DNA of 64,000 bases from Sphingomonas arenae (GTDB taxonomy: Bacteria; Pseudomonadota; Alphaproteobacteria; Sphingomonadales; Sphingomonadaceae), in contig NZ_JAFFJU010000001.1 in NCBI RefSeq assembly GCF_016924655.1, positions 1,054,001 through 1,118,000 of the forward strand, written 5' to 3'. A program made the position numbers and the translations under genes. The notes beneath the pieces were generated by a model. That model had not been told where the DNA came from, searched no databases, and saw only the letters and a list, made by a program, of their open reading frames with translations. Positions 1 through 64,000 of the stretch are shown here, one piece after another (positions within the stretch are counted from its first letter, which is position 1; every line of letters begins with the position of its first letter).

Positions 1-2
1 GG

Positions 3-872
3 CAGATTGCGCCCTCTTCGCGTCTCGAGCGCGCGGAGTTGTCCGGCTATTGGAGCGCGACCGACAATGTGGACTGGGAAGGCGCAGTGGCCTGGAACCG
101 CGATGGGCGGCGCGCCAATGCACGAGTGTCGCACATCCGGCGATTCAACGCCCTGGCGGTCTCGCTCACGGGCGAGGCGGCGACGGACGGCTCGGTCGCG
201 GCCGGGATCTCCCTCAACTTCTCCCTCGACCAAAGCGCAGGGCGATTCCGCCTGTCGCGCGACCCGCTCGCCAGCACCGGCAGCGTTCGAGCGAAGGTCT
301 ATCGGGATCTCAACGCCAACGGCAACCGCGATCCGGACGAGCCGCTGCAGGCGGGGGCGCTGATCACCGCTGGCCTCCGGATCTCCGACCGTCCGACGGA
401 CAAGGGCGGAGCAACGTTTGTTTCGGGGCTGGACAACTACAAGCCGATCGCCATCGGCATCGACGAGAGCAGCCTCTCCGATCCCAATCTCGTGCCCGGC
501 CGATCGGCGCAGGTCGTCACTCCACGGCCCGGTGTCACCGCCACGGTCGAAATTGGCCTTGTGGGCGGCGGCACGGTGGAGGGAGTCCTGATCCGCAGCG
601 GAGGCGGCGGTTTCGAAGGGTTGGACGTCGAACTGGTCGACGAGAGCGGGCGTGCCGTCGCGACCACCCGGTCGGACTTCGACGGCTATTTCCTGTTCGA
701 ACGGGTTGCCTACGGCAGGTACCGCGTTCGGCTGGCCGCGGCGTCTGCCAAGGCCTTCGCATCCGCGGCCGACCTGTCGCAGATGTTCGAAGTCAGCGAA
801 GATCGAAGCGTTGCCAGGCTGGGCACCTTGCAGGTCGCCCCCGCGCCAGTCCTTGCCGCCTTGTCCAAGTAA
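3..872 (+). CDS. C-terminal part of a large outer-membrane/surface protein with SdrD-B-like and regulatory-like beta domains (5' partial)
   Basis: The frame is already open at the left edge, so only the last 289 residues are present; the true start lies outside. The visible part is beta-rich. Near the front are alternating hydrophobic strands (ISLNFSLDQ). A short Asp/Asn-rich segment (YRDLNANGNRDPDEPL) is typical of SdrD-B-like surface modules. The end (GGTVEGVLIR, then FDGYFLFERVAYGRYRVRL) resembles a carboxypeptidase-regulatory prealbumin-like domain. Known context: such modules often close large usher-type or adhesin outer-membrane proteins. It is inferred to be exported and cell-surface associated; the usher assignment cannot be proved without the N-terminal barrel. 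The gene ends 72 bases before the DUF2868 gene on the same strand, so they may or may not share a transcript. Confidence 0.6.
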   Translation, partial: QIAPSSRLERAELSGYWSATDNVDWEGAVAWNRDGRRANARVSHIRRFNALAVSLTGEAATDGSVAAGISLNFSLDQSAGRFRLSRDPLASTGSVRAKVYRDLNANGNRDPDEPLQAGALITAGLRISDRPTDKGGATFVSGLDNYKPIAIGIDESSLSDPNLVPGRSAQVVTPRPGVTATVEIGLVGGGTVEGVLIRSGGGGFEGLDVELVDESGRAVATTRSDFDGYFLFERVAYGRYRVRLAAASAKAFASAADLSQMFEVSEDRSVARLGTLQVAPAPVLAALSK

Positions 873-944
873 GTCGCGCGAGACGACTTCCGGACTGCTC
901 GGGCCGGCCTGCATCCTGTTGCGGGCTCGCGGGTTCTCCAGCCC

Positions 945-2417
945 ATGAGGAGGTTGCACCTGAAGGAAGCGGCCGCACGCGAGGTGCTGCTCGTCCGCGC
1001 CATCGAGAGCGAAGACCCGCAAGGGGCTATCCTCACCCAGGAAGACCGGCGCTACGCGTCGGCAACCGCCCTTCTGGACCATCCAGTGGGAGAGAACCCC
1101 AATCAGAGCCAGACCGGGGCCTTCCTTCATCGCCGAGCCAGCCTGGCCATGACGCGTCTGCTGGCACGCTATCCGGCGCTGCGCCGGGTGTGCTCCGTCT
1201 CTCGCTGGCCGAAATGGCTGAGCTGGCTGGTTCCGCTGGCGGCGCTGGCGCTCGGCTCCGCGACCAACGTGCTGGACGGACCGCGGCTCAACATCCTCGC
1301 CTTTCCGCTGCTCGGAATGCTCGCGTGGAACGTCGCTGTCTACCTGTGGCTGTTCCTGACGGCGCTGACGCCGCGGCGCGAGAGCCGCCCGGTGCTGCAC
1401 ACGGTTGAACGCTGGCTGCAGCCGGTCGCCGCCAGGCTCGCCGCGCAACCGACGCTGGAGCGTGGGGTGTCGCGCTTCGCCGGCGACTGGGCGAAGGCGG
1501 CCGGACCGGTAACGCGTCTGCGGATCAGCCGTACCTTGCACCTGGCGGCGGCCCTGTTCGCGGTCGGCCTGCTCGCAGGAATGCTGGCCCGCGCGCGCTA
1601 TGCCGCAAGCTACAGCGCTGGCTGGGCAGGAACCTGGGCGGGAGCCGAGCAGGAGATTGAGTGGCTGCTTGGCGTCATCCTGGGTCCGGCCAGCTGGCTG
1701 ACGGGCATTGCCCTGCCCACTGCGGAACGGCTGCGCGACCTGCGCGAAGGCTCGGAAAATGCTGGGAATTGGTTGATCCTGTGGGCGGTGACCACCGTGC
1801 TGGTCGTGATCGTGCCCCGACTCGTGCTGGCCGCGCTGTGTGCCTTGCGGGGAGGGATTCTTGCGCGGCGGCTGCCGGTGCCCGGAACGGAGGACTTCTA
1901 TGTTCGGCGCCTGATCCGTGACGCGCTTGGCCGGCCGGGCACGGCACGGATCATCCTCTATGGACTGCGATTGTCCGAACAGGACAAAGAGAAGCTCGAA
2001 CGCTTGGCGCGGCAGGCCCTGGGCGACAAAACCCGAATCTGCATCGAACCTGCTGTGGACTACGGTGCGGAAGACGCGTGGCTGGCGGAACAGGGCGCGA
2101 GCCTCGGTGAAGCAGACCAGCTGCTGCTGCTGTTCAGTCTTGGCTCCACTCCCGAGGCGGAGAACCACGGGGCCTTCGCGCTTGGAGTGCGCCAAAGCCT
2201 TGCGGGCGGCGGCACCGGGCTGACGCTGCTTCTGGATGAAGGCGGCTTCCGTGGCCGATTCGGGGACCGCCGGGCGGACGAACGGCTCCGAGCTTGGCAG
2301 CAGGTGCTAGCCACGACGGGCCTCGAACCGGTGCTGGTCGCCATCGGCAGCACCGAGGAGGAAGTCGGCGTGCGAACCCTCGAGCGAGCGCTTCAGCGGG
2401 CGCCGAACACGGCATGA
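945..2417 (+). CDS. DUF2868 family membrane protein
   Basis: A 490-residue protein with a soluble N-terminal region of about 80 residues. It then has several hydrophobic segments (around residues 85-105, 110-135, 200-220 and 270-300) and a soluble C-terminal domain of about 170 residues. The overall plan and the partner gene match the DUF2868 family, which has no established function. Its stop overlaps the start of the next gene (ATGA at 2414-2417), so the two are translationally coupled. Family pairing with a DUF3482 GTPase suggests a membrane platform controlled by a GTPase; this is inference. The ATG at 945 has no strong ribosome-binding site, so a nearby alternative start is possible. Confidence 0.75.
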   Translation: MRRLHLKEAAAREVLLVRAIESEDPQGAILTQEDRRYASATALLDHPVGENPNQSQTGAFLHRRASLAMTRLLARYPALRRVCSVSRWPKWLSWLVPLAALALGSATNVLDGPRLNILAFPLLGMLAWNVAVYLWLFLTALTPRRESRPVLHTVERWLQPVAARLAAQPTLERGVSRFAGDWAKAAGPVTRLRISRTLHLAAALFAVGLLAGMLARARYAASYSAGWAGTWAGAEQEIEWLLGVILGPASWLTGIALPTAERLRDLREGSENAGNWLILWAVTTVLVVIVPRLVLAALCALRGGILARRLPVPGTEDFYVRRLIRDALGRPGTARIILYGLRLSEQDKEKLERLARQALGDKTRICIEPAVDYGAEDAWLAEQGASLGEADQLLLLFSLGSTPEAENHGAFALGVRQSLAGGGTGLTLLLDEGGFRGRFGDRRADERLRAWQQVLATTGLEPVLVAIGSTEEEVGVRTLERALQRAPNTA

Positions 2418-3958
2418 GCGAGACTTCCTCCACGCCGAACGTTCCGCGCACGGTCAATCTCAGCTTGGTCAGCCACACCAATGCGGGCAAGACCACGCTG
2501 GTCCGCACCCTGCTGCAGCAGGACGTCGGCGAAGTGCGCGACGCGGCCCACGTGACGGAGGTCGCGACCGGCTACGTCATGCTCCAGGCCGGCGCCGACA
2601 CGCTGATGCTGTGGGACACGCCAGGCTTCGGCGACACGGCGCGACTGGTGCATCGCCTGCGGCTAACCGGCAATCCGATCGGCTGGCTGCTGACCCAGGT
2701 ATGGGATCGCTTCCGCGACCGGCCCCTGTGGTCCAGCCAGCAAGCGGTCCGCAACGCGAGGGACGAGGCGGACGTCATCCTCTATCTCGTGAACGCCAGC
2801 GAGGATCCCGCCGGGGCAGCTTACATCCCGCTGGAGATGGAAGTGCTGGCATGGATCGGGAAACCGGTGCTGCTACTCCTCAACCAGACCGGACCGCCGG
2901 GCCCCACTTCGGAGGCCGATGAGCGACGCTGGGAAGCCCAGCTCGCTGAACTGCCGCTGGTCAGGGGCCTGCTGACCCTGGACGCCTTCGCCCGCTGCTG
3001 GGTTCAGGAGGGCGAGCTGCTCAAGCGAGTGCGGCCCTTGCTGCCGGCTGACAAGGCCGAGGCGATGCACGCACTGCTCGGCGCCTGGACGGAGCGAAAC
3101 CTGCAGCGTTTCCACGCCTCCATGCGCGTCCTTGCGGAACAGCTTGGGGCAGCCGCGGCCGATCGGGAAGAGGTTGGCGAGCGTGCATTTGGAGATCGGT
3201 TGCGAGGTGCGGTGCTGAAGCCGGCCGGTGGCGACCACTCGCCACAGGCCCGGCGCGCCATGGGTCATCTGGCCGAGCGACTGGATGGTGGGATCAAGAG
3301 CTCGACGGACCAGCTGATTGCGCTCCACGGCCTCAGCGGCCGGGCCGCCCGTGAGGTGCTCAAGCGCCTGGAGAAGGATTATGCGGAATCTGCACCCGCG
3401 CGCGAGGGGATTGCCACCATGCTGGGCGGGCTCGTCAGCGGCGCCGCGGGAGGGCTCGCGGCCGACCTCGCCGCGGGTGGCATGACGCTGGGAGCCGGCA
3501 TGCTCGTCGGCAGCGTACTCGGGGCTTTCGGCGCGAAGACGGCGGCGCGCGGCTACAACATGGCGCGCGGCGAGGGGCCGAACGCGGTGCGCTGGTCCGA
3601 GGAGTTCTTCCTCGGCCTCGTTCGGTCCGCGCTCATCCGCTATCTCGCCGTCGCCCATTTCGGCCGGGGCCGGGGCGAGTGGGAAGAAGGGGAGCATCCG
3701 CTGCACTGGCAGGAAGCGGCGGAGCGGGAGGTGGAGCGTGAACGCGCGGCATGGCGGCGGGCCTGGTCGAGAGCGCGGGAGGGCGAGATCTCCGCGGCCG
3801 ATCCGATCGAAGCCGTGCTGACCCGCTGTGCGAAGCGAATGCTGGAAGAAATGTATCCTGAGGCGCAGGCGGTGTTTGACGATGTCCCGCTTACCCGCGG
3901 CGCTCGCAGCGGAGCTGCGGCGATCAGCAATGCTGGACCATCCCCCGGATGGTCCTAA
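2414..3958 (+). CDS. DUF3482 family GTPase (MMR_HSR1-type G domain)
   Basis: A 514-residue protein. The start is placed at the ATG overlapping the previous stop; the frame stays open upstream but there it covers the end of the DUF2868 gene. The G domain is clear: a P-loop NAGKTTL at about residues 23-29, a G3 motif DTPGFGD near 72, and a hydrophobic strand ending in LLNQTG in the G4 position, where NKxD is usual. The C-terminal half has an Ala/Gly-rich hydrophobic stretch (about residues 335-375) that could insert into or lie on a membrane. It ends about 25 bases before the 3' end of a convergent tRNA gene. The family has no known function; coupling to a DUF2868 membrane protein suggests the two act together. 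Confidence 0.8.
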   Translation: MSETSSTPNVPRTVNLSLVSHTNAGKTTLVRTLLQQDVGEVRDAAHVTEVATGYVMLQAGADTLMLWDTPGFGDTARLVHRLRLTGNPIGWLLTQVWDRFRDRPLWSSQQAVRNARDEADVILYLVNASEDPAGAAYIPLEMEVLAWIGKPVLLLLNQTGPPGPTSEADERRWEAQLAELPLVRGLLTLDAFARCWVQEGELLKRVRPLLPADKAEAMHALLGAWTERNLQRFHASMRVLAEQLGAAAADREEVGERAFGDRLRGAVLKPAGGDHSPQARRAMGHLAERLDGGIKSSTDQLIALHGLSGRAAREVLKRLEKDYAESAPAREGIATMLGGLVSGAAGGLAADLAAGGMTLGAGMLVGSVLGAFGAKTAARGYNMARGEGPNAVRWSEEFFLGLVRSALIRYLAVAHFGRGRGEWEEGEHPLHWQEAAEREVERERAAWRRAWSRAREGEISAADPIEAVLTRCAKRMLEEMYPEAQAVFDDVPLTRGARSGAAAISNAGPSPGWS

Positions 3959-3983
3959 GCTGCGGAACAGCTTGCATTGATGA

Positions 3984-4070
3984 TGGTGCGGTCGAGAAGA
4001 CTCGAACTTCCACGGCCTTTCGGCCACAGCGACCTCAACGCTGCGCGTCTACCAGTTCCGCCACGACCGC
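3984..4070 (-). tRNA. tRNA-Leu (anticodon GAG)
   Basis: Read on the minus strand this folds as an 87-nt class II tRNA with encoded CCA. The acceptor arms GCGGTCG and CGACCGC pair perfectly. The D loop carries GGTAGAC, and the anticodon stem CAGCG/CGCTG encloses the loop TTGAGGT, giving anticodon GAG. The long variable arm (GTGGCCGAAAGGCCGTG region) is the leucine hallmark, and the T arm contains TTCGAGTC. It would read CUC and CUU codons, heavily used in this GC-rich genome. Its 3' end lies close to the end of the convergent DUF3482 gene. Confidence 0.97.
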
Positions 4071-4219
4071 ACGTCAGGACCCGGCAACTCGGTGGCTGCC
4101 GCTGGCAAGGCCCGGGCCTCTAGCAGCCCCTTTGGGGGTGCGCAATGCGCTTCATCCGTTCCGTTTTGGATCAAGTATGAAGAGCCTGTTTACCTTGAGC
4201 ACCCGACAGCGTTATCGCC

Positions 4220-4438
4220 ATGTCGATGCTTCTTTTCGGGTTCCTCGCCGGCCTTCAGGTCGCCGCGACCCAGCCGTCACCGGCGGCGGTCAGGGCGCAA
4301 AGCCGCGTGTCGATCCGCATTGTTCGTGGCGCATCGGTGAAGCGTGGCCGGTCGGGTGAGCCGCACAGCAGCGGCAAGGTCTCGCTGACCGACGTGGACG
4401 GCCAGAGGCGCACGATCCCCCTGGTCGAGTTCCACTAG
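4220..4438 (+). CDS. Small putative exported protein
   Basis: A 72-residue protein beginning with a hydrophobic stretch (MLLFGFLAGLQVAA) that looks like a signal peptide or membrane anchor. A basic/polar mature part follows, with a short beta-like segment (RVSIRIVRGA) and a C-terminal VSLTDVDGQRRTIPLVEF. No named family is recognised; small proteins of this general plan are common in sphingomonads. No convincing ribosome-binding site precedes the ATG, and it lies between a tRNA and a convergent gene. It could be spurious, but the hydrophobic N-terminus and ordered C-terminus favour a real gene. Confidence 0.5.
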   Translation: MSMLLFGFLAGLQVAATQPSPAAVRAQSRVSIRIVRGASVKRGRSGEPHSSGKVSLTDVDGQRRTIPLVEFH

Positions 4439-4456
4439 CCTGCTTGAGGCTAGGAG

Positions 4457-5482
4457 CTAGCTCTCGCGGGTCGGCTCAGCCCCGCCCAGGTCCGGCTTGC
4501 ACGGCGGCAGCTCTCCGGACGGCTTCGGCTCTCCGAAGGACAGGTCGATGCACTGGGCCGACGCAGGGATGTTCAGTTCGGCGCTGTTAAAACTGGCACT
4601 TCCCCCCGGTGCCAGCGTCCGGGCGGGCGGCGGGATCGTCCAGGTGTAGACCACTTGCTGATTGAGGCCGCGCAACTGCGCCTTGATCGGGGGCACACGC
4701 TGGGTCTCGTTGGTCGGGTTGATGACCATCCCGCTCACTTCGAGCAGCTGGTTTCCACTGGCCAGTTCCTGCCGCCCCTGCTGCTGCAACTGGATCAGCA
4801 GGGGGGTTTCGCCGGCCTGCGCCACTCCCGCGCGCTGCTTCCACTCGGCCGGGGCAAGGAACCAGAATGCGGCTGCGAGCGCCGCGATCAGGAGCAATGC
4901 CACAAGCAGGTAAACCGGTCCGCGCCCTCGCGGCTTCTGCTCTTGCTCCGAACCGGCTGGGTATGGACTATATTCCTCTTCCTCACGGACTCCGCTCCAG
5001 TTCGCGGCATCATCGCGCGGAACGACCTCCTCGGGATAAGGGTCGGGTGAGTGAGGGGCGCCCGCCGGCACCGCGGAAGTCGGCGGAACGGGTATCCCTC
5101 CATCGGGCTGAACATCGACCAGGCTGCTGGCCGGCGAGACACTCTGTCCAGGCTCCGGCAGAGGGTGCGCGTCCGGATCTTCAGCCTTCTCTATCTCCGG
5201 GGAAGACAGATCCGGATGCGAATGATCGGACAGCTCGGCTTCCCACGGCTTGCCTCCGGGCTCCCCGGCGGGATGGGTCAGGGGCGCAGGTGCCGGGAAC
5301 TCGTCCGCGCTGCCGGGCACGGGCAGGCGCTCCTCCGACGTATCGTCTGGCGGATCGAGTCCTTCCGGATCCTGGTGCCAGCTGGCCTTGCAGGACGCGC
5401 AGCGAACCTGGCGGCCCTGGGGCGGAATGGCCCCGTCCTTCACCACGTATCGTGTCCCGCATTCCGGACAGGTGAGGATCAT
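4457..5482 (-). CDS. MJ0042-type zinc-ribbon protein with a single membrane anchor
   Basis: A 341-residue protein. The N-terminus is a zinc ribbon of the MJ0042 type: CPECGTRY at about residues 4-11 and CASCKASW at about 28-35 supply four cysteines. A Pro/Glu/Asp-rich low-complexity linker (about 40-185) follows. There is one transmembrane helix (about 190-210, VYLLVALLLIAALAAAFWFL) and then a periplasmic beta-type domain ending in acidic and Pro-rich residues. The ATG at 5482 is chosen over the in-frame GTG at 5488 because AAAGGG sits at a good distance upstream. It is divergent from ftsE. Proteins of this plan are predicted to be membrane proteins of unknown function; the ribbon may bind metal, nucleic acid or protein. 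Confidence 0.8.
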   Translation of the reverse strand: MILTCPECGTRYVVKDGAIPPQGRQVRCASCKASWHQDPEGLDPPDDTSEERLPVPGSADEFPAPAPLTHPAGEPGGKPWEAELSDHSHPDLSSPEIEKAEDPDAHPLPEPGQSVSPASSLVDVQPDGGIPVPPTSAVPAGAPHSPDPYPEEVVPRDDAANWSGVREEEEYSPYPAGSEQEQKPRGRGPVYLLVALLLIAALAAAFWFLAPAEWKQRAGVAQAGETPLLIQLQQQGRQELASGNQLLEVSGMVINPTNETQRVPPIKAQLRGLNQQVVYTWTIPPPARTLAPGGSASFNSAELNIPASAQCIDLSFGEPKPSGELPPCKPDLGGAEPTRES

Positions 5483-5563
5483 TGGCACCCTTTCGCCTCA
5501 GTTTCGGTCTTCAGGTAAACCCCAGCGGACTCCATTGGCAAGGCGCAGGCCTCATGCCACACG

Positions 5564-6301
5564 GTGAAGCGCTGGGAGAGGGGACGAACACTGACCGCCA
5601 TTGTCGAATTCGACAGCGTCGGATTGCGCTACGGAACAGGCGCGGAGGTGCTCCGCGACCTGGATTTCCGCCTGGCGCGGGGTGGCTTCTACTTTCTCAC
5701 TGGACCGTCGGGTGCAGGCAAGACGTCACTTCTGAAGCTCCTCTACCTGGCCCAGCGCCCGACCCGCGGCCGCATCCGGCTGTTCGATGAAGAGCTTTCG
5801 GAGGCTCCGCGCGACGCGCTGCCCGCCTTCAGGCGGAGGATCGGCGTGGTGTTCCAGGACTTCCGCCTGATCCGGCACCTCTCGGCCTTCGACAATGTCG
5901 CCCTGCCCTTGCGTTTCGCGGGCAAGAGCGAGGCCGAGGTCGAAGGGCCCGTGCGGGAGATGCTCGCCTGGGTCGGACTCGCCGACCGCGCGAGCGCGCG
6001 ACCGCCGACCCTGTCCGGTGGCGAGCAGCAGCGGGTGGCGATCGCGCGTGCAGTAATCGCTCAACCCGAGTTGCTGGTCGCGGACGAGCCGACCGGCAAC
6101 GTCGATGCGGAGATGGCCGCGCGCCTCCTGCACCTGTTCGATGCACTCAATCGCCTCGGCACCACAGTGGTCGTCGCGACCCATGACATGTCGCTGATCG
6201 CTGCCACTCGCGGCGCACAGCTGCTTCGGCTGGAGGGCGGACATCTGGGCGATCCCACGGGCAACCTCAGGCACCCTCCATCCGCGGTCGGGCTTGCCTG
6301 A
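5564..6301 (+). CDS. ftsE: Cell division ATP-binding protein FtsE
   Basis: ABC-type ATPase of the FtsEX complex, which couples ATP hydrolysis to peptidoglycan hydrolase control at the division septum. Walker A GPSGAGKTS, Q-loop VVFQDFRL, signature LSGGEQQR, Walker B LLVADEP and the switch His in VVATHDM are all present. The start is uncertain: the GTG at 5564 is the only conventional start, but it precedes GAGAGGGG. That site is well spaced (7 bases) for a CTG codon at 5591, which would begin with T-A-I-V-E-F as expected for the family. Its stop overlaps the ftsX start by one base (TGATG). It heads an ftsE-ftsX-ydcF-plsC operon. Confidence 0.93.
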   Translation: MKRWERGRTLTAIVEFDSVGLRYGTGAEVLRDLDFRLARGGFYFLTGPSGAGKTSLLKLLYLAQRPTRGRIRLFDEELSEAPRDALPAFRRRIGVVFQDFRLIRHLSAFDNVALPLRFAGKSEAEVEGPVREMLAWVGLADRASARPPTLSGGEQQRVAIARAVIAQPELLVADEPTGNVDAEMAARLLHLFDALNRLGTTVVVATHDMSLIAATRGAQLLRLEGGHLGDPTGNLRHPPSAVGLA

Positions 6302-7170
6302 TGCTCAGCTGGATGTTCCCGCCGGTCCCGGAGCGCCGGCTGCTTCCCGACACGCGCGGCCGGCCGATGCCGTGGGTCATCGGAATCATGATGTTCGTGA
6401 CGGTGGTGGTCGCGGCCGCGGGGCTGGCGATTGCGAATTCCGCATCGGTGGTGCGAGGGGGCGTCGAAAACCGTTACTCCATTCAGATCCCAGATGGCGG
6501 AGAACTGGCCGCGACAGCTGCATCGGCTGCACGATCGGCCCCGGGGGTGACCGCTGTCCGTCCGGTTCCGGAGGCGGACGTTCGCAAAACGCTGAAAAGC
6601 TGGCTGGGTGATGCCGCCAGCAACGCGGATCTTCCCCTGCCGTCGTTGATCGACATAGACTTGGCCGCGGGCGCTGATCCTGCTGCGGTGGAACAGCGAG
6701 TCCGGTCCACGGTCCCCCAGGCCCGCTTTACGGCCTATAAGGAGCAGCTCGCGCCCTTGGCCCGCTCCCTGACGGCGCTGCAATGGCTGGCGCTCGGGTT
6801 GGTGGTGCTGATGGCGGTCGCAACGGCCGCCTCCGTGGTCCTCGCTGCTCGCAGCGCCCTGGAAGCCAACCGGACGAGCATCGAGATCATGCATGGCGTG
6901 GGCGCAACGGACGAACAGGTCGCGCGCCTGTTTCAGCGCCGTATCGCCATCGACGCTTTCATCGGGGGAGCGGCCGGAGCCGGACTCGCGGCCCTCACGC
7001 TACTGTTGGTTGCGGGTGTCTCGGGCAACATCATGGGCGACCTTGTGGGCGGCTCGCTGATCGGTCCGGGCGGCATGCTGCTGCTGGCCTTGCTGCCGCT
7101 AGCCTTCACCCTGCTTGCGACGGTGGTTGCCAGAGCGGCGGTTCTCAAGGCATTGCGCGCCGCCCTATGA
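6301..7170 (+). CDS. ftsX: Cell division protein FtsX
   Basis: A 289-residue FtsX/permease-type membrane protein, the partner of FtsE. There is a first transmembrane helix at about residues 22-45. A periplasmic domain (about 46-155) follows, where murein hydrolase activators bind in the family. Three further helices lie around 160-190, 215-240 and 255-285. The start ATG shares a base with the ftsE stop and the stop overlaps the ydcF start by four bases (ATGA), so all three are translationally coupled. The length is normal for FtsX. Confidence 0.92.
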   Translation: MLSWMFPPVPERRLLPDTRGRPMPWVIGIMMFVTVVVAAAGLAIANSASVVRGGVENRYSIQIPDGGELAATAASAARSAPGVTAVRPVPEADVRKTLKSWLGDAASNADLPLPSLIDIDLAAGADPAAVEQRVRSTVPQARFTAYKEQLAPLARSLTALQWLALGLVVLMAVATAASVVLAARSALEANRTSIEIMHGVGATDEQVARLFQRRIAIDAFIGGAAGAGLAALTLLLVAGVSGNIMGDLVGGSLIGPGGMLLLALLPLAFTLLATVVARAAVLKALRAAL

Positions 7171-7700
7171 TCCTTCGCCTGACGGCCTTCCTCCTTCTGC
7201 TCTACGCCCTGGGTTTCGCCCTGTTCGGCGTGACTCTGAGCCGTCCTGCCGAGGACGGACGAACCGACGCGATCGTAGTTCTGACCGGCGGCCCGGGCCG
7301 CATCGAGCGAGGCGTCGAGATCATGACGGCCGGCCGAGCCAAGCGCATGTTGATCGCCGGCGCCGATCCGAGCGTCACCCGCGCCGATCTCGTGCGCCGG
7401 CTTGGTCCCGCGGCCGCGCGTCCGTTCCGCTGCTGCGTCGACCTGGGCGCCGAAAGCGTGGATACCCGCTCCAACGCGGAGGAAGCCGGGCGGTGGATGA
7501 AGCGTCGCAACTACCGCTCGCTCCGGCTGATCACCAACGACTGGCACATGCGACGTGCGCAGTATGAATTCCGGCGGCACCTCGGGAAGAGCTACACGAT
7601 CGTACCGGACGCGGTCCCCACGCAGCCGCGGTTCCGGACCCTGTTCGGAGAGTATAACAAGCTGTTGCTGCGACGGGCCGCCGTTTTGCTGGATATCTGA
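7167..7700 (+). CDS. YdcF family protein (DUF218)
   Basis: A 177-residue protein with an N-terminal membrane anchor (LRLTAFLLLLYALGFALFGV). The DUF218 fold follows: AIVVLTGGPGRIERG at about residues 38-52, the strand RMLIAGA, the motif DTRSNAEEA near 100, and LITNDWHMRRA near 120. The start is the ATG at 7167 overlapping the ftsX stop; the frame is open further upstream only because it shadows ftsX. The family includes ElyC/SanA-like envelope proteins; a role in envelope biogenesis fits the neighbours ftsEX and plsC but is inferred. Confidence 0.88.
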   Translation: MILRLTAFLLLLYALGFALFGVTLSRPAEDGRTDAIVVLTGGPGRIERGVEIMTAGRAKRMLIAGADPSVTRADLVRRLGPAAARPFRCCVDLGAESVDTRSNAEEAGRWMKRRNYRSLRLITNDWHMRRAQYEFRRHLGKSYTIVPDAVPTQPRFRTLFGEYNKLLLRRAAVLLDI

Positions 7701-7703
7701 CCG

Positions 7704-8393
7704 ATGAGCCTGCTGCGTTCGCTGCTGTTCAGCCTGCTCTTCTACCCGGGCACGCTCGTTTACGTGCTCGCGGCCTTTCCGGCTGCGGCTATCGGCACTG
7801 GTCCCCTACGAGCCGTGGTCCACGGTTGGTCCGCCTACCACCATGTCCTCGTCCGATGGGTGCTCGGCATCAGGTTCGTGTTTGAAGGCCGCATTCCGCA
7901 GGGCCCGCACCTGATCGCGATCAAGCACCAGGCGATGGTGGAAACAGTTGAAGCGTTGCGGATGGCCGATACCCCGGTCGTGGTGATGAAGCGCGAGCTG
8001 ACCGTCATTCCGCTCTTCGGCTGGGTCACGCGGAGCTACGGAGTGATCGGCGTGGACCGGGAGGCGGGGGCGAGCGCGTTGCGTGAGATGATGGTGCGCG
8101 CCAAGGAAGCGGTCGCCAGCGGCCGCCCCGTGGTGATCTTCCCGGAGGGCACGCGAGTGCCGGCCGGCCAGACGCCGCCTCTCCGGGCCGGCTTCGCCGG
8201 GCTGTACCGCATGCTTGGGCTGCCCGTGGTGCCCGTCGCGCTGGACAGCGGGCGGCTATGGGGCCGCGGCTTCATCAAGCGCCCAGGCACCATCCGCGTC
8301 GTGGTCGGCGAGACCATCCCGCCCGGGCTGAAGCGGGACGAGGTCGAGGCGCGCGTGCACGCCGCGATCAACGCGCTCGAACCTAGCTCCTGA
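7704..8393 (+). CDS. plsC: 1-acyl-sn-glycerol-3-phosphate acyltransferase
   Basis: A 229-residue acyltransferase that converts lysophosphatidate to phosphatidate at the inner membrane. There is an N-terminal hydrophobic segment. The catalytic block is KHQAMVET (H75), where the usual HX4D acid is Glu (HX4E); this variation is frequent in this subgroup. The acyl-phosphate-binding block FPEGTR is at about residue 150, and PVVPVALDSG comes near the end. It starts 3 bases after ydcF, so it is the last gene of the ftsE operon. Its 3' end overlaps the end of convergent pheT by 11 bases. Confidence 0.92.
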   Translation: MSLLRSLLFSLLFYPGTLVYVLAAFPAAAIGTGPLRAVVHGWSAYHHVLVRWVLGIRFVFEGRIPQGPHLIAIKHQAMVETVEALRMADTPVVVMKRELTVIPLFGWVTRSYGVIGVDREAGASALREMMVRAKEAVASGRPVVIFPEGTRVPAGQTPPLRAGFAGLYRMLGLPVVPVALDSGRLWGRGFIKRPGTIRVVVGETIPPGLKRDEVEARVHAAINALEPSS

Positions 8394-10761
8394 GGCGCGC
8401 GCCCAGCTTCGTCGCGGCGCCCACGATCCGCTCGCTGACCGCGCTGATCTCGGCCTCGGTCAGCGTCTTCTCCGTCGGCTGCAGCACAATCTCCACCGCC
8501 AGGCTCAGCTCGCCGCCTTCCGGCTGATATCGGTCAAAGACGCGCGCGCCCGTGATCAGAGCCCTGTCGGCGCCGCGGATGGCGCGAACCAGCTGGTCGG
8601 CGGCAAGCTCGAGCGGAACGACGAAGGCGAAGTCGCGGGTGATCGCCTGCAGCGCCGGCGGCGTGAAGGCCGGGCGGGCTCGGCCGCTCGTGCGCTGGGC
8701 TGGGATGGCGTCGAGGTAAATCTCCGCTGCCTGTGTTCCCGCTGGCACGTCGAACCGCCTGGCAACGCGCGGGTGCATCTCGCCGAAGCTGGCAACGATT
8801 GTCTTGGGCCCGAGCCCCAGCTTCGCCGACCTGCCCGGGTGCCAAGTCGGACCCGCGTCCGCGAACACCTGCAGGTTGGCGACCGGCGCGCCGACTGAGT
8901 CGAGCAGGGCGAGCACCTCCGCCTTGGCGTCATAGGGCGAGAAGGGCCGCGCCTTGCCGCTCTGCCAGTCACGCGGAATTGCCTCTCCCGCCAGCAGGAT
9001 TCCGACGGTCGGCTTCTCACCGCCCGGCAGGTAGCGGCGGCCAAGCTCGAACAGCCGGACGGAGGAGGCGCCGCGGTCGAGGTTGCGGCGCGCAGCCGCT
9101 AGCAGTCCCGGGAGGAGCGAGGGCCGCATGACCTTCATGTCCTCGCTGATCGGATTGGCCAGGATCCACGCCGGCTCTTGCAGGTCGCGCCCGAACGGAG
9201 CAGCTTCCTCTTCGGCGATAAAGCTCCACGTAACGGCCTCGTCCAGTCCGCGCGCAGCGGCAGCACGGCGGACGCGACGCTCCATACGTTGCGACGGCGT
9301 GGCGGTCGGCCGGGCGACGCCGGGCGCGCGCTCCAACGGTGTGGCGGGCACACGGTCGAAGCCGTGTATGCGGGCGATCTCCTCGACGAGATCGGCCTCG
9401 CCATCGATGTCGGGCCGCCAGCCCGGCGGCACCCAGCCGGCAGTCTCGAGCGTAAAGCCGAGCCGCTCCAGGATAGCGGCCTGCTCGTCACCGGGGATGT
9501 GTACGCCGGCGAGGCTCTCCACCCGCTCCGGCCGCAGCGGCACGAACCGGGGAACCGTGATGTCGGCCCAGTCGGCTGCGCTCGCCAGCGTAATCTGCGA
9601 CGGCTCGCCCCCGCAGAGTTCGAGGATCATGGCAGTCGCCGCCTCGACCATTGGCTCCAACACCAACGGGTCCGCTCCGCGCTCAAAGCGGGCGCGGGCA
9701 TCGGTATGGATCTGGTGACGGCGACCGGCGGCACCGATCGTCTCCGGATCGAACCACGCGCATTCCAGCAGCACCTCCGTGGTGCCTTCCGACACGCCGG
9801 TGTCCTCGCCCCCGATCACGCCGCCCAGCCCGAGCACTCGCGCATCGTCCGCGATCACACAGTCGTCTGAGACAACTTCATATTCCTTGTCGTTAAGGGC
9901 AACGAACCGCTCGCCTGTGCGACCCCGTCGTGCCGTGATGCCGCCCTGAAGCTTGGCCGCGTCATAGACGTGCAGCGGCCGCGCCTGATCGATCGAGAAG
10001 AAGTTGGTGATGTCTACTAGCGCCGAGATCGGCCGCAGCCCAACGGCAATCAGCCGCTTGCGCAGCCACTCGGGGCTCGGGCCGTTCGTCACTCTGCGGA
10101 TGTAACGACCGGCAAAGGCGTGACAGCCGCTGCCGTCTTCCACGTGAATGGAGACAGGATTGGCGCAGCGGCTTTCCACAGGGCGGATCGGCTGCTCCCG
10201 CAGGCTGCCGAGTCCCGCTGCCGCGAGGTCGCGGGCGATGCCACGCACGCCAAGGCAGTCAGGCCGGTTCGGCGTCAAGGCAATGTCGAACACCGGATCG
10301 TCAAGTCCTGCGAAAGCGGCAAAGCTCTGCCCCACCGGCGCATCGGCAGGGAGCTCAATGATGCCATCATGCTCGTCCCCGAGTTCCAGCTCGCGCACGG
10401 AGCACATCATCCCGTTGGACTCGACCCCCCGGATCGCCGCGACCTTCAGGGTGAAACCGGAGCCCGGAACATAGGCGCCGGGAGGACCGAACACGCCCTT
10501 CATACCCGCGCGGGCGTTCGGGGCGCCGCACACCACCTGCAGCGGACCGTCGCCCGCATCGACGCTCAGCACCTGCAGCTTGTCAGCCTGCGGGTGGCGC
10601 TCGGCGGTGAGCACCTCGGCAACCACAAAGGGTGCGAGTGCTTCGGCCGGGTTGGTGACCTCCTCGACCTCCAGGCCGATGGCGGTCAGCTTGTCGGCGA
10701 TCTGCTGTACCGAGGCCTCCGTATCCAGGTGGTCGTACAACCATGACAGGGTGAACTTCAT
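8383..10761 (-). CDS. pheT: Phenylalanyl-tRNA synthetase beta subunit
   Basis: A 792-residue PheT, which forms the alpha2-beta2 enzyme with PheS. Domains in order: the N-terminal tRNA-binding EMAP-like domain (about 40-150, with HPQADKLQV), B3/B4 (about 210-375, carrying editing), B5 (about 400-470), the catalytic-like core (about 480-680), and the C-terminal ferredoxin-fold anticodon-binding domain (about 697-790, ending in a KLGARLRS tail). The start overlaps the pheS stop by four bases, so the two are coupled. The length is typical. The stop lies inside the end of convergent plsC. Confidence 0.97.
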
Positions 10762-11822
10762 GCGCCCACTCCCGCCGAGAGGGTGGGAATAGCGAGTGCC
10801 GCGAAGCCATAATGCTTCAGCCAGCGGATATCGCCGTCGAAGAACTGCCTTAGGTCATTCATCCCGTACTTTAGCATGGCGAGCCGATCGATGCCGGTGC
10901 CGAAAGCAAAGCCCTGCCACTCGTTCGGGTCGAGCCCGGCAGCCGCGATCACGCGCGGGTGGACCATGCCGCTGCCCAGCACCTCCATCCAGCCTTCCTG
11001 GCCGCCCACGACGCGCCGGCCTTTTTCCATCGACCAGCCGACATCGACCTCCGCCGACGGCTCGGTGAAAGGGAAGTAGCTCGGGCGCATGCGGATCGCG
11101 ATGTCGTCGCGTTCGAAGAAGGCCTTGAGGAAGGTCTCCAGCGTCCACTTGAGGTGACCAAGGTGAATGGCTCGGTCAATCACGATACCTTCGACCTGGT
11201 GGAACATCGGCGTATGCGTCGCGTCGCTGTCCGAGCGATAGACCCTGCCAGGAGCGATGACCCGCAATGGCGCGCCATGCTTCTCCATCGCGCGGATCTG
11301 CACCGGCGAAGTGTGGGTGCGCAGCACGCGCGCCGGCTCGCCATCCCGCGGCTCGCAATAAAAGGTGTCGTGCATGGCCCGCGCAGGGTGGCTCTCGGGC
11401 ATGTTGAGCGCGGTGAAATTGTACCAGTCCGTCTCGATCTCCGGACCCTCGGCGACCGCGAAACCTAGGTCGGCAAAGATCTCCGCCAGCTCGTCCATCA
11501 CCTGGCTGACGGGGTGGACGGTGCCCTGCGGCCGCTCGGGCGCGGGGAGAGAGAGGTCGAGCCGCTCGGTCGCGAGCCTGCGCTCGAGTTCGGCGGATAC
11601 CAGCTGTTCCTTACGCTCTGCGATCGCCTCCGTGACCCGCGCACGGACGCCCTGAATCTCCGGCCCGCGCACCTGCCGTTCGTCTGGCGTCATGCCGCCA
11701 AGCGTCTTCAGCAGGGCCGTCACCCAACCGTTCTTGCCCAGCGCTTCCACGCGCGCCGCGTCCAAGGCCTGCAGGTCGCCGGCGGCGGCAATCCGCCCGA
11801 GGGTCTGTTCCACGTCACTCAT
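10758..11822 (-). CDS. pheS: Phenylalanyl-tRNA synthetase alpha subunit
   Basis: A 354-residue PheS with an N-terminal coiled-coil region (about residues 1-85) and a class II aminoacyl-tRNA synthetase core. Recognisable blocks include [11 protein letters not shown] and [19 protein letters not shown]. They are followed by [25 protein letters not shown], and motif 3 in [17 protein letters not shown]. It is upstream of and coupled to pheT. On its 5' side is scfR (33 bases apart, same strand) rather than rplT, which usually precedes pheS, so its promoter must lie in or after scfR. Confidence 0.97.
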
Positions 11823-11855
11823 GAGGCCGCGCTGTAGCGAGGCCTGCCGCGCCCG

Positions 11856-13286
11856 TCATCCCTGCGCGGTGGAACTGCTTTCGGCCACGAACGGATACGG
11901 TGAAACCGTCTTGCGGTTCTCGTGCACGGCGAGCTTGCGACCGGCCGGCGGGGTGGCGCGGTAGGCGCAGTCCATTCGCGGACAGATGGTGCAGGCCGGC
12001 CCGACGGGAGTCACGGGCGCATGGTCGAGGTCGATCCCCTCTGCGCAGTGCAGCTTGTGCGCGTAGGAAATATCGCAGCCCAGACCAATGGCCAGCAACC
12101 CGCCGGCAAGCTCCGCCTTGATCGGCCGCTCGATGGTTCGCGCAACCGTGAAGTAGCGGTGACCGTCGGGAGTTTCGATCAACTGGGTCACGACCTGACC
12201 TGCCGCCTGGAAGGCGGCGTGCAGGTTCCAGCGCGGACAGGTTCCGCCAAATCGCGAAAAGGGGAATTTCTCCCCCGCGTACCGCTTTGAGATGTTGCCG
12301 GCCGGGTCCACCCGCAGCATGAAGAACGGCACCCCGCGGGCGTTGGGCCGGTTGAGCGTGGTCAGGCGGTGGCACACCTGCTCCACATTCGCGCCATACT
12401 CGCCGCAAAGCCGATCGATTGAATAGTGCATCTCCTCTGCGGACCGGAGAAACTTGCCGTAGGGCATCATGATCGCCCCGGCGGCGTAGTTGGCGAGGCT
12501 CATCCGCAGCAGCTGGGCGATCCCTTCGTCCGGCGGTGCGGCCTCGTTGACCATCCGGTCCAGCAACCCCGCGAACTCGGCCGACGCCAATTGATAGGCG
12601 AGGGCAAACGTCCGGTTCTCGGCCCGCAGCTGGGATGATATGAGGAACACACGGCGCTCGGCATCATAAGTTTGGCTCAGATTGCCCATTGCCGACTGCG
12701 GCATGACCTGAGCCGTAATGCCCCACGCTTCCTTCAGCCGGCGTCGCAGCGGTTCCGCGACCGAAAGAGGGTCACTGAGCGCCCCACCCAGTGTCTCGGC
12801 CGCCTCTTCGAGTTCCGGATAGTAATTGCGATGCTGGTGGATGTAGTCGCGCACCCAGTTTTCCGGAGTCACCAGCGATCGCGGGTCGTCGGACTCGGGC
12901 ATGACCTGAAGCCGCTCGCTGTCCCGGAGCGCGCGGTAGAGCCGAGCCACCGCGTCCGCGATCGAGGGCGCGTTGTTCGCCAGTTCCGCCAGCTCGTAGC
13001 GAGGAACGCCCAAATCGTTGAGCAGAGGATCGCTGAAAATCTCGACTAGCGCTTCCGGCGACGTCTTGTGTCCGCCCGGTGATGCGAAGCTGACGATGTC
13101 GACCTGATATTTCTCAGCAAGCTTCAGCAGCAGCGCGGCCGTGACCGGACGCTGGTTGCGTTCCAAGTGATTGAGGTAGCTGGGACTGATCCCGAGGCTC
13201 TCCGCCATGGCTGTCTGCGACAGCTCGCGCTCACGCCGCAGACGGCGAAGTCGATGCCCAAGGAACAGCTTCTGGTCAGTCAACAT
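11856..13286 (-). CDS. XRE-type transcriptional regulator with ImmA/IrrE-like and DUF2083-like regions (ScfR/RamB type)
   Basis: A 476-residue regulator. The N-terminal helix-turn-helix is clear (RLRRERELSQTAMAESLGIS, then SYLNHLERNQRPVT, residues about 12-48). A long sensor region follows. The C-terminal domain holds a Cys cluster (CPRWNLHAAF near 350, then GLGCDI and ACTICPRMDC near 405-445), as in short-chain-fatty-acyl-CoA regulators of the ScfR/RamB family, which control glyoxylate and acetate metabolism. It is divergent from aceA, and the 131-base spacer holds two inverted repeats. This strongly suggests it regulates aceA-aceB; whether as activator or repressor cannot be told. Confidence 0.85.
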   Translation of the reverse strand: MLTDQKLFLGHRLRRLRRERELSQTAMAESLGISPSYLNHLERNQRPVTAALLLKLAEKYQVDIVSFASPGGHKTSPEALVEIFSDPLLNDLGVPRYELAELANNAPSIADAVARLYRALRDSERLQVMPESDDPRSLVTPENWVRDYIHQHRNYYPELEEAAETLGGALSDPLSVAEPLRRRLKEAWGITAQVMPQSAMGNLSQTYDAERRVFLISSQLRAENRTFALAYQLASAEFAGLLDRMVNEAAPPDEGIAQLLRMSLANYAAGAIMMPYGKFLRSAEEMHYSIDRLCGEYGANVEQVCHRLTTLNRPNARGVPFFMLRVDPAGNISKRYAGEKFPFSRFGGTCPRWNLHAAFQAAGQVVTQLIETPDGHRYFTVARTIERPIKAELAGGLLAIGLGCDISYAHKLHCAEGIDLDHAPVTPVGPACTICPRMDCAYRATPPAGRKLAVHENRKTVSPYPFVAESSSTAQG

Positions 13287-13307
13287 CCATCAAAGCTGTC
13301 AAAAAAC

Positions 13308-13334
13308 GAGCAATTGCTCAAGTCATATCATGAC
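13308..13334. promoter_or_regulatory. Two inverted repeats between scfR and aceA (candidate operator)
   Basis: A perfect 12-base palindrome GAGCAATTGCTC (13308-13319) is followed two bases later by GTCAT-ATC-ATGAC (13322-13334), a 5-base inverted repeat around a 3-base centre. Both lie in the short divergent spacer between the regulator and isocitrate lyase, where an operator is expected. The sequence resembles the general AT-centred palindromes of RamB-type regulators but is not an exact match to any site I can name. The role is inferred. Confidence 0.5.
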
Positions 13335-13417
13335 AAGCACGCCTTTTTTGCCGCGACCATCCGCGCAGGAGGTGAGTTGATGCGGATATTCCTTCAGATC
13401 TTCGGGTGAGTCGCTCC

Positions 13418-14698
13418 ATGGCAAGTTTTGACGAAGTCGTTTCCGCTCCGCCTGGCCGTTTCGACGGCATCGAACGTCCGTACAGCGTCGAGGACGTCAA
13501 GCGCCTGCGCGGTTCCGTGCCGATCGACTACACCCTCGCTCGCCGCGGGGCGCTCAAGCTGTGGGAGCTGCTCAAGGGGCAGGACGAGCCGGTCCGCGCT
13601 TTGGGCGCAGTCACCGGTAACCAGGCCATGCAGCAGGTTCGTGCGGGGCTGCAGGCCATCTACCTTTCCGGCTGGCAGGTCGCGGCCGACGCGAACACGG
13701 CCGGCGCCATGTATCCTGACCAGTCGCTCTATCCCGCCAACGCGGGGCCCGAACTGGCCCGGCGGATCAACCGCACGCTGCAGCGCGCCGACCAGATCGA
13801 GCATCTGGAGGGCGGCGCCAAGCGGGACTGGTTCGTGCCGATCGTCGCGGATGCGGAAGCCGGGTTCGGCGGGCCGCTGAACTGCTTCGAGATCATGAAG
13901 GCCTATATCGAGGCCGGCGCCGCGGGCGTGCACTTCGAGGACCAGCTCGCGTCCGAGAAGAAGTGCGGCCATCTCGGCGGCAAGGTGCTGATCCCGACTC
14001 AGGCGGCGATCCGCAACCTCGACTCGGCGCGGCTCGCGGCAGACATCTGCGGCGTGCCGACCGTGCTGGTCGCCCGCACCGATGCCGAAAGCGCCAAGCT
14101 CATCACCTCCGACGTGGACGAGCGCGACCGCCAGTTCATCACCGGCGAGCGCACGTCCGAGGGCTTCTTCCGGCTGCGCGAGGGCAGCGGCCTCGACCAT
14201 TGTATCGCCCGCGGTTTGGCGTTCGCTGAGCACGCCGACCTGCTGTGGTGGGAGACCAGCCACCCGGACTTGGAGGACGCCCGCAAGTTCGCGGAGGCGG
14301 TGCACAAGGTCCATCCGGGCAAGCTGCTCGCCTATAATTGCTCGCCCTCGTTCAACTGGGCGGCGAAGCTCGACGCTGACACGATCGCGAAGTTCCAGCG
14401 CGAGCTGGGAGCGATGGGCTACAAGTTCCAGTTCGTCACCCTCGCGGGCTTTCACGCGCTCAACCATGGCATGTTCGAATTGGCGAGCGGGTACCGCGAT
14501 CGCCACATGGCGGCCTACTCCGAACTGCAGCAGGCGGAGTTCGCGTCCGAAAAGGACGGCTACACCGCGACCCGCCACCAGCGCGAGGTCGGCACCGGCT
14601 ATTTCGACGCGATCGCCACTGCAGTCAGCGCCGGCCAGGCCTCGACCACTGCACTCAGCGAATCCACCGAAGCCGCCCAGTTCGTCGCGGCCGAGTAA
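13418..14698 (+). CDS. aceA: Isocitrate lyase
   Basis: A 426-residue first enzyme of the glyoxylate shunt, splitting isocitrate to glyoxylate and succinate. The catalytic KKCGH motif is at residues 181-185 with Cys183. WQVAADAN, the Mg-binding region [31 protein letters not shown] and YNCSPSFNW are all family blocks. The ATG at 13418 is preferred over the GTG at 13406; GGGTGAG lies 7 bases upstream. It forms a plus-strand unit with a DUF4170 gene and aceB and is divergent from the ScfR-type regulator, which probably tunes it to acetate or fatty acid growth. Confidence 0.97.
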
Positions 14699-14710
14699 GG
14701 GAGAACACCG

Positions 14711-14908
14711 ATGGGACAGCGTTACTGGATCGTCGGCGGCGAATATGCCGACTGCGCGTTCAAGCAACTCCAGCCCGGGACCGAGCGGGTCAGCGGCCCG
14801 TTCCATGACGAGCTGAAGGCCCGCATGGAATGGCAGCGGCTGACCTTCCGCGACCATTGCGCGGCGACCGAGCGCTATTCCATCTGCGTCGAGCCGGAGG
14901 TTCGGTGA
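14711..14908 (+). CDS. DUF4170 domain small protein
   Basis: A 65-residue protein (begins GQRYWIVGGEY, ends YSICVEPEV) of the DUF4170 family, small soluble alphaproteobacterial proteins of unknown function. It has a good ribosome-binding site (GGGAGAAC, 5 bases before the ATG). Its stop overlaps the GTG start of aceB (GTGA at 14905-14908), so it is translationally coupled to malate synthase. Its fixed place between the two glyoxylate-shunt enzymes suggests a role in that pathway, but none is known. Confidence 0.85.
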   Translation: MGQRYWIVGGEYADCAFKQLQPGTERVSGPFHDELKARMEWQRLTFRDHCAATERYSICVEPEVR

Positions 14909-16497
14909 GCACGGTGCTCGACCGGCCCCGTCTCATTGCCGCGCCAACCGACGTCCAGGGGGCTGAGGAGATCCTCACCCCGGATGCGCTGGAGTTCCTG
15001 ACCGAGCTTCACGAGCGCTTCGAGGCGCGGCGGCAGTCGCTGCTGGGCGCACGTCTCGAGCGGCAGAAGCGCTATGATGCCGGTGAGCTTCCCGACTTCC
15101 CCGAAGCTACCCGCGAAATCCGCGAGAGTGAGTGGCGGGTCGGTGACATTCCGGCGGACCTCCAGGACCGTCGAGTGGAGATCACCGGGCCGACCAACGC
15201 CAAGATGGTCATCAACGCGCTGAACAGCGGCGCCAAGGTGTTCATGGCGGACTTCGAGGACGCCACCGCGCCGGCTTGGAATGAGCTACTGCAGGGCCAG
15301 GTGAACCTTCGCGCCCGCTGGCAGGGGAACCTCGGCTTCGCCGATCCGGCGAGCGGAAAGCAGTATGTGCTCGGCGAGCAGCCGGCCGTGTTGATCGTCC
15401 GCCCGCGCGGCTGGCACCTCGACGAGCGCCACCTCACCATCGATGGCGAGCCGATCAGCGGCAGCCTGTTCGATTTCGGCCTCTACTTCTGGCACAACGC
15501 GCGGGCCGCTCTGGCCGCGGGGTCCGGGCCCTACTTTTACCTGCCGAAGCTGGAGAGTCGGTTCGAGGCCGAGCTATGGAGCGAAGTGTTCGGCATCGCC
15601 GAGGCCAAGCTCCACCTGCCGCGCGGCACCATCAAGGCGACGGTGCTGATCGAGACGCTGCCCGCCGCCTTCGAGATGGACGAGATCCTGTTCGCGCTTA
15701 AGGAGAATATCGTCGGCCTGAATTGTGGACGCTGGGACTATATCTTCAGCTACATCAAGCGGTTCGGCCGCGATCCCTCCCGCCTGACGCCCGACCGCTC
15801 GGCCATGACAATGGATAAGGCGTTCCTCGCCGCTTACTCGCTGCGCCTGATCGCCACTTGTCACCGCCGCGGCGCGTTCGCCATGGGCGGCATGTCGGCC
15901 TTCATCCCGGTCAAAGGCGACGAGACGGCGAACCAGACGGCCATGGACAAGGTGCGAGCGGACAAGCTGCGCGAGGTCGGCAACGGCCACGATGGCACTT
16001 GGGTCGCGCACCCGGCGCTGGTGCCGGTCGCACTGGAAGCCTTCGCCAAGATGACCGGACCCAACCAGCTCGACCGCATGCCGGAGCGCGTGCCCGGCCG
16101 GGAGGAGATGCTGGAACTGCACACCGGGCCGCGCACCGAGGACGGTGCACGGGAGAACATCCGCGTCGGCGTCCAGTACCTCGCCGCGTGGCTGGACGGG
16201 CGCGGAGCCGTACCGCTCTACAATCTCATGGAAGATGCCGCCACCGCCGAGATCTGCCGCACGCAGCTGTGGCAGTGGCTTCGATTCGAAGCGCCCCTGG
16301 ACAATGCCTGTCCCGAGCAGGGTCGAGGGGGTCAGCGCTTCACTCGCGAACTGTTCGAGCGGCTGTTCGAGGCCGAGATGACAGCGCTGCCCGACGTACC
16401 GAACATCCAGGAAGCCGCAGCGCTGTTCCGCCGAATGATCCTGGATGAGGATTGCGAGGAGTTCCTGACGCTGCCGGCGTACCCGCTACTGGACTGA
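14905..16497 (+). CDS. aceB: Malate synthase A
   Basis: A 530-residue enzyme condensing glyoxylate and acetyl-CoA to malate. Family blocks include EITGPTNAKMVINALNSGA, MADFEDATAPAW, RPRGWHLDE, IKATVLIETLPAAFEMDEIL, LNCGRWDYIFSYIK and GGMSAFIP. The GTG start overlaps the DUF4170 stop; an open frame upstream is only a shadow of that gene. Oddity: about residues 468-475 (ACPEQGRG) sit between the blocks LWQWLRF...LDN and GQRFTRELF, which are contiguous in the family. The extra 24 bases resemble a dispersed repeat (see the repeat entry). The site is on a surface region near the C-terminal plug, so activity is probably kept. Confidence 0.96.
   Translation: MSTVLDRPRLIAAPTDVQGAEEILTPDALEFLTELHERFEARRQSLLGARLERQKRYDAGELPDFPEATREIRESEWRVGDIPADLQDRRVEITGPTNAKMVINALNSGAKVFMADFEDATAPAWNELLQGQVNLRARWQGNLGFADPASGKQYVLGEQPAVLIVRPRGWHLDERHLTIDGEPISGSLFDFGLYFWHNARAALAAGSGPYFYLPKLESRFEAELWSEVFGIAEAKLHLPRGTIKATVLIETLPAAFEMDEILFALKENIVGLNCGRWDYIFSYIKRFGRDPSRLTPDRSAMTMDKAFLAAYSLRLIATCHRRGAFAMGGMSAFIPVKGDETANQTAMDKVRADKLREVGNGHDGTWVAHPALVPVALEAFAKMTGPNQLDRMPERVPGREEMLELHTGPRTEDGARENIRVGVQYLAAWLDGRGAVPLYNLMEDAATAEICRTQLWQWLRFEAPLDNACPEQGRGGQRFTRELFERLFEAEMTALPDVPNIQEAAALFRRMILDEDCEEFLTLPAYPLLD
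16306..16329 (+). repeat. In-frame palindromic-repeat-like insertion inside aceB
   Basis: These 24 bases encode ACPEQGRG, which interrupts the conserved alignment between LDN and GQRFTRELF in malate synthase A. The DNA (TGTCCCGAGCAGGGTCGAGG core) resembles sphingomonad dispersed repeats of the form TGTCCTGAGC-n-AGTCGAAGG. The length is a multiple of three with no stop codon, so the frame is kept. The resemblance comes from memory of the repeat family, not a search. Confidence 0.55.
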
Positions 16498-16507
16498 CCT
16501 AAGAAAA

Positions 16508-16533
16508 AGGCGCCCCGGTTTCCCGAGGCGCCT
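16508..16533. terminator. Bidirectional intrinsic terminator between aceB and rplT
   Basis: The arms AGGCGCC (16508-16514) and GGCGCCT (16527-16533) form a strong stem, extended inward by CGG/CCG after one mismatch. On the plus strand it is followed by GCTTCTTTT. On the minus strand the A-rich run AAGAAAAA (16501-16508) supplies U residues. It therefore serves both aceB and the rpmI-rplT unit. Confidence 0.85.
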
Positions 16534-16537
16534 GCTT

Positions 16538-16553
16538 CTTTTCACGTGAAACG
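16538..16553. other. parS-like palindrome
   Basis: CTTTTCACGTGAAACG matches the chromosomal parS consensus (TGTTTCACGTGAAACA) at 13 of 16 positions and contains the perfect 12-base palindrome TTTCACGTGAAA (16540-16551). It is intergenic, between the terminator and the rplT stop. ParB binding is possible but true parS sites are usually closer to consensus. Confidence 0.4.
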
Positions 16554-16562
16554 TGAGCGGCT

Positions 16563-16952
16563 TTACGCGGTGGCTTGAATCGACCGGTCGCCGTCGTTCG
16601 GAAGGGCGGTCCTAGCCTGCGCGACCAGCGCCGCGAAAGCCGCGCCTTCGTGCATCGCCATGTCGGCCAAGACCTTCCGGTCGAGATCGACACCAGTCAG
16701 CTTCAGCGCGTGCATGAACTGACCGTAGGTCAGCCCTTCAACGCGGACGGCGGCATTGATGCGCTGGATCCAGAGAGCCCGGAAGCTCCGCTTCTTCACC
16801 TTGCGGTCGCGGTAGGCGTACTGCCCGGCCTTCTCGACCGCCTGGCGGGCGATGCGGATCGTGTTCTTGCGGCGGCCGTAATAGCCCTTGGCCTGTTCCA
16901 GGAGCCGCTTGTGCTTGGCGCGGGTGGTTACACCCCGCTTGACGCGTGCCAT
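16563..16952 (-). CDS. rplT: 50S ribosomal protein L20
   Basis: A 129-residue L20, an early assembly protein that binds 23S rRNA. The basic N-terminus ([24 protein letters not shown]) and the blocks [14 protein letters not shown] and YGQFMHALK are canonical. The C-terminus runs about ten residues past the common end ([12 protein letters not shown]). It lies 13 bases after rpmI on the same strand. Downstream on this strand is the glyoxylate cassette, not pheS. Confidence 0.98.
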
Positions 16953-16965
16953 GGTCTAGCGCTCC

Positions 16966-17169
16966 TTACTTGAGGCCGTACGGGGCCCAGAGCTTCACGC
17001 GCGCCGTATCGGCGTCGGCGAGAACCTCGGTTCCACGATTCTGGCGGATATACTTGGCGTTGTGGCTGATCAGCCGGTGACGCTTGCCGGCGACGCCGTG
17101 CTTCACCTTCCCGGTCGCCGTGAGCTTGAAGCGCTTCTTCACGCCGCTCTTGGTCTTGAGCTTGGGCAT
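16966..17169 (-). CDS. rpmI: 50S ribosomal protein L35
   Basis: A 67-residue L35 ([20 protein letters not shown] at the front; KRHRLISHN in the middle). The start is at 17169 with AGGAGA 7 bases upstream; the open frame further upstream is not coding. First gene of the rpmI-rplT unit. The 142-base spacer to the divergent VOC gene must hold promoters for both directions. Confidence 0.98.
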
Positions 17170-17311
17170 TTTCGTCTCCTGTGAAGTCCTTGCGGACGAC
17201 GTTTCGCGAACTGCCACGGCAGCCCTCACTGGCCGGGCCGTTCGTTTTTCCATGAAGCTGGAAAGCGGGCGCCAATAGCGGCACTCTCCCCTTCTGACAA
17301 GGAGAGACGCG

Positions 17312-17737
17312 ATGAACCAGGACGACATGGGTCCGACCGGCGGCATTACCGCTCACCTGACCATCCCGGACGGCCGAGCGGCGGAAGCGATCGACTTCTA
17401 CCGCCGCGCGTTCGGCGCCGAGCCGGCGATGGAGCCAATGATGGGTGACGATGGCAAGCGGATCATGCACGCTCACCTGCGGCTGAATGGCGGCTCGCTG
17501 ATGCTCAACGACGACTTTCCCGAATATAGTGGCGGAAAGCCCGCTCCGAACGATGCCGTCACCCTGCACCTGCAGGTGACGGACGCGGATGCCGTCTTCA
17601 ATCAGGCGCTCGAGGCTGGCGCGACCGAGACGATGAAGCTCGAAGATCAGTTTTGGGGCGACCGCTACGGTCAGCTGCGCGACCCGTTCGGCTACACCTG
17701 GTCGATCGGCGCGCCGGCGGTGGACAAGCAGGATTAG
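17312..17737 (+). CDS. VOC family protein (glyoxalase/PhnB-like)
   Basis: A 141-residue protein of the vicinal-oxygen-chelate superfamily, PhnB-like branch. The repeated beta-alpha-beta pattern is visible: [21 protein letters not shown] at the front and [17 protein letters not shown] at the end. The typical metal ligands (His near residue 15, Glu/Asp elsewhere) are only partly evident. A strong ribosome-binding site (AAGGAGAG) precedes the ATG. The substrate is not predictable. It is followed by a palindromic repeat and a convergent SDR gene. Confidence 0.85.
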
Positions 17738-17744
17738 CCGCACT

Positions 17745-17834
17745 CGTCATTCCCGCGGAGGCGGGAATCCATCGCCAACCCTTCAAAGGTGCGCGAACGG
17801 CACGAGATGGACTCCCGCCTTCGCGGGAGTGACG
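17745..17834. repeat. Dispersed palindromic repeat (CGTCATTCCCGCG family)
   Basis: Two 29-base arms, 17745-17773 and 17806-17834, are inverted copies of each other with 4 differences; each contains its own TCCCGCG-n-CGCGGGA-type hairpin. They flank a 32-base centre. The element fills the space between two convergent genes. A second copy lies at 24641-24730. It could act as a bidirectional transcription stop. Confidence 0.85.
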
Positions 17835-17838
17835 GTTC

Positions 17839-18492
17839 TCACCACGGCACCCGCTGCCCCTGGTAGTCGAAGAACTCGCCCGAATCCTTCGGCATGAGTC
17901 CGTCGATCACCCGGCGCATGCCCCGGATGCTCTCTCCGGGCGTCACGGGCGCATTCGCCCCACCCATGCGGGTCTGCACCCAGCCGGGGTGCAGCACGAC
18001 GCAGGTGAGGTCGCGTTCGGCCAGCGCCAGCGTTCGCCAAGCCATGTTGAGCGCCGTCTTGCTCGAGCGATAGGCGAGAAAGCCGCCGCTCGTATTGTCG
18101 GCAATCGAGCCCATGCGCGTGCTGATCGCGATCAGCTTCCCTCCCGCCGCGCGGACTGGCGGGAGAACCGCCTTCGCCAGCAGGTACGGGGCAATGGTGT
18201 TCACCGCGAACGTGCCTAGCCATTCACGCGCTTCGTCCGCATCGGCCGCTTCGCGCGGACCATAGGTTCCTGCATTCGCGATCAGGAGATCCAGGCGGTT
18301 CACGCCTGCGGAAAAGCTGGCGACCGCGTCGAGGTCGCTCATGTCCAGCTGCTCCACTCGCACGCCAACAGCCATCAGCTCGGGAGATCTTTGCCGCGCA
18401 GTGGCGATGACCTCCCACCCTTCGGCCTGGTACTGGCGCACGAACTCCAGCCCGAGCCCGCGGTTCGCGCCGGTGATGAGAACGGTCGGCAT
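17839..18492 (-). CDS. Short-chain dehydrogenase/reductase
   Basis: A 217-residue NAD(P)-dependent SDR. The nucleotide-binding GANRGLGLE (TGxxxGxG) is at about residues 7-15, and LLIANAGTYG (NNAG-type) is near 75. The catalytic Ser is in AISTRMGSIAD and the active-site YRSSK (YxxxK) is near 142. It resembles csgA-type/sepiapterin-reductase-like SDRs; the substrate is unknown. It is the last gene before a repeat on the minus strand, downstream of prs by 55 bases, but a shared function is not indicated. Confidence 0.88.
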   Translation of the reverse strand: MPTVLITGANRGLGLEFVRQYQAEGWEVIATARQRSPELMAVGVRVEQLDMSDLDAVASFSAGVNRLDLLIANAGTYGPREAADADEAREWLGTFAVNTIAPYLLAKAVLPPVRAAGGKLIAISTRMGSIADNTSGGFLAYRSSKTALNMAWRTLALAERDLTCVVLHPGWVQTRMGGANAPVTPGESIRGMRRVIDGLMPKDSGEFFDYQGQRVPW

Positions 18493-18547
18493 GACAAGCT
18501 CCTTCGCGGATCAACCGCGCTCCAACGCGGGCGCTCGCGGGAGGCTC

Positions 18548-19483
18548 CTAGTCGAACAGGCTGGAGACGCTGCTTTCGTCCGCGATTCGGCGGATCGCCT
18601 CGGCGAGCAGCGGGGCGATGGTCAGGCGCCGGATCTTGCCGCCCTTCACATCCGCCTCGCCCGAGAAGATCGAGTCGGTCACGACCAACTCGGTCAGCTC
18701 GCTCGCAGCCACGCGCGCCGCGGCGCCGCCGGAGAGCACGCCGTGGGTGACGTAGGCGACCACGTCCGTAGCGCCCTGCTGGCGAAGCGCGGCAGCGGCG
18801 TTGCACAGCGTTCCGGCCGAATCGACGATATCGTCGATCAGCACGCAGAAGCGTCCGTCCACGTCGCCGATGATGTTCATCACCTCCGACTCGCCGGCGC
18901 GCTCGCGGCGCTTGTCGACGATCGCCAGCGGGGCGTTATTCAAGCGCTTGGCGAGGCTTCGGGCTCGCACCACTCCGCCGACGTCCGGCGACACGACCGT
19001 GATCTCCTTTGAGCCAAAGCGGGCCTGGATATCCGCGCTCATGACCGGCGCGCCGAACAGATTGTCCGTAGGGATGTCGAAGAAGCCCTGGATCTGCCCG
19101 GCGTGGAGGTCGACGGAGAGCACCCGGTTGGCGCCAGCGACCGTGATCAGGTTGGCGACCAGCTTGGCGCTGATCGGGGTGCGGGGCCCCGGCTTCCGGT
19201 CCTGACGGGCATAGCCGAAATAAGGCAGTACCGCCGTGATTCGCTTGGCCGATGCGCGGCGCAGCGCATCGATGCAGATCAGCAGTTCCATCAGATTGTC
19301 GTTGGCCGGATAGCTGGTCGACTGGATGAGGAAGACGTCCTCGCCCCGGACGTTCTCGTGGATCTCGACGAATACTTCCTCGTCGGCGAACCGCCGAACG
19401 CTCGCCTGCGTCAATGGCAGTTCGAGATAATCGGAGATGGCCTTGGCGAGCGGCAGATTGGAGTTGCCGGCCAGCAGTTTCAT
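18548..19483 (-). CDS. prs: Ribose-phosphate pyrophosphokinase
   Basis: A 311-residue PRPP synthetase, giving 5-phosphoribosyl-1-diphosphate for nucleotide, His, Trp and NAD synthesis. Clear blocks: [11 protein letters not shown] (near 95), the metal/ATP site [16 protein letters not shown] (near 125-140) and the PRPP loop [12 protein letters not shown] (near 213-224). The length is standard for class I. It is divergent from nadE, whose product uses a PRPP-derived pathway, across an 80-base spacer. Confidence 0.97.
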
Positions 19484-19563
19484 GAGGTGCCCCTTCCCGA
19501 GATGGCTCCCTCTAGCGAGCCGCGACGTTGGACGAAAGACTTCCCGCCGCTAGAGAGCCTCGC

Positions 19564-21222
19564 ATGACCGAACGCCTGATCATTGCGCTTGCCCAGATGA
19601 ACCAGCGCGTGGGGGACCTCGCCGGTAATGCCGCGGCGATCCTCCAGATGCGGGAGCGGGCCGGCGGCGCGGACCTGCTGCTGGTGCCGGAGCTCCAGCT
19701 GACCGGCTACCCGCCCGAGGACCTGGTGCTGAAGCCGGAGTTCCTGCGGCGGACCGAGGAGGAAGCGGCGAAACTCGTCGCAGCGACGCAGGCGCCGGGC
19801 CCGGCCGTAGCGTTCGGCTCGATCGTGCTGCGCGACGGCAAGCCCTACAATGCGATGATCGTCGCCGACGGCGGGCGCGGGTTGTTCGTGACCTCGAAGC
19901 GGGAGCTGCCGAACTATGGCACCTTCGACGAGAAGCGCGTCTTTGCATCCGGACCTCTCCCCAAGGTGTTCGAGTTCCGCGGCGTCCGCATCGGCCTGCC
20001 GATCTGCGAAGACATATGGCTGGAAGACGTGTGCGAGCATCTGGCGGCCGAAGGCGCAGAGCTGCTGCTGGTGGCGAACGGCAGTCCGTACGAGCTCGAC
20101 AAGGACGACCTCCGCCAGAGCCTGGTGCAAAGCCGCGTCGCGACAAGCGGCCTTGCGATGGCCTATCTCAATCGGGTCGGTGGACAAGACGAGCTGGCGT
20201 TCGACGGTTCGTCCTTCGTCGTGAACCCGGACGGGGAACTGGTGGTCCAGTTGCCCGACTGGGAAGAAGCGCTGCTGCTGACACAGTGGAAGCGCTCGTC
20301 AGGCAAGTGGACCTGCACCACGCGCGAGCAGCACGAACTCGATCAGTTCCCCGCCGACATCTACCACGCCATGATGGTTGGCCTGCGCGACTATGTGCAG
20401 CGCAACGGCTTCCCCGGCGTGATCCTTGGCCTGTCTGGCGGGATCGACAGTGCCTTGTCGGCGGCGGTCGCGGTGGATGCGCTCGGGCCAGACAAGGTGT
20501 GGGGCGTGATGATGCCGTCCGTGTACACCGGCAGCACCTCGGTGGAGGACGCGCAGGAGTGTGCTGAGTTGCTCGGCTGCCGCCATGACGTCATCCCGAT
20601 CGTGCCCGGGGTGGATGCGTTGAGTGTGATGCTGAAGGACGCGTTCGCGGGGCGCAAGCCGGACCTTGCCGAGGAGAACATCCAGGCCAGGCTGCGAATG
20701 GTCACCCTGATGGCGCTGTCCAACAAGTTCGGCCACATGCTGCTGACCACCGGCAACAAGTCGGAGATGAGCGTGGGTTACGCCACCCTCTACGGCGACA
20801 TGGCTGGCGGCTATTCCGTGCTCAAGGACGCCTACAAGACGACCGTGTTCAAGCTGTCGCGCTGGCGCAATGCGCACAAGCCAGACGACTCGCTCGGCCC
20901 TGACGGCCCCGTCATGCCGCAGCGCGTGATCAACAAGCCGCCAACGGCCGAGCTCCGCCCCGACCAGAAGGACGAGGACAGCTTGCCCCCCTATGAGCTG
21001 CTCGATCCGATTCTCGTCGGGCTCGTCGATGCCGAGAAGTCCGTCGCCGAGGTGGCGGCGGAAACGGGCGCCGACGTCAAGGTGGTGGCGGAAATGGAGA
21101 AGCTGGTCCTCCGCGCCGAGTACAAGCGGCGCCAGGCTCCGCCCGGGGTGAAGATCGGCGGCCGCAACTTCGGCCGCGACCGCCGCTATCCGATCACCAA
21201 CGCGTTCCGGACTGCGCGATGA
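19564..21222 (+). CDS. nadE: Glutamine-dependent NAD+ synthase
   Basis: A 552-residue two-domain enzyme making NAD+ from deamido-NAD+ with ammonia from glutamine. The N-terminal nitrilase-type glutaminase domain has Glu in ELQLTGYPPED, Lys in SKRELPNYG, and the nucleophile Cys in GLPICEDIW. The C-terminal synthetase domain has the PP-loop LGLSGGIDSAL near residue 295 and TTGNKSEMSVGYAT further on. The ATG at 19564 is chosen because family homology starts there. Its stop overlaps the gltX start (ATGA), giving a coupled pair. Confidence 0.96.
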   Translation: MTERLIIALAQMNQRVGDLAGNAAAILQMRERAGGADLLLVPELQLTGYPPEDLVLKPEFLRRTEEEAAKLVAATQAPGPAVAFGSIVLRDGKPYNAMIVADGGRGLFVTSKRELPNYGTFDEKRVFASGPLPKVFEFRGVRIGLPICEDIWLEDVCEHLAAEGAELLLVANGSPYELDKDDLRQSLVQSRVATSGLAMAYLNRVGGQDELAFDGSSFVVNPDGELVVQLPDWEEALLLTQWKRSSGKWTCTTREQHELDQFPADIYHAMMVGLRDYVQRNGFPGVILGLSGGIDSALSAAVAVDALGPDKVWGVMMPSVYTGSTSVEDAQECAELLGCRHDVIPIVPGVDALSVMLKDAFAGRKPDLAEENIQARLRMVTLMALSNKFGHMLLTTGNKSEMSVGYATLYGDMAGGYSVLKDAYKTTVFKLSRWRNAHKPDDSLGPDGPVMPQRVINKPPTAELRPDQKDEDSLPPYELLDPILVGLVDAEKSVAEVAAETGADVKVVAEMEKLVLRAEYKRRQAPPGVKIGGRNFGRDRRYPITNAFRTAR

Positions 21223-22538
21223 GCGTCGTCACCCGCTTCGCTCCGTCGCCCACCGGGCGCCTCCACGTCGGCAATATCCGAACGGCGCTGCACAACTTCC
21301 TGTTCGCCCGAAAGCATGGGGGTCGCTTCCTGCTGCGGATCGACGACACCGACCGCGAGCGCTCCACGCCCGAGAACGAGCAGCAGATCCGCGACGACCT
21401 TGCCTGGCTCGGCCTCCACCCGGACGATAGCGTCCGCCAGTCGGACCGCTTCGCCCTGTACGAGCGCGAGTTCGAGCGGCTGCGCGCGGCCGGCCGGGTC
21501 TATGCCTGCTACGAGACCCCGCAGGAACTCGATCTCCGTCGGAAGATCCTGCTCGGGCGCGGGCTCCCCCCAGTTTACGAGCGGCCCGAGGGCGATAACG
21601 AAGCCGTTCCCGGCCGCGAGCCGCACTGGCGCTTCCGGCTCGACCACGACCAGCCGATCGCATGGGAAGACCTCATCCGCGGCGAGCAGCGCTTCGATCC
21701 CCACCTGCTCAGCGACCCCGTTATCCGCCGGGCCGACGGGTCGTGGCTCTACCTCCTGCCGAGCGTCATCGACGACGTGGATCTCGGCATCACGCACATC
21801 GTGCGGGGCGAGGACCATGTGTCCAACAGCGCGGTCCAGCTACAGATGTTCGCCGCACTGGGGGCCGAACCGCCTCACCTCGCCCACGAAGCGCTGCTGG
21901 TCGCGGCCGAGGGCAAGCTGTCCAAGCGCCTTGGCGCGGTCGGCGTCGGAGCCATGCAGGACGCCGGCCTCGAGCCCATGGCATTGCTCTCGCAGCTGGC
22001 GCATCTCGGCACCTCCCATCCGGTCGAGGCGACACCTGGTCTGGATACCCTCGCCGATAGCTTCGACTTCGCACATTTCGGCCGGGCACCGGCGCATTTC
22101 GACTTCCACGATGTCGAGCTGCTGAATGCCAAGCTGCTCCACCAGCTGCCGTACGAGGCTGTCTGCGACCGTTTGCCTGCCGACCTCGCGCCAGAGGACT
22201 GGCACCTGCTCCGCGGCAACCTCGCGCATCTCTCCGAGGCAAGCGCCTGGGTGCCCGTGCTTCACGGCGCGATTGCCTGTCCTGAGCTGCCCGCGGACGA
22301 CCGTGCCTTTCTCGCCGAGGCAGCACGGAACGTCCCGGGAATCGACTGGTGCGCCGACCCCTGGCACTCGCTCACCGGTGCGCTCAAGGAGCGCACGGGC
22401 CGCAAGGGCAAGCCGTTGTTCCTGCCGTTGCGCCTGGCCCTTACGGGGCGCGACTCGGGTCCTGAGATGGGTCCGCTGGTCAAGCGCCTGGGTCGAGAGC
22501 GCACGCTGGAACGACTTCGAGCCGCAGCAAGCGCCTGA
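21219..22538 (+). CDS. gltX: Glutamyl-tRNA synthetase
   Basis: A 439-residue class I aminoacyl-tRNA synthetase. FAPSPTGRLHVGN holds the HIGH-type motif (HVGN), LLRIDDTDRERS is the family signature, and GKLSKRLG is the KMSKS-type loop. Alphaproteobacteria commonly carry two GltX proteins, one favouring tRNA-Glu and the other tRNA-Gln for transamidation. Which one this is cannot be settled without its paralogue; the shorter length fits the second type. It is coupled to nadE by a four-base overlap. Confidence 0.93.
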   Translation: MSVVTRFAPSPTGRLHVGNIRTALHNFLFARKHGGRFLLRIDDTDRERSTPENEQQIRDDLAWLGLHPDDSVRQSDRFALYEREFERLRAAGRVYACYETPQELDLRRKILLGRGLPPVYERPEGDNEAVPGREPHWRFRLDHDQPIAWEDLIRGEQRFDPHLLSDPVIRRADGSWLYLLPSVIDDVDLGITHIVRGEDHVSNSAVQLQMFAALGAEPPHLAHEALLVAAEGKLSKRLGAVGVGAMQDAGLEPMALLSQLAHLGTSHPVEATPGLDTLADSFDFAHFGRAPAHFDFHDVELLNAKLLHQLPYEAVCDRLPADLAPEDWHLLRGNLAHLSEASAWVPVLHGAIACPELPADDRAFLAEAARNVPGIDWCADPWHSLTGALKERTGRKGKPLFLPLRLALTGRDSGPEMGPLVKRLGRERTLERLRAAASA

Positions 22539-22582
22539 AAACCGAAACTTTGCCAGATCAAAAGGAGCTTGCCTCCAATCTG

Positions 22583-22598
22583 TGATGTTGTAACATCA
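22583..22598. promoter_or_regulatory. Perfect inverted repeat upstream of the tonB-like gene
   Basis: TGATGTTGTAACATCA has perfect 7-base arms around GT. It lies 24 bases before the start codon, just ahead of the GAGGAGG ribosome-binding site. A candidate operator for a dimeric repressor or a short 5'-UTR hairpin; the regulator is unknown. Confidence 0.45.
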
Positions 22599-22622
22599 AC
22601 TCACCTGCAAGAGGAGGCCGTC

Positions 22623-23303
22623 ATGCTTGCTTATGCCGCCCACCGCCGCCCCCGGCGCCACCTGTCCCCCACCATGCTGAGCTTGATCATCGGAGGCCAC
22701 GCGGTTGCCATCGCCTTCCTGGTCACGGCCAAGATGGAGGTGAACCCGTTTGTCCCGAAAACACCGATCACCATCGAGCCCATTCCCCTGCCCAAGGACC
22801 CTCCGCCTCCGGAGCCCAGGCCCAAGACCGATCCGCGGACGCCCGCTCAGCAGCAGCCGAGTGTCATCACGCCCACGCCGCCGCTCTACCCGCCGCTGCC
22901 GGACAATCCAGTGGTCGATAGTGGTCCGGCCACTACGGACATCATCCCCGACATCCGGCCGATCATCGACGCGCCGCTCGGGCCGAAAGTGGAGCCGCTC
23001 CCTATCAAGGAGCCGGTGAAGGTCGCCGCCCGGCTGGCGACGCCGGCCGACCTGCTTCGGCCGCCTTACCCCGACTCCAAGCTGCGTACGGAGGAAGAGG
23101 CCGTGCTGAAGCTTCGCCTCGGCATCGACGAGCGCGGGCGGGTGGTGAGTGTCGAGCCGGTCGGCGCGGCCGATCCCGAGTTCCTCCAGGCTGCCCGCAA
23201 GCACCTGATCCGCACCTGGCGGTACAAGCCGGCGACGGAGGATGGGCGCCCGGTTGCGACCAGCATCACCATCACGCTCCGGTTCGAGATGCGCGACGTC
23301 TGA
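22623..23303 (+). CDS. Energy transducer TonB-like protein
   Basis: A 226-residue protein. A single N-terminal transmembrane helix (about residues 20-42) is followed by a Pro-rich periplasm-spanning region with KP/EP and PPP repeats (about 50-140). The C-terminal TonB domain has LRLGIDERGRVVSVEPV and FLQAARKHLIRTWRYKPA. TonB transmits proton-motive energy from ExbBD to outer-membrane receptors such as the one at 37.7 kb. No exbB or exbD is nearby. A strong GAGGAGG ribosome-binding site fixes the ATG at 22623. Confidence 0.92.
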   Translation: MLAYAAHRRPRRHLSPTMLSLIIGGHAVAIAFLVTAKMEVNPFVPKTPITIEPIPLPKDPPPPEPRPKTDPRTPAQQQPSVITPTPPLYPPLPDNPVVDSGPATTDIIPDIRPIIDAPLGPKVEPLPIKEPVKVAARLATPADLLRPPYPDSKLRTEEEAVLKLRLGIDERGRVVSVEPVGAADPEFLQAARKHLIRTWRYKPATEDGRPVATSITITLRFEMRDV

Positions 23304-23312
23304 GCCTCTGGT

Positions 23313-23338
23313 CCGGGCGGGGGTAGTGCTCCGCCCGG
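23313..23338 (+). terminator. Terminator-like hairpin after the tonB-like gene
   Basis: Perfect 8-base arms CCGGGCGG (23313-23320) and CCGCCCGG (23331-23338) flank a 10-base loop, 10 bases after the stop codon. No clear T-run follows, so termination may be partial or Rho-assisted. Confidence 0.5.
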
Positions 23339-23359
23339 CTCCGTCCTATCTACGGCTCC

Positions 23360-23683
23360 ATGCCGGTTCTTCCGCCTTTCTCCAGGCCGAGTGTCGCTCT
23401 GGCCGACCTCAAGGCCTTCCTGCGGAACCGTGATCGGGATCGCCTGCTCGGTGGTGCGCTGGCGCTGCTGATCACCGCGATCATCGTGATCGTGTTCTTC
23501 CTGGACGCGAAGGTGAACACAGCGCCGCCGCCGCAGATCATCTACACGGAAAGCTGGACGGCCAACCGCACGGATGCTGAGATCGTGGCTGAGCAGAAGA
23601 AGGACCAGGCGGCGCGAGAAGCGGCGCAGAAGGAGCGTCAACGCCAGTTCAAGGAGCTGCAGGATAAGCTCGGCATCGAGTGA
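23360..23683 (+). CDS. Small single-pass membrane protein, unknown function
   Basis: A 107-residue protein. There is a basic N-terminal region, one strong transmembrane helix (about residues 32-50, ALALLITAIIVIVFFL), then a polar C-terminal tail. That tail ends in a probable alpha-helical coiled coil rich in Lys/Gln/Glu/Ala (about 72-105). No family is recognised. It precedes ribD by 10 bases on the same strand, so it may be in the riboflavin operon by position only. The ATG lacks an evident ribosome-binding site. Confidence 0.75.
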   Translation: MPVLPPFSRPSVALADLKAFLRNRDRDRLLGGALALLITAIIVIVFFLDAKVNTAPPPQIIYTESWTANRTDAEIVAEQKKDQAAREAAQKERQRQFKELQDKLGIE

Positions 23684-23693
23684 CGCCCGCTGG

Positions 23694-24728
23694 ATGGCCG
23701 AAGCGATCGCGCTCGGCGCCGGCGCTCGGGGGCGGACTGCGCCCAATCCGAACGTTGGCTGCGTCATCGTCTCAAATGAGGAGGTCGTCGGTCGCGGCGC
23801 TACCGAGCGTGGGGGTCGCCCACATGCCGAAGCAGTTGCGTTGGCAGAGGCGGGGGAAAGGGCACGTGGAGCGACCCTCTACACCAGCCTGGAGCCTTGC
23901 GCTCACCGCAGCCAGCGTGGACCGACCTGTGCGCACCTGATCATCGACGCGGGCGTGAGCCGGGTCGTCGCCGCCCTGCAGGACCCGGACGAACGAACGG
24001 CGGGCGATGGCGTCCGCCAGCTGCGGGACGCCGGCATTCAGGTCGATGTGGGCGAGGGCGCGAACCCAGCGGCGGAGTCGATGCCTGGCTGGCTCACCCG
24101 CCTCAGGCTCCGCCGGCCCCGCGTCACCCTGAAGCTGGCCTTGTCGATCGACGGGAAGGTCGCGCTGCCGTCGGGCGAATCGAAGTGGATCACCGGCGAG
24201 GACGCCCGCGCCCACGTCCATCTGGAACGGGCGCATAGCGACATGATCTTGGTCGGACGCGGCACGCTGCTGGCGGACCGGCCGCGGCTGGATGTACGTC
24301 TTCCAGGTCTCGAGGAATGGTCGCCAAGGCGCGCCTTGCTCACTCGCGGGGAGCCCGTGGAGGGCTGGGAAATCCTGCGTTCCCCGGAGGATGTCTATCG
24401 GCTTCATGACGTCAACGACCTGCTGGTCGAGGGCGGGTCGGCGACGGCCACGGCTTTCCTTGCGGCCGACCTGGTCGACCGTATCCTCCTCTACCGGGCA
24501 CCGATCATCATCGGCGAGGGGAAGCAGAGCGTCGGCTACATCGGACTGGATGCGATCGGCGATGCGCACGGTCGGTGGATAGCGCGCGACGGCCGTCCGC
24601 TTGGCATCGACCGGCTCGAAGTCTACGAGCGGGTGAGGGGCGTCACTCCCGCGCAGGCGGGGGTCCACCTCCTGAACAAGCCACAAGAACAACAGGCGGG
24701 AAATGCACTCCCGTCTTCGCGGGAATGA
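23694..24728 (+). CDS. ribD: Bifunctional riboflavin biosynthesis deaminase/reductase RibD
   Basis: A 344-residue protein. The N-terminal zinc deaminase has GRTAPNPNVGCV, HAEAVAL and EPCAHRSQRGPTCAH. The C-terminal reductase has KLALSIDGKVAL, ITGEDAR and LLVEGGSATATAFL. It converts 2,5-diamino-6-ribosylamino-pyrimidinone phosphate to the reduced uracil intermediate. The ATG at 23694 is the first start consistent with family homology. The last 28-29 residues (from GVTPAQAGVH to PSSRE) are encoded by a dispersed palindromic repeat, and the stop codon lies in the repeat's second arm; the family normally ends near VYERV. Confidence 0.94.
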   Translation: MAEAIALGAGARGRTAPNPNVGCVIVSNEEVVGRGATERGGRPHAEAVALAEAGERARGATLYTSLEPCAHRSQRGPTCAHLIIDAGVSRVVAALQDPDERTAGDGVRQLRDAGIQVDVGEGANPAAESMPGWLTRLRLRRPRVTLKLALSIDGKVALPSGESKWITGEDARAHVHLERAHSDMILVGRGTLLADRPRLDVRLPGLEEWSPRRALLTRGEPVEGWEILRSPEDVYRLHDVNDLLVEGGSATATAFLAADLVDRILLYRAPIIIGEGKQSVGYIGLDAIGDAHGRWIARDGRPLGIDRLEVYERVRGVTPAQAGVHLLNKPQEQQAGNALPSSRE

Positions 24729-24730
24729 CG
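24641..24730. repeat. Dispersed palindromic repeat overlapping the 3' end of ribD
   Basis: A second copy of the repeat at 17745-17834: the left arm 24641-24669 and right arm 24702-24730 are inverted relative to each other. Both carry the CTCCCG...CGGG core and end in CGTCA/TGACG. The left arm read in the ribD frame gives GVTPAQAGVH; the right arm supplies the TGA stop of ribD. ribE starts 8 bases later. Confidence 0.85.
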
Positions 24731-24737
24731 AACTAGC

Positions 24738-25343
24738 ATGTTCACCGGCATCATCACCGACATCGGCACCGTCCGCTCCGCCGAGCAGCGGGGCGACCTG
24801 CGCCTCACCATTGCCTGCGGATACGACCTGGCTACGGTTGATCTCGGCGCGTCCATTGCTTGTTCGGGCGTGTGTCTCACGGTCGTCGACAAGGGCGAGG
24901 ACTGGTTTGCCGTGGATGTGTCGGGCGAGACGCTAAGCCGCACGGCGGCCGGTCAGTGGCAGGAGGGCGCACGCCTGAACCTGGAGCGCGCGCTGCGGGT
25001 TGGGGACGAACTCGGTGGACATATCGTCACCGGTCACGTCGACGGTATCGGCGAGGTCGTCGGCACCTGTGAAGATGGCGCCTCGACCCGCATCGGCATC
25101 CGCGTGGCGCGCGAGCTCGGTCCGGCACTCGCGCCGAAGGGCTCCGTGACGCTCGATGGCGTGTCCCTGACCGTCAACGATGTGCGCGACCATGAGGGCG
25201 AGACGCACTTCTCCGTGAATATCATCCCGCATACCGCGCAACACACCACACTCGGAGACCTCGTTGGCGGGCGACAGCTTAATGTGGAGATCGACGTTCT
25301 GGCGCGCTATCTGGAACGGATGCTGGCTGCTCGCGACTCATAG
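24738..25343 (+). CDS. ribE: Riboflavin synthase alpha chain
   Basis: A 201-residue protein built of two tandem lumazine-binding domains. The first begins MFTGIITDIG with SIACSGVCLTVVD; the second contains GHIVTGHVDGIG and SVTLDGVSLTVN. It dismutates two 6,7-dimethyl-8-ribityllumazine molecules into riboflavin and the pyrimidine precursor. It follows ribD by 9 bases across the end of the repeat. Length is standard. Confidence 0.95.
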   Translation: MFTGIITDIGTVRSAEQRGDLRLTIACGYDLATVDLGASIACSGVCLTVVDKGEDWFAVDVSGETLSRTAAGQWQEGARLNLERALRVGDELGGHIVTGHVDGIGEVVGTCEDGASTRIGIRVARELGPALAPKGSVTLDGVSLTVNDVRDHEGETHFSVNIIPHTAQHTTLGDLVGGRQLNVEIDVLARYLERMLAARDS

Positions 25344-25353
25344 GCATGTTTCT

Positions 25354-25393
25354 GATGTGACTGCGTAGGGTTACATCTCACACCGTGGTGTGA
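25354..25393 (+). promoter_or_regulatory. Palindromic operator-like region in the ribB promoter
   Basis: TCACACCGTGGTGTGA (25378-25393) has perfect 7-base arms around GT. Just upstream, GATGTGAC (25354-25361) and GTTACATC (25370-25377) form a second, imperfect inverted repeat. A plausible promoter has TTACAT (25371-25376) as -35 and GATAGT (25392-25397) as -10, so the perfect palindrome lies between them, the classical position for a repressor. The start codon at 25406 would then be at or near the 5' end of the RNA. The spacer is too short for an FMN riboswitch. Confidence 0.6.
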
Positions 25394-25405
25394 TAGTACT
25401 TGGCG

Positions 25406-26686
25406 ATGTCCAGCACCCTCATCGACCGACTTACTGCTATCGTCGACACTGGCGAGATTAGTCGCTCCGGCCTTGCCCGGGCGGCAGGGCTCCACCCCAA
25501 TTCGCTCCGCAAGCTGGGTGCGCCCGACTGGAACCCGACCGCCGAGACGCTCGGCCGCCTCGAGAAACTGCTCCAGCGCGGCACGGCCGAGGTGATGGTC
25601 GGCCCCGAAGCCATCATCAACGAGGCGCGCAATGGCCGCATGTACATCCTGGTTGACGACGACGATCGGGAAAATGAGGGCGACCTGATTATTCCGGCCC
25701 AGATGGCGACGCCGGATGCGATCAACTTCATGGCCCGCCACGGCCGCGGGCTGATCTGCCTCGCCCTCACTCACGAACGCGTGCAGCAGCTTCAGCTGCC
25801 CTTGATGGCGCGCACCAACGGCACCCGGCACGAAACCGCGTTCACCGTGTCGATTGAGGCCCGCGAAGGCGTCTCGACGGGCATCAGCGCAGCGGACCGG
25901 GCTCGCACGGTCGCGGTCGCAATCGACGCGGCCAACGGACCGCATGCGCTCGTTTCCCCTGGCCACGTCTTCCCACTCGTGGCGCGTCCAGGCGGTGTGC
26001 TGGTCCGCGCCGGCCATACGGAGGCAGCCGTTGACGTTTCGCGGCTGGCGGGCCTCAACCCTTCCGGCGTGATCTGCGAGATCATGCGCGAAGACGGGAC
26101 CATGGCCCGGCTGGACGACCTGATCGACTTTGCGCGCCAGCACGGCCTCAAGATCGGGACGATCCGCGACCTCATCGCCTACCGCCTCAAGAAGGACCAT
26201 ATGGTCGAGCGGGTGGCCGACACCGCGTTCACCAGCGCGTCGGGAGTGCAGTGGCAGGCGCAGGTGTTCCGGGACAAGGCGACGGGCGCAGAACAACTCG
26301 CGCTGGTGCTCGGGCCGCTCGATCCCAGCCGGCCGACGCTGGTGCGCATGCACAGCCTCGATCTTTTCGCCGACGTCCTGGGCGAGCAGAGCTGCCGTAC
26401 CGGACTGTTGCAGGGCGCGATGCGGATGATCGAGGTGGAAGGCTCCGGCGTCATCGTCGCGCTTCATGCGGCGGACCCGGGATCGCTGTCCCGCTCGGCC
26501 GACCGGCGCTCCGGCAAGGACGTGGAGCCGGGCGAGATGCTGCGCAGCTACGGCATCGGCGCGCAGATCCTGGCCGCGCTCAACATCCACGACATGATCC
26601 TGCTCACCAACACGCGGCATTCGCCCGTCGGCCTTGGCGGCTATGGCCTGGCCATCGTCGAAGAGCGCCCCATCCCCACGGAGTGA
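25406..26686 (+). CDS. ribB: HTH-fused 3,4-dihydroxy-2-butanone-4-phosphate synthase with degenerate RibA-like domain
   Basis: A 426-residue protein. Residues about 5-58 form a helix-turn-helix-like module ([19 protein letters not shown], then [15 protein letters not shown]) that is not part of the enzyme family. The RibB domain follows (about 65-260) with the metal-binding [11 protein letters not shown] and [12 protein letters not shown]. The C-terminal region (about 265-426) aligns with GTP cyclohydrolase II but lacks its zinc cysteines, so RibA activity is probably lost. The enzyme makes the four-carbon riboflavin precursor from ribulose 5-phosphate. No ribosome-binding site precedes the ATG. 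A palindrome sits in its promoter, suggesting self-regulation by the fused domain. Confidence 0.92.
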
Positions 26687-26690
26687 TCGA

Positions 26691-27110
26691 ATGGCCCGCG
26701 TCCTGATTGCCGAGGCGCGCTTCTACGCGCACCTCAACGACATGCTGCTCGACGGCGCGCGCAAGGCGCTGGAGGCGGCTGGCCATACCCACGAGACGAT
26801 TACCGTGCCGGGCGCGCTGGAGCTGCCCGGGGCCATCGCCCTCGCGTCCGACGGCGGCGAGTTCGATGCCTATGTCGCGCTCGGCGTGGTGATCCGCGGC
26901 GAGACCTTCCACTTCGAGATCGTGGCCGGAGAGAGCGCCCGCGGGATCATGGCGCTGACCATGGACGGCCTGCCGGTCGGCAACGGCATCCTCACTGTCG
27001 AGAACGAACAGCAGGCGATCGTTCGCGCTGATCCTGCTCAAGGCGACAAGGGCGGGGACGCAGCACGGGCGGCCCTCGCCCTGCTGGGTGTGCAAGAACG
27101 CTTCGCCTAG
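26691..27110 (+). CDS. ribH: 6,7-dimethyl-8-ribityllumazine synthase
   Basis: A 139-residue lumazine synthase joining the RibB and RibD products. Blocks [28 protein letters not shown] (the catalytic His region) and [13 protein letters not shown] are typical. It starts 4 bases after ribB, completing ribD-ribE-ribB-ribH. nusB, which often follows, is absent; instead the 3' end overlaps a convergent SOUL-family gene by 4 bases. Confidence 0.95.
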
Positions 27111-27730
27111 GTCAGCGGCAGCAGCACTTCGACCCGGCGCAGCGGCGGCGGGATCATTGGCGAGTTGTAGAAGGCATATTCGGGCTCCGCATGGAGAGCC
27201 TTCTCACCGTGCCGGCTCAACCAGCCCCGCAGAGCATCCTCATGAGCGGCCAGGCGATCATCGTTGGCCGTGCCCGAGAACCGCGCCACGCCAACCCGGC
27301 GGGCCGGAATCTCGACTAGGGCTACACCCTCCGGCGGATGCGGAAGTTCCTCATCCTGCGGCAGGGTGAGGCGCACCCGCCAGCCGCCCTCGCCCAGATC
27401 GTCGTCGAAGGTCGGCGGATCGCTCGCCATCGGGTTGCCTGAGTCCTGGAACACCGGCACCCACATCGGCAGTTTCCCGCCAGGCCGCGACTCGGCGGTC
27501 AGGTAGTCCGACAGAATTCGATAGCCCTCGTTCAATGCGTCCTTGCGGGGCCCCTGCACGACCGTCTCCGCGACCCGAGTCGCCGGATAGGAGCGGATCT
27601 CGAACTCGCGCTCGCTTGCCAGCACGCGATAGTCCGGTTCCGGTGTCGCCTTCTCCCGCAGGATGTAGGCGATCCCCAGCCCCACCAGCAGCCCGCCGGC
27701 CGCCGCGCCCCATGCCACGTCCTTGCGCAT
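27107..27730 (-). CDS. SOUL family heme-binding-like protein
   Basis: A 207-residue protein with an N-terminal membrane anchor or signal (about residues 6-23, [18 protein letters not shown]) and a SOUL/HBP-type domain. The front strand is [25 protein letters not shown] and the end has [22 protein letters not shown], typical of the family. Family members bind heme or porphyrin or are stress-associated, but bacterial functions are not established. It is convergent with ribH (4-base overlap) and lies downstream of the ene-reductase gene on the same strand. Confidence 0.85.
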
Positions 27731-27763
27731 CGTCCCTCCTCCTTGGCTGAGGAATGTAATGGC

Positions 27764-28852
27764 TCAGGCGGCGGCCTGTTCCTGCCAACGCGGATAGTCG
27801 GTGTAGCCTTCGGCCCCCTGCGTGTAGAAGGTCTTCACGTCGGGCTCGTTCAGCGGCGCGCCCCTGCGGAAGCGCTCTACCAGGTCCGGGTTGGCCAGGA
27901 ACGGCCGGCCAAAGGCGATCGCATCGGCGACGCCCTCCGCCAGTCGCTGCTCCGCGGTATCGTGGACGTAATCGCTGTTGAGCGCGAGCACGCCATGGAA
28001 AACCTTGCGAATATACGGGCTGACCGGCTCGTCATCGGAGGGCAGGAAGCTCGACTGGGTGCCAGGCTCCCGCATCTCCAGGCTCGCAATGCCGTGGCGC
28101 TGCAATTCGGCCGCGGCCGCGGTGAACAGCGCGCGCGGGTCGCTGTCGTCCACGCCCTGCACGGCGCCGTTCGGCGACAGTCGCACGTGGGTCCGGTCGG
28201 CCCCGACCTCCGCAACCAGGGTGCCGACCACCTCGCTCATCAGCCGGATCCGATTGGCGATCGAGCCGCCGTAGTCGTCGTCCCGCAGGTTGGAGCCATC
28301 GCGCAGAAACTGATCGATCAGGTAGCCATTCGCTCCATGAAGCTGCACGCCATCGAACCCAGCCGCGATGGCATTTCGAGCGGCGCGGGCATAGTCGCCG
28401 GTGATCCGGCGGATGTCGTCCAGAGTGGCCGCCCGCGCCTCGACATAGGGCTTCTTGCCCTCGTAGGTGTGTGCCTTGTGGGGCGCCGTCGTGGCCGAGG
28501 CGCTGACCGGTTGGCCGCCGCCGAGGTCCGGATGCACCAGCCGGCCCATGTGCCAGAGTTGCGCGATGATCCGCCCTCCAGCCCGGTGAACAGCCTCGGT
28601 CACCGGCTTCCAGCCGTCCACCTGCGCCTGGGTCCACAGCCCGGGCGCATAAGGCCAGCCAAGGCCTTCCCGGCTGATGCCGGTCGCTTCGGAGATGATC
28701 AGGCCGGCATCCGCCCGCTGGGCATAATATTCCGCCATGATCGGGGTAGGGACCGCTTCTCGGGTCGCGCGGCCGCGGGTCAGCGGGGCCATCCAGATGC
28801 GGTTCTTGAGGGTCAGGTTTCCAACGGTGATGGGGTCGAACAGCTTGGTCAT
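27764..28852 (-). CDS. Old Yellow Enzyme family ene-reductase (NemA-like)
   Basis: A 362-residue FMN-dependent alkene reductase. The start LFDPITVGNLTLKNRIWMAPLTR is the family hallmark. The active-site strand reads GVQLHGANGYLIDQFL, with the His-x-x-Asn pair that binds electron-withdrawing groups; ADAIAFGRPFLANPDL near the end binds FMN phosphate. It reduces activated C=C bonds or nitro compounds using NAD(P)H. Probably in a transcript with the SOUL gene (33 bases apart). The physiological substrate is unknown. Confidence 0.93.
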   Translation of the reverse strand: MTKLFDPITVGNLTLKNRIWMAPLTRGRATREAVPTPIMAEYYAQRADAGLIISEATGISREGLGWPYAPGLWTQAQVDGWKPVTEAVHRAGGRIIAQLWHMGRLVHPDLGGGQPVSASATTAPHKAHTYEGKKPYVEARAATLDDIRRITGDYARAARNAIAAGFDGVQLHGANGYLIDQFLRDGSNLRDDDYGGSIANRIRLMSEVVGTLVAEVGADRTHVRLSPNGAVQGVDDSDPRALFTAAAAELQRHGIASLEMREPGTQSSFLPSDDEPVSPYIRKVFHGVLALNSDYVHDTAEQRLAEGVADAIAFGRPFLANPDLVERFRRGAPLNEPDVKTFYTQGAEGYTDYPRWQEQAAA

Positions 28853-28899
28853 GCTCGTTCAGATGGAGCTTTCCACCCGAGCCCGCTAGTCACCCGGAT

Positions 28900-29802
28900 G
28901 TGACCGCGTCCATTTCCCGTGTTCCCGCCAGACCGTCCGCGCTGGGCAGGGGCTTCATCGCCCTGCTGATCGGCAACGCCGCGCTGGCGTTCGGTCCCTG
29001 GCTGGTGCGCTGGGCGGACGTGGGACCCGCGGCCGCAGGGTTCTGGCGGCTGGCCATCGCCGTCCCGTTCCTGTTCCTTCTCGCCCGCAGTGCGGGGCAG
29101 CCGGCTCACTGGCCCGGAAAAGCGCTCGGTCTGATCGTGGCGGTGGCCGCATTCTTCTTCGCCGCGGACCTCGTCGCTTGGCACGCAGGGATTGAGCTCA
29201 CGAAGCTTGGCAACGCGACCCTGTTCGCGAACATGTCCAGCTTCGCCTTCGCTGCCTGGGGCCTGTGGCTGGCGCGGCGCTGGCCGACCCGGCTCCAGTC
29301 GGCGGCACTGCTGCTCGCTGCGCTGGGCTCGGCCCTGCTGATGGCCGGGAGCGCCGAGCTGAGCGCCCGCCACCTGCGAGGCGACCTGCTCGCCCTGTTC
29401 GCGGGCCTGCTCTACACCGGCTACCTGATAGGAATCGAGCGTGCCCGCGGACAGCTGCAGCCTCTCCCGACCGTCGTCCTGGCCACCGCCTTCGGAGCCG
29501 TGATGCTGCTGCCGTTCGCGCTGATCACCGGGGAACGGATCCTGCCCGAAAGCTGGACTCCACTTGTGGTCCTTGCCTTGAGCAGCCAGGTGATTGGACA
29601 GGGCTGCCTGGTTTATGCGTTGGGGGTCGTGCCGCCGCTGGTCGTCGGGCTCGCGCTGCTGACCCAGCCTGCCATCTCCGCCTTCATGGGCTGGATCGTC
29701 TATGGGGAAACCCTGACCGTGCTCGACTGGGTTGGCGCCGCGGCAATCGCGATTGCGCTGGTCTTGGTGCGCTTGCGCGGCGGGGCGGAAACGACCACCT
29801 AG
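28900..29802 (+). CDS. EamA/DMT-family transporter
   Basis: A 300-residue protein with ten predicted transmembrane helices forming two EamA repeats. Ends such as WLVRWADVGPAAAGFWRL in the first half and GLALLTQPAISAFMGWIVYGE in the second are typical of drug/metabolite transporters. The start is a GTG at 28900 without a strong ribosome-binding site. It is divergent from the ene-reductase gene. Substrate not predictable. Confidence 0.88.
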   Translation: MTASISRVPARPSALGRGFIALLIGNAALAFGPWLVRWADVGPAAAGFWRLAIAVPFLFLLARSAGQPAHWPGKALGLIVAVAAFFFAADLVAWHAGIELTKLGNATLFANMSSFAFAAWGLWLARRWPTRLQSAALLLAALGSALLMAGSAELSARHLRGDLLALFAGLLYTGYLIGIERARGQLQPLPTVVLATAFGAVMLLPFALITGERILPESWTPLVVLALSSQVIGQGCLVYALGVVPPLVVGLALLTQPAISAFMGWIVYGETLTVLDWVGAAAIAIALVLVRLRGGAETTT

Positions 29803-29807
29803 CGGTC

Positions 29808-30464
29808 ATGGACGACTCCCCCAGCCCGCTCGAGCAGATCCGGCAGCGCCTGGCCCTCGCGGTTGGTGAGAATGCGGTGTTCGACGGGTGGACGCCCGCT
29901 GCAGTCGATGCGGCGGCCGATGCAATGGGCATCGACCGCGCCCAGGCCCGTCTGGCCATGCCGAAGGAGGCTGCGAGGCTGATCGACGTCTACATCGCAG
30001 GCGTCGACCGGGCGATGGCGGCGGAGTTCCCGGCCGAGCGGCTTGCGGCCATGAAGATCCGCGCCCGCATCCGCGACATGCTTTGGGCGCGCTTCCGCAT
30101 CATGGAGCCGGCGAAGGAAGCCGTCCGCCGGGCTCTTGCGACCCTTGCGATGCCGCAGAACGTGGCGCTCGGCACGCGGCTCGGCTGGCGCACCGCCGAC
30201 GTCATCTGGCGCCTGGCCGGGGACACCGCCACGGACTACAACCACTACACCAAGCGGCTGACCCTGTCGGGTGTGTACGGTTCGACCCTGCTCGCGTGGA
30301 TGGGTGACGAGAGCGAAGGCAGCGCCGCCACGGCCGCCTTTCTCGACCGACGGATCGACAATGTGATGGCATTCGAGAAGTGGAAGGCCGGTTGGCGGGC
30401 GGGCTCGATTAATCGCCCGAGCCTCGCCCGTTTCCTCGGCCGACTGCGCTATCCGCCGCACTAG
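29808..30464 (+). CDS. COQ9 family protein
   Basis: A 218-residue COQ9 homologue, a lipid-binding helper of ubiquinone biosynthesis that presents intermediates to the hydroxylase COQ7. The helical N-terminus resembles the TetR fold, and the conserved end block holds WRLAGDTATDYNHYTKR and VMAFEKWK. The start is the ATG at 29808; the frame open upstream is a shadow of the transporter gene. It lies 5 bases after the EamA gene, so the two are probably co-transcribed though not evidently related. Confidence 0.88.
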   Translation: MDDSPSPLEQIRQRLALAVGENAVFDGWTPAAVDAAADAMGIDRAQARLAMPKEAARLIDVYIAGVDRAMAAEFPAERLAAMKIRARIRDMLWARFRIMEPAKEAVRRALATLAMPQNVALGTRLGWRTADVIWRLAGDTATDYNHYTKRLTLSGVYGSTLLAWMGDESEGSAATAAFLDRRIDNVMAFEKWKAGWRAGSINRPSLARFLGRLRYPPH

Positions 30465-30503
30465 GTAGATTCCCGGATCGGACGGCACTGGATTTGCCGC
30501 GTC

Positions 30504-30522
30504 GATATTGATAATCAGTCGC
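30504..30522 (+). promoter_or_regulatory. Fur-box-like operator immediately upstream of feoA
   Basis: GATATTGATAATCAGTCGC matches the classical 19-base Fur consensus (GATAATGATAATCATTATC) at 15 of 19 positions. It ends one base before the feoA ATG, so binding of an iron regulator would cover the start of transcription and translation. This fits iron-repressed ferrous iron uptake. Confidence 0.65.
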
Positions 30523-30523
30523 A

Positions 30524-30796
30524 ATGACGGTTGCGGCGCCCTTCAGCCAGTTTCAGCTTTCCCTCGACGAGCTCGCGGTCGGCAGTCGCGGTCGGATCGC
30601 GGCGGTGGAGTGGCATCTGCTCGACGAGGGCGAGGTCTGCCGTCTCAAGCACTTCGGGTTCGACGAGGGTGTTACGGTGGAACCGTTGCACCTTGGTCCC
30701 TTCGGACGCGATCCCCTGGCGGTCCGCGTTGGCCGGATGACGGTTGCGATTCGGCGCAACCATGCCCGGGCCATCCGCGTCGCTCCTTCTTTCTGA
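30524..30796 (+). CDS. feoA: Ferrous iron transport protein A
   Basis: A 90-residue SH3-like FeoA. The core begins LSLDELAVGSRGRIAAVEW and includes LKHFGFDEGVTVE and PLAVRVGRMTVAIRR. It assists FeoB, probably at its cytoplasmic face. The ATG directly follows the Fur-like box with no ribosome-binding site and no alternative start before the conserved core, so the message may be leaderless. feoB follows after 16 bases. Confidence 0.93.
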   Translation: MTVAAPFSQFQLSLDELAVGSRGRIAAVEWHLLDEGEVCRLKHFGFDEGVTVEPLHLGPFGRDPLAVRVGRMTVAIRRNHARAIRVAPSF

Positions 30797-30812
30797 TCCG
30801 CAAGGCCAGGCC

Positions 30813-32654
30813 ATGAACCCGGCACCTCTGATCGCGGTCGTCGGCAACCCCAATGCCGGCAAGAGCGCACTCTTCAACGCGTTGACGGGCGCCCGGCAAA
30901 AGGTCGGCAACTATCCGGGCGTGACCGTGGAGCGGAAAAGCGGGCGCACGGTATTGCCGGACGGCCGTCCGGTGGAGCTGGTGGACTTGCCGGGAGCCTA
31001 TGGACTGGATCCTTCCAGCCCTGACGAGGCGGTCACCCGGAATGTGCTGCTCGGAACCTTCGCGGGCGAGCGCCGGCCGGACGCGCTGCTGGTCGTCGTC
31101 GATGCCTCGAATCTCGACAATCACCTGCGGTTCGCGCTTCAGCTCATCGGCCTTGGCCTTCCGACCGTCGTCGCCCTGAACATGATCGACATGGCCCGCC
31201 GGGACGGACTGGACCTCAGTGCCGAACGGCTTTCGTCGCTACTCGGCGTGCCGGTCATCGAAACCATCGCCGTTCGCCGGAAGGGGACGGACGAACTCCG
31301 CGGCGCGCTGGAACAGGTGCTTGCCCAGCCGACGCGCTCCACCGCCCTAGCACAAGACCCCCAGCTTTTGCAGCGAGAGGCCCGGCGGATATCGGAGGCG
31401 GCGACCGTCAGCGAAACGCCCGTTCGCCGCTGGACCCACCGGCTCGACCGCGTGCTGCTGCATCCCGTTGCCGGACCCCTCATCCTGGGGCTCGTCATGT
31501 TCACCATGTTCCAGGCGGTGTTCGCCTGGTCCGAAGCGCCGATCGGGTGGATCGAGAGCGGGATGGCGGCGCTCGGCGAAGCGATTGCGGCCTCACTACC
31601 GGAAGGACTGTTCCGCTCGCTGATCGTGGATGGACTCATCGGCGGCGTCGGAGCCGTCGTGGTCTTTCTTCCGCAGATCCTGATCCTGTTTTTCTTCATC
31701 CTCCTGCTGGAGGGCACGGGCTACATGGTCCGGGCCGCCTTCCTCATGGACCGGCTGATGAGCCGCGCGGGCCTGTCTGGGCGCGCTTTCATTCCGCTGC
31801 TGTCCAGCTTCGCCTGCGCCGTGCCCGGCATCATGGCGACCCGCACCATCGACAATGAGAAGGATCGCCTGACCACCATCCTGGTAGCGCCGCTGATGAC
31901 CTGTTCGGCGCGGCTGCCGGTCTACACTTTGATCATCGCCGCCTTCATCCCGGATCGGACCCTGGGGCCGGGGATCGGGCTGCAAGGTCTAGTCATGTTC
32001 GGGCTCTACATCGCCGGCATCGGTGGGGCTCTGATCGCGGCCTTGCTCTTGCGCAAGACGGTGGCGCGGGGCGGCAAGAGCTTCTTCATGATGGAACTGC
32101 CCAAGTACCAGATGCCGGCGCTCAAGGACGTGGCAATCGGCCTGTGGCAGCGCGCGCTGATCTTTCTCAAGCGCGCGGGCGGGATCATCCTTGTGACGAC
32201 CGTGGTCCTTTGGGCACTCGCCAGCTTCCCGCAGGCGAAACCGGGCGAACAGCAGAGCGAAGTTTCGCTCGCCGGCCGGATCGCCAGCGGCATCGAGGTC
32301 CTGGTGAAGCCGATCGGCTTCAATCACGACATTGCGCTTGCACTGATCCCTGCCATGGCCGCGCGGGAAGTGGCGGTCAGCGCGATCGCCACCGTCTACG
32401 CCATCGACCAGAGCGACGAGGAGCAGATGGCGCAGAGCCTCGAGGAACGGCTCGCCGGCAACTGGCCGCTGCCGACCGCGCTCGCCTTCCTCGCCTGGTT
32501 CGTGTTCGCCCCCCAGTGCATCTCCACCATCGCTATCACCCGGCGCGAGACCAACGGCTGGAAATGGCCCGCGTTCATGGTTGGCTATCTGTTTGCGCTG
32601 GCCTACGCCGCCGCCGGAATCACCTACTGGACGGCGGTGGCGCTCGGCCTATAG
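30813..32654 (+). CDS. feoB: Ferrous iron transporter FeoB
   Basis: A 613-residue inner-membrane Fe(II) transporter with an N-terminal G protein. G1 [16 protein letters not shown]2 PGVTVERK, G3 DLPGAYGL and G4 NMID are present in the first 130 residues. A helical GDI-like spacer is followed by about 8 membrane helices from residue 225, with the Gate motif [17 protein letters not shown]. It is shorter than the 770-residue E. coli protein but within the family range. Start ATG 30813; frame open upstream overlaps feoA. Confidence 0.96.
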
Positions 32655-32683
32655 CTGCTCTCCGAACCACGGAGATTCACGGC

Positions 32684-33199
32684 ATGGCGGGCAGCGTCAA
32701 CAAGGTCATTCTAGTCGGCAATCTGGGCAAGGACCCCGAATCACGCAGCTTCGCCAACGGCGGAAAGGTCGTCAGCTTTACCCTCGCCACGTCAGAGAAC
32801 TGGAAGGACCGCAACTCGGGCGAGCGCAAGGAGAAGACGGAGTGGCACAACGTGTCCATCTTCTCCGAAGGTCTCGCCCGCGTCGCCGAGCAATATCTGC
32901 GCAAGGGCAGCAAGGTCTATCTCGAAGGCCAGCTGGAGACCCGCAAGTGGCAGGACCAGCAGGGCAACGACCGCTACACCACGGATGTGGTGCTGCGGAA
33001 CTTCAACAGCGCGATGGTCCTGCTCGACGGCCGCGGTGAAGGCGGCGGCGGGTCGCGCGGGGGCGGCAGCTTCGGCGGTGGCCGTGAGGATGACGGCGGC
33101 TTCGGTTCCGGTGGCTATGGCGGCGGCAGCCGCGGCGGCCAGTCGCGCCCGCAGCCGGCGGCGTTCGACAACGACCTGGACGACGACGTCCCGTTCTGA
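32684..33199 (+). CDS. ssb: Single-stranded DNA-binding protein
   Basis: A 171-residue SSB with an N-terminal OB fold ([20 protein letters not shown]; then [33 protein letters not shown]). A Gly-rich linker (about 118-158) and the acidic tip DDDVPF follow, which recruits repair and replication partners. The ATG 32684 follows a GGAGATTC site. No uvrA lies next to it, the common partner elsewhere. Confidence 0.97.
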
Positions 33200-33210
33200 G
33201 TCTTCAACCG

Positions 33211-33275
33211 CTCACGCTGAGCCTGTCGAAGCGCACCACACAGACACCCTTCGTCGAAACCGGGGCGAGCACGAG
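33211..33275. repeat. Dispersed palindromic repeat (CTGAGCCTGTCGAAG family), partly decayed
   Basis: The left arm (33211-33235) reads CTCACGCTGAGCCTGTCGAAG and is a standard form. The right arm (about 33245-33275) keeps CACCCTTCG and GGGGCGAGC but has diverged in the middle. It separates ssb from the convergent DUF177 gene. A fuller copy is at 49048-49119. Confidence 0.7.
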
Positions 33276-33282
33276 AGCAACC

Positions 33283-33798
33283 TTATTCCCGCGCCAGTCC
33301 CTTGAGCTTCGCCAGTGCCGCGAACGGTCCGGCCTGCTCCTCCGTAAGCACGCCAGCGCTGCGCAGGACCTCGTCGGCATTGGGCGAGCGCGGATAAGGA
33401 TCGAGCGCTAGGCCCAGCGTGTCGGCTAGCGCGGAGCCGAGGTCCACGGCCGCGCCGTCGTGGAACACCACGTCGCAATCCTCGTCGCTCAGTTCCAGTT
33501 CCTCGTCCGCGCCGACCTGCGGCTCGGGCAGGAACAGGATCTCGAACGGCTCGTCGACATGCGCTGGAACGGCTTCTCCGGTGGCGACGCACGACTGGGT
33601 CAGCACCGCCCTGATCCGCCCCGCAGCCCGCACCTTCTCGCCTTCGCGCTCCAGCGCCACGTGCGCGTCGAACCGCTCGAGTCCGTCCAGCCCCAGCCGT
33701 TCGGTGATTGCGGCCCGCTCCGCCTCGTCCGCCGACAGGTCGAGCCGTTGCCCGTCCCGGATCTGGCTGAGGTTCAGCTGATGCGCGAAGTCGCTCAT
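33283..33798 (-). CDS. DUF177 (YceD) family protein
   Basis: A 171-residue YceD-like protein. The front (QLNLSQIRDGQRLDLSADEAERAAI) and the core CVATGEAVPAHVDEPFEILFLPE are family features; the acidic C-terminal half ends DPYPRSPNADEVLRSAGV. DUF177 is widespread, often encoded with rpmF, and linked to 23S rRNA in plants; no rpmF is here. The ATG at 33798 overlaps the preceding gene by four bases. A much longer open frame on this strand is only a GC-rich shadow. Confidence 0.88.
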   Translation of the reverse strand: MSDFAHQLNLSQIRDGQRLDLSADEAERAAITERLGLDGLERFDAHVALEREGEKVRAAGRIRAVLTQSCVATGEAVPAHVDEPFEILFLPEPQVGADEELELSDEDCDVVFHDGAAVDLGSALADTLGLALDPYPRSPNADEVLRSAGVLTEEQAGPFAALAKLKGLARE

Positions 33799-34307
33799 GG
33801 CAGTGCTCCGTGCACCAGCGCCTCGTCCGTCCGGGCCTGCAGCGCTGCCCAGAACGCCCTGAGTTCGCGTTCCACATGGGCGAGCGCCTCGCCGGCAGCC
33901 TCCGTATTGCGGTAGACGCTGCGGCTCACCCCGCCTTCCCAGCTCTCCTCGCCGTCCACGACTCGCCGCCACACACCGACCCGTCCCCCGAGCGCGCCCA
34001 CCAGGCTGCCGACCTTCTTGCCGATGCCCGTGTCGGACACGCCCAACTGCCGGTTCTCGATCTCCATGTCTGCGACAAAGCATTCGGCGAGCCCGACGGA
34101 CGTCCGCCGCGCCAGGTCGCCCCCACGCTCCAGCCGCACGTCGACCAGCGCCAGCAGCGTCGCAAGCACGGAAAACCGCCCTTCCAGCGTATCCGGGACA
34201 GCGCCGGCGAGATACCAGTGCGGCTGCCGCGCCCGAGCGACCACCTGCTCGTACAAGGGCCGGGCAGCGGCCGGTTCGCTTCGGAACAGCCGCATCAGGG
34301 ATCGCAT
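33795..34307 (-). CDS. Ubiquinol-cytochrome c chaperone family protein (Cbp3/UQCC1-like)
   Basis: A 170-residue protein of the family that helps assemble the cytochrome bc1 complex. The blocks RQPHWYLAGAVPDTLEGRFSVLATL near the front and AECFVADMEIENRQLGVSDTGIGKKV in the middle are characteristic. It is coupled to the DUF177 gene by a four-base overlap (a pairing often seen in alphaproteobacteria) and is divergent from bamE. Confidence 0.88.
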   Translation of the reverse strand: MRSLMRLFRSEPAAARPLYEQVVARARQPHWYLAGAVPDTLEGRFSVLATLLALVDVRLERGGDLARRTSVGLAECFVADMEIENRQLGVSDTGIGKKVGSLVGALGGRVGVWRRVVDGEESWEGGVSRSVYRNTEAAGEALAHVERELRAFWAALQARTDEALVHGALP

Positions 34308-34355
34308 CGTTTATCCTCCATTCAGGGGCGGCGGCGCAGGGCAAGCGCCGTGACT

Positions 34356-34384
34356 TGGCACCCGCACCCCTAGCGGATATTGAG
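34356..34384 (+). promoter_or_regulatory. Candidate sigma-70 promoter for bamE
   Basis: TTGGCA (34356-34361) and TATTGA (34379-34384) are 17 bases apart, 48 bases before the bamE ATG. The fit is fair, not exact. Confidence 0.4.
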
Positions 34385-34431
34385 CCGTGGCCCGGGCGGC
34401 GCAAGGGCCTCACAGGAGTGGTTGAAAACTG

Positions 34432-34899
34432 ATGGCTGTTTCGTTTCGTGCCCTTGGCGTCCTGGTTCTGGCAGGAACTGCGCTGACCGCCTGCACCGGC
34501 TACCGCGAAAGCCGCGGATACATCCTCGACCAGGAACTCGCGGCCGCCGTCCAGCCGGGCGTCGACAACAAGGAATCGGTGCAGAAGACGCTCGGCCGAC
34601 CGACGTTCACGGCCCAGTTCGACCCGAACGAATGGTATTATGTGTCGCGCCAGACGAACGCGCTCGCCTTCCGCAAGCCGCGGGTGACGGACCAGACCGT
34701 GCTCCGGGTCCGCTTCGACCAGGCCGGCAACGTGGCCGCCGTGGATCGCACGGGCAAGGAACTGGTCGCGTCCATCGATCCGTACGGCAAGGAAACCCCG
34801 ACCCTCGGACGCCGCAACAGCTTCTTCGAGGAATTCTTCGGCAACATCGGCGTGGTCGGCAGCGGCAACCCGGCCGGACAGACCCGACCGGATCGCTGA
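34432..34899 (+). CDS. bamE: Outer membrane protein assembly factor BamE
   Basis: A 155-residue lipoprotein of the BAM complex that folds beta-barrels into the outer membrane. The lipobox LTAC ends an 18-20-residue signal peptide; after Cys come RGYILDQELAAAVQPGVDNKESVQKTLGRPT and WYYVSRQ, standard SmpA/OmlA blocks. The C-terminus is Asn/Phe-rich. Divergent from the cytochrome chaperone gene; followed by a strong hairpin. Confidence 0.93.
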   Translation: MAVSFRALGVLVLAGTALTACTGYRESRGYILDQELAAAVQPGVDNKESVQKTLGRPTFTAQFDPNEWYYVSRQTNALAFRKPRVTDQTVLRVRFDQAGNVAAVDRTGKELVASIDPYGKETPTLGRRNSFFEEFFGNIGVVGSGNPAGQTRPDR

Positions 34900-34903
34900 T
34901 CCT

Positions 34904-34933
34904 GGCGCGCGGGGCACCAACGCCCCTCGCGCC
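34904..34933 (+). terminator. Terminator-like hairpin after bamE
   Basis: Twelve-base arms GGCGCGCGGGGC (34904-34915) and GCCCCTCGCGCC (34922-34933) pair with one mismatch around ACCAAC. A T-containing tract (ATTTTCCCC) follows about 7 bases later. Confidence 0.65.
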
Positions 34934-34962
34934 GCCTCCCATTTTCCCCTAGCGTCCGGCGC

Positions 34963-35724
34963 ATGACCGCACACCCGGCCGGCATGACCTATGCCGATTA
35001 CCTGCAGCTGGACACTTTGTTGTCCGCGCAGCAGCCCCTGTCGCCGCTGCATGACGAGCTGCTGTTCATCGTCATCCACCAGACCAAGGAATTGTGGCTG
35101 AAGCAGATGCTCCACGAAGTGGGGCTGGCCACGGTCCTGGTCCGGGAAGATCGCTTCGCGCCCGCCTACAAGGCGCTCGCCCGCGTGTCGCGCATCCAGT
35201 CCGTCATGACCTTGAGCTGGGACGTGCTGGCGACGCTGACGCCCGTCGACTACGCCAAGTTCCGCGACGTGCTGGGAACCTCCTCCGGCTTCCAGTCGGC
35301 CCAGTTCCGGGAGCTGGAGTACCGCCTCGGCATCCGCGACCCGCGCTTTCTCGACTATTACGAGGGCGGCTCGGAGGGGCATGAACGCTTGAAGGCGGCG
35401 CTTTCCGAACCCAGCCTGTGGGATGAAGCCAATGCCGCGCTCACCCGCTCCGGTTTTGCCGCGGGCACGCCCGAGGAAATCAAGGACTCGTGGCTGGCCG
35501 TCTACCGAGATGCGGACCGGTGGTTCGAACTCTACCAGCTCGCGGAAAAGCTGGTGGACATCGACGACGCGCTCGCCGGCTGGCGCCACAAGCACGTGCT
35601 GACGGTCGAGCGGATCATCGGCAACAAGACGGGAACGGGCGGCTCGGCCGGCGCACGTTACCTCCATTCCACGCTGACCAAGCGCGCCTTCCCCGAACTG
35701 TGGGATCTCAGGACCGAGCTGTGA
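34963..35724 (+). CDS. kynA: Tryptophan 2,3-dioxygenase
   Basis: A 253-residue heme dioxygenase that opens the indole ring of tryptophan to N-formylkynurenine. The opening TYADYLQLDTLLSAQ, the helix LLFIVIHQTKELWLKQML, and SSGFQSAQFRELEYRLG are canonical; the end RYLHSTLTKRAFPELWDLR completes the family. Coupled to the next gene by a four-base overlap. Kynurenine formamidase (kynB) is not adjacent. Confidence 0.95.
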   Translation: MTAHPAGMTYADYLQLDTLLSAQQPLSPLHDELLFIVIHQTKELWLKQMLHEVGLATVLVREDRFAPAYKALARVSRIQSVMTLSWDVLATLTPVDYAKFRDVLGTSSGFQSAQFRELEYRLGIRDPRFLDYYEGGSEGHERLKAALSEPSLWDEANAALTRSGFAAGTPEEIKDSWLAVYRDADRWFELYQLAEKLVDIDDALAGWRHKHVLTVERIIGNKTGTGGSAGARYLHSTLTKRAFPELWDLRTEL

Positions 35725-36881
35725 GCTTCAAGCACCTGTTCAGCCGTTCGCTCGGGGCTGCGCCGGGGCGGCTGCACATGGCGGCGCACAGTCATCACCT
35801 GTGGCCGGATGCGAGCTTTGCGGGGCAGGTGGAGTGCTGGGAAGACGCGGCGCGCCTCGCCGACCGCAAGTGGGACCGGATCATGGGCGAGGTCTGGCCA
35901 GAGGCGCAGAGTCACGTCGCCGAGGAGCTGGGCACCGGAATGCCTGGTGCCGTGGTCTTCGCCGCCAACACCCACGACTTTCTTGTGCGGCTCGGCGCCG
36001 CCGCTCCGCGCCCGGGAGGCGGGCCGCTGCGGGTTCTCGCCAGCGACGGCGAGTTCCACAGCGCACGGCGCCAGTTCGCGCGCTGGGTCGAGAGCGGCGA
36101 GATCGCGCTCACTACCATTGCCGCCGAGCCGTTCGACAGCTTCGCCGAGCGATTCCTGGCCGCCGCAGGCGAACGCGCACACGACCTCGTCATGGTCAGC
36201 CAGCTGCTGTTCGGCAGCGGCAGGCTGTTCGACCCCGTCGCAGAGCTGGCGGCGCTCGCCAGCCCCGGCGGTCCATGGGTGGTGATCGACGGCTATCACA
36301 GCTTCATGGCGCTGGAGACACCCTTTCCCGCAGACGTGGCCTCCGCCGCATTCTACCTCGCGGGCGGCTACAAATATGCGATGGCGGGGGAGGGCATGGG
36401 CCTCATGCACTGCCCACCCGGCTTCGGCGAGCGGCCGCCGATTACCGGCTGGTATGCCGAGTTCGAGGACCTGTCGCTGCCACCCGGGATGGTCGGCTAC
36501 TCCCCCGATGCCATGCGGTTCATGGGGGCGACCTTCGACCCATCGGCACTATACCGCTTCAACGCGATCCGGCGAATGCTGGCGGACGAGAGGCTGACTA
36601 CGCAAGCAATCAGCGATCGGGTGGCGCGCCTCCACGAGCGGTTGCTCAAGGTCATCGTGGGTACCCCGCTGGGTAAAGCCGAACTGCTGAACCCGTTATC
36701 AACCGGAAACCATGCCCGCTTCCTCGCCTTCCGCTCGCCCGAAGCCGCGCGGTGGCAGAGGTCCCTGATGGAGCAGGGTTGCGTGACGGACGTGCGCGGT
36801 GACGTGCTTCGCATCGGCCTTGGCCTGTACCATGACCCCGGCGACGTGGATGCCTTCGCGCGTCTGGCGGCCGCACTCTAG
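35721..36881 (+). CDS. kynU: Kynureninase-type PLP enzyme (class V aminotransferase fold)
   Basis: A 386-residue class V PLP enzyme. The front HLFSRSLGAAPGRLHMAAHSHHLWPD is typical of short kynureninase-like proteins. The likely Schiff-base Lys is in GGYKYAMAGEG (near residue 215), with the PLP-binding Asp in WVVIDGYHSF. It is expected to cleave kynurenine to anthranilate and alanine. The GTG start overlaps the kynA stop. It is somewhat short for classical KynU (about 410), so the name rests on context plus fold. The 3' end overlaps a convergent TetR gene by 4 bases. Confidence 0.82.
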   Translation: MSFKHLFSRSLGAAPGRLHMAAHSHHLWPDASFAGQVECWEDAARLADRKWDRIMGEVWPEAQSHVAEELGTGMPGAVVFAANTHDFLVRLGAAAPRPGGGPLRVLASDGEFHSARRQFARWVESGEIALTTIAAEPFDSFAERFLAAAGERAHDLVMVSQLLFGSGRLFDPVAELAALASPGGPWVVIDGYHSFMALETPFPADVASAAFYLAGGYKYAMAGEGMGLMHCPPGFGERPPITGWYAEFEDLSLPPGMVGYSPDAMRFMGATFDPSALYRFNAIRRMLADERLTTQAISDRVARLHERLLKVIVGTPLGKAELLNPLSTGNHARFLAFRSPEAARWQRSLMEQGCVTDVRGDVLRIGLGLYHDPGDVDAFARLAAAL

Positions 36882-37567
36882 CGGACGGACAATCCCTCGC
36901 GCAGCAGCCGGTTGGCGACGCCCGCGACCTCCTGGGCATCTTCCTCGCCCCACACGCCGAAGCGCAGCCCGAGGAACACGTTCGCGCCCATTACCGCCCA
37001 GGCGTTCACCTCTTGCGCCAGCGGACTGTCCTCGGCGCGCAACTCGCCCCGCTCCACCCCGGCCTGGAGTCGCTGTGCGATGCGCTCCGCCGTGCTCTCG
37101 TAATGGCGGCGGAAGCCGTCGGGATCGACGAACTCGGCTTCGTCGATGATCCGGTAGACCTGCTTGTGTCCCGCCACGAACTCTAAAAATGCCGAAAGCG
37201 CGCGCCGCTCCCCGTCCATCGTATCGCGCGCCTGCTCGAAGGCCGGCGCGACCGAGTCCCGGACTTGCGCCGACATGTCCCCGACCAGCGCCCGGAACAC
37301 ATCCTCCTTGCTGTCGAAGTAGGTGTAGAAGGTGCCAAGCGCCACGCGGGCGCGCTGCGTGATCCCGACGATGGAAGTCTCGGCAAAGCCGCGTTCCCCG
37401 AACTCCACCAGCGCGGCATCAAGGATTTTGCGCAGGGTCTTCTCGCCTCGGGCGGTTCGGGGCGCCTTGCCGTCGCTCGCCGGAGAGGCGGCAGGCTCCG
37501 CTTTCTTGCGGCGTGTCGGTGCGGTCACGCTTTCCATCTTCTCGTACCCCCAGACCGTCCGTCTCAT
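36878..37567 (-). CDS. TetR family transcriptional regulator
   Basis: A 229-residue regulator. After a Lys/Ala-rich N-terminal tail, the TetR DNA-binding domain is clear at about residues 42-90 (KILDAALVEFGERGFAETSI, then GITQRARVALGTFYTYFDSK). The ligand domain is all-helical. The start could be the ATG at 37567 or one at 37537. It is divergent from a TonB-dependent receptor and convergent with kynU. A palindrome at 37575-37594 lies in the divergent spacer, so it probably represses itself and the receptor. Confidence 0.88.
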   Translation of the reverse strand: MRRTVWGYEKMESVTAPTRRKKAEPAASPASDGKAPRTARGEKTLRKILDAALVEFGERGFAETSIVGITQRARVALGTFYTYFDSKEDVFRALVGDMSAQVRDSVAPAFEQARDTMDGERRALSAFLEFVAGHKQVYRIIDEAEFVDPDGFRRHYESTAERIAQRLQAGVERGELRAEDSPLAQEVNAWAVMGANVFLGLRFGVWGEEDAQEVAGVANRLLREGLSVR

Positions 37568-37574
37568 TCTTCCG

Positions 37575-37594
37575 AGTTGAAACCCGGTTCAACT
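37575..37594. promoter_or_regulatory. Candidate TetR operator
   Basis: AGTTGAAACCCGGTTCAACT has perfect 7-base arms (AGTTGAA/TTCAACT) around ACCCGG. It sits 8 bases outside the most distal TetR start and 67 bases before the receptor start, where a repressor of both would bind. Confidence 0.6.
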
Positions 37595-37660
37595 TTCAGT
37601 ACGTCCCCGGCACAGTTGGCGCAAGCGGGGCTGGTCAGCCTCCTCAGCCAAGGGGGAGAG

Positions 37661-40012
37661 ATGTCCATGAATGCTCATTCGCTTTTCCGTGCAACCCTGC
37701 TGGGAACTGCCGCGACGGTCGCTTTCGGCGCGGCTCCTGCGCTGGCCCAGTCCGTCGAACAGACGAACCAGGACGCGGCTCAGCAGGCTCCTGCGCCCGA
37801 AGCCACGGCCGCTCCCGATGCCGAAGGGCAGGATACGGCCACGGGTGAGATCGTGGTGACCGCGCGGCGCGTCGAGGAGTCGCTGCAGCGCGTCCCCTCG
37901 TCCATCTCCGCCTTCAACGAGCGCGCCCTCGACCGCCTCCAGGCGACCGACACCACCTCGCTCCAGGGCGCGGTGCCGAACCTGAACATCGTCCAGGGCC
38001 GCGGTTCGTCCAACGCCACCAACATCTACATCCGCGGCGTGGGCCAGCCGGACGCATTGCAGACCTTCGACCCGGCGGTGGGCGTCTATGTCGACGACGT
38101 CTACCTGTCCCGCATCCGCGGCAACCAGCTCGACCTTCTCGATGTCGAGCGGATCGAGGTGCTGCGCGGGCCCCAGGGAACGCTCTACGGCAAGAACACC
38201 ATCGGTGGCGCGATCAAGTTCGTGTCGCGACGCCCCGGCCAGACTGTCCGGGCCAACGCGAGCGCGACATTCGGTACCTACGGGCAGTTCGAGCTCCGGG
38301 GCGCGGCCTCCGGTCCTATCACCGAGGGTGTCGCCGCCGGGATCGCCGTCATGCGCGCGCACCGTGACGGCTATGTTGAAGATCGGGAGGACAGCCGCGA
38401 GTATAACGACCGCGACTCAATCGGCGGTCGCGCGATGCTTGCGGTCAACCCCGCCAGCAACATCCGCATCGACTTGAGCGCCGACTACAGCCGTGACGAT
38501 GGCGCACTCAACGTCGGCCGCCCGGTCAACAACCTCGTGACCTTCTCCGGGACCGTGCTGCCGGTCACCGATCCGGTCGGTTCGGGCAAGTATGACTGGA
38601 CGGGGCGCACCACTCCCGGCCTGCCGAATTCGACCAAGCTCAAGCACTATGGCTTCGCCGGTACCGCGGCGATCGATCTCACCGAGGCGCTGACGCTCAA
38701 GTCGATCACCGCCTACCGCAACCTCAAGACCGACGACTACATCGACATCGACGCGACGCAATATGAGGTCGGCGATGTGTTCGTGGGCGTGGACCAGGAC
38801 CAGATCAGCCAGGAGTTCCAGCTCGCCTACAACAGCGACCGCTTCAACGCGGTGGCCGGTCTCTACTACCTCAAGGAAGACGTCGGGTCGCACCAGGAGG
38901 CTTATGGCGACGACGTGCTGGGCCCGTTGTTCCTGAACAGCGGCTTCCTGCGCACCATCGACGATGATCTCACCACCAAGAGCTACGCGGCTTATGCCAA
39001 CGCGAGCTTCGAGGTCGTGCCGAATGTCCGGATCTCCGGCGGTCTGCGATACACGCGCGAAACCAAGGACTACTTCCGCACCACCAGCACCTTCTTCTCG
39101 CTTCTGCCGGGGTTCAACAGCACCTTCGCCTTCTCTCCGCCCCGTGGGAAGTGGACCGATACGTCACCGATGGCGAGCGTGGACTGGCAGGTGACGCCCG
39201 ATACCATGGTCTACGCGCGCGTCGCCAAGGGCTTCAAGTCGGGCGGGTTCAACGGCCGGGCCAACACCGTCACCGAAGCGACGCGCTACGACCCGGAAAC
39301 CGTGTGGTCCTACGAGGCGGGATTCAAGTCCTCGGTTAGTCGGCAAGTTCGCATCAACGGCGCCGTCTTCCACTCCAACTACAAGGATTTCCAGGCCCGC
39401 GTTTCCGGCCTCGACGAGGATCCCACGACCGGTCTTCCCCTCGCCGTGCTGTCGGTCATCAACGCCGGCAAGATGCGCATCCGGGGCGCCGAACTCGAAG
39501 CCAACTGGACTCCGGTGCAGGGGCTGCTGCTGGATACCCAGATCGGCTATCTCGATGCCGAGTACCGCGACTTCGATGATGCCCGCTTCGGCAACTTCGG
39601 CGGCAGTCGCGCCTTCCAGACGCCGGCATTCGCGCCGAAATGGACGCTGCGCCTGGGTGCGCAATATGCGTTCGATCTCGGGGACAACGGCGGTATCACC
39701 GTTGGTGCGCAGAGCCGCTACAAGTCGCGCACCGCGCTGGCGGTCGACAATACCTTCGTGATCGGCAGCGGCCCTACCGCCGGAACCGACACCGAAATCG
39801 AAGGCTTGTTCCAGAAGGGCTATTGGGTCAGCGATGCGCGTGTCGTTTACGAAACGGCAGACAAGCACTGGGCATTCGGCCTCTATGGCAACAACCTGTT
39901 CGACCGCGCCTACAAGACCGATGCCCAGGAGTTCTCGTCTGTCGGCAACATCCGCACGGTCTACTATGGTGCGCCGCGCACGGTCACGCTCCGCCTGACG
40001 GCCCGCTACTGA
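37661..40012 (+). CDS. TonB-dependent outer-membrane receptor
   Basis: A 783-residue receptor. A signal peptide ends near AAPALAQ (residue about 30). A Gln/Ala/Pro-rich linker and the TonB box GEIVVTARR (near 63-71) follow. The plug domain has VGVYVDDVYLSR, DVERIEVLRGPQGTLYGKNTIGG near 150-185. A 22-strand barrel ends RTVTLRLTARY with the terminal aromatic. The ATG at 37661 has the excellent site AAGGGGGAGAG; the upstream open frame overlaps the TetR gene. The substrate is unknown. It is followed by an MFS transporter, suggesting a two-membrane uptake route. Confidence 0.95.
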   Translation: MSMNAHSLFRATLLGTAATVAFGAAPALAQSVEQTNQDAAQQAPAPEATAAPDAEGQDTATGEIVVTARRVEESLQRVPSSISAFNERALDRLQATDTTSLQGAVPNLNIVQGRGSSNATNIYIRGVGQPDALQTFDPAVGVYVDDVYLSRIRGNQLDLLDVERIEVLRGPQGTLYGKNTIGGAIKFVSRRPGQTVRANASATFGTYGQFELRGAASGPITEGVAAGIAVMRAHRDGYVEDREDSREYNDRDSIGGRAMLAVNPASNIRIDLSADYSRDDGALNVGRPVNNLVTFSGTVLPVTDPVGSGKYDWTGRTTPGLPNSTKLKHYGFAGTAAIDLTEALTLKSITAYRNLKTDDYIDIDATQYEVGDVFVGVDQDQISQEFQLAYNSDRFNAVAGLYYLKEDVGSHQEAYGDDVLGPLFLNSGFLRTIDDDLTTKSYAAYANASFEVVPNVRISGGLRYTRETKDYFRTTSTFFSLLPGFNSTFAFSPPRGKWTDTSPMASVDWQVTPDTMVYARVAKGFKSGGFNGRANTVTEATRYDPETVWSYEAGFKSSVSRQVRINGAVFHSNYKDFQARVSGLDEDPTTGLPLAVLSVINAGKMRIRGAELEANWTPVQGLLLDTQIGYLDAEYRDFDDARFGNFGGSRAFQTPAFAPKWTLRLGAQYAFDLGDNGGITVGAQSRYKSRTALAVDNTFVIGSGPTAGTDTEIEGLFQKGYWVSDARVVYETADKHWAFGLYGNNLFDRAYKTDAQEFSSVGNIRTVYYGAPRTVTLRLTARY

Positions 40013-40023
40013 GCCAAGGGTTC

Positions 40024-40054
40024 ACGGGGCGCTTGCTTGAGGCGGGCGCCCCGT
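40024..40054 (+). terminator. Hairpin between receptor and MFS genes
   Basis: Perfect 9-base arms ACGGGGCGC (40024-40032) and GCGCCCCGT (40046-40054). There is no T-run, so it may attenuate rather than fully end transcription into the transporter gene. It also argues against a GTG at 40053 as the transporter start. Confidence 0.5.
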
Positions 40055-40070
40055 GCCACCCCTCACGTCC

Positions 40071-41339
40071 ATGACCCAAGAAGCCCCGCGGGCACTGCCG
40101 CGCAATCCGAACCTTGTGCTGGCATTTCTCCTGCTGGCCTACATCCTGAACTTTCTCGACCGGCAGATCCTCGGCATCCTGGCGCAGCCGATCAAGGCTG
40201 ATCTCCAGCTCACCGACACACAGTTCGGCGCGATCGGCGGCCTGGCCTTCGCCCTGCTGTATTCCGTTCTCGGAGTGCCCCTGTCCTACCTTGCGGATCG
40301 CACCAGCCGAAGCGCGGTTGTGGCGGGTTCGCTCGCGGTGTGGAGCGGGTTCACCGCCCTGTGCGGCACGGCCGGCAGCTACATGCAGCTCTTTCTGTAT
40401 CGCTTGGGCGTCGGCATCGGGGAGGCCGGCGGAGTCGCTCCGTCTTACGCTCTCATCGCGGACTATTTCCCGCCGCATCGCCGGGCGCGCGCCTTGGGGG
40501 TCTATTCGCTCGGCGTTCCCCTCGGGCTTGGCGGTGGAACGCTGGCCGGGGCGTATATCGCCGAGCTGATCAACTGGCGCGCAGCCTTCCTCATCATGGG
40601 TGTGTTAGGGCTGATCCTCGCACCCATCTTCCTGTGGGTAGTGCGGGATGTTCCACGACCCAAGGTCGCTGCCGCCGACCGGATGCCGTTCGGAAGCGTC
40701 TTCAAGGTCCTTGCCAGGAAGCCCAGCTTCTGGCTGCTGGCCTTTGCCGCCTCGTGCAGTTCGCTCGTGGGCTACGGTCTTGCGCTGTGGACACCGTCGG
40801 TCCTGATGCTCAGTTTCGGCATGAACATCATCGGGGCGGGCCAATTCATGGGGAGCTTGCTCCTGGTGGGCGGAACGGCGGGAGTCCTGGCCGGCGGTTT
40901 CCTCGCCGACCGGCTGGGCCACGCTAACCAGCGCTGGTACGCCTGGCTTCCGGCGATTGCCTGGCTCATTACGCTTCCGTTCTTCTTGTTCGGGCTGATG
41001 AGTGATTCCTTAGCTCTCGCCTGGCCTCTGTTGCTTGTGCCCAATGCGCTCAACATCCTGTGGCTCGGGCCCGTGGCGACGGCGGTCCAGAACCTCGTGG
41101 AGCGTCCGATGCGAGCGACGGCGTCCGCCTGCTTCCTGCTGATCAACAACCTCGTGGGGCTTGGCGTCGGCCCGCTGCTGATCGGAGCAGTTTCCGACGC
41201 ATTGAAGACAAGCTACGGCGTCGAGAGTTTGCGCTACGCGGCGGTCGCAGCGCTTGGTTTCTACCTCGTGGCTGCGCTCCTTGCGCTGTTGGCCTCGCGC
41301 ACCCTCATTAAGGACTGGGTCGCCGACGAGCCCGCCTAA
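40071..41339 (+). CDS. MFS transporter (spinster-like)
   Basis: A 422-residue major facilitator with twelve predicted transmembrane helices. The first helix holds YILNFLDRQILGILAQPIK, and the cytoplasmic loop 2-3 signature is LADRTSRS. GVGIGEAGGVAPSYALIADYFPP in helices 4-5 is typical of spinster-type carriers. It lies 58 bases after the receptor across a hairpin. It probably moves the same unknown substrate across the inner membrane; direction not known. Confidence 0.88.
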   Translation: MTQEAPRALPRNPNLVLAFLLLAYILNFLDRQILGILAQPIKADLQLTDTQFGAIGGLAFALLYSVLGVPLSYLADRTSRSAVVAGSLAVWSGFTALCGTAGSYMQLFLYRLGVGIGEAGGVAPSYALIADYFPPHRRARALGVYSLGVPLGLGGGTLAGAYIAELINWRAAFLIMGVLGLILAPIFLWVVRDVPRPKVAAADRMPFGSVFKVLARKPSFWLLAFAASCSSLVGYGLALWTPSVLMLSFGMNIIGAGQFMGSLLLVGGTAGVLAGGFLADRLGHANQRWYAWLPAIAWLITLPFFLFGLMSDSLALAWPLLLVPNALNILWLGPVATAVQNLVERPMRATASACFLLINNLVGLGVGPLLIGAVSDALKTSYGVESLRYAAVAALGFYLVAALLALLASRTLIKDWVADEPA

Positions 41340-41348
41340 GCCTCAACA

Positions 41349-41368
41349 AACCGCAGAAATCTGCGGTT
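41349..41368. terminator. Terminator-like hairpin after the MFS gene
   Basis: AACCGCAGAAATCTGCGGTT: perfect 8-base arms and a four-base loop, 9 bases after the stop. It is followed by CATCTTAG, only a weak U-tract. Confidence 0.6.
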
Positions 41369-41411
41369 CATCTTAGCGGGGCCAGATGCACTCGACGAAC
41401 GTTGAGCGACC

Positions 41412-41436
41412 GGAACGGCGCTTGCGACGGACCGTT
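41412..41436 (+). promoter_or_regulatory. EcfG-type (general stress response) promoter
   Basis: GGAAC (41412-41416), 16-base spacer, CGTT (41433-41436): an exact match to the GGAAC-N16/17-CGTT pattern recognised by EcfG sigma factors of the alphaproteobacterial general stress response. The start codon of the next gene is 24 bases downstream, with AAAGGAGA between. Confidence 0.75.
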
Positions 41437-41460
41437 AGTTCGAGCGAAAGGAGATCCGTC

Positions 41461-42600
41461 ATGAGAACAATCATGACTCTCGCCAGTGTTGCGGCGCTGG
41501 CGCTCGCCGCCCCTGCTCTTGCCGACAAGGGTGGCAAGGGCGGCGGCGGACACGGCGGCGGAAAGGCTGCCAAGGTCGAACGGACCAACGGCGGTGGACA
41601 GGCTGCCCGCGCCGAACGCCGTGGCGGCGGCAGTCAGCTTCGCAAGGCCGATCGCGGCAACCCGGGCGCGAGGAAGGCCGAGCGTCGTGGCGGCGGTCAG
41701 GTTCGCAAAGCGGAGCGCGGTGGCGGCAAGTTCGGCAAGGTCGATCGTCCAGTGCGCGAGGCGAAGGCGGAACGCGGTGGTAGCCAGTTCGAGCAGCGCG
41801 GACGCAAGGTTCGGGTTGCTCGGGAGGATCGACGCTCCCTCAAGGTCCAGCGCGTGAGCCGCGATCGGGACTGGAATCGCCTAGACCGAAATCGTGACAT
41901 TCGGGATCGGAGCGAGCGCGTCCGTGTGGTTCGCGATGAGCGTTCGCGCCCGCAGCTGCGCTATGCGGCCTCCGAGCGCTACGCCGGCGGCGGCTGCCCG
42001 CCGGGGCTTGCGGCCAAGAACAACAGTTGCCTGCCCCCGGGTCAGGCCAAGAAGCTGGTCGGCACCCGACTTCCAGACCGTTACTGGGACGAGCGTCCGC
42101 CAGCGTACTACCGGACCTGGTATCCGGACACGGATCGCTACTTCTACCGGGCCGGTGACGGCTATCTCTACCGCGTCAACCGGGAAAACCGGTTGGTGAG
42201 CGGGTTCATGCCGCTCTACGAATGGGATGACGACTACGTCGACTACTACTACGTCGGCGAGCGTTATCCCATCGACACCTATAGCTACTATAATGTGCCT
42301 GCCGCCTATCAGCCTTATTATGCCGATAGCGACGACTATTATTACCGTTATGGAAATGGAGCGATCTACCAGGTCGATCGTGGCAACGGTCTGGTTGAGG
42401 CGATCGTCGCGCTTCTTGCGGGAGATCTCGCCGTAGGCAGTCCGCTTCCCGCTGGGTACGACGCCTACAACGTCCCGCTCGCTTACCGGGATCGCTACTA
42501 CGATACGCCGGATGCGTGGTACCGGTACAACGACGGCTACATCTACCAGGTCGATCCCCAGACCCGTCTCATCCAAGCTGTGATCGAGGCACTGGTCTGA
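41461..42600 (+). CDS. Exported basic/Tyr-rich protein with three C-terminal repeats, stress-regulated
   Basis: A 379-residue protein. The signal peptide ends near APALA (residue 20). Residues about 22-150 are Gly/Lys/Arg-rich low complexity with repeated KAERRGGG/VRKAERGGG units. Near 185-207 is a CPPGL...CLPPGQAKK motif with two Cys. The C-terminal part has three related units of about 60 residues: DRYFYRAGDGYLYRVN, DDYYYRYGNGAIYQVD and DAWYRYNDGYIYQVD, each followed by a hydrophobic V/I-rich segment. No function is known. The ribosome-binding site AAAGGAGA is strong and an EcfG-type promoter lies upstream, so it is likely part of the general stress regulon. Confidence 0.85.
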   Translation: MRTIMTLASVAALALAAPALADKGGKGGGGHGGGKAAKVERTNGGGQAARAERRGGGSQLRKADRGNPGARKAERRGGGQVRKAERGGGKFGKVDRPVREAKAERGGSQFEQRGRKVRVAREDRRSLKVQRVSRDRDWNRLDRNRDIRDRSERVRVVRDERSRPQLRYAASERYAGGGCPPGLAAKNNSCLPPGQAKKLVGTRLPDRYWDERPPAYYRTWYPDTDRYFYRAGDGYLYRVNRENRLVSGFMPLYEWDDDYVDYYYVGERYPIDTYSYYNVPAAYQPYYADSDDYYYRYGNGAIYQVDRGNGLVEAIVALLAGDLAVGSPLPAGYDAYNVPLAYRDRYYDTPDAWYRYNDGYIYQVDPQTRLIQAVIEALV

Positions 42601-42623
42601 CGGACGATGACAAGAACAGAAGT

Positions 42624-42647
42624 GCGGGCCGCGATCATGCGGCCCGC
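42624..42647 (+). terminator. Terminator-like hairpin after the stress protein gene
   Basis: Perfect 9-base arms GCGGGCCGC and GCGGCCCGC around GATCAT, 24 bases after the stop. No U-tract. Confidence 0.6.
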
Positions 42648-42668
42648 CTCGCGCTCAGGGAGCAATGA

Positions 42669-43235
42669 ATGCTGAAACGATGGTGCCTGACCGGCGCTGC
42701 CATGGTGGCGCTTTCGGCGTGCGGCGGCGGAGACGGCAATGGGATGAATGGCAGCGTCGGCGCCACGAACGCCTTCGAAGCAGCAGCGCCTGCGCAGACC
42801 ATTGCCGACGGGTTGAAGGCCTCCGACGAGACCCGTTTCCGAGAGGCGGTCGAAGCGGCCGGAATGACTCCGACGCTCGCGGGCCCAGGGGAGTACACGG
42901 TGCTGATCCCGTCAAACACGGCCTTCGACGGAATGCCGGCAGGCGCCCTCGACGGGCTGATGAAACCGTCCGCGCGGGAGCAACTCACCGGCCTCATCAG
43001 CTATCATGTGCTTCCCGGAACCATCCTTCGGGCGGACCTCGGCCGGGCAATCGACAACGGCAAGGGCAAAGCGGTGCTCGCGACCATGAATGGAGCGACG
43101 CTGACAGCCACGCGTGACGGCGACGCGATCGTGCTTGCTGACTCCGCCGGTTCGAAGGCGCGGATCGGGCCGGCGGACGCCCGCTTCAAGAACGGCGTGG
43201 TGCACCGGATCGACGCTGTGCTGATGCCAAGCTGA
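42669..43235 (+). CDS. Fasciclin-domain lipoprotein
   Basis: A 188-residue protein. The signal peptide ends in a lipobox LSAC (Cys at residue 18), followed by a Gly/Asn linker and one FAS1 domain (about 42-188). The conserved strands YTVLIPSNTAFDGMPAG and ISYHVLPGTIL and the end KNGVVHRIDAVLMPS are diagnostic. FAS1 domains mediate adhesion or matrix binding in other organisms; the bacterial role is unclear. Preceded by CAGGGAGC as ribosome-binding site. Confidence 0.92.
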   Translation: MLKRWCLTGAAMVALSACGGGDGNGMNGSVGATNAFEAAAPAQTIADGLKASDETRFREAVEAAGMTPTLAGPGEYTVLIPSNTAFDGMPAGALDGLMKPSAREQLTGLISYHVLPGTILRADLGRAIDNGKGKAVLATMNGATLTATRDGDAIVLADSAGSKARIGPADARFKNGVVHRIDAVLMPS

Positions 43236-43238
43236 TCC

Positions 43239-43261
43239 GGCGCAGCCTTCTGCGCTGCGCC
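43239..43261 (+). terminator. Terminator-like hairpin after the fasciclin gene
   Basis: Perfect 8-base arms GGCGCAGC and GCTGCGCC around a 7-base loop, three bases after the stop; no T-run. Confidence 0.5.
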
Positions 43262-43355
43262 CGCCAGTTCGCTCCACTTTGGAGGCGCTTGTGCGAGCCC
43301 TGATGGCCAGCGCCGCCTAAGTCTGTGCATCGAATAGCGGCGGGGGCGATGAGCG

Positions 43356-43778
43356 ATGAAGAGTGCGGGCGCCGGGGCGGGGTCTGCTCAAGGCTTGGTG
43401 CTCGACCCTGCTCCCCTCATGGACTTGCGCACCGCAATCGGCACGGCGGCATTCGTGCGGTGGCTGAGCCGGTTCGAGGCCGATCTCGCCGAAGAGAATC
43501 GAGCGATCCTCATGGCTCTCGCGGATCATGACTGTTCGCGAGCTGTGTCGGCTTGCCGAGCGATGTCGATCAGTGCCTGGCAAGTTGGCGCCATTGCGCT
43601 TGGTGCTGCGACGGGGTCGCTGGACTGCGCGATCGCTGCTCGATGCGGAACCCTGCGGGACCTTGCTCCGGAGCTCCGCCAGCTTCGTCAGCAGCAAGGC
43701 CTTGCCACGCGGGCGCTGCAGGATCTCCGACTGCTGATTTCCGGCGCTTGCGACTCGGCTGAACAACTTGTGCGCTAA
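43356..43778 (+). CDS. Hpt-like helical protein with apparent loss of the phosphoacceptor histidine
   Basis: A 140-residue mainly helical protein. The segment from LMDLRTAIG through FVRWLSRFEADLAEENRAIL to ALADHDCSRAV follows the pattern of histidine phosphotransfer domains. Where the HxLKG block is expected, the sequence reads CRAMSISAWQVGA, with no His. If real, it would be a pseudo-Hpt that binds but does not relay phosphate. The assignment is tentative; no start signal is strong. It lies between the fasciclin gene and dnaN without clear operon links. Confidence 0.5.
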   Translation: MKSAGAGAGSAQGLVLDPAPLMDLRTAIGTAAFVRWLSRFEADLAEENRAILMALADHDCSRAVSACRAMSISAWQVGAIALGAATGSLDCAIAARCGTLRDLAPELRQLRQQQGLATRALQDLRLLISGACDSAEQLVR

Positions 43779-43880
43779 GGCACTGGCACCCGGCTTTCTC
43801 CTCGCTATAACGAGCAGCGAAGCAGTGACCGGCCGGTCCTCGGCCAGGGTATCACGGGGCAAAAGGGCGAAAGCAGCGCG

Positions 43881-44984
43881 ATGAAGGCGACGATCGAACG
43901 GGCAACCCTCCTCAAGAGCCTCAGCCACGTCCAATCGGTGGTCGAGCGGCGCAACACCATCCCGATCCTGTCGAACGTGCTGATCGATGCACGGGAGGAC
44001 GGCTCCATCCGGCTGATGGCGACGGACCTCGATCTCCAGGTGGATGAAGCAGTTCCGGCGAATGTGTCGCAGCCGGGCGCCACGACCGTGTCGGCGCACA
44101 CGTTCTTCGACATCGTCCGCAAGCTGCCGGAAGGCAGCCAGGTCGAGCTCGCGGCCGCTGACGGCAAGATGCAGGTCAATGCCGGCCGCGCGCGGTTCAA
44201 CCTGTCGACGCTGCCGCGCGACGATTTCCCGGTCATCGCCGAAGGGGATCTACCCACCCGGTTCGAGCTGCCGGCCGCCACACTGCGGCAGATCATCGAC
44301 AAGACCCGCTTCGCCATTTCGTCGGAAGAGACCCGCTACTATCTGATGGGGATTTTCCTCCATGTCGCGGACGATCAGCTGAAGGCGGCTGCCACCGACG
44401 GGCACCGGCTCGCTCGGGTCACCGTCGCCAAGCCCGACGGTGCGGACGGCATGCCCGATGTGATCGTGCCGAAGAAGTGCGTTGGCGAGCTGCGCAAGCT
44501 GCTCGACGAGGTCGAGGGTACGGTCGAAGTGACTCTATCGCCAACGAAGGTGCGCTTCGTGCTCGGCCATGCGGTGCTGACCAGCAAGCTGATCGACGGT
44601 ACGTTTCCCGACTACAACCGGGTCATTCCGACCGCCAACGACAAGCTCCTCAAGCTCGACCCCAAGAGCTTTTCGTCCGGCGTCGATCGCGTGTCCACCA
44701 TTGCCAGCGAGAAGACGCGCGCCGTGAAGATGTCTGTCGACCGCGACCGGGTGACCCTGTCGGTGACTAGTCCGGAGAATGGCACGGCAGCCGAGGAGCT
44801 GCCGGCCGACTATAGCGCCGACGGGCTCGAGATCGGCTTCAATGCCCGCTACCTGCTCGACATCCTCGGCCAGATCGAAGGCGACAGCGTGGAAGTGCAC
44901 CTCGCGGACGCCGCGGCTCCGACCCTGCTGCGCGAAAACGACAAGAGCAGCGCGCTCTACGTGCTGATGCCGATGCGGGTCTGA
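43881..44984 (+). CDS. dnaN: DNA polymerase III beta subunit (sliding clamp)
   Basis: A 367-residue clamp of three similar domains. The front KATIERATLLKSLSHVQSVVERRNTIPILSN, the middle SSEETRYYLMGIFLH, and the end LLRENDKSSALYVLMPMRV are typical. It tethers polymerase to DNA. The stop shares a base with the next gene. recF is two genes downstream and gyrB further on; dnaA is not in the window. Confidence 0.97.
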   Translation: MKATIERATLLKSLSHVQSVVERRNTIPILSNVLIDAREDGSIRLMATDLDLQVDEAVPANVSQPGATTVSAHTFFDIVRKLPEGSQVELAAADGKMQVNAGRARFNLSTLPRDDFPVIAEGDLPTRFELPAATLRQIIDKTRFAISSEETRYYLMGIFLHVADDQLKAAATDGHRLARVTVAKPDGADGMPDVIVPKKCVGELRKLLDEVEGTVEVTLSPTKVRFVLGHAVLTSKLIDGTFPDYNRVIPTANDKLLKLDPKSFSSGVDRVSTIASEKTRAVKMSVDRDRVTLSVTSPENGTAAEELPADYSADGLEIGFNARYLLDILGQIEGDSVEVHLADAAAPTLLRENDKSSALYVLMPMRV

Positions 44985-45310
44985 TGATCTGCAGGCTGTG
45001 GCGTGGCTGGACTACCCCGGACAATGCCGCAGCTTATGAGCGGATCGTGCGCAGCGAAGTCATCCCGGCCATCGAGTTGCGGCGTATCCGCGGCTTCCGC
45101 CATATCGATCTAATGCGACGCGATCTGAATACAGAGGTCGAGTTCCAAACCCTGATGTGGTTCGACAGCCTCGATCATGTGCGCGAGTTCGTCGGTGAGG
45201 ACTATGAGGTCAGCCACGTTCCGGCAGTTGCTCGAGCGGTTCTGCTTCGGTTTGACCAGCAGGCGCAGCACTTCGAGGTGATCGACCGACGGGAGCAGGC
45301 ATCACCGTGA
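44984..45310 (+). CDS. Antibiotic-biosynthesis-monooxygenase-like (dimeric alpha-beta barrel) protein
   Basis: A 108-residue protein with the beta-alpha-beta-beta-alpha-beta order of ABM domains: ICRLWRGWTTPDNAAAYERIV, then RGFRHIDLMRRDL and EVEFQTLMWFDSLDHVREFV. These small dimers bind varied aromatic ligands or heme; the activity is unknown. Coupled to dnaN by a shared base and to the following gene by a four-base overlap. Confidence 0.78.
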   Translation: MICRLWRGWTTPDNAAAYERIVRSEVIPAIELRRIRGFRHIDLMRRDLNTEVEFQTLMWFDSLDHVREFVGEDYEVSHVPAVARAVLLRFDQQAQHFEVIDRREQASP

Positions 45311-46266
45311 CGGATGCGTTAAAGGCAGGAGCCCGCATCTGGCTCTACAAGCGTCCGTTCTCCCTTGGCCTGCACGAGTGCCTCGTGCTGCTCGATGCGC
45401 GTCTTTCAGGCCTGGCGACGAGCCTCTGGGTAGACGGGCAGCAGTTGGCAACGGACTTCACGCCCGCTGCCGGCGAGGACGCGATCCGAAATCACCAACT
45501 CACTGCGACGCTGCCAGATGGACGTGAGATCAAAGTGGAAGCAGGCTACATCAGCTGGACCAACGTCGGCATCGCCGTCCGGCTCGACGGCACTCTGATC
45601 CATGAAAGCCACCGAGGGCGACGCATCGCATTTCCCGAACGTGCCGCCCGCATGCTGACCCAGCAGTCGGCCGCCGGACAGCCCGCGTACGATCCTGACA
45701 AGCTCCGCCGAAACAAGGTGCCGATCATGGTCGACATCGCGACCGGGCTGCTGTTCTTCGTGGTCGCCAAGCTAACCGACCTCAAGACGGCGGCGCTGGT
45801 CGGGGCTGCCGTAGGCATGGCTATCGTAATCGCCCAGCGCTTCGTGAAGGTGGACCTGATCGGCGGACTGGCCTTGTTCGGCATCGTCATGCTGTTGATC
45901 TCGGCCGCTTTCGCAATTGCCTTCGAAGATGATGAGCTGATCAAGCAGCGGTCGACCATCGTGGGACTGATCGGCGCGACGTTCTTCTTGGCTGACGGTC
46001 TGTTGCTGAAAGGCAGGCGTCTTGGCCATGGGTTGAACCGCTACCTGGCCTATACCGACGTGGACGAGCGCCGCCTGGCCATCGGCATGGGCCTGGTGGG
46101 CGTGCTCATGGCACTCGCCAACTATGTGGTGGTGAAGCTCGTCTCAACCGACATTTGGCTGTTCTACACGACTTTTCTCGACGTCCCGCTCTCGATCGGG
46201 CTGGTGCTCGGAGCCATCAAGTGGGCGCGGGGCGGGCGGGCTGCGAGCCCTTTGGCCGCGCTTTGA
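45307..46266 (+). CDS. YciB/IspZ-like inner-membrane protein with an extra N-terminal domain
   Basis: A 319-residue protein in two parts. Residues about 1-125 are soluble and beta-rich ([42 protein letters not shown]). Residues about 135-310 contain five to six membrane helices with the YciB signature [15 protein letters not shown] and [14 protein letters not shown], plus a final [15 protein letters not shown]. YciB/IspZ proteins affect septation and envelope integrity; they are normally about 180 residues, so the N-terminal domain is an addition. Coupled upstream; recF begins one base after its stop. Confidence 0.72.
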
Positions 46267-46267
46267 C

Positions 46268-47326
46268 GTGCCGCTCGGTCGCCTCGCCCTTACCAACTTC
46301 AGGAACTATGCCGAACTGCTGATCGAGCCTGGCCCGGGGTTCGTCTGCCTGTTCGGCGAGAATGGCGCGGGCAAGACCAACATCCTTGAGGCCGTCTCCC
46401 TGCTTGCGCCCGGGCGTGGACTGCGGGGAGCCGCTCTCGGCGAGATGGCTCGAAGCGATGGTCCCGGCGGTTTCTCGGTCGCCGCACGGCTCGGCGATGT
46501 CGACCTCGGCACCGGAACCCTGCCGACCGCGCCAGAGCGCCGGCAAGTGCGGGTCAACGGCGCCGCGGCCTCGGTCAACAGCCTCGGCGAGTGGTTGTCG
46601 GTGCTGTGGCTCACGCCCGCGATGGATCGCCTGTTTAGCGGCAGCGCGGGCGAACGGCGCCGGTTCCTCGACCGGCTGGTGCTCGCGCTGGAGCCCTCCC
46701 ACGCCCATCATGCGGCCCGCTACGAGGCGGCCATGCGCGCGCGCAACAAGCTGCTGGCGGAGCCCGATCGGGCGGACCCCAGCTGGCTGGCTGCGCTGGA
46801 AAGCGGCATGGCCGAGCATGGCGCGGCTCTGTCCGATGCGCGCGTGCGGACGGTGAGTGCCCTCGAATTCCGCCTCGCCTCTGCTCCCGACGACGGCTTC
46901 GCGCGGGCCGAGATCGCGCTTGAGGGCTGGGCCGGCGGTGATCTCGCCGCGATCCTGCGTGCCAATCGCGGCCGTGACGCCGCGGGCGGGCGCGCCGCTG
47001 TCGGTCCGCACCGACAGGATCTTGCCGTCATTCACCGCGCCAAGCAGCAGCCGGCCGCACGCAGTTCGACGGGCGAGCAGAAGGCGCTGCTGCTCGGGCT
47101 GGTCCTCGCCCATGCGGACCTCGTCACCGAACACCGCAATGCGCCGCCGATCCTCCTCTTGGACGAGGTCGCCGCCCACCTCGATCCAGGCCGGCGGGAG
47201 TCGTTGTTCGCCCGGCTGGAAGGCCGCGGACAGGTGTGGATGACCGCGACCGAAGCGGCCCTGTTCGACGGCATTGCCTCGGTCACTCGTTTCCACGTGG
47301 AGGGCGCAACCGCCAGGCTCGGCTGA
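46268..47326 (+). CDS. recF: DNA replication and repair protein RecF
   Basis: A 352-residue SMC-like ATPase that loads RecA at gaps. Walker [10 protein letters not shown] near residue 36-44, signature [17 protein letters not shown] and Walker [13 protein letters not shown] are all present; LTNFRNY near the start is typical. GTG start, one base after the preceding stop. It belongs to the ancestral dnaA-dnaN-recF-gyrB neighbourhood. Confidence 0.96.
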
Positions 47327-47397
47327 GCCTTGGTGGACTTTAGCGACCAGCGCCCTATATACGGCTTCAGCGAGACGCCTTTGTAAGCGGCGTGATC

Positions 47398-47418
47398 GCC
47401 CCGGATCAGGTCCGGGGC
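47398..47418. terminator. Strong hairpin downstream of recF
   Basis: Perfect 8-base arms GCCCCGGA and TCCGGGGC around TCAGG, 72 bases after the recF stop. The sequence is also of a type (CCCGGATCAGGTCCGGG) repeated in many alphaproteobacterial genomes. It could terminate recF transcription. Confidence 0.5.
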
Positions 47419-47479
47419 GGCCCGCGTCTCGGTTTGACGAAGTTCTCCACATCACGCGGGGTTCTTTAACACCCGTCCT

Positions 47480-47501
47480 CCGGACGCCAGGTGGCGCCCG
47501 G
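47480..47501 (+). promoter_or_regulatory. Hairpin in the 5' leader of the DEAD-box helicase gene
   Basis: CCGGA-CGCCA-GG-TGGCG-CCCGG folds into a ten-pair stem with one mismatch and a two-base core, ending 21 bases before the start codon. Only a weak ribosome-binding site (GGATAG) follows. A structured leader in a helicase gene may serve temperature or self-regulation; inferred. Confidence 0.4.
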
Positions 47502-47522
47502 TTGCGTGCAAATGGATAGAAC

Positions 47523-49037
47523 ATGACATTCGAACAGCTGGGGCTATCCAAGCCCCTCCTCGGCGCGCTTGCGTCCAAGAACTACACCAAGCCGACGCCG
47601 ATCCAGGCGCAGGCGATTCCGACCGTGCTAACCGGGCGAGACCTGCTCGGCATTGCCCAGACCGGCACCGGCAAGACTGCGGCCTTCATGCTGCCCTCCC
47701 TCGACCGGCTGACAGCGAGCAAGCCGGCGTTTCTCAAACCCGGCCAAATCCGCATGTTGGTCCTCGCCCCGACGCGCGAGCTCGCCTCCCAGATCGCGGC
47801 GAGTGCCGAAGCTTATGGCGCGCAGCTGAAGATGAGCGTCGGCGTGATCTTCGGCGGCGTCGCCAACCAGAAGAGCATCCGCACCGTGCAGCGCGGCCTC
47901 GACGTGCTGGTCGCCACTCCCGGCCGCCTGCTCGACCTGGTCGACCAGCGCGCCGTGGACCTGCGCAACCTTGAGATCCTCGTGCTCGACGAGGCCGACC
48001 AGATGCTCGATCTCGGCTTCATCCATGCGTTGAAGCGCATCGTGAAGCTGATCCCGGCCAAGCGGCAGACCCTGTTCTTCTCGGCGACCATGCCGAAGAC
48101 GATCAAGACGCTTGCCGACACCTACCTCACCAACCCGGCCGAGGTGTCGGTTGCTCCCGTGGCCACGACGGCGGAGCGGGTCGAGCAGCAGGTGACCTTC
48201 GTCAATCAGGCGGAGAAGCCGGCGCTGCTGACCTTGTTTTTCCAGTCGACCAAGATCGACCGGGCACTGGTATTCAGCCGCACCAAGCATGGCGCGGACA
48301 AGGTGGTGCGTCAGCTGGAAGCAGCCGGGATTGCGGCCAACGCGATCCACGGCAACAAGAGCCAGCCGCAGCGTGAGCGTGCGCTCGGCCTGTTCCGCTC
48401 CGGCGAGGTGCCGATCCTGGTCGCGACCGACATCGCGGCGCGCGGGATCGACATCCCGGGCGTCAGCCACGTCATCAACTTCGACCTGCCCAACGTGCCC
48501 GAGCAGTATGTCCACCGCATCGGGCGCACCGCCCGTGCCGGGGCCGACGGCATTGCCATCGGCTATTGCGCCGACGACGAGCGTCCATACCTCAAGGACA
48601 TCGAGAAGCTCACCCGCCAGAAGGTCGAGGTGGTGCCGCTCCCGGCTGGCTTCGTTGCGGCCGTGCAGGCGCTCAAGTCCTTGAAGGTCGAGCCGCGCCG
48701 TGCGGCTCAGCCGCAGCAGCGCAACCGCCGCAATGAGAGCGGTGCGCGTGGCCATGCGAGTGACCCGCAACGCTTCGGCCTGCCGCGCAACGATCCTCGT
48801 CGCGATATGCCGGAAGAGCGCAGTGGCCCGCGCGAAGGCGGGCGAAGCATGCGCGGGGTGCCTGGCGCCGCCCGCGGACCTGTCGGCAATCCGGTCCGTG
48901 CCTCGGCGCAGTCCGGTGGCCAGCAGCAGCGCCACGGCGGCCAGCGCCCGGCCGGCGAGCCCGGCGGTCGCTCGAGCGGCGGTCGTCCCGGCGGCTTCCG
49001 CGGCGGCCGCCGGTCGGGGCAGCGCCGCTCGGCTTAG
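47523..49037 (+). CDS. DEAD-box RNA helicase (RhlE-like)
   Basis: A 504-residue helicase. Q motif NYTKPTPIQAQAIP, motif I AQTGTGKT, Ia PTRELA, II VLDEADQMLD, III SAT, V ARGIDIPGVSHVINFD and VI HRIGRTARAG are all visible in the first 360 residues. The C-terminal 115 residues are a basic Arg/Gly/Gln-rich tail that binds RNA. RhlE-type helicases act in ribosome maturation and RNA decay, often cold-induced. Preceded by a structured leader and followed by a dispersed repeat. Confidence 0.93.
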   Translation: MTFEQLGLSKPLLGALASKNYTKPTPIQAQAIPTVLTGRDLLGIAQTGTGKTAAFMLPSLDRLTASKPAFLKPGQIRMLVLAPTRELASQIAASAEAYGAQLKMSVGVIFGGVANQKSIRTVQRGLDVLVATPGRLLDLVDQRAVDLRNLEILVLDEADQMLDLGFIHALKRIVKLIPAKRQTLFFSATMPKTIKTLADTYLTNPAEVSVAPVATTAERVEQQVTFVNQAEKPALLTLFFQSTKIDRALVFSRTKHGADKVVRQLEAAGIAANAIHGNKSQPQRERALGLFRSGEVPILVATDIAARGIDIPGVSHVINFDLPNVPEQYVHRIGRTARAGADGIAIGYCADDERPYLKDIEKLTRQKVEVVPLPAGFVAAVQALKSLKVEPRRAAQPQQRNRRNESGARGHASDPQRFGLPRNDPRRDMPEERSGPREGGRSMRGVPGAARGPVGNPVRASAQSGGQQQRHGGQRPAGEPGGRSSGGRPGGFRGGRRSGQRRSA

Positions 49038-49047
49038 GAGAGCCCGC

Positions 49048-49119
49048 GCTCACGCTGAGCTTGTCGAAGCGTCTTCGGACTTGTTTTCAAGCATCCTTCG
49101 ACAGGCTCAGGGTGAGCGC
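49048..49119. repeat. Dispersed palindromic repeat (CTGAGCTTGTCGAAG family)
   Basis: The left arm (49048-49071) and right arm (49092-49119) are inverted copies (GCTGAGCTTGTCGAAG against CTTCGACAGGCTCAG) around a 20-base centre. It lies between the helicase and gyrB genes. Same family as 33211-33275. Confidence 0.85.
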
Positions 49120-49167
49120 TGAACAAAGACGGTCGTGCACTCCGCGCGTACGCGTGCGCATGCGTGA

Positions 49168-52663
<3,496 letters not shown>

Positions 52664-52671
<8 letters not shown>

Positions 52672-53980
52672 GCCGATCGCCCTCGCTCAGCAAGGTTCGA
52701 TAGATCGCAGCGATGCTGTCCCGGTGAGTTGCGACTCCGTAGCGGAGCTGTGCATCGTTCCGAGCCGCCGCTGCAATGGCGGAGACCGCAGCCGGGCTGT
52801 TCAGCAACTCCAGCACGGCCTGTGCCATGGCCGACGGACTGTCGGGAGGTACGAGGAGTCCGGTCCGGCCGTGATCAATGGCTTCCACATTGCCGCCGGA
52901 GCGCACTGCGACGACTGGCGTACCGAGCAGCATGGCTTCGATGAGGGATCGTCCGAACGGTTCGTCCACCGCGGTCACCAAATGCAGGTCGGACCCCGCC
53001 ATCCACGGTTCGGGCGGGTAGCGGTAGCCCATGAGGTGGATCCGGTCGTCGACCCCGAGCGACTGCGCGGCTTGGCGCAATTGCGGCTCCAGCGAGCCGT
53101 CGAAAGATGCGCCAAACATGAGCCCTGCGACCGGCAGATGCGGGGCTTGGCGACGCAGTTCGGCGATGACCTCTACAAAGCGGAACGGCCGTTTGCGAGG
53201 TACGAAGTTCCCGAAGAAGCAGAGAAGGCGAGTGTCGGGAGCCAGCCCGACTTCGTCCAGCAATTGCGCTCGTGCTGCCACTCGATCGACCTTCGGAAGC
53301 TCGGTGTCGAATGGGCTGTAGATGACCGAAGCGGGAACCTTGCGGGTGGATGAGCCTGCGAACCGGGAAACGGAGACAACGTGATCGGCCATCCACGGCG
53401 CAAGGCGCCTAACCCCGAATGCCCCCGGGTCGCTGCGGTGGTGCCAGAGCAGTTTGGCGCCCGCGAGCTTCGCTGGAAGGGCCCAGCTGACGTGCATGGC
53501 CCCATCGTTGGTGTGGACGATGCGGACCCGGCGTTCCCGGAGGAACCTGGCGAGCTGCCATTGGCCGGCGATCGCCCGGGCGATCCGCAGGGGTCGGCTG
53601 TCGCGGTCCACGCCGCGGGCCCGGCCAAAGTGGTCGGCTACGGGAGCAATGCTGTAGGCGATGCCCTCCGACCGGAGCAGTTCGGCAACCTGACCGCAAT
53701 CACTGTGGAGCAGGACCAGCGGCGTGAATTCCGACGGATCGAGCGACTTGATCAGCTGGAATGCGGAGACGTGACTACCTCCAGCGATTCCTCCCGCAAA
53801 CGGAAAGCAGACGACCGAAGGAGATGCGCCCGCAAGAGGGCCCACAGTCTCGCGCATGGTCCCGGGTAGCGGATCGGCGATCTGTTGGAAGAGCATGCCT
53901 GCGAGCGTCTCCGAGGGCGGAAGCCACTCCCTTGTTGCGGCGCAAAGTCCGGCGCTCAACCGGGATTCCGGTTCCGGCAT
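52664..53980 (-). CDS. GT4-family glycosyltransferase
   Basis: A 438-residue GT-B glycosyltransferase. The acceptor-side domain has SVVCFPFAGGIAGGSHVSAFQLIKSLD (about 54-80); the donor domain has LLCFFGNFVPRKRPFRFVE and EPFGRSLIEAMLLGTPVVAV with the E-x7-E pair. Several starts are possible (53980, 53896 or 53860); homology begins around residue 50. Partner of the sulfotransferase. Sugar not predictable. Confidence 0.88.
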
Positions 53981-54161
53981 GGAGCAGGATGGCTAATCCA
54001 CAAGGTGCCGGCCCCAACGGCTCCGGGCCGCCGCTAGGAGGAGTAGCCACGAAGGGAGATGGCCCTCGCCCGCGATGCCGTGTCATGGTGCGCGGCAGCA
54101 TGGGGTGCCCAGAACCCACTCACGAGCGCCGTCCTTTTCCGGCTGAAGCGGCGACGGCGCG

Positions 54162-54866
54162 TTGAAGCTCGCGTTCCTGAGCGATGTTCATTCGGCGGCC
54201 GCGCCATTCTCGGCCGCATTGAAGGCGGCGCGGCAGGAAGGCTTCGACCAGCTCATCATTCTCGGCGACCTGCTGACATACGGCCCCGAGCCGGAGCGCA
54301 GCGTCGACCTGGCGCGGGACGCGGTGGAACGCGATCGAGCCACGCTGATCATGGGCAATCACGACGCCTTGTACCTAGAGCCGGATGGTTACGACCGGCC
54401 ACTGCCGGACTGGATCCGAGAGAGCGTGGAGTGGACCCGGTCGCGGGTTGCCCCAGAAGCGATGGCGGCCCTGCCATGGCAGCAGCAGCGGCAAGTCGGC
54501 GACCTGCTCATCGCCCATGCCAATCCGTTCGGCGGTGGCGACTGGTCGTACCTTCGGACCAACGAAGACCTAGCGAAGGCCTCACAAGCCCTCGTCGCCG
54601 CGGGGTTTCATGCGGGCGTCTTTGGCCACGTCCATCGCTTTGCTGAGCGGCAAGATCATGCGGCCGTGTACACGGTCGGCTCCCTCGGGCAGCCCCGGAG
54701 CGGGCGCGACCTACGTCCGCAATGGGCGATGGGAGAGTTGAAGCCCGGGCGCTTCAGGCTCGAGCCCAGACCGTTCCATCACGACTGGAGCGAGCATTGC
54801 GCCGCCCTGCGGAACACGGGAATGTCCGCGTCAACCGTGGATCAGCTGTGCAGGTTCTTCATATGA
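54162..54866 (+). CDS. Metallophosphoesterase (YfcE/MJ0936-like)
   Basis: A 234-residue calcineurin-type phosphoesterase. All metal motifs are present: DVH near the start (LAFLSDVHS), GDLL, GNHDAL, AHANPF and FGHVHR. The start is a TTG at 54162, giving the standard beginning KLAFLSDVH; no ATG is available. The stop overlaps the next gene by four bases. The coupling suggests it removes a phosphate in the same pathway as the ATP-grasp and epimerase genes. Confidence 0.88.
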   Translation: MKLAFLSDVHSAAAPFSAALKAARQEGFDQLIILGDLLTYGPEPERSVDLARDAVERDRATLIMGNHDALYLEPDGYDRPLPDWIRESVEWTRSRVAPEAMAALPWQQQRQVGDLLIAHANPFGGGDWSYLRTNEDLAKASQALVAAGFHAGVFGHVHRFAERQDHAAVYTVGSLGQPRSGRDLRPQWAMGELKPGRFRLEPRPFHHDWSEHCAALRNTGMSASTVDQLCRFFI

Positions 54867-55855
54867 CACGAGTGCTGGTGACCGGAGCTGGGGCGGTGCT
54901 TGGGCAGGGCATCATCAAGGCCTTGCAGCGGTCAACGCTGCAGGTGGAGATCGCCTCGGCCGACCCGGGCCCGCTTTCGCCCGGGCTGTTCTGGACGGAC
55001 CGCGGTTATGTCACCCGCCTCGCTACGGACCCGCTCTATCTGGAGCGGTTCGAGCAGGTGCTGGGGCAGGAACGCCCCGATGTGGTGCTGGTCGGAACGG
55101 ATGTGGAGCTCCCTATCCTGGCGGAGCACCGGCCGCGGCTGGAGGAGCGCTACGGGACCAAGATACTGGTGAGTTCGCCCGAGGTCGTGCGGATCGCGGA
55201 CGACAAGTACGAGACCTATCGCTTCTGTCTCGCGGCGGGGCTCGACCCTCCAAGCTCGGCGCTCCCGGAGGAGCACGACCAACTTGCGGACCTCGTCGGC
55301 TCGGTCGGATTTCCGCTGATCGTCAAGCCGCGGGTCGGAGCGCGCTCAGCCGGCGTTTCGGTGGCGCATGATGCGGAAGAACTCGCGGCGGCACTCGCCG
55401 GGCGGACCGGTCTCGTGGTGCAGCAGGTCGCCGGTCCGGCAGACCAGGAATATACGGCCAGTGCGCTCGTGTTCGACGGCAAGGCCCACGCCTCGATCGT
55501 GATGCGCCGCGATCTTCGGGACGGGAACACGCACCGGGCATTCGTGGAGCCCTATCCGGAGCTGAACGCCTTCGTACGCCGCGCCGCGGAGGCCCTGCAG
55601 CCCTATGGACCGGTCAACTTCCAGTTCCGGACCGACAAGCATGGCCGGCCACACATTTTCGAGATCAATGCGCGCTTCTCGGGCGCGACCCCACTGCGAG
55701 CACTTGCCGGGTTCAACGAAGTCGAGATGAGCCTGCGCCACCTCTTGTTCGACGAGCCCGTGACCCAACCTGCCAGCCTCCGCCAGGGCACGATCCTGAG
55801 GTACCTCAGCGAGACCTTCGTCACCGATGAGGACGTGCAGGCGCTGCGGAGATGA
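54863..55855 (+). CDS. ATP-grasp ligase (CarB/PylC-like)
   Basis: A 330-residue ATP-grasp protein. A Rossmann-like pre-domain (VLVTGAGAVLGQGIIKAL) is followed by ATP-grasp blocks: KYETYRFC..AGL near 115-125, GFPLIVKPRVGARSAGV near 155-172, and the metal-binding FEINARFSGATPL near 270. It activates a carboxylate as an acyl phosphate and joins an amine or similar group. In surface-glycan loci, relatives amidate or aminoacylate sugar acids; the substrate here is unknown. Coupled on both sides by four-base overlaps. Confidence 0.83.
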   Translation: MTRVLVTGAGAVLGQGIIKALQRSTLQVEIASADPGPLSPGLFWTDRGYVTRLATDPLYLERFEQVLGQERPDVVLVGTDVELPILAEHRPRLEERYGTKILVSSPEVVRIADDKYETYRFCLAAGLDPPSSALPEEHDQLADLVGSVGFPLIVKPRVGARSAGVSVAHDAEELAAALAGRTGLVVQQVAGPADQEYTASALVFDGKAHASIVMRRDLRDGNTHRAFVEPYPELNAFVRRAAEALQPYGPVNFQFRTDKHGRPHIFEINARFSGATPLRALAGFNEVEMSLRHLLFDEPVTQPASLRQGTILRYLSETFVTDEDVQALRR

Positions 55856-56775
55856 TTCCGCCCGGAAGCCTGATCGGAGTGACCGGTGCGAACGGGCATC
55901 TTGGCCGCTTGTTCTGCATGGCAGCGGCTGCGGCGGGTTACCGGCTTCGCTGCTTCGGGCGGCGCTTCGACCATCTGCCCGCCGACGCCGAAACCGTGCG
56001 GCTCGACCTCGCAGAGCCGGTGGGCGTGGATCCGGAGCCGCTGCGCGGATGCGACGCGCTGGTCCACCTGGCGGCGTACATCCCCCGCGATCACCGCTCG
56101 CTCGAGGAGGGCAAGCTTTGCTGGACGACCAATGTCCTGGGCACCGCAAGGCTGCTGCATGCGACGGCCGCGGCCGGGGTGCGCCGCCTCGTCCAGACAA
56201 GCAGCGCGAGTGCCTATGCGACCGACAGTGGCCGGACAGACGAAGCCGCGCCGCTCTTTCCCTCCAGCCGGGCCTTCTATCTTGGCTCAAAGATCGGACA
56301 GGAAGCGGTCGCACGCGAAATCTGCGCCGAGAGCGGCATAACCTGTACCACCCTTCGGCTGTCCTCCGTCTATGGCGGCGCGCCCCCGGCAGGCCTGCCG
56401 GCGCGGCTCGCGCAGGATCTGCTGGCCGGCCGTGCGATCACGATCCGCGATCAGGGTCGCTTCGGTGCAGATTTCGTCTTCGCGCCCGACGTAGTCCGGG
56501 TCTTGCTGATGATGCTGGAGGAAGACTTCGCGGGCGAGCTGAACGTGGCCAGCGGAGTGCGGACCACTCTCTCCGACCTCGCAGAGGGACTGGTTCGAGC
56601 CAGTGGTGCACCGCCGGGGCTTGTCGAGCTGCAGCCAGGTGCCGCCGCGGCTGCGGACGTCGGCTTTCCCGCCATCGACATCCGCCGGCTCCGCAGCATG
56701 GGCGTGGAGCCAACCGCTCTGCGCGCGGGGCTGGAGCAAGTGGTTCATGCGCTGCGGCTAGCCATTTTGACGTAG
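55852..56775 (+). CDS. NAD-dependent epimerase/dehydratase (extended SDR)
   Basis: A 307-residue extended SDR. The NAD motif GVTGANGHLGRLF (near 7-19), the SSASAYAT strand and the active-site YLGSK (YxxxK) near 143 are visible; RDQGRFGADFVFAPDVV near 200 is typical. It would modify a nucleotide sugar or sugar-like compound. It completes the overlapping phosphoesterase/ATP-grasp/epimerase trio. Confidence 0.85.
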   Translation: MIPPGSLIGVTGANGHLGRLFCMAAAAAGYRLRCFGRRFDHLPADAETVRLDLAEPVGVDPEPLRGCDALVHLAAYIPRDHRSLEEGKLCWTTNVLGTARLLHATAAAGVRRLVQTSSASAYATDSGRTDEAAPLFPSSRAFYLGSKIGQEAVAREICAESGITCTTLRLSSVYGGAPPAGLPARLAQDLLAGRAITIRDQGRFGADFVFAPDVVRVLLMMLEEDFAGELNVASGVRTTLSDLAEGLVRASGAPPGLVELQPGAAAAADVGFPAIDIRRLRSMGVEPTALRAGLEQVVHALRLAILT

Positions 56776-56870
56776 CCCGTCGGTGACGCTTTCCAGCCTA
56801 AGAGAGCGCTCGTTCGGCTCCGCACTCCCCCTTACACTGATGTCGGATCGGTCAGCTGGGAGGCGCATGG

Positions 56871-57890
56871 ATGTCGGATGCGATACTGGTGACCGGTGCT
56901 GCCGGCTTTGTCGGGCATGCGGTTGCCGCGCGTCTCCTGAGCCGTGGTGAGCATGTCATCGGCATCGACAATCTCAACAACTTCTATGATCCGCAGCTCA
57001 AGCTGAGCCGGCTCGAGAACCTGCGCTCCGATCCACGTTTCTCGTTCGAGCAGATGGACATCGCCGACGCCGATGGCCTGAAGGCGCTGGTGCTGTCGTG
57101 CGGTATCCGGCGGGTGGTCCACCTCGCCGCGCAAGCCGGGGTCCGGTACAGCCTGGAGCAGCCGTTCGCCTACGAGCGGTCCAACCTTGCCGGGCACCTG
57201 TCCGTGCTGGAGGCCTGCAGGAGCGCTCCGGAGTTCGACCATCTGGTCTATGCCTCCTCTAGTTCCGTCTACGGCAACCGGCCGGTGAGCGGCGACGGCT
57301 TCCGCGAAACCGAGCCCTGTACGGGCGTCGTATCGCTTTACGCCGCGACCAAGCTCGCCTGTGAGACGATGAGCGAGGCTTACCGCGCGCTGTTCGGCTT
57401 TCCCCTCACGGGCTTGCGTTTCTTCACCGTCTACGGACCGTGGGGCCGGCCCGACATGGCCTATTTCCAGTTCACCCGGCAGATCATGACCGGTGAGCCG
57501 ATCAAGGTGTTCAACGGGGGCAGGATGGCGCGCGACTTCACCTACATCGACGATATCGTCGATGGCGTCGTCGGTGCGCTCGACTCCCCGCCCGCGCGGG
57601 GACAGCACCGGCTGCTCAACATCGGGGACAATCATCCGGTCGATCTCATGACCATGATCACCACGCTGGAAGAGCTGCTGGGCCGGAGCGCCCAGAAGAT
57701 CATGCTGCCGATGCAGCCCGGCGATGTCGTGTCGACCTGCGCCAACATCGACCAAATCCATGCACTGACCGGCTACCGGCCGCGCGTGGCGCTGCCGGAG
57801 GGACTGCGGCGGTTCACGGACTGGTATCTCGGCTACTATGGCGCGGACATGGACGGCGTCCTCCCGGCGGACGAATTCATCGCTGCCTGA
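56871..57890 (+). CDS. NAD-dependent sugar epimerase, UDP-glucuronate 4-epimerase type
   Basis: A 339-residue extended SDR. VTGAAGFVGHAVAARLL at the front, LAAQAGVRYSLEQP and YASSSSVYGNR, then LYAATKLACE (YxxxK) are the pattern of GalE/Cap1J-like epimerases; GLRFFTVYGPWGRPDMA is especially typical of UDP-glucuronate epimerases. It would make UDP-galacturonate from the UDP-glucuronate supplied by the UDP-glucose dehydrogenase encoded at 60.3 kb. GGGAGG lies 9 bases upstream of the ATG. Confidence 0.88.
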   Translation: MSDAILVTGAAGFVGHAVAARLLSRGEHVIGIDNLNNFYDPQLKLSRLENLRSDPRFSFEQMDIADADGLKALVLSCGIRRVVHLAAQAGVRYSLEQPFAYERSNLAGHLSVLEACRSAPEFDHLVYASSSSVYGNRPVSGDGFRETEPCTGVVSLYAATKLACETMSEAYRALFGFPLTGLRFFTVYGPWGRPDMAYFQFTRQIMTGEPIKVFNGGRMARDFTYIDDIVDGVVGALDSPPARGQHRLLNIGDNHPVDLMTMITTLEELLGRSAQKIMLPMQPGDVVSTCANIDQIHALTGYRPRVALPEGLRRFTDWYLGYYGADMDGVLPADEFIAA

Positions 57891-57940
57891 ACAGTCGGCG
57901 GACGTTGACGTGAATACGCCCATAAAGAAATCGTTCAACG

Positions 57941-57981
57941 ATTGGCAGTAATCATGCTTGAATACATTCGTCGCTGCCAAT
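57941..57981. promoter_or_regulatory. Spaced inverted repeat in the promoter region of the RTX gene
   Basis: ATTGGCAG (57941-57948) and CTGCCAAT (57974-57981) are a perfect 8-base inverted pair, 25 bases apart, in an AT-richer 210-base gap. A regulator binding site or an RNA hairpin in the leader; inferred. Confidence 0.4.
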
Positions 57982-58100
57982 GCTCGGTCAGACGAGCCAT
58001 GGCAAAACTTGGCTGGTAATTGTTCGGTAAGGACGATTGAGCATCCTCAGGCGGCGGGAGTCTTCACGACGAACGACCCGAGGCCGCGGGGAGGTGGAAG

Positions 58101-59294
58101 ATGATCTTCAAGGGCACCGTATTGGCGGATCTGCTGCGAGGGAGCAGCGAGGCCGACTTCATCTACGGCTATGCGGGCGACGACACGATCTACGGCGGGG
58201 CTGGCGACGACCAGGTCGAAGCGGGCGACGGCAATGATCGCGTTGATGGCGAGCTCGGCAACGACCTGCTGCGCGGCGGAATCGGCGACGACTGGCTCGA
58301 CGGTGGCGACGGCAACGACCGGCTGGCGGGGGGTGGCGGACATGACCGGCTCATCGGGGGGCTGGGCAACGACATCTTCGACGGGGAAGATGGCAACGAC
58401 GTGCTGGAGGGGGGCGCGGGGTTTGACACGCTGATCGGGGGGAGCGGGAACGACACGCTCTACGGCGGCGCGGACAAGGACTATCTCGACGCGGGCTATG
58501 GCGACGACATCATCTACGCCGGTGACGGGGACGACGGCTATTACAACCAGCTCAACCCGGGCACCGGCACGATCACCACGGAAGCGGTGTCCGGCGGGCC
58601 CGGCAACGACATCATCTACGGCGAGGCGGGCAACGACCGGCTGAAGGGCGAGGCAGGCAACGACCGCGTCTACGGCGGGATCGGCAATGACTTCGTGGAC
58701 GGCGGAGACGGAAACAACCTGCTGGACGGCGGCGACGGGGCCGATGTTCTCAGCAGCACGAGCGGCATCGACAAGCTGTACGGTGGCGGGGGGTCGGACC
58801 GGATGGAGTCCGGCGCGGGTGACGACTACCTCGACGGCGAGAGCGGCAACGACTTCGTGAACGGCGAAGCGGGCAACGACCAGGTCCGGGGCGGCCTCGG
58901 CAATGACACGGTCTACGGGGGTGACGGCGCCGACCGGCTGTACGGAGATGACGGAGCCGACAAGTTGCTCGGGGAGACGGGCGCGGACATGCTTTGGGGT
59001 GGGGCCGGCGCGGACTGGTTCATCCTCAAGGGTGCGACCGCGGCCGCCAGCGGCACGGACACGATCATGGACTATGAGGACGGGATCGACCGGATCGTGC
59101 TCGAGAAGCTTGGCGTGACGAGCTATTCCGCGGGCGGCGGCGCGGGAACGGTGTTCGCCACCGACGCCGCCGACGGCAGCGTGATCATCGCGGGGGTGAC
59201 TTCGGGCGGCGTGCACTTCAGCCTGGTCGTCGCCGATCCCAACGATCAGCTGACCGCGGCCAACTTCTCGGCGGCCGACTTCCTGTTTGTTTGA
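58101..59294 (+). CDS. RTX (hemolysin-type calcium-binding) repeat protein without catalytic domain
   Basis: A 397-residue protein. About thirty glycine/aspartate nonapeptide units (GGxGxDxLx type) run from about residue 18 to 305, interrupted once near 148-167 (YNQLNPGTG region). They form a calcium-bound parallel beta-roll. No signal peptide and no enzyme domain are seen. The last 90 residues are a folded tail ending [10 protein letters not shown], a typical uncleaved C-terminal signal of type I secretion. No type I exporter is in the window. Good ribosome-binding site GGGGAGG. It may bind calcium and polysaccharide outside the cell. Confidence 0.9.
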
Positions 59295-59382
59295 CGCCTT
59301 TCGGGCTACTCCTTCACCGCCAGGATCGGCGCCATCAGACCAGCTTCCCTGCTCGCCTTCACAGGCTAGCGTGGAGCTGGTC

Positions 59383-60216
59383 ATGATCATCACCGCAGCC
59401 GACTTCTTCTCGCGGGCACCTGCCGAGCTGCCGCCCGATGCCGAGGATGCGTTCTTCAGCGCCATCCGCAACCGCAACAGCACGTTCAAGCGCACCTACC
59501 GGGCGCGTTTCCAGTCCCTCGACGAGGCCGTTGTCCGGGCATTCGCCAGCCGGTCCATGCGTCCAGAGCAGATCCTCGACGTCGGAGTTTCGTCCGGCGC
59601 GACGACGCTGGACCTGCGCGCCGCGCTGCTGGCCGCGGGGTACGATCCACGGATCACGGCCACTGACCTCTCCCTCCACGCGGAGTTGGTCTCGCTAGGC
59701 AAGGGCGTCACGGCCCTGGTCAGCCCGGACGGGCATGTCCTCCAGATCGCGCTCGCCGGCTGGTCGGTGCGGCCGTGGCGGCGCCGGCTCGACTGGATCA
59801 CCGGCATGTGGGCAATCCGTCCGCTGCTGCTCTCATGGGCGCAGCGGCAAGTAGAAAATTCCAACAGCCGGCGTCCGGTGCTGCTGGTCAGCCCCCGCCT
59901 GCGGGATCATCCGTCGATTCGCGTGGTCGAGGATGACGTGCTGAAACGCCGGCCGGAGTTCGAGGCGAAGTTTCAGTTCGTCCGTGCGGCGAATATCCTC
60001 AACCACGACTATTTCAATGAGGACCAGCTGCGCGCTGCAGTGCGGAACCTGCGCGCCTACCTTGCCGGACCCGGATCGCTCCTGCTGATCGTTCGCTCCC
60101 TGCACAATGGGGAACAGCACGGATCGCTGTTCGAGCTCGGAGATGACGGCCAGCTGTCGGTTTGCCAGCGCTTCGGGGACGGGTCGGAGATCGAGCAACT
60201 CGCGCTCGCCAGCTAA
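59383..60216 (+). CDS. Class I SAM-dependent methyltransferase-like protein
   Basis: A 277-residue protein. Motif I appears as QILDVGVSSGATTLDLRAAL (about 64-83) and the post-motif acidic position is ITATDLSLHAE. A later strand, FQFVRAANILNHDYFN, followed by RAYLAGPGSLLLIVRS resembles the end of methyltransferase domains. The ATG at 59383 has GGAG 6 bases upstream; the frame open upstream covers the end of the RTX gene. The long insert with Arg/Trp-rich WRRRLDWITG could bind membrane or a lipid substrate. Target unknown. Confidence 0.7.
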   Translation: MIITAADFFSRAPAELPPDAEDAFFSAIRNRNSTFKRTYRARFQSLDEAVVRAFASRSMRPEQILDVGVSSGATTLDLRAALLAAGYDPRITATDLSLHAELVSLGKGVTALVSPDGHVLQIALAGWSVRPWRRRLDWITGMWAIRPLLLSWAQRQVENSNSRRPVLLVSPRLRDHPSIRVVEDDVLKRRPEFEAKFQFVRAANILNHDYFNEDQLRAAVRNLRAYLAGPGSLLLIVRSLHNGEQHGSLFELGDDGQLSVCQRFGDGSEIEQLALAS

Positions 60217-60316
60217 ACGGTCGCAGCTTCACCCTTTTTCGCCTGCGCATACCCATGTGCGACATTGCCGCATCCAGCACCCTCGCGGACAACCTAGGGC
60301 TTTGGTGGAGATCGCC

Positions 60317-61675
60317 ATGCGCGTTGCGATGATCGGCTCGGGCTATGTCGGCCTGGTTTCGGGAACCTGTTTTGCCGAGTTCGGCCATCAGGTGGTCTGC
60401 ATCGATACCGATGCCGCCAAGATCGCACGGCTGAGCGCCGGCATGATCCCGATCTACGAACCCGGATTGGAGCCGCTGATCGAGCGCAACGTCCGTGCAG
60501 GACGGCTGTCGTTCACCACCTCCGTGGCGGAGGCGGTGCCATCCGCCGACGTGGTGTTCATCGCTGTCGGCACGCCCGCGCGCAGGGGCGATGGCCATGC
60601 CGATCTTTCCTACGTCCACGCCGCCGCCCGCGACATCGCAAGTGCGCTTGCCGGGTTCACCGTGGTCGTGACCAAATCCACGGTTCCGGTGGGAACCGGG
60701 GACGAGGTCGAGCGCATCCTTCGAGAGTGCCGGCCGGATGCGGATGTCGCCGTGGTCTCCAACCCCGAGTTCCTGCGCGAGGGCTCGGCAATCGAAGACT
60801 TCAAGCGCCCGGACCGGATCGTTGTCGGGTCATCCGACCCGCGCGCTACTTCGGTGATGCAGGAGCTGTACCGTCCGCTGCGCTTGAACCAGGCTCCGAT
60901 CTTGGTCACGTCCCGACGCAGCGCGGAGCTCGCCAAATATGCGGCCAACGCTTTCCTCGCGACCAAGATCACCTTCATCAACGAAGTGGCGGACCTGTGC
61001 GAGCACGTCGGCGCGGAGGTGCAGGAGGTCGCTCGCGCGATCGGGCTCGACAACCGGATCGGGTCGAAGTTCCTCAACGCGGGTCCAGGCTATGGCGGCT
61101 CCTGCTTCCCGAAGGACACGCTGGCGCTGATCAAGACGGCCCAGGATCATGACTCCCCGGTGCGGATCGTCGAAACGGTGGCCGCAGTGAACGAGACCCG
61201 CAAGCGGGCCATGGCGCGCCGCATCATCGCGGCCTGCGGAGGGTCCGTGCGGGGCAAGACCATCGCGCTGCTGGGACTCGCCTTCAAGCCCAATACCGAC
61301 GACATGCGGGCCTCACCCGCCATCGATATCGTCACCGCCCTGCAGGACGCGGGTGCGTCGATCCGGGCCTATGATCCGGAAGCCATGGAGCAGGCCCGCT
61401 TGTGCTTGCAGGGGGTCACCTATGCTGACGACCCCTACGCCTGCACCCGCGGTGCGGATGCGCTGGCGATCCTGACTCCCTGGGATCAGTTCCGCGCCCT
61501 CGACCTGTCCGTCATCGGCGACCAGCTGCGCGCACGAGTGCTCGTCGACTTCCACAACATCTACCGGCCGGATGAACTGCGCCGCCTGAACTTCCAGCAT
61601 GTGGGCGTTGGACGGCAGCCAGACACCACCGTGCAACGGGAGACCGTCGAGCCGGTCCTCGAGCCCGCGGAGTAG
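60317..61675 (+). CDS. ugd: UDP-glucose 6-dehydrogenase
   Basis: A 452-residue enzyme oxidising UDP-glucose to UDP-glucuronate. NAD site IGSGYVGLVSGTCFAEFGH; KSTVPVGTGDEVE; FLREGSAIEDFKRPDRIVVG; the catalytic Cys in GPGYGGSCFPKD; and LGLAFKPNTDDMRASPA are all canonical. The start ATG 60317 has GGTGGAG upstream. It supplies uronic acid for acidic glycans, and feeds the epimerase at 56.9 kb. Confidence 0.96.
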   Translation: MRVAMIGSGYVGLVSGTCFAEFGHQVVCIDTDAAKIARLSAGMIPIYEPGLEPLIERNVRAGRLSFTTSVAEAVPSADVVFIAVGTPARRGDGHADLSYVHAAARDIASALAGFTVVVTKSTVPVGTGDEVERILRECRPDADVAVVSNPEFLREGSAIEDFKRPDRIVVGSSDPRATSVMQELYRPLRLNQAPILVTSRRSAELAKYAANAFLATKITFINEVADLCEHVGAEVQEVARAIGLDNRIGSKFLNAGPGYGGSCFPKDTLALIKTAQDHDSPVRIVETVAAVNETRKRAMARRIIAACGGSVRGKTIALLGLAFKPNTDDMRASPAIDIVTALQDAGASIRAYDPEAMEQARLCLQGVTYADDPYACTRGADALAILTPWDQFRALDLSVIGDQLRARVLVDFHNIYRPDELRRLNFQHVGVGRQPDTTVQRETVEPVLEPAE

Positions 61676-61698
61676 GAGGCCGCGACCGCGGCAAGCCC

Positions 61699-62889
61699 AT
61701 GAAGATCCTCCATCTCATCACGGCCCTGAATGTCGGGGGTGCCGAGACCATGCTGGCCAAGCTGCTGGAGGAGGAGCGGCGGCAGCGACCGGGGCTGGAC
61801 AGCCAGGTCCTGTCGCTGACTCCACCTGGCCCGGCGGGGCAGCGAATCCAGGCGGCAGGAATTGGCGTCTCGCACTGCGGGTTGGTGGGCTGGTCCACCG
61901 CCCTCGGCGGCATGAGCCGCCTGGTGGCGGAGATCCGCCGGGCATCGCCGGACGTGGTGGTCGCATGGATGTACCACGCTCACCTGTCTGCGGCGGCAGC
62001 AAAGGTGATCGGCCGGTGCCGCGCCCCGGTGGTATGGAATGTCCGGCACAGCCTGCATGACCTGAAGCGCGAGCGGCCGGTCACCCGCGGCCTGCTGCGA
62101 ATGGGAGCCTGGCTGTCCGGGGCGCCCGACGCCATTCTCTACAACTCCGCTGTCGCGGCGCGGCAATATGAAGGTCTCGGCCACAGGCCGGACCGCACGG
62201 TCGTCATTCCGAACGGGTTCGACTGTGCCCGCTTCCGGCCGCAACCGGAACTCCGGAGCACGGTCGGCGCAGCGATCGGCGCGCGCCCGACTTCGCTGCT
62301 GGTCGGCATGGTGGCTCGGCAGCACCCGATGAAGGATCATGGGGCCCTGGTCCGCGCCTGTGCCGAGGCGATCGCTCGCGGGGCAGACCTCCATCTGCTG
62401 CTGGTTGGGCAGGGGCTCACTTCCCCATCGGACAGCTTGATGAGCGCGCTTCGGACCCTTGCGCCCGATCGGGTCAGCCTGAAGGACCATGAGCCGGATA
62501 TCGCCGGACTGCTGCCTGGGCTGGACGTGCTCGCCCTGTCGTCCGCATGGGGTGAGGGTTTCCCCAACATCCTGGGCGAAGCCATGGCCTGCGGGCTGCC
62601 CTGCATCGCCACCGACGTGGGGGACAGTCGGCAGGTGCTCGGGGAAGCGGGGATCATCGTTCCGCCGGAAAACCTGCCCGCGCTGACCGAGGCGTTGATC
62701 CGGATGGAACGGCTCTCCGCCGCCGGGCGGCACGCGATCGGGCGGAAGGCGCGCGACCGCGTCCAAGCCTTGTTCTCGATCGAGGAAGTGACGCGCCGCT
62801 ACCACTGCCTGCTCGAGGAAGTCGCAAGCGGCCGCTTCTCGCCGGCCACGACCCTGGCCGCCTCGAGCCATCCGGCGCTCGCCGGCTAG
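61699..62889 (+). CDS. GT4-family glycosyltransferase
   Basis: A 396-residue GT-B glycosyltransferase. The opening MKILHLITALNVGGAETMLAKLLEE is the classic GT4 start; donor-domain blocks are VVIPNGFDCARFRP, LVGMVARQHPMKDH and EGFPNILGEAMACGLPCIATDVGD with the E-x7-E pair. It follows ugd by 23 bases on the same strand. Probably adds a sugar to the locus glycan. Confidence 0.92.
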   Translation: MKILHLITALNVGGAETMLAKLLEEERRQRPGLDSQVLSLTPPGPAGQRIQAAGIGVSHCGLVGWSTALGGMSRLVAEIRRASPDVVVAWMYHAHLSAAAAKVIGRCRAPVVWNVRHSLHDLKRERPVTRGLLRMGAWLSGAPDAILYNSAVAARQYEGLGHRPDRTVVIPNGFDCARFRPQPELRSTVGAAIGARPTSLLVGMVARQHPMKDHGALVRACAEAIARGADLHLLLVGQGLTSPSDSLMSALRTLAPDRVSLKDHEPDIAGLLPGLDVLALSSAWGEGFPNILGEAMACGLPCIATDVGDSRQVLGEAGIIVPPENLPALTEALIRMERLSAAGRHAIGRKARDRVQALFSIEEVTRRYHCLLEEVASGRFSPATTLAASSHPALAG

Positions 62890-62899
62890 AGGCGCTGTC

Positions 62900-64000
62900 A
62901 TGGCCCACTCCAGCCTTCTGCTGTCACTGGGGCTCGCGACCGCCACGATGCTGGCCGCCCCCTATGTCCTGACGAGCCCCAAGCTGCCCCACGTCGCTGC
63001 CGGGGAGAGCGAGCCGGCTGAACTCTCGGCCGAGGTCAAGGAGGCGCCCGGACGGCAGGCCTTTCCAGGTGCGGAGGGCTTTGGCCGTTTTGCCCGCGGC
63101 GGCAGGGGCGGAGCCATCATCCCGGTCACCACGCTTGCCGACAGTGGGCCCGGATCGCTTCGCGCGTGCATCGAAGCGAGCATGCCGCGAGTGTGCGTAT
63201 TCCGCGTCGCCGGGGTCATCCGGTTCACCACCGAGCGACCGATCATCCGCAACCCCTACCTCACCATCGCCGGGCAGACGGCGCCCGGCGGCGGCATCCT
63301 CATCACCCATGCCGGCGGCTTCGATGGACTGACCCCCGTGATCGTGAAGGGCAGCCACGACGTCATCATCCGCCATCTTCGGGTCCGCACCGACCTCAAC
63401 GGAGAACGCCGAGGAAGCAACGGTTCTTTCCTGTTCGAAGACAGCCACGACGTTATCTTCGACCATGTCAGCGGGGCCTGGGCGCTCGACCAGATCATGA
63501 GCGGAGAGGGGTTCAACAACCGGATCACCGTGTCGAATTCGATCTTCAGCCAGGGAATCCCGCGGCACGACAAATGCGTGCTGTTCGCATCCAGCCCGGA
63601 CAATCCGCAGATGATCAGCTTCCTACGCAACCTGTGCGCCCACAACGGCGACCGCAATCCCGACCTGAACCTGCCGCCCCATTCGTGCGTCGAAGTCGTC
63701 AACAACATCTTCTACAATGGGCAATCGCAGTTTGCGGAGGTGCACGAGACATCGGGCGGCACGCCGGTCAGCTTTGTCGCCAACATCTTCCGGCGTGGCC
63801 CGAACAGCCGCCGCGACATCGCCGCGATCGACCGAGTCCTAGTCGAGAGCCGCGGCGCATCGCGCATCCATGTCGAGGGAAACCGGCTCGACGGCGTGCG
63901 GACGCTGACCACCTTTCCGGTGAGCTTCGTTCGCTCGGCCCAGCCCGTGTGCCCGCTGCAGACCCGGGCAGTTCCCGCCGAGCAAGCGTACCGCGACGTC
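62900..64000 (+). CDS. Exported pectate-lyase-like right-handed beta-helix protein (3' partial)
   Basis: The frame opens at ATG 62900 and is still open at the right edge (367 codons). The N-terminus is a signal peptide (SSLLLSLGLATATMLAAPYV). The mature protein starts with AFPGAEGFGRFARGGRGG and TTLADSGPGSLRACIEA, the hallmark of pectate-lyase-like beta-helix proteins. Ladder strands such as RPIIRNPYLTIAGQTAPGGG, SHDVIIRHLRVRTD and SHDVIFDHVSGAWALDQ follow. Family members cleave acidic polysaccharides by beta-elimination. Located in a glycan-synthesis locus and next to a glycosyltransferase, it may trim or release the product. Confidence 0.88.
   Translation, partial: MAHSSLLLSLGLATATMLAAPYVLTSPKLPHVAAGESEPAELSAEVKEAPGRQAFPGAEGFGRFARGGRGGAIIPVTTLADSGPGSLRACIEASMPRVCVFRVAGVIRFTTERPIIRNPYLTIAGQTAPGGGILITHAGGFDGLTPVIVKGSHDVIIRHLRVRTDLNGERRGSNGSFLFEDSHDVIFDHVSGAWALDQIMSGEGFNNRITVSNSIFSQGIPRHDKCVLFASSPDNPQMISFLRNLCAHNGDRNPDLNLPPHSCVEVVNNIFYNGQSQFAEVHETSGGTPVSFVANIFRRGPNSRRDIAAIDRVLVESRGASRIHVEGNRLDGVRTLTTFPVSFVRSAQPVCPLQTRAVPAEQAYRDV

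Follow-up and report, generated by a model that had tools for sequence, protein, structure and literature searches.

Riboflavin genes and the ribB promoter

The riboflavin cluster in the 64,000-nt stretch of Sphingomonas arenae DNA analyzed here (the window) raises the question of whether an enzyme of vitamin B2 synthesis can act as the repressor of its own gene. A sequence-only reading of the locus had proposed that RibB begins with a DNA-binding module of ~58 residues, that a perfect 16-base palindrome with a second, imperfect repeat upstream precedes the gene, and that RibB represses its own operon. The cluster comprises ribD, ribE, ribB, and ribH. The riboflavin synthase gene ribE (24738–25343, + strand) ends 62 nt 5' of the ribB start codon, and the lumazine synthase gene ribH (26691–27110, + strand) begins 4 nt past the ribB stop codon and is presumably co-transcribed with it. 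Both ribD and ribE lie upstream of the ribB promoter, which can serve ribB-ribH only.

The predicted proximal operator (O1, 25378–25393) ends 12 nt 5' of the ATG; its sequence is TCACACCGTGGTGTGA, with TCACACCACGGTGTGA as the reverse complement. It is an inverted repeat of two 7-bp arms around a GT center that is not self-complementary, and the description as a perfect palindrome was dropped. A predicted distal site (O2, 25345–25360) contains the half-site TGTGA (25356–25360), 33 nt upstream of the TGTGA of O1. The second repeat proposed upstream thus amounts to a half-site, as the right half alone fits the family consensus well. The O1 16-mer has a single exact copy in the 2.76-Mb genome, and the next-best places carry two mismatches. 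A −35 element (TTACAT, 25371–25376, + strand) and a −10 element (TAGTAC, 25394–25399, + strand) are proposed from the sequence, and the latter would place the transcript start near the ATG. The ribB promoter is probably leaderless, with its main site between the putative −35 and −10 elements. The site was also considered as CRP-like and rejected, as the half-sites TCACA and TGTGA of O1 stand in the reverse of the order found in the CRP consensus.

Riboswitch control of ribB found no support in either search. No Rfam family reaches threshold in the window, and an FMN riboswitch was detected in none of 149 family genomes with stricter filters, where 7 of 14 controls were positive. The absence of an FMN riboswitch had been noted from the sequence and holds across this sample.

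Domains of the RibB protein

The ribB gene (25406–26686, + strand; ATG at 25406, stop at 26686) encodes a 426-residue protein with an HTH-RibB-RibX arrangement. A Pfam search of the full protein (up to E 10) returned DHBP_synthase at residues 68–259 (25607–26182, + strand; E 1e-83) and GTP_cyclohydro2 at residues 269–422 (26210–26671, + strand), with no match in residues 1–67. The DHBP synthase domain has the RENEGD and GHTE motifs, which we take to be its active-site motifs and which are kept in 114 of 114 HTH-bearing relatives. At the three zinc-cysteine positions of the RibX half, cysteine occurs in 0, 1, and 0 of the 114 HTH proteins and in none of 33 proteins without the HTH. A canonical RibA (L117) is encoded separately in the same genome. 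Because the zinc cysteines of this RibA are absent from the C-terminal part of RibB, with DHBP synthase intact, RibB is assigned to the RibBX type, with RibX as a degenerate GTP cyclohydrolase II-like domain. RibX is degenerate both with and without the HTH, and a gain of RibX as a sensor together with the HTH is not supported.

The N-terminal module (residues 1–58; 25406–25579, + strand) is conserved in 45 relatives. When scanned in isolation together with 44 relatives (E up to 1), it matched HTH_3 in 35/45, HTH_26 in 34/45, HTH_31 in 22/45, and HTH_35 in 16/45; the best E value was 2.3e-5, and the matches are weak overall. Structure prediction of the HTH, suggested with the sequence-only reading, gave a Cro/C1-type model of moderate quality whose structural matches are weak; the model of full-length RibB is poor (mean pLDDT 64.7). 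A stand-alone prophage homolog is 47% identical to the domain. Sequence and predicted fold together identify residues 1–58 as a Cro/C1-type HTH, in line with the DNA-binding module first proposed.

Co-occurrence of the operator and the HTH

A RibB search gave matches in 147 of 149 genomes of the family (Sphingomonadaceae). The set used for upstream comparison held 147 ribB genes, of which 114 encode the HTH (three from an order-wide search) and 33 do not (six being extra copies from genomes already sampled). Nine genomes with a RibB match fall outside this set; by coordinates, four have the HTH (G007, G082, G096, and G124), two lack it (G099 and G109), and three are weak matches (G010, G090, and G135). 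Sites within 100 nt upstream of ribB were scored as the best match over 14 positions to the consensus TCACATTNNAATGTGA.

The repeat was found to travel with the extension. A site scoring at least 10 of 14 precedes 114/114 HTH-ribB genes versus 1/33 of the others, none of which reaches 11. Scores among the HTH genes were 10 (n = 4), 11 (n = 10), 12 (n = 22), 13 (n = 46), and 14 (n = 32); without the HTH, 32 genes scored 6 to 9 and one scored 10. For the first 90 HTH genes, at least 10 was reached in 91 of 1,800 Markov-generated upstream draws and in 3 of 90 stretches from −400 to −200. The consensus was derived from these 90 genes, which makes the 24 obtained after it was fixed a cleaner test, and all 24 scored at least 11. 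Named genomes contributed 80 HTH loci, 79 of them with upstream sequence, and all 79 scored at least 10, some species being shared with the initial sample. Sphingomonas ursincola KR-99, Sphingopyxis terrae NBRC 15098, and Sphingobium wenxiniae are among the named genomes whose loci have both HTH-RibB and the site.

When mapped onto a RibB-core tree, the HTH undergoes 9 changes, sites scoring at least 11 undergo 13, and sites scoring at least 10 undergo 10. Of six independent pairs on supported branches, an average of 5.9 show the site together with the HTH, and none shows the opposite (sign test, median P = 0.031). Four genomes (G085, G122, G127, and G133) hold both kinds of ribB, with a good site before the HTH copy only. 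Symmetric covariation within the site was found at one tested position (P = 0.013) and not at the other, and it is given no weight here. A conserved putative operator in its own promoter accompanies the DNA-binding domain of RibB, the pattern of an autoregulating enzyme-repressor.

Gene neighborhood was considered as a source of this pattern. Among the 33 genes without the HTH, 24 abut or overlap ribE (gap of −17 to 14 nt), yet the other nine, with no ribE found upstream, also lack a site scoring at least 11; overlap with ribE was rejected as the reason for the absent site. Neighbors do not explain the presence of the site either, because 74 of 114 HTH genes show no ribE upstream within the locus (some loci being cut by contig ends). 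The extra ribB copies lacking both HTH and operator that occur beside an HTH copy are L176, L177, L178, L180, and L181 (genomes G085, G133, G127, and G122). A search of L181 for a decayed HTH found none, and another coding sequence appears to occupy its upstream stretch.

Promoter layout and genome-wide specificity

The position of the sites is conserved among relatives. In 99 of 114 HTH-ribB genes, the proximal site ends 10–14 nt 5' of the ATG. A second site scoring at least 9 lies further upstream in 76 of 114, spaced at 30–33 bp in 58 of those; when the interval from about −150 to −195 was scanned as a control, 2 of 114 reached a score of 9. TGTGA beginning 19–22 nt upstream of O1 has 69 occurrences over the 114 genes. 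TTGACA-like hexamers (5 or 6 of 6 positions) occur just upstream of O1 in 29/98 genes versus 4/98 shuffles, and a Shine-Dalgarno-like sequence precedes 26/114 HTH-ribB genes versus 25/33 of those without the HTH.

Across 59 whole genomes, 31 sites were found at up to one mismatch, versus one for the reversed pattern. By coordinates, 29 of the 31 lie directly upstream of HTH-ribB, in 28 of 41 genomes with HTH-RibB; the ribB sites of the remaining 13, including that of the window's own genome, have more mismatches. The other two near-matches are in genomes without HTH-RibB, one inside a coding gene of G028 that by its sequence we take to be ychF and one in a prophage of G017. A wider regulon was looked for at up to one mismatch in the HTH-RibB genomes among the 59, and none was seen.

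Prophage and stand-alone relatives of the HTH

Scanning viral contigs with the HTH profile returned four loci. One of these, L318, encodes a stand-alone 68-residue homolog with 27 of 57 residues identical (47%) to the RibB HTH. Opposite this Cro-type gene lies one that matches HTH and S24 peptidase families and that we take to be of cI type. A divergent gene with an S24 domain is likewise present at L175 and in Pseudanabaena phage Pan3. Two sites precede the L318 homolog: TCACATTCAGATGTGT, 13 nt 5' of the ATG, and TCCCATCTTGATGTGA, 31 bp further up; the Markov chance of a site scoring at least 12 of 14 in 60 nt is about 2.5e-4. Elsewhere on the contig, TCACATTAGGATGTGA and TCACATTATGATGTGG form another operator pair with the same 31-bp spacing. 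Genome G017, a sphingomonad family member without HTH-RibB, carries the same element with 14,330 bp of identical sequence, and the stray near-match of G017 falls in this second pair. The G017 prophage is at L468 (G017:C1:206000–225000), with sites at 215372, 215403, 218151, and 218182 forming two pairs 31 bp apart. A RibB-type HTH that is free of RibB therefore has the same predicted sites at the same spacing in a prophage.

Operators were also compared with the recognition segment of the HTH, which is [PA]N[ST]LR in RibB and DTTLR in L154, L175, L319, and L320. Half-sites were counted over ten outer bases in the 200 nt upstream, with 9 or 10 of 10 required. CGCAT-N4-ATGCG sites number two in L154, three in L175, one in L319, and three in L320 (0.01–0.02 expected), with no CACAT site in these four, and L318 has two CACAT sites and no CGCAT site. 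For L319 and L320, a strict-symmetry palindrome scan had given no operator. The stand-alone relatives L153 and L321 have neither a CACAT nor a CGCAT operator in the 200 nt upstream. The operator thus differs with the recognition segment in the five informative loci, with two of eight tested loci blank. In Pan3, where the segment is RNTLN, a different palindrome, GCATATTCTGATATGC, lies 13 nt before the ATG. The Pan3 Cro-type ORF (L352, about 3001–3186, + strand; ON968454.1) lacks an annotation in the record, where the genes shown at this place are on the opposite strand; a second copy of the Pan3 palindrome is found just upstream of Pan3_48.

An extended operator pattern matched 86 stretches in viral contigs; neither a WNPT-type segment nor GLHxN[ST]L occurs within about 330 nt of any of the 80 loci listed. 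One match, L414, shares its contig with L318. In IMG/VR, queries with L154 and L175 returned no closer relative and the L318 query returned itself only; L175 had none in phage records.

Distribution and origin of the fusion

The fusion is narrowly distributed. Among 385 genomes of the class, the HTH profile identified HTH-RibB in four of the five family members listed, and the inspected matches elsewhere were other proteins. Among 147 genomes of the order, it identified 57 family members and three others, comprising two CoaBC fusions and one stand-alone HTH. The HTH-CoaBC fusions (L173, 588–2063, − strand; L174, 306–1790, − strand) come from 2 of 28 CoaBC-bearing genomes of another family in the same order, and no operator was recognized upstream of either gene. 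CoaBC belongs to coenzyme A synthesis and is itself an FMN enzyme, and the two fusions hint that cofactor genes may have captured HTH domains of this kind more than once.

In a tree of the HTH, which is built on few columns, the L318 prophage domain falls next to the RibB domains, and these do not form one clade. A single RibB clade is not rejected (p-AU = 0.28), and the tree is too short to fix a direction. Transfer from phage to RibB is favored because the domain is widespread in phages and narrowly spread in RibB. In the simplest history, a cro-like gene would have fused in frame with ribB, with the start codon, promoter, and operators of cro all retained.

Proposed mechanism and alternatives

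At the level of sequence, comparison establishes the domain, the conserved site, their co-occurrence, the near-uniqueness of the site, and a prophage homolog with the same sites. We consider it likely that the N-terminal domain of RibB is a phage Cro domain, present together with its operators, and that RibB represses ribB-ribH, acting as both an enzyme and a self-directed transcription factor. The N-terminal HTH would read the 16-bp inverted repeat in ribB's own, probably leaderless, promoter. RibB is a dimer, and two of its HTH domains would occupy the halves of O1, with others on the weaker O2, about three helical turns upstream. Bound RibB would block RNA polymerase and lower initiation, limiting ribB-ribH. 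In its minimum form, control would follow the amount or concentration of RibB. The self-repression first read from the window is thus backed by the co-occurrence of HTH and site, from which we infer binding and repression.

Binding of RibB to the site is a prediction, and each genome has many Cro/C1 HTH candidates, so a separate transcription factor might read the palindrome while the RibB HTH does something else or nothing. This is quite improbable given that site and HTH are gained and lost jointly, even between copies in one genome, that the site is nearly restricted to HTH-ribB promoters, and that the gene for a free HTH homolog is preceded by the same site. That the repeat is instead conserved as an RNA hairpin, or in another role that does not involve DNA binding, is very hard to credit. 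An inverted repeat could fold in RNA, but the position of this one, close to the ATG in most relatives, appears to be at or upstream of the transcript start, many HTH genes lack a Shine-Dalgarno sequence, and the sequence itself is conserved rather than pairing alone.

Cro/C1-type regulators can activate or repress, and a second site on the upstream side of the putative −35 element could be used for activation. It is nevertheless unlikely that the HTH, once on the site, acts as an activator or switches between activation and repression according to a ligand, as O1 is close to the ATG and within the presumed −35/−10 region, a position usual for repression. There is a minor but real chance that evolution ran the other way, a sphingomonad phage having acquired its HTH and operator from ribB. 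The host of the prophage that shares the operator is a sphingomonad, and the placement of its HTH beside RibB domains that are not one clade would fit such a transfer. Against it, stand-alone relatives whose operators differ are found beyond the family, including in phage Pan3 and in genomes of other families, and HTH-RibB is absent outside the family among the inspected matches from the 385 class genomes.

Beyond repression of ribB-ribH by RibB, a fuller account is offered tentatively. In one family where no FMN riboswitch was found, ribB may early on have captured a complete phage Cro unit, made up of the Cro domain, its promoter with a leaderless start, and two operators separated by three helical turns. 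An essential enzyme would thereby have become its own feedback repressor, its DNA binding possibly controlled by substrate or by the degenerate RibX half; any metabolite signal of this kind would be an addition to control by RibB amount.

Relation to known systems

Components of this arrangement are known separately. NadR, PutA, and BirA are enzyme-repressors that, like HTH-RibB, join a DNA-binding domain to an enzyme. We know of no case among these or BzdR in which a phage Cro domain was carried along with its operators. Phage Cro repressors of cI/cro switches, as in L318 and Pan3, share with RibB a homologous HTH, an operator before the ATG, and paired operators; they are stand-alone and divergent from cI, whereas the RibB HTH is fused to an enzyme and follows ribE, with no cI partner at the locus. 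BzdR, described as an enzyme-derived regulator in the available part of PMC3602430, also has a DNA-binding domain on an enzyme fold, that of another enzyme. The archaeal RbkR, to which the sequence-only reading had compared RibB, is listed as both a gene regulator and an enzyme in the accessible text of PMC8305020. It is likewise a riboflavin enzyme with an N-terminal HTH, but it is a kinase rather than a DHBP synthase and belongs to another domain of life, and RibB matches no kinase family. RibBX proteins, which combine an intact RibB with a degenerate RibA half in genomes with a separate canonical RibA, are described in PMC10012899 (citing Brutinel 2013), whose available passages mention no HTH. 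In Wolbachia, wBmxR1 and wBmxR2 are HTH factors on ribA that acted as activators in a reporter test, according to the available portion of PMC3518464. They also place an HTH on a riboflavin gene in an alphaproteobacterium, but as separate, unfused proteins. No published account of HTH-RibB was found in the literature searched, the scope of which took in few subscription journals. Enzyme-repressors, RbkR, RibBX, and phage Cro are thus already known, and their union, with the operator carried along, appears to be new relative to that literature.

The HTH-operator pairs, [PA]N[ST]LR with CACAT and DTTLR with CGCAT, make specificity directly testable. HTH-RibB is an unusually clear case of an enzyme gaining the DNA-binding part of a regulator, with a living prophage relative that has the same operators in the same family. 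It offers a specific, testable answer to how a large family of mainly environmental species without a detected FMN riboswitch (96 genus groups sampled) may control the synthesis of vitamin B2.
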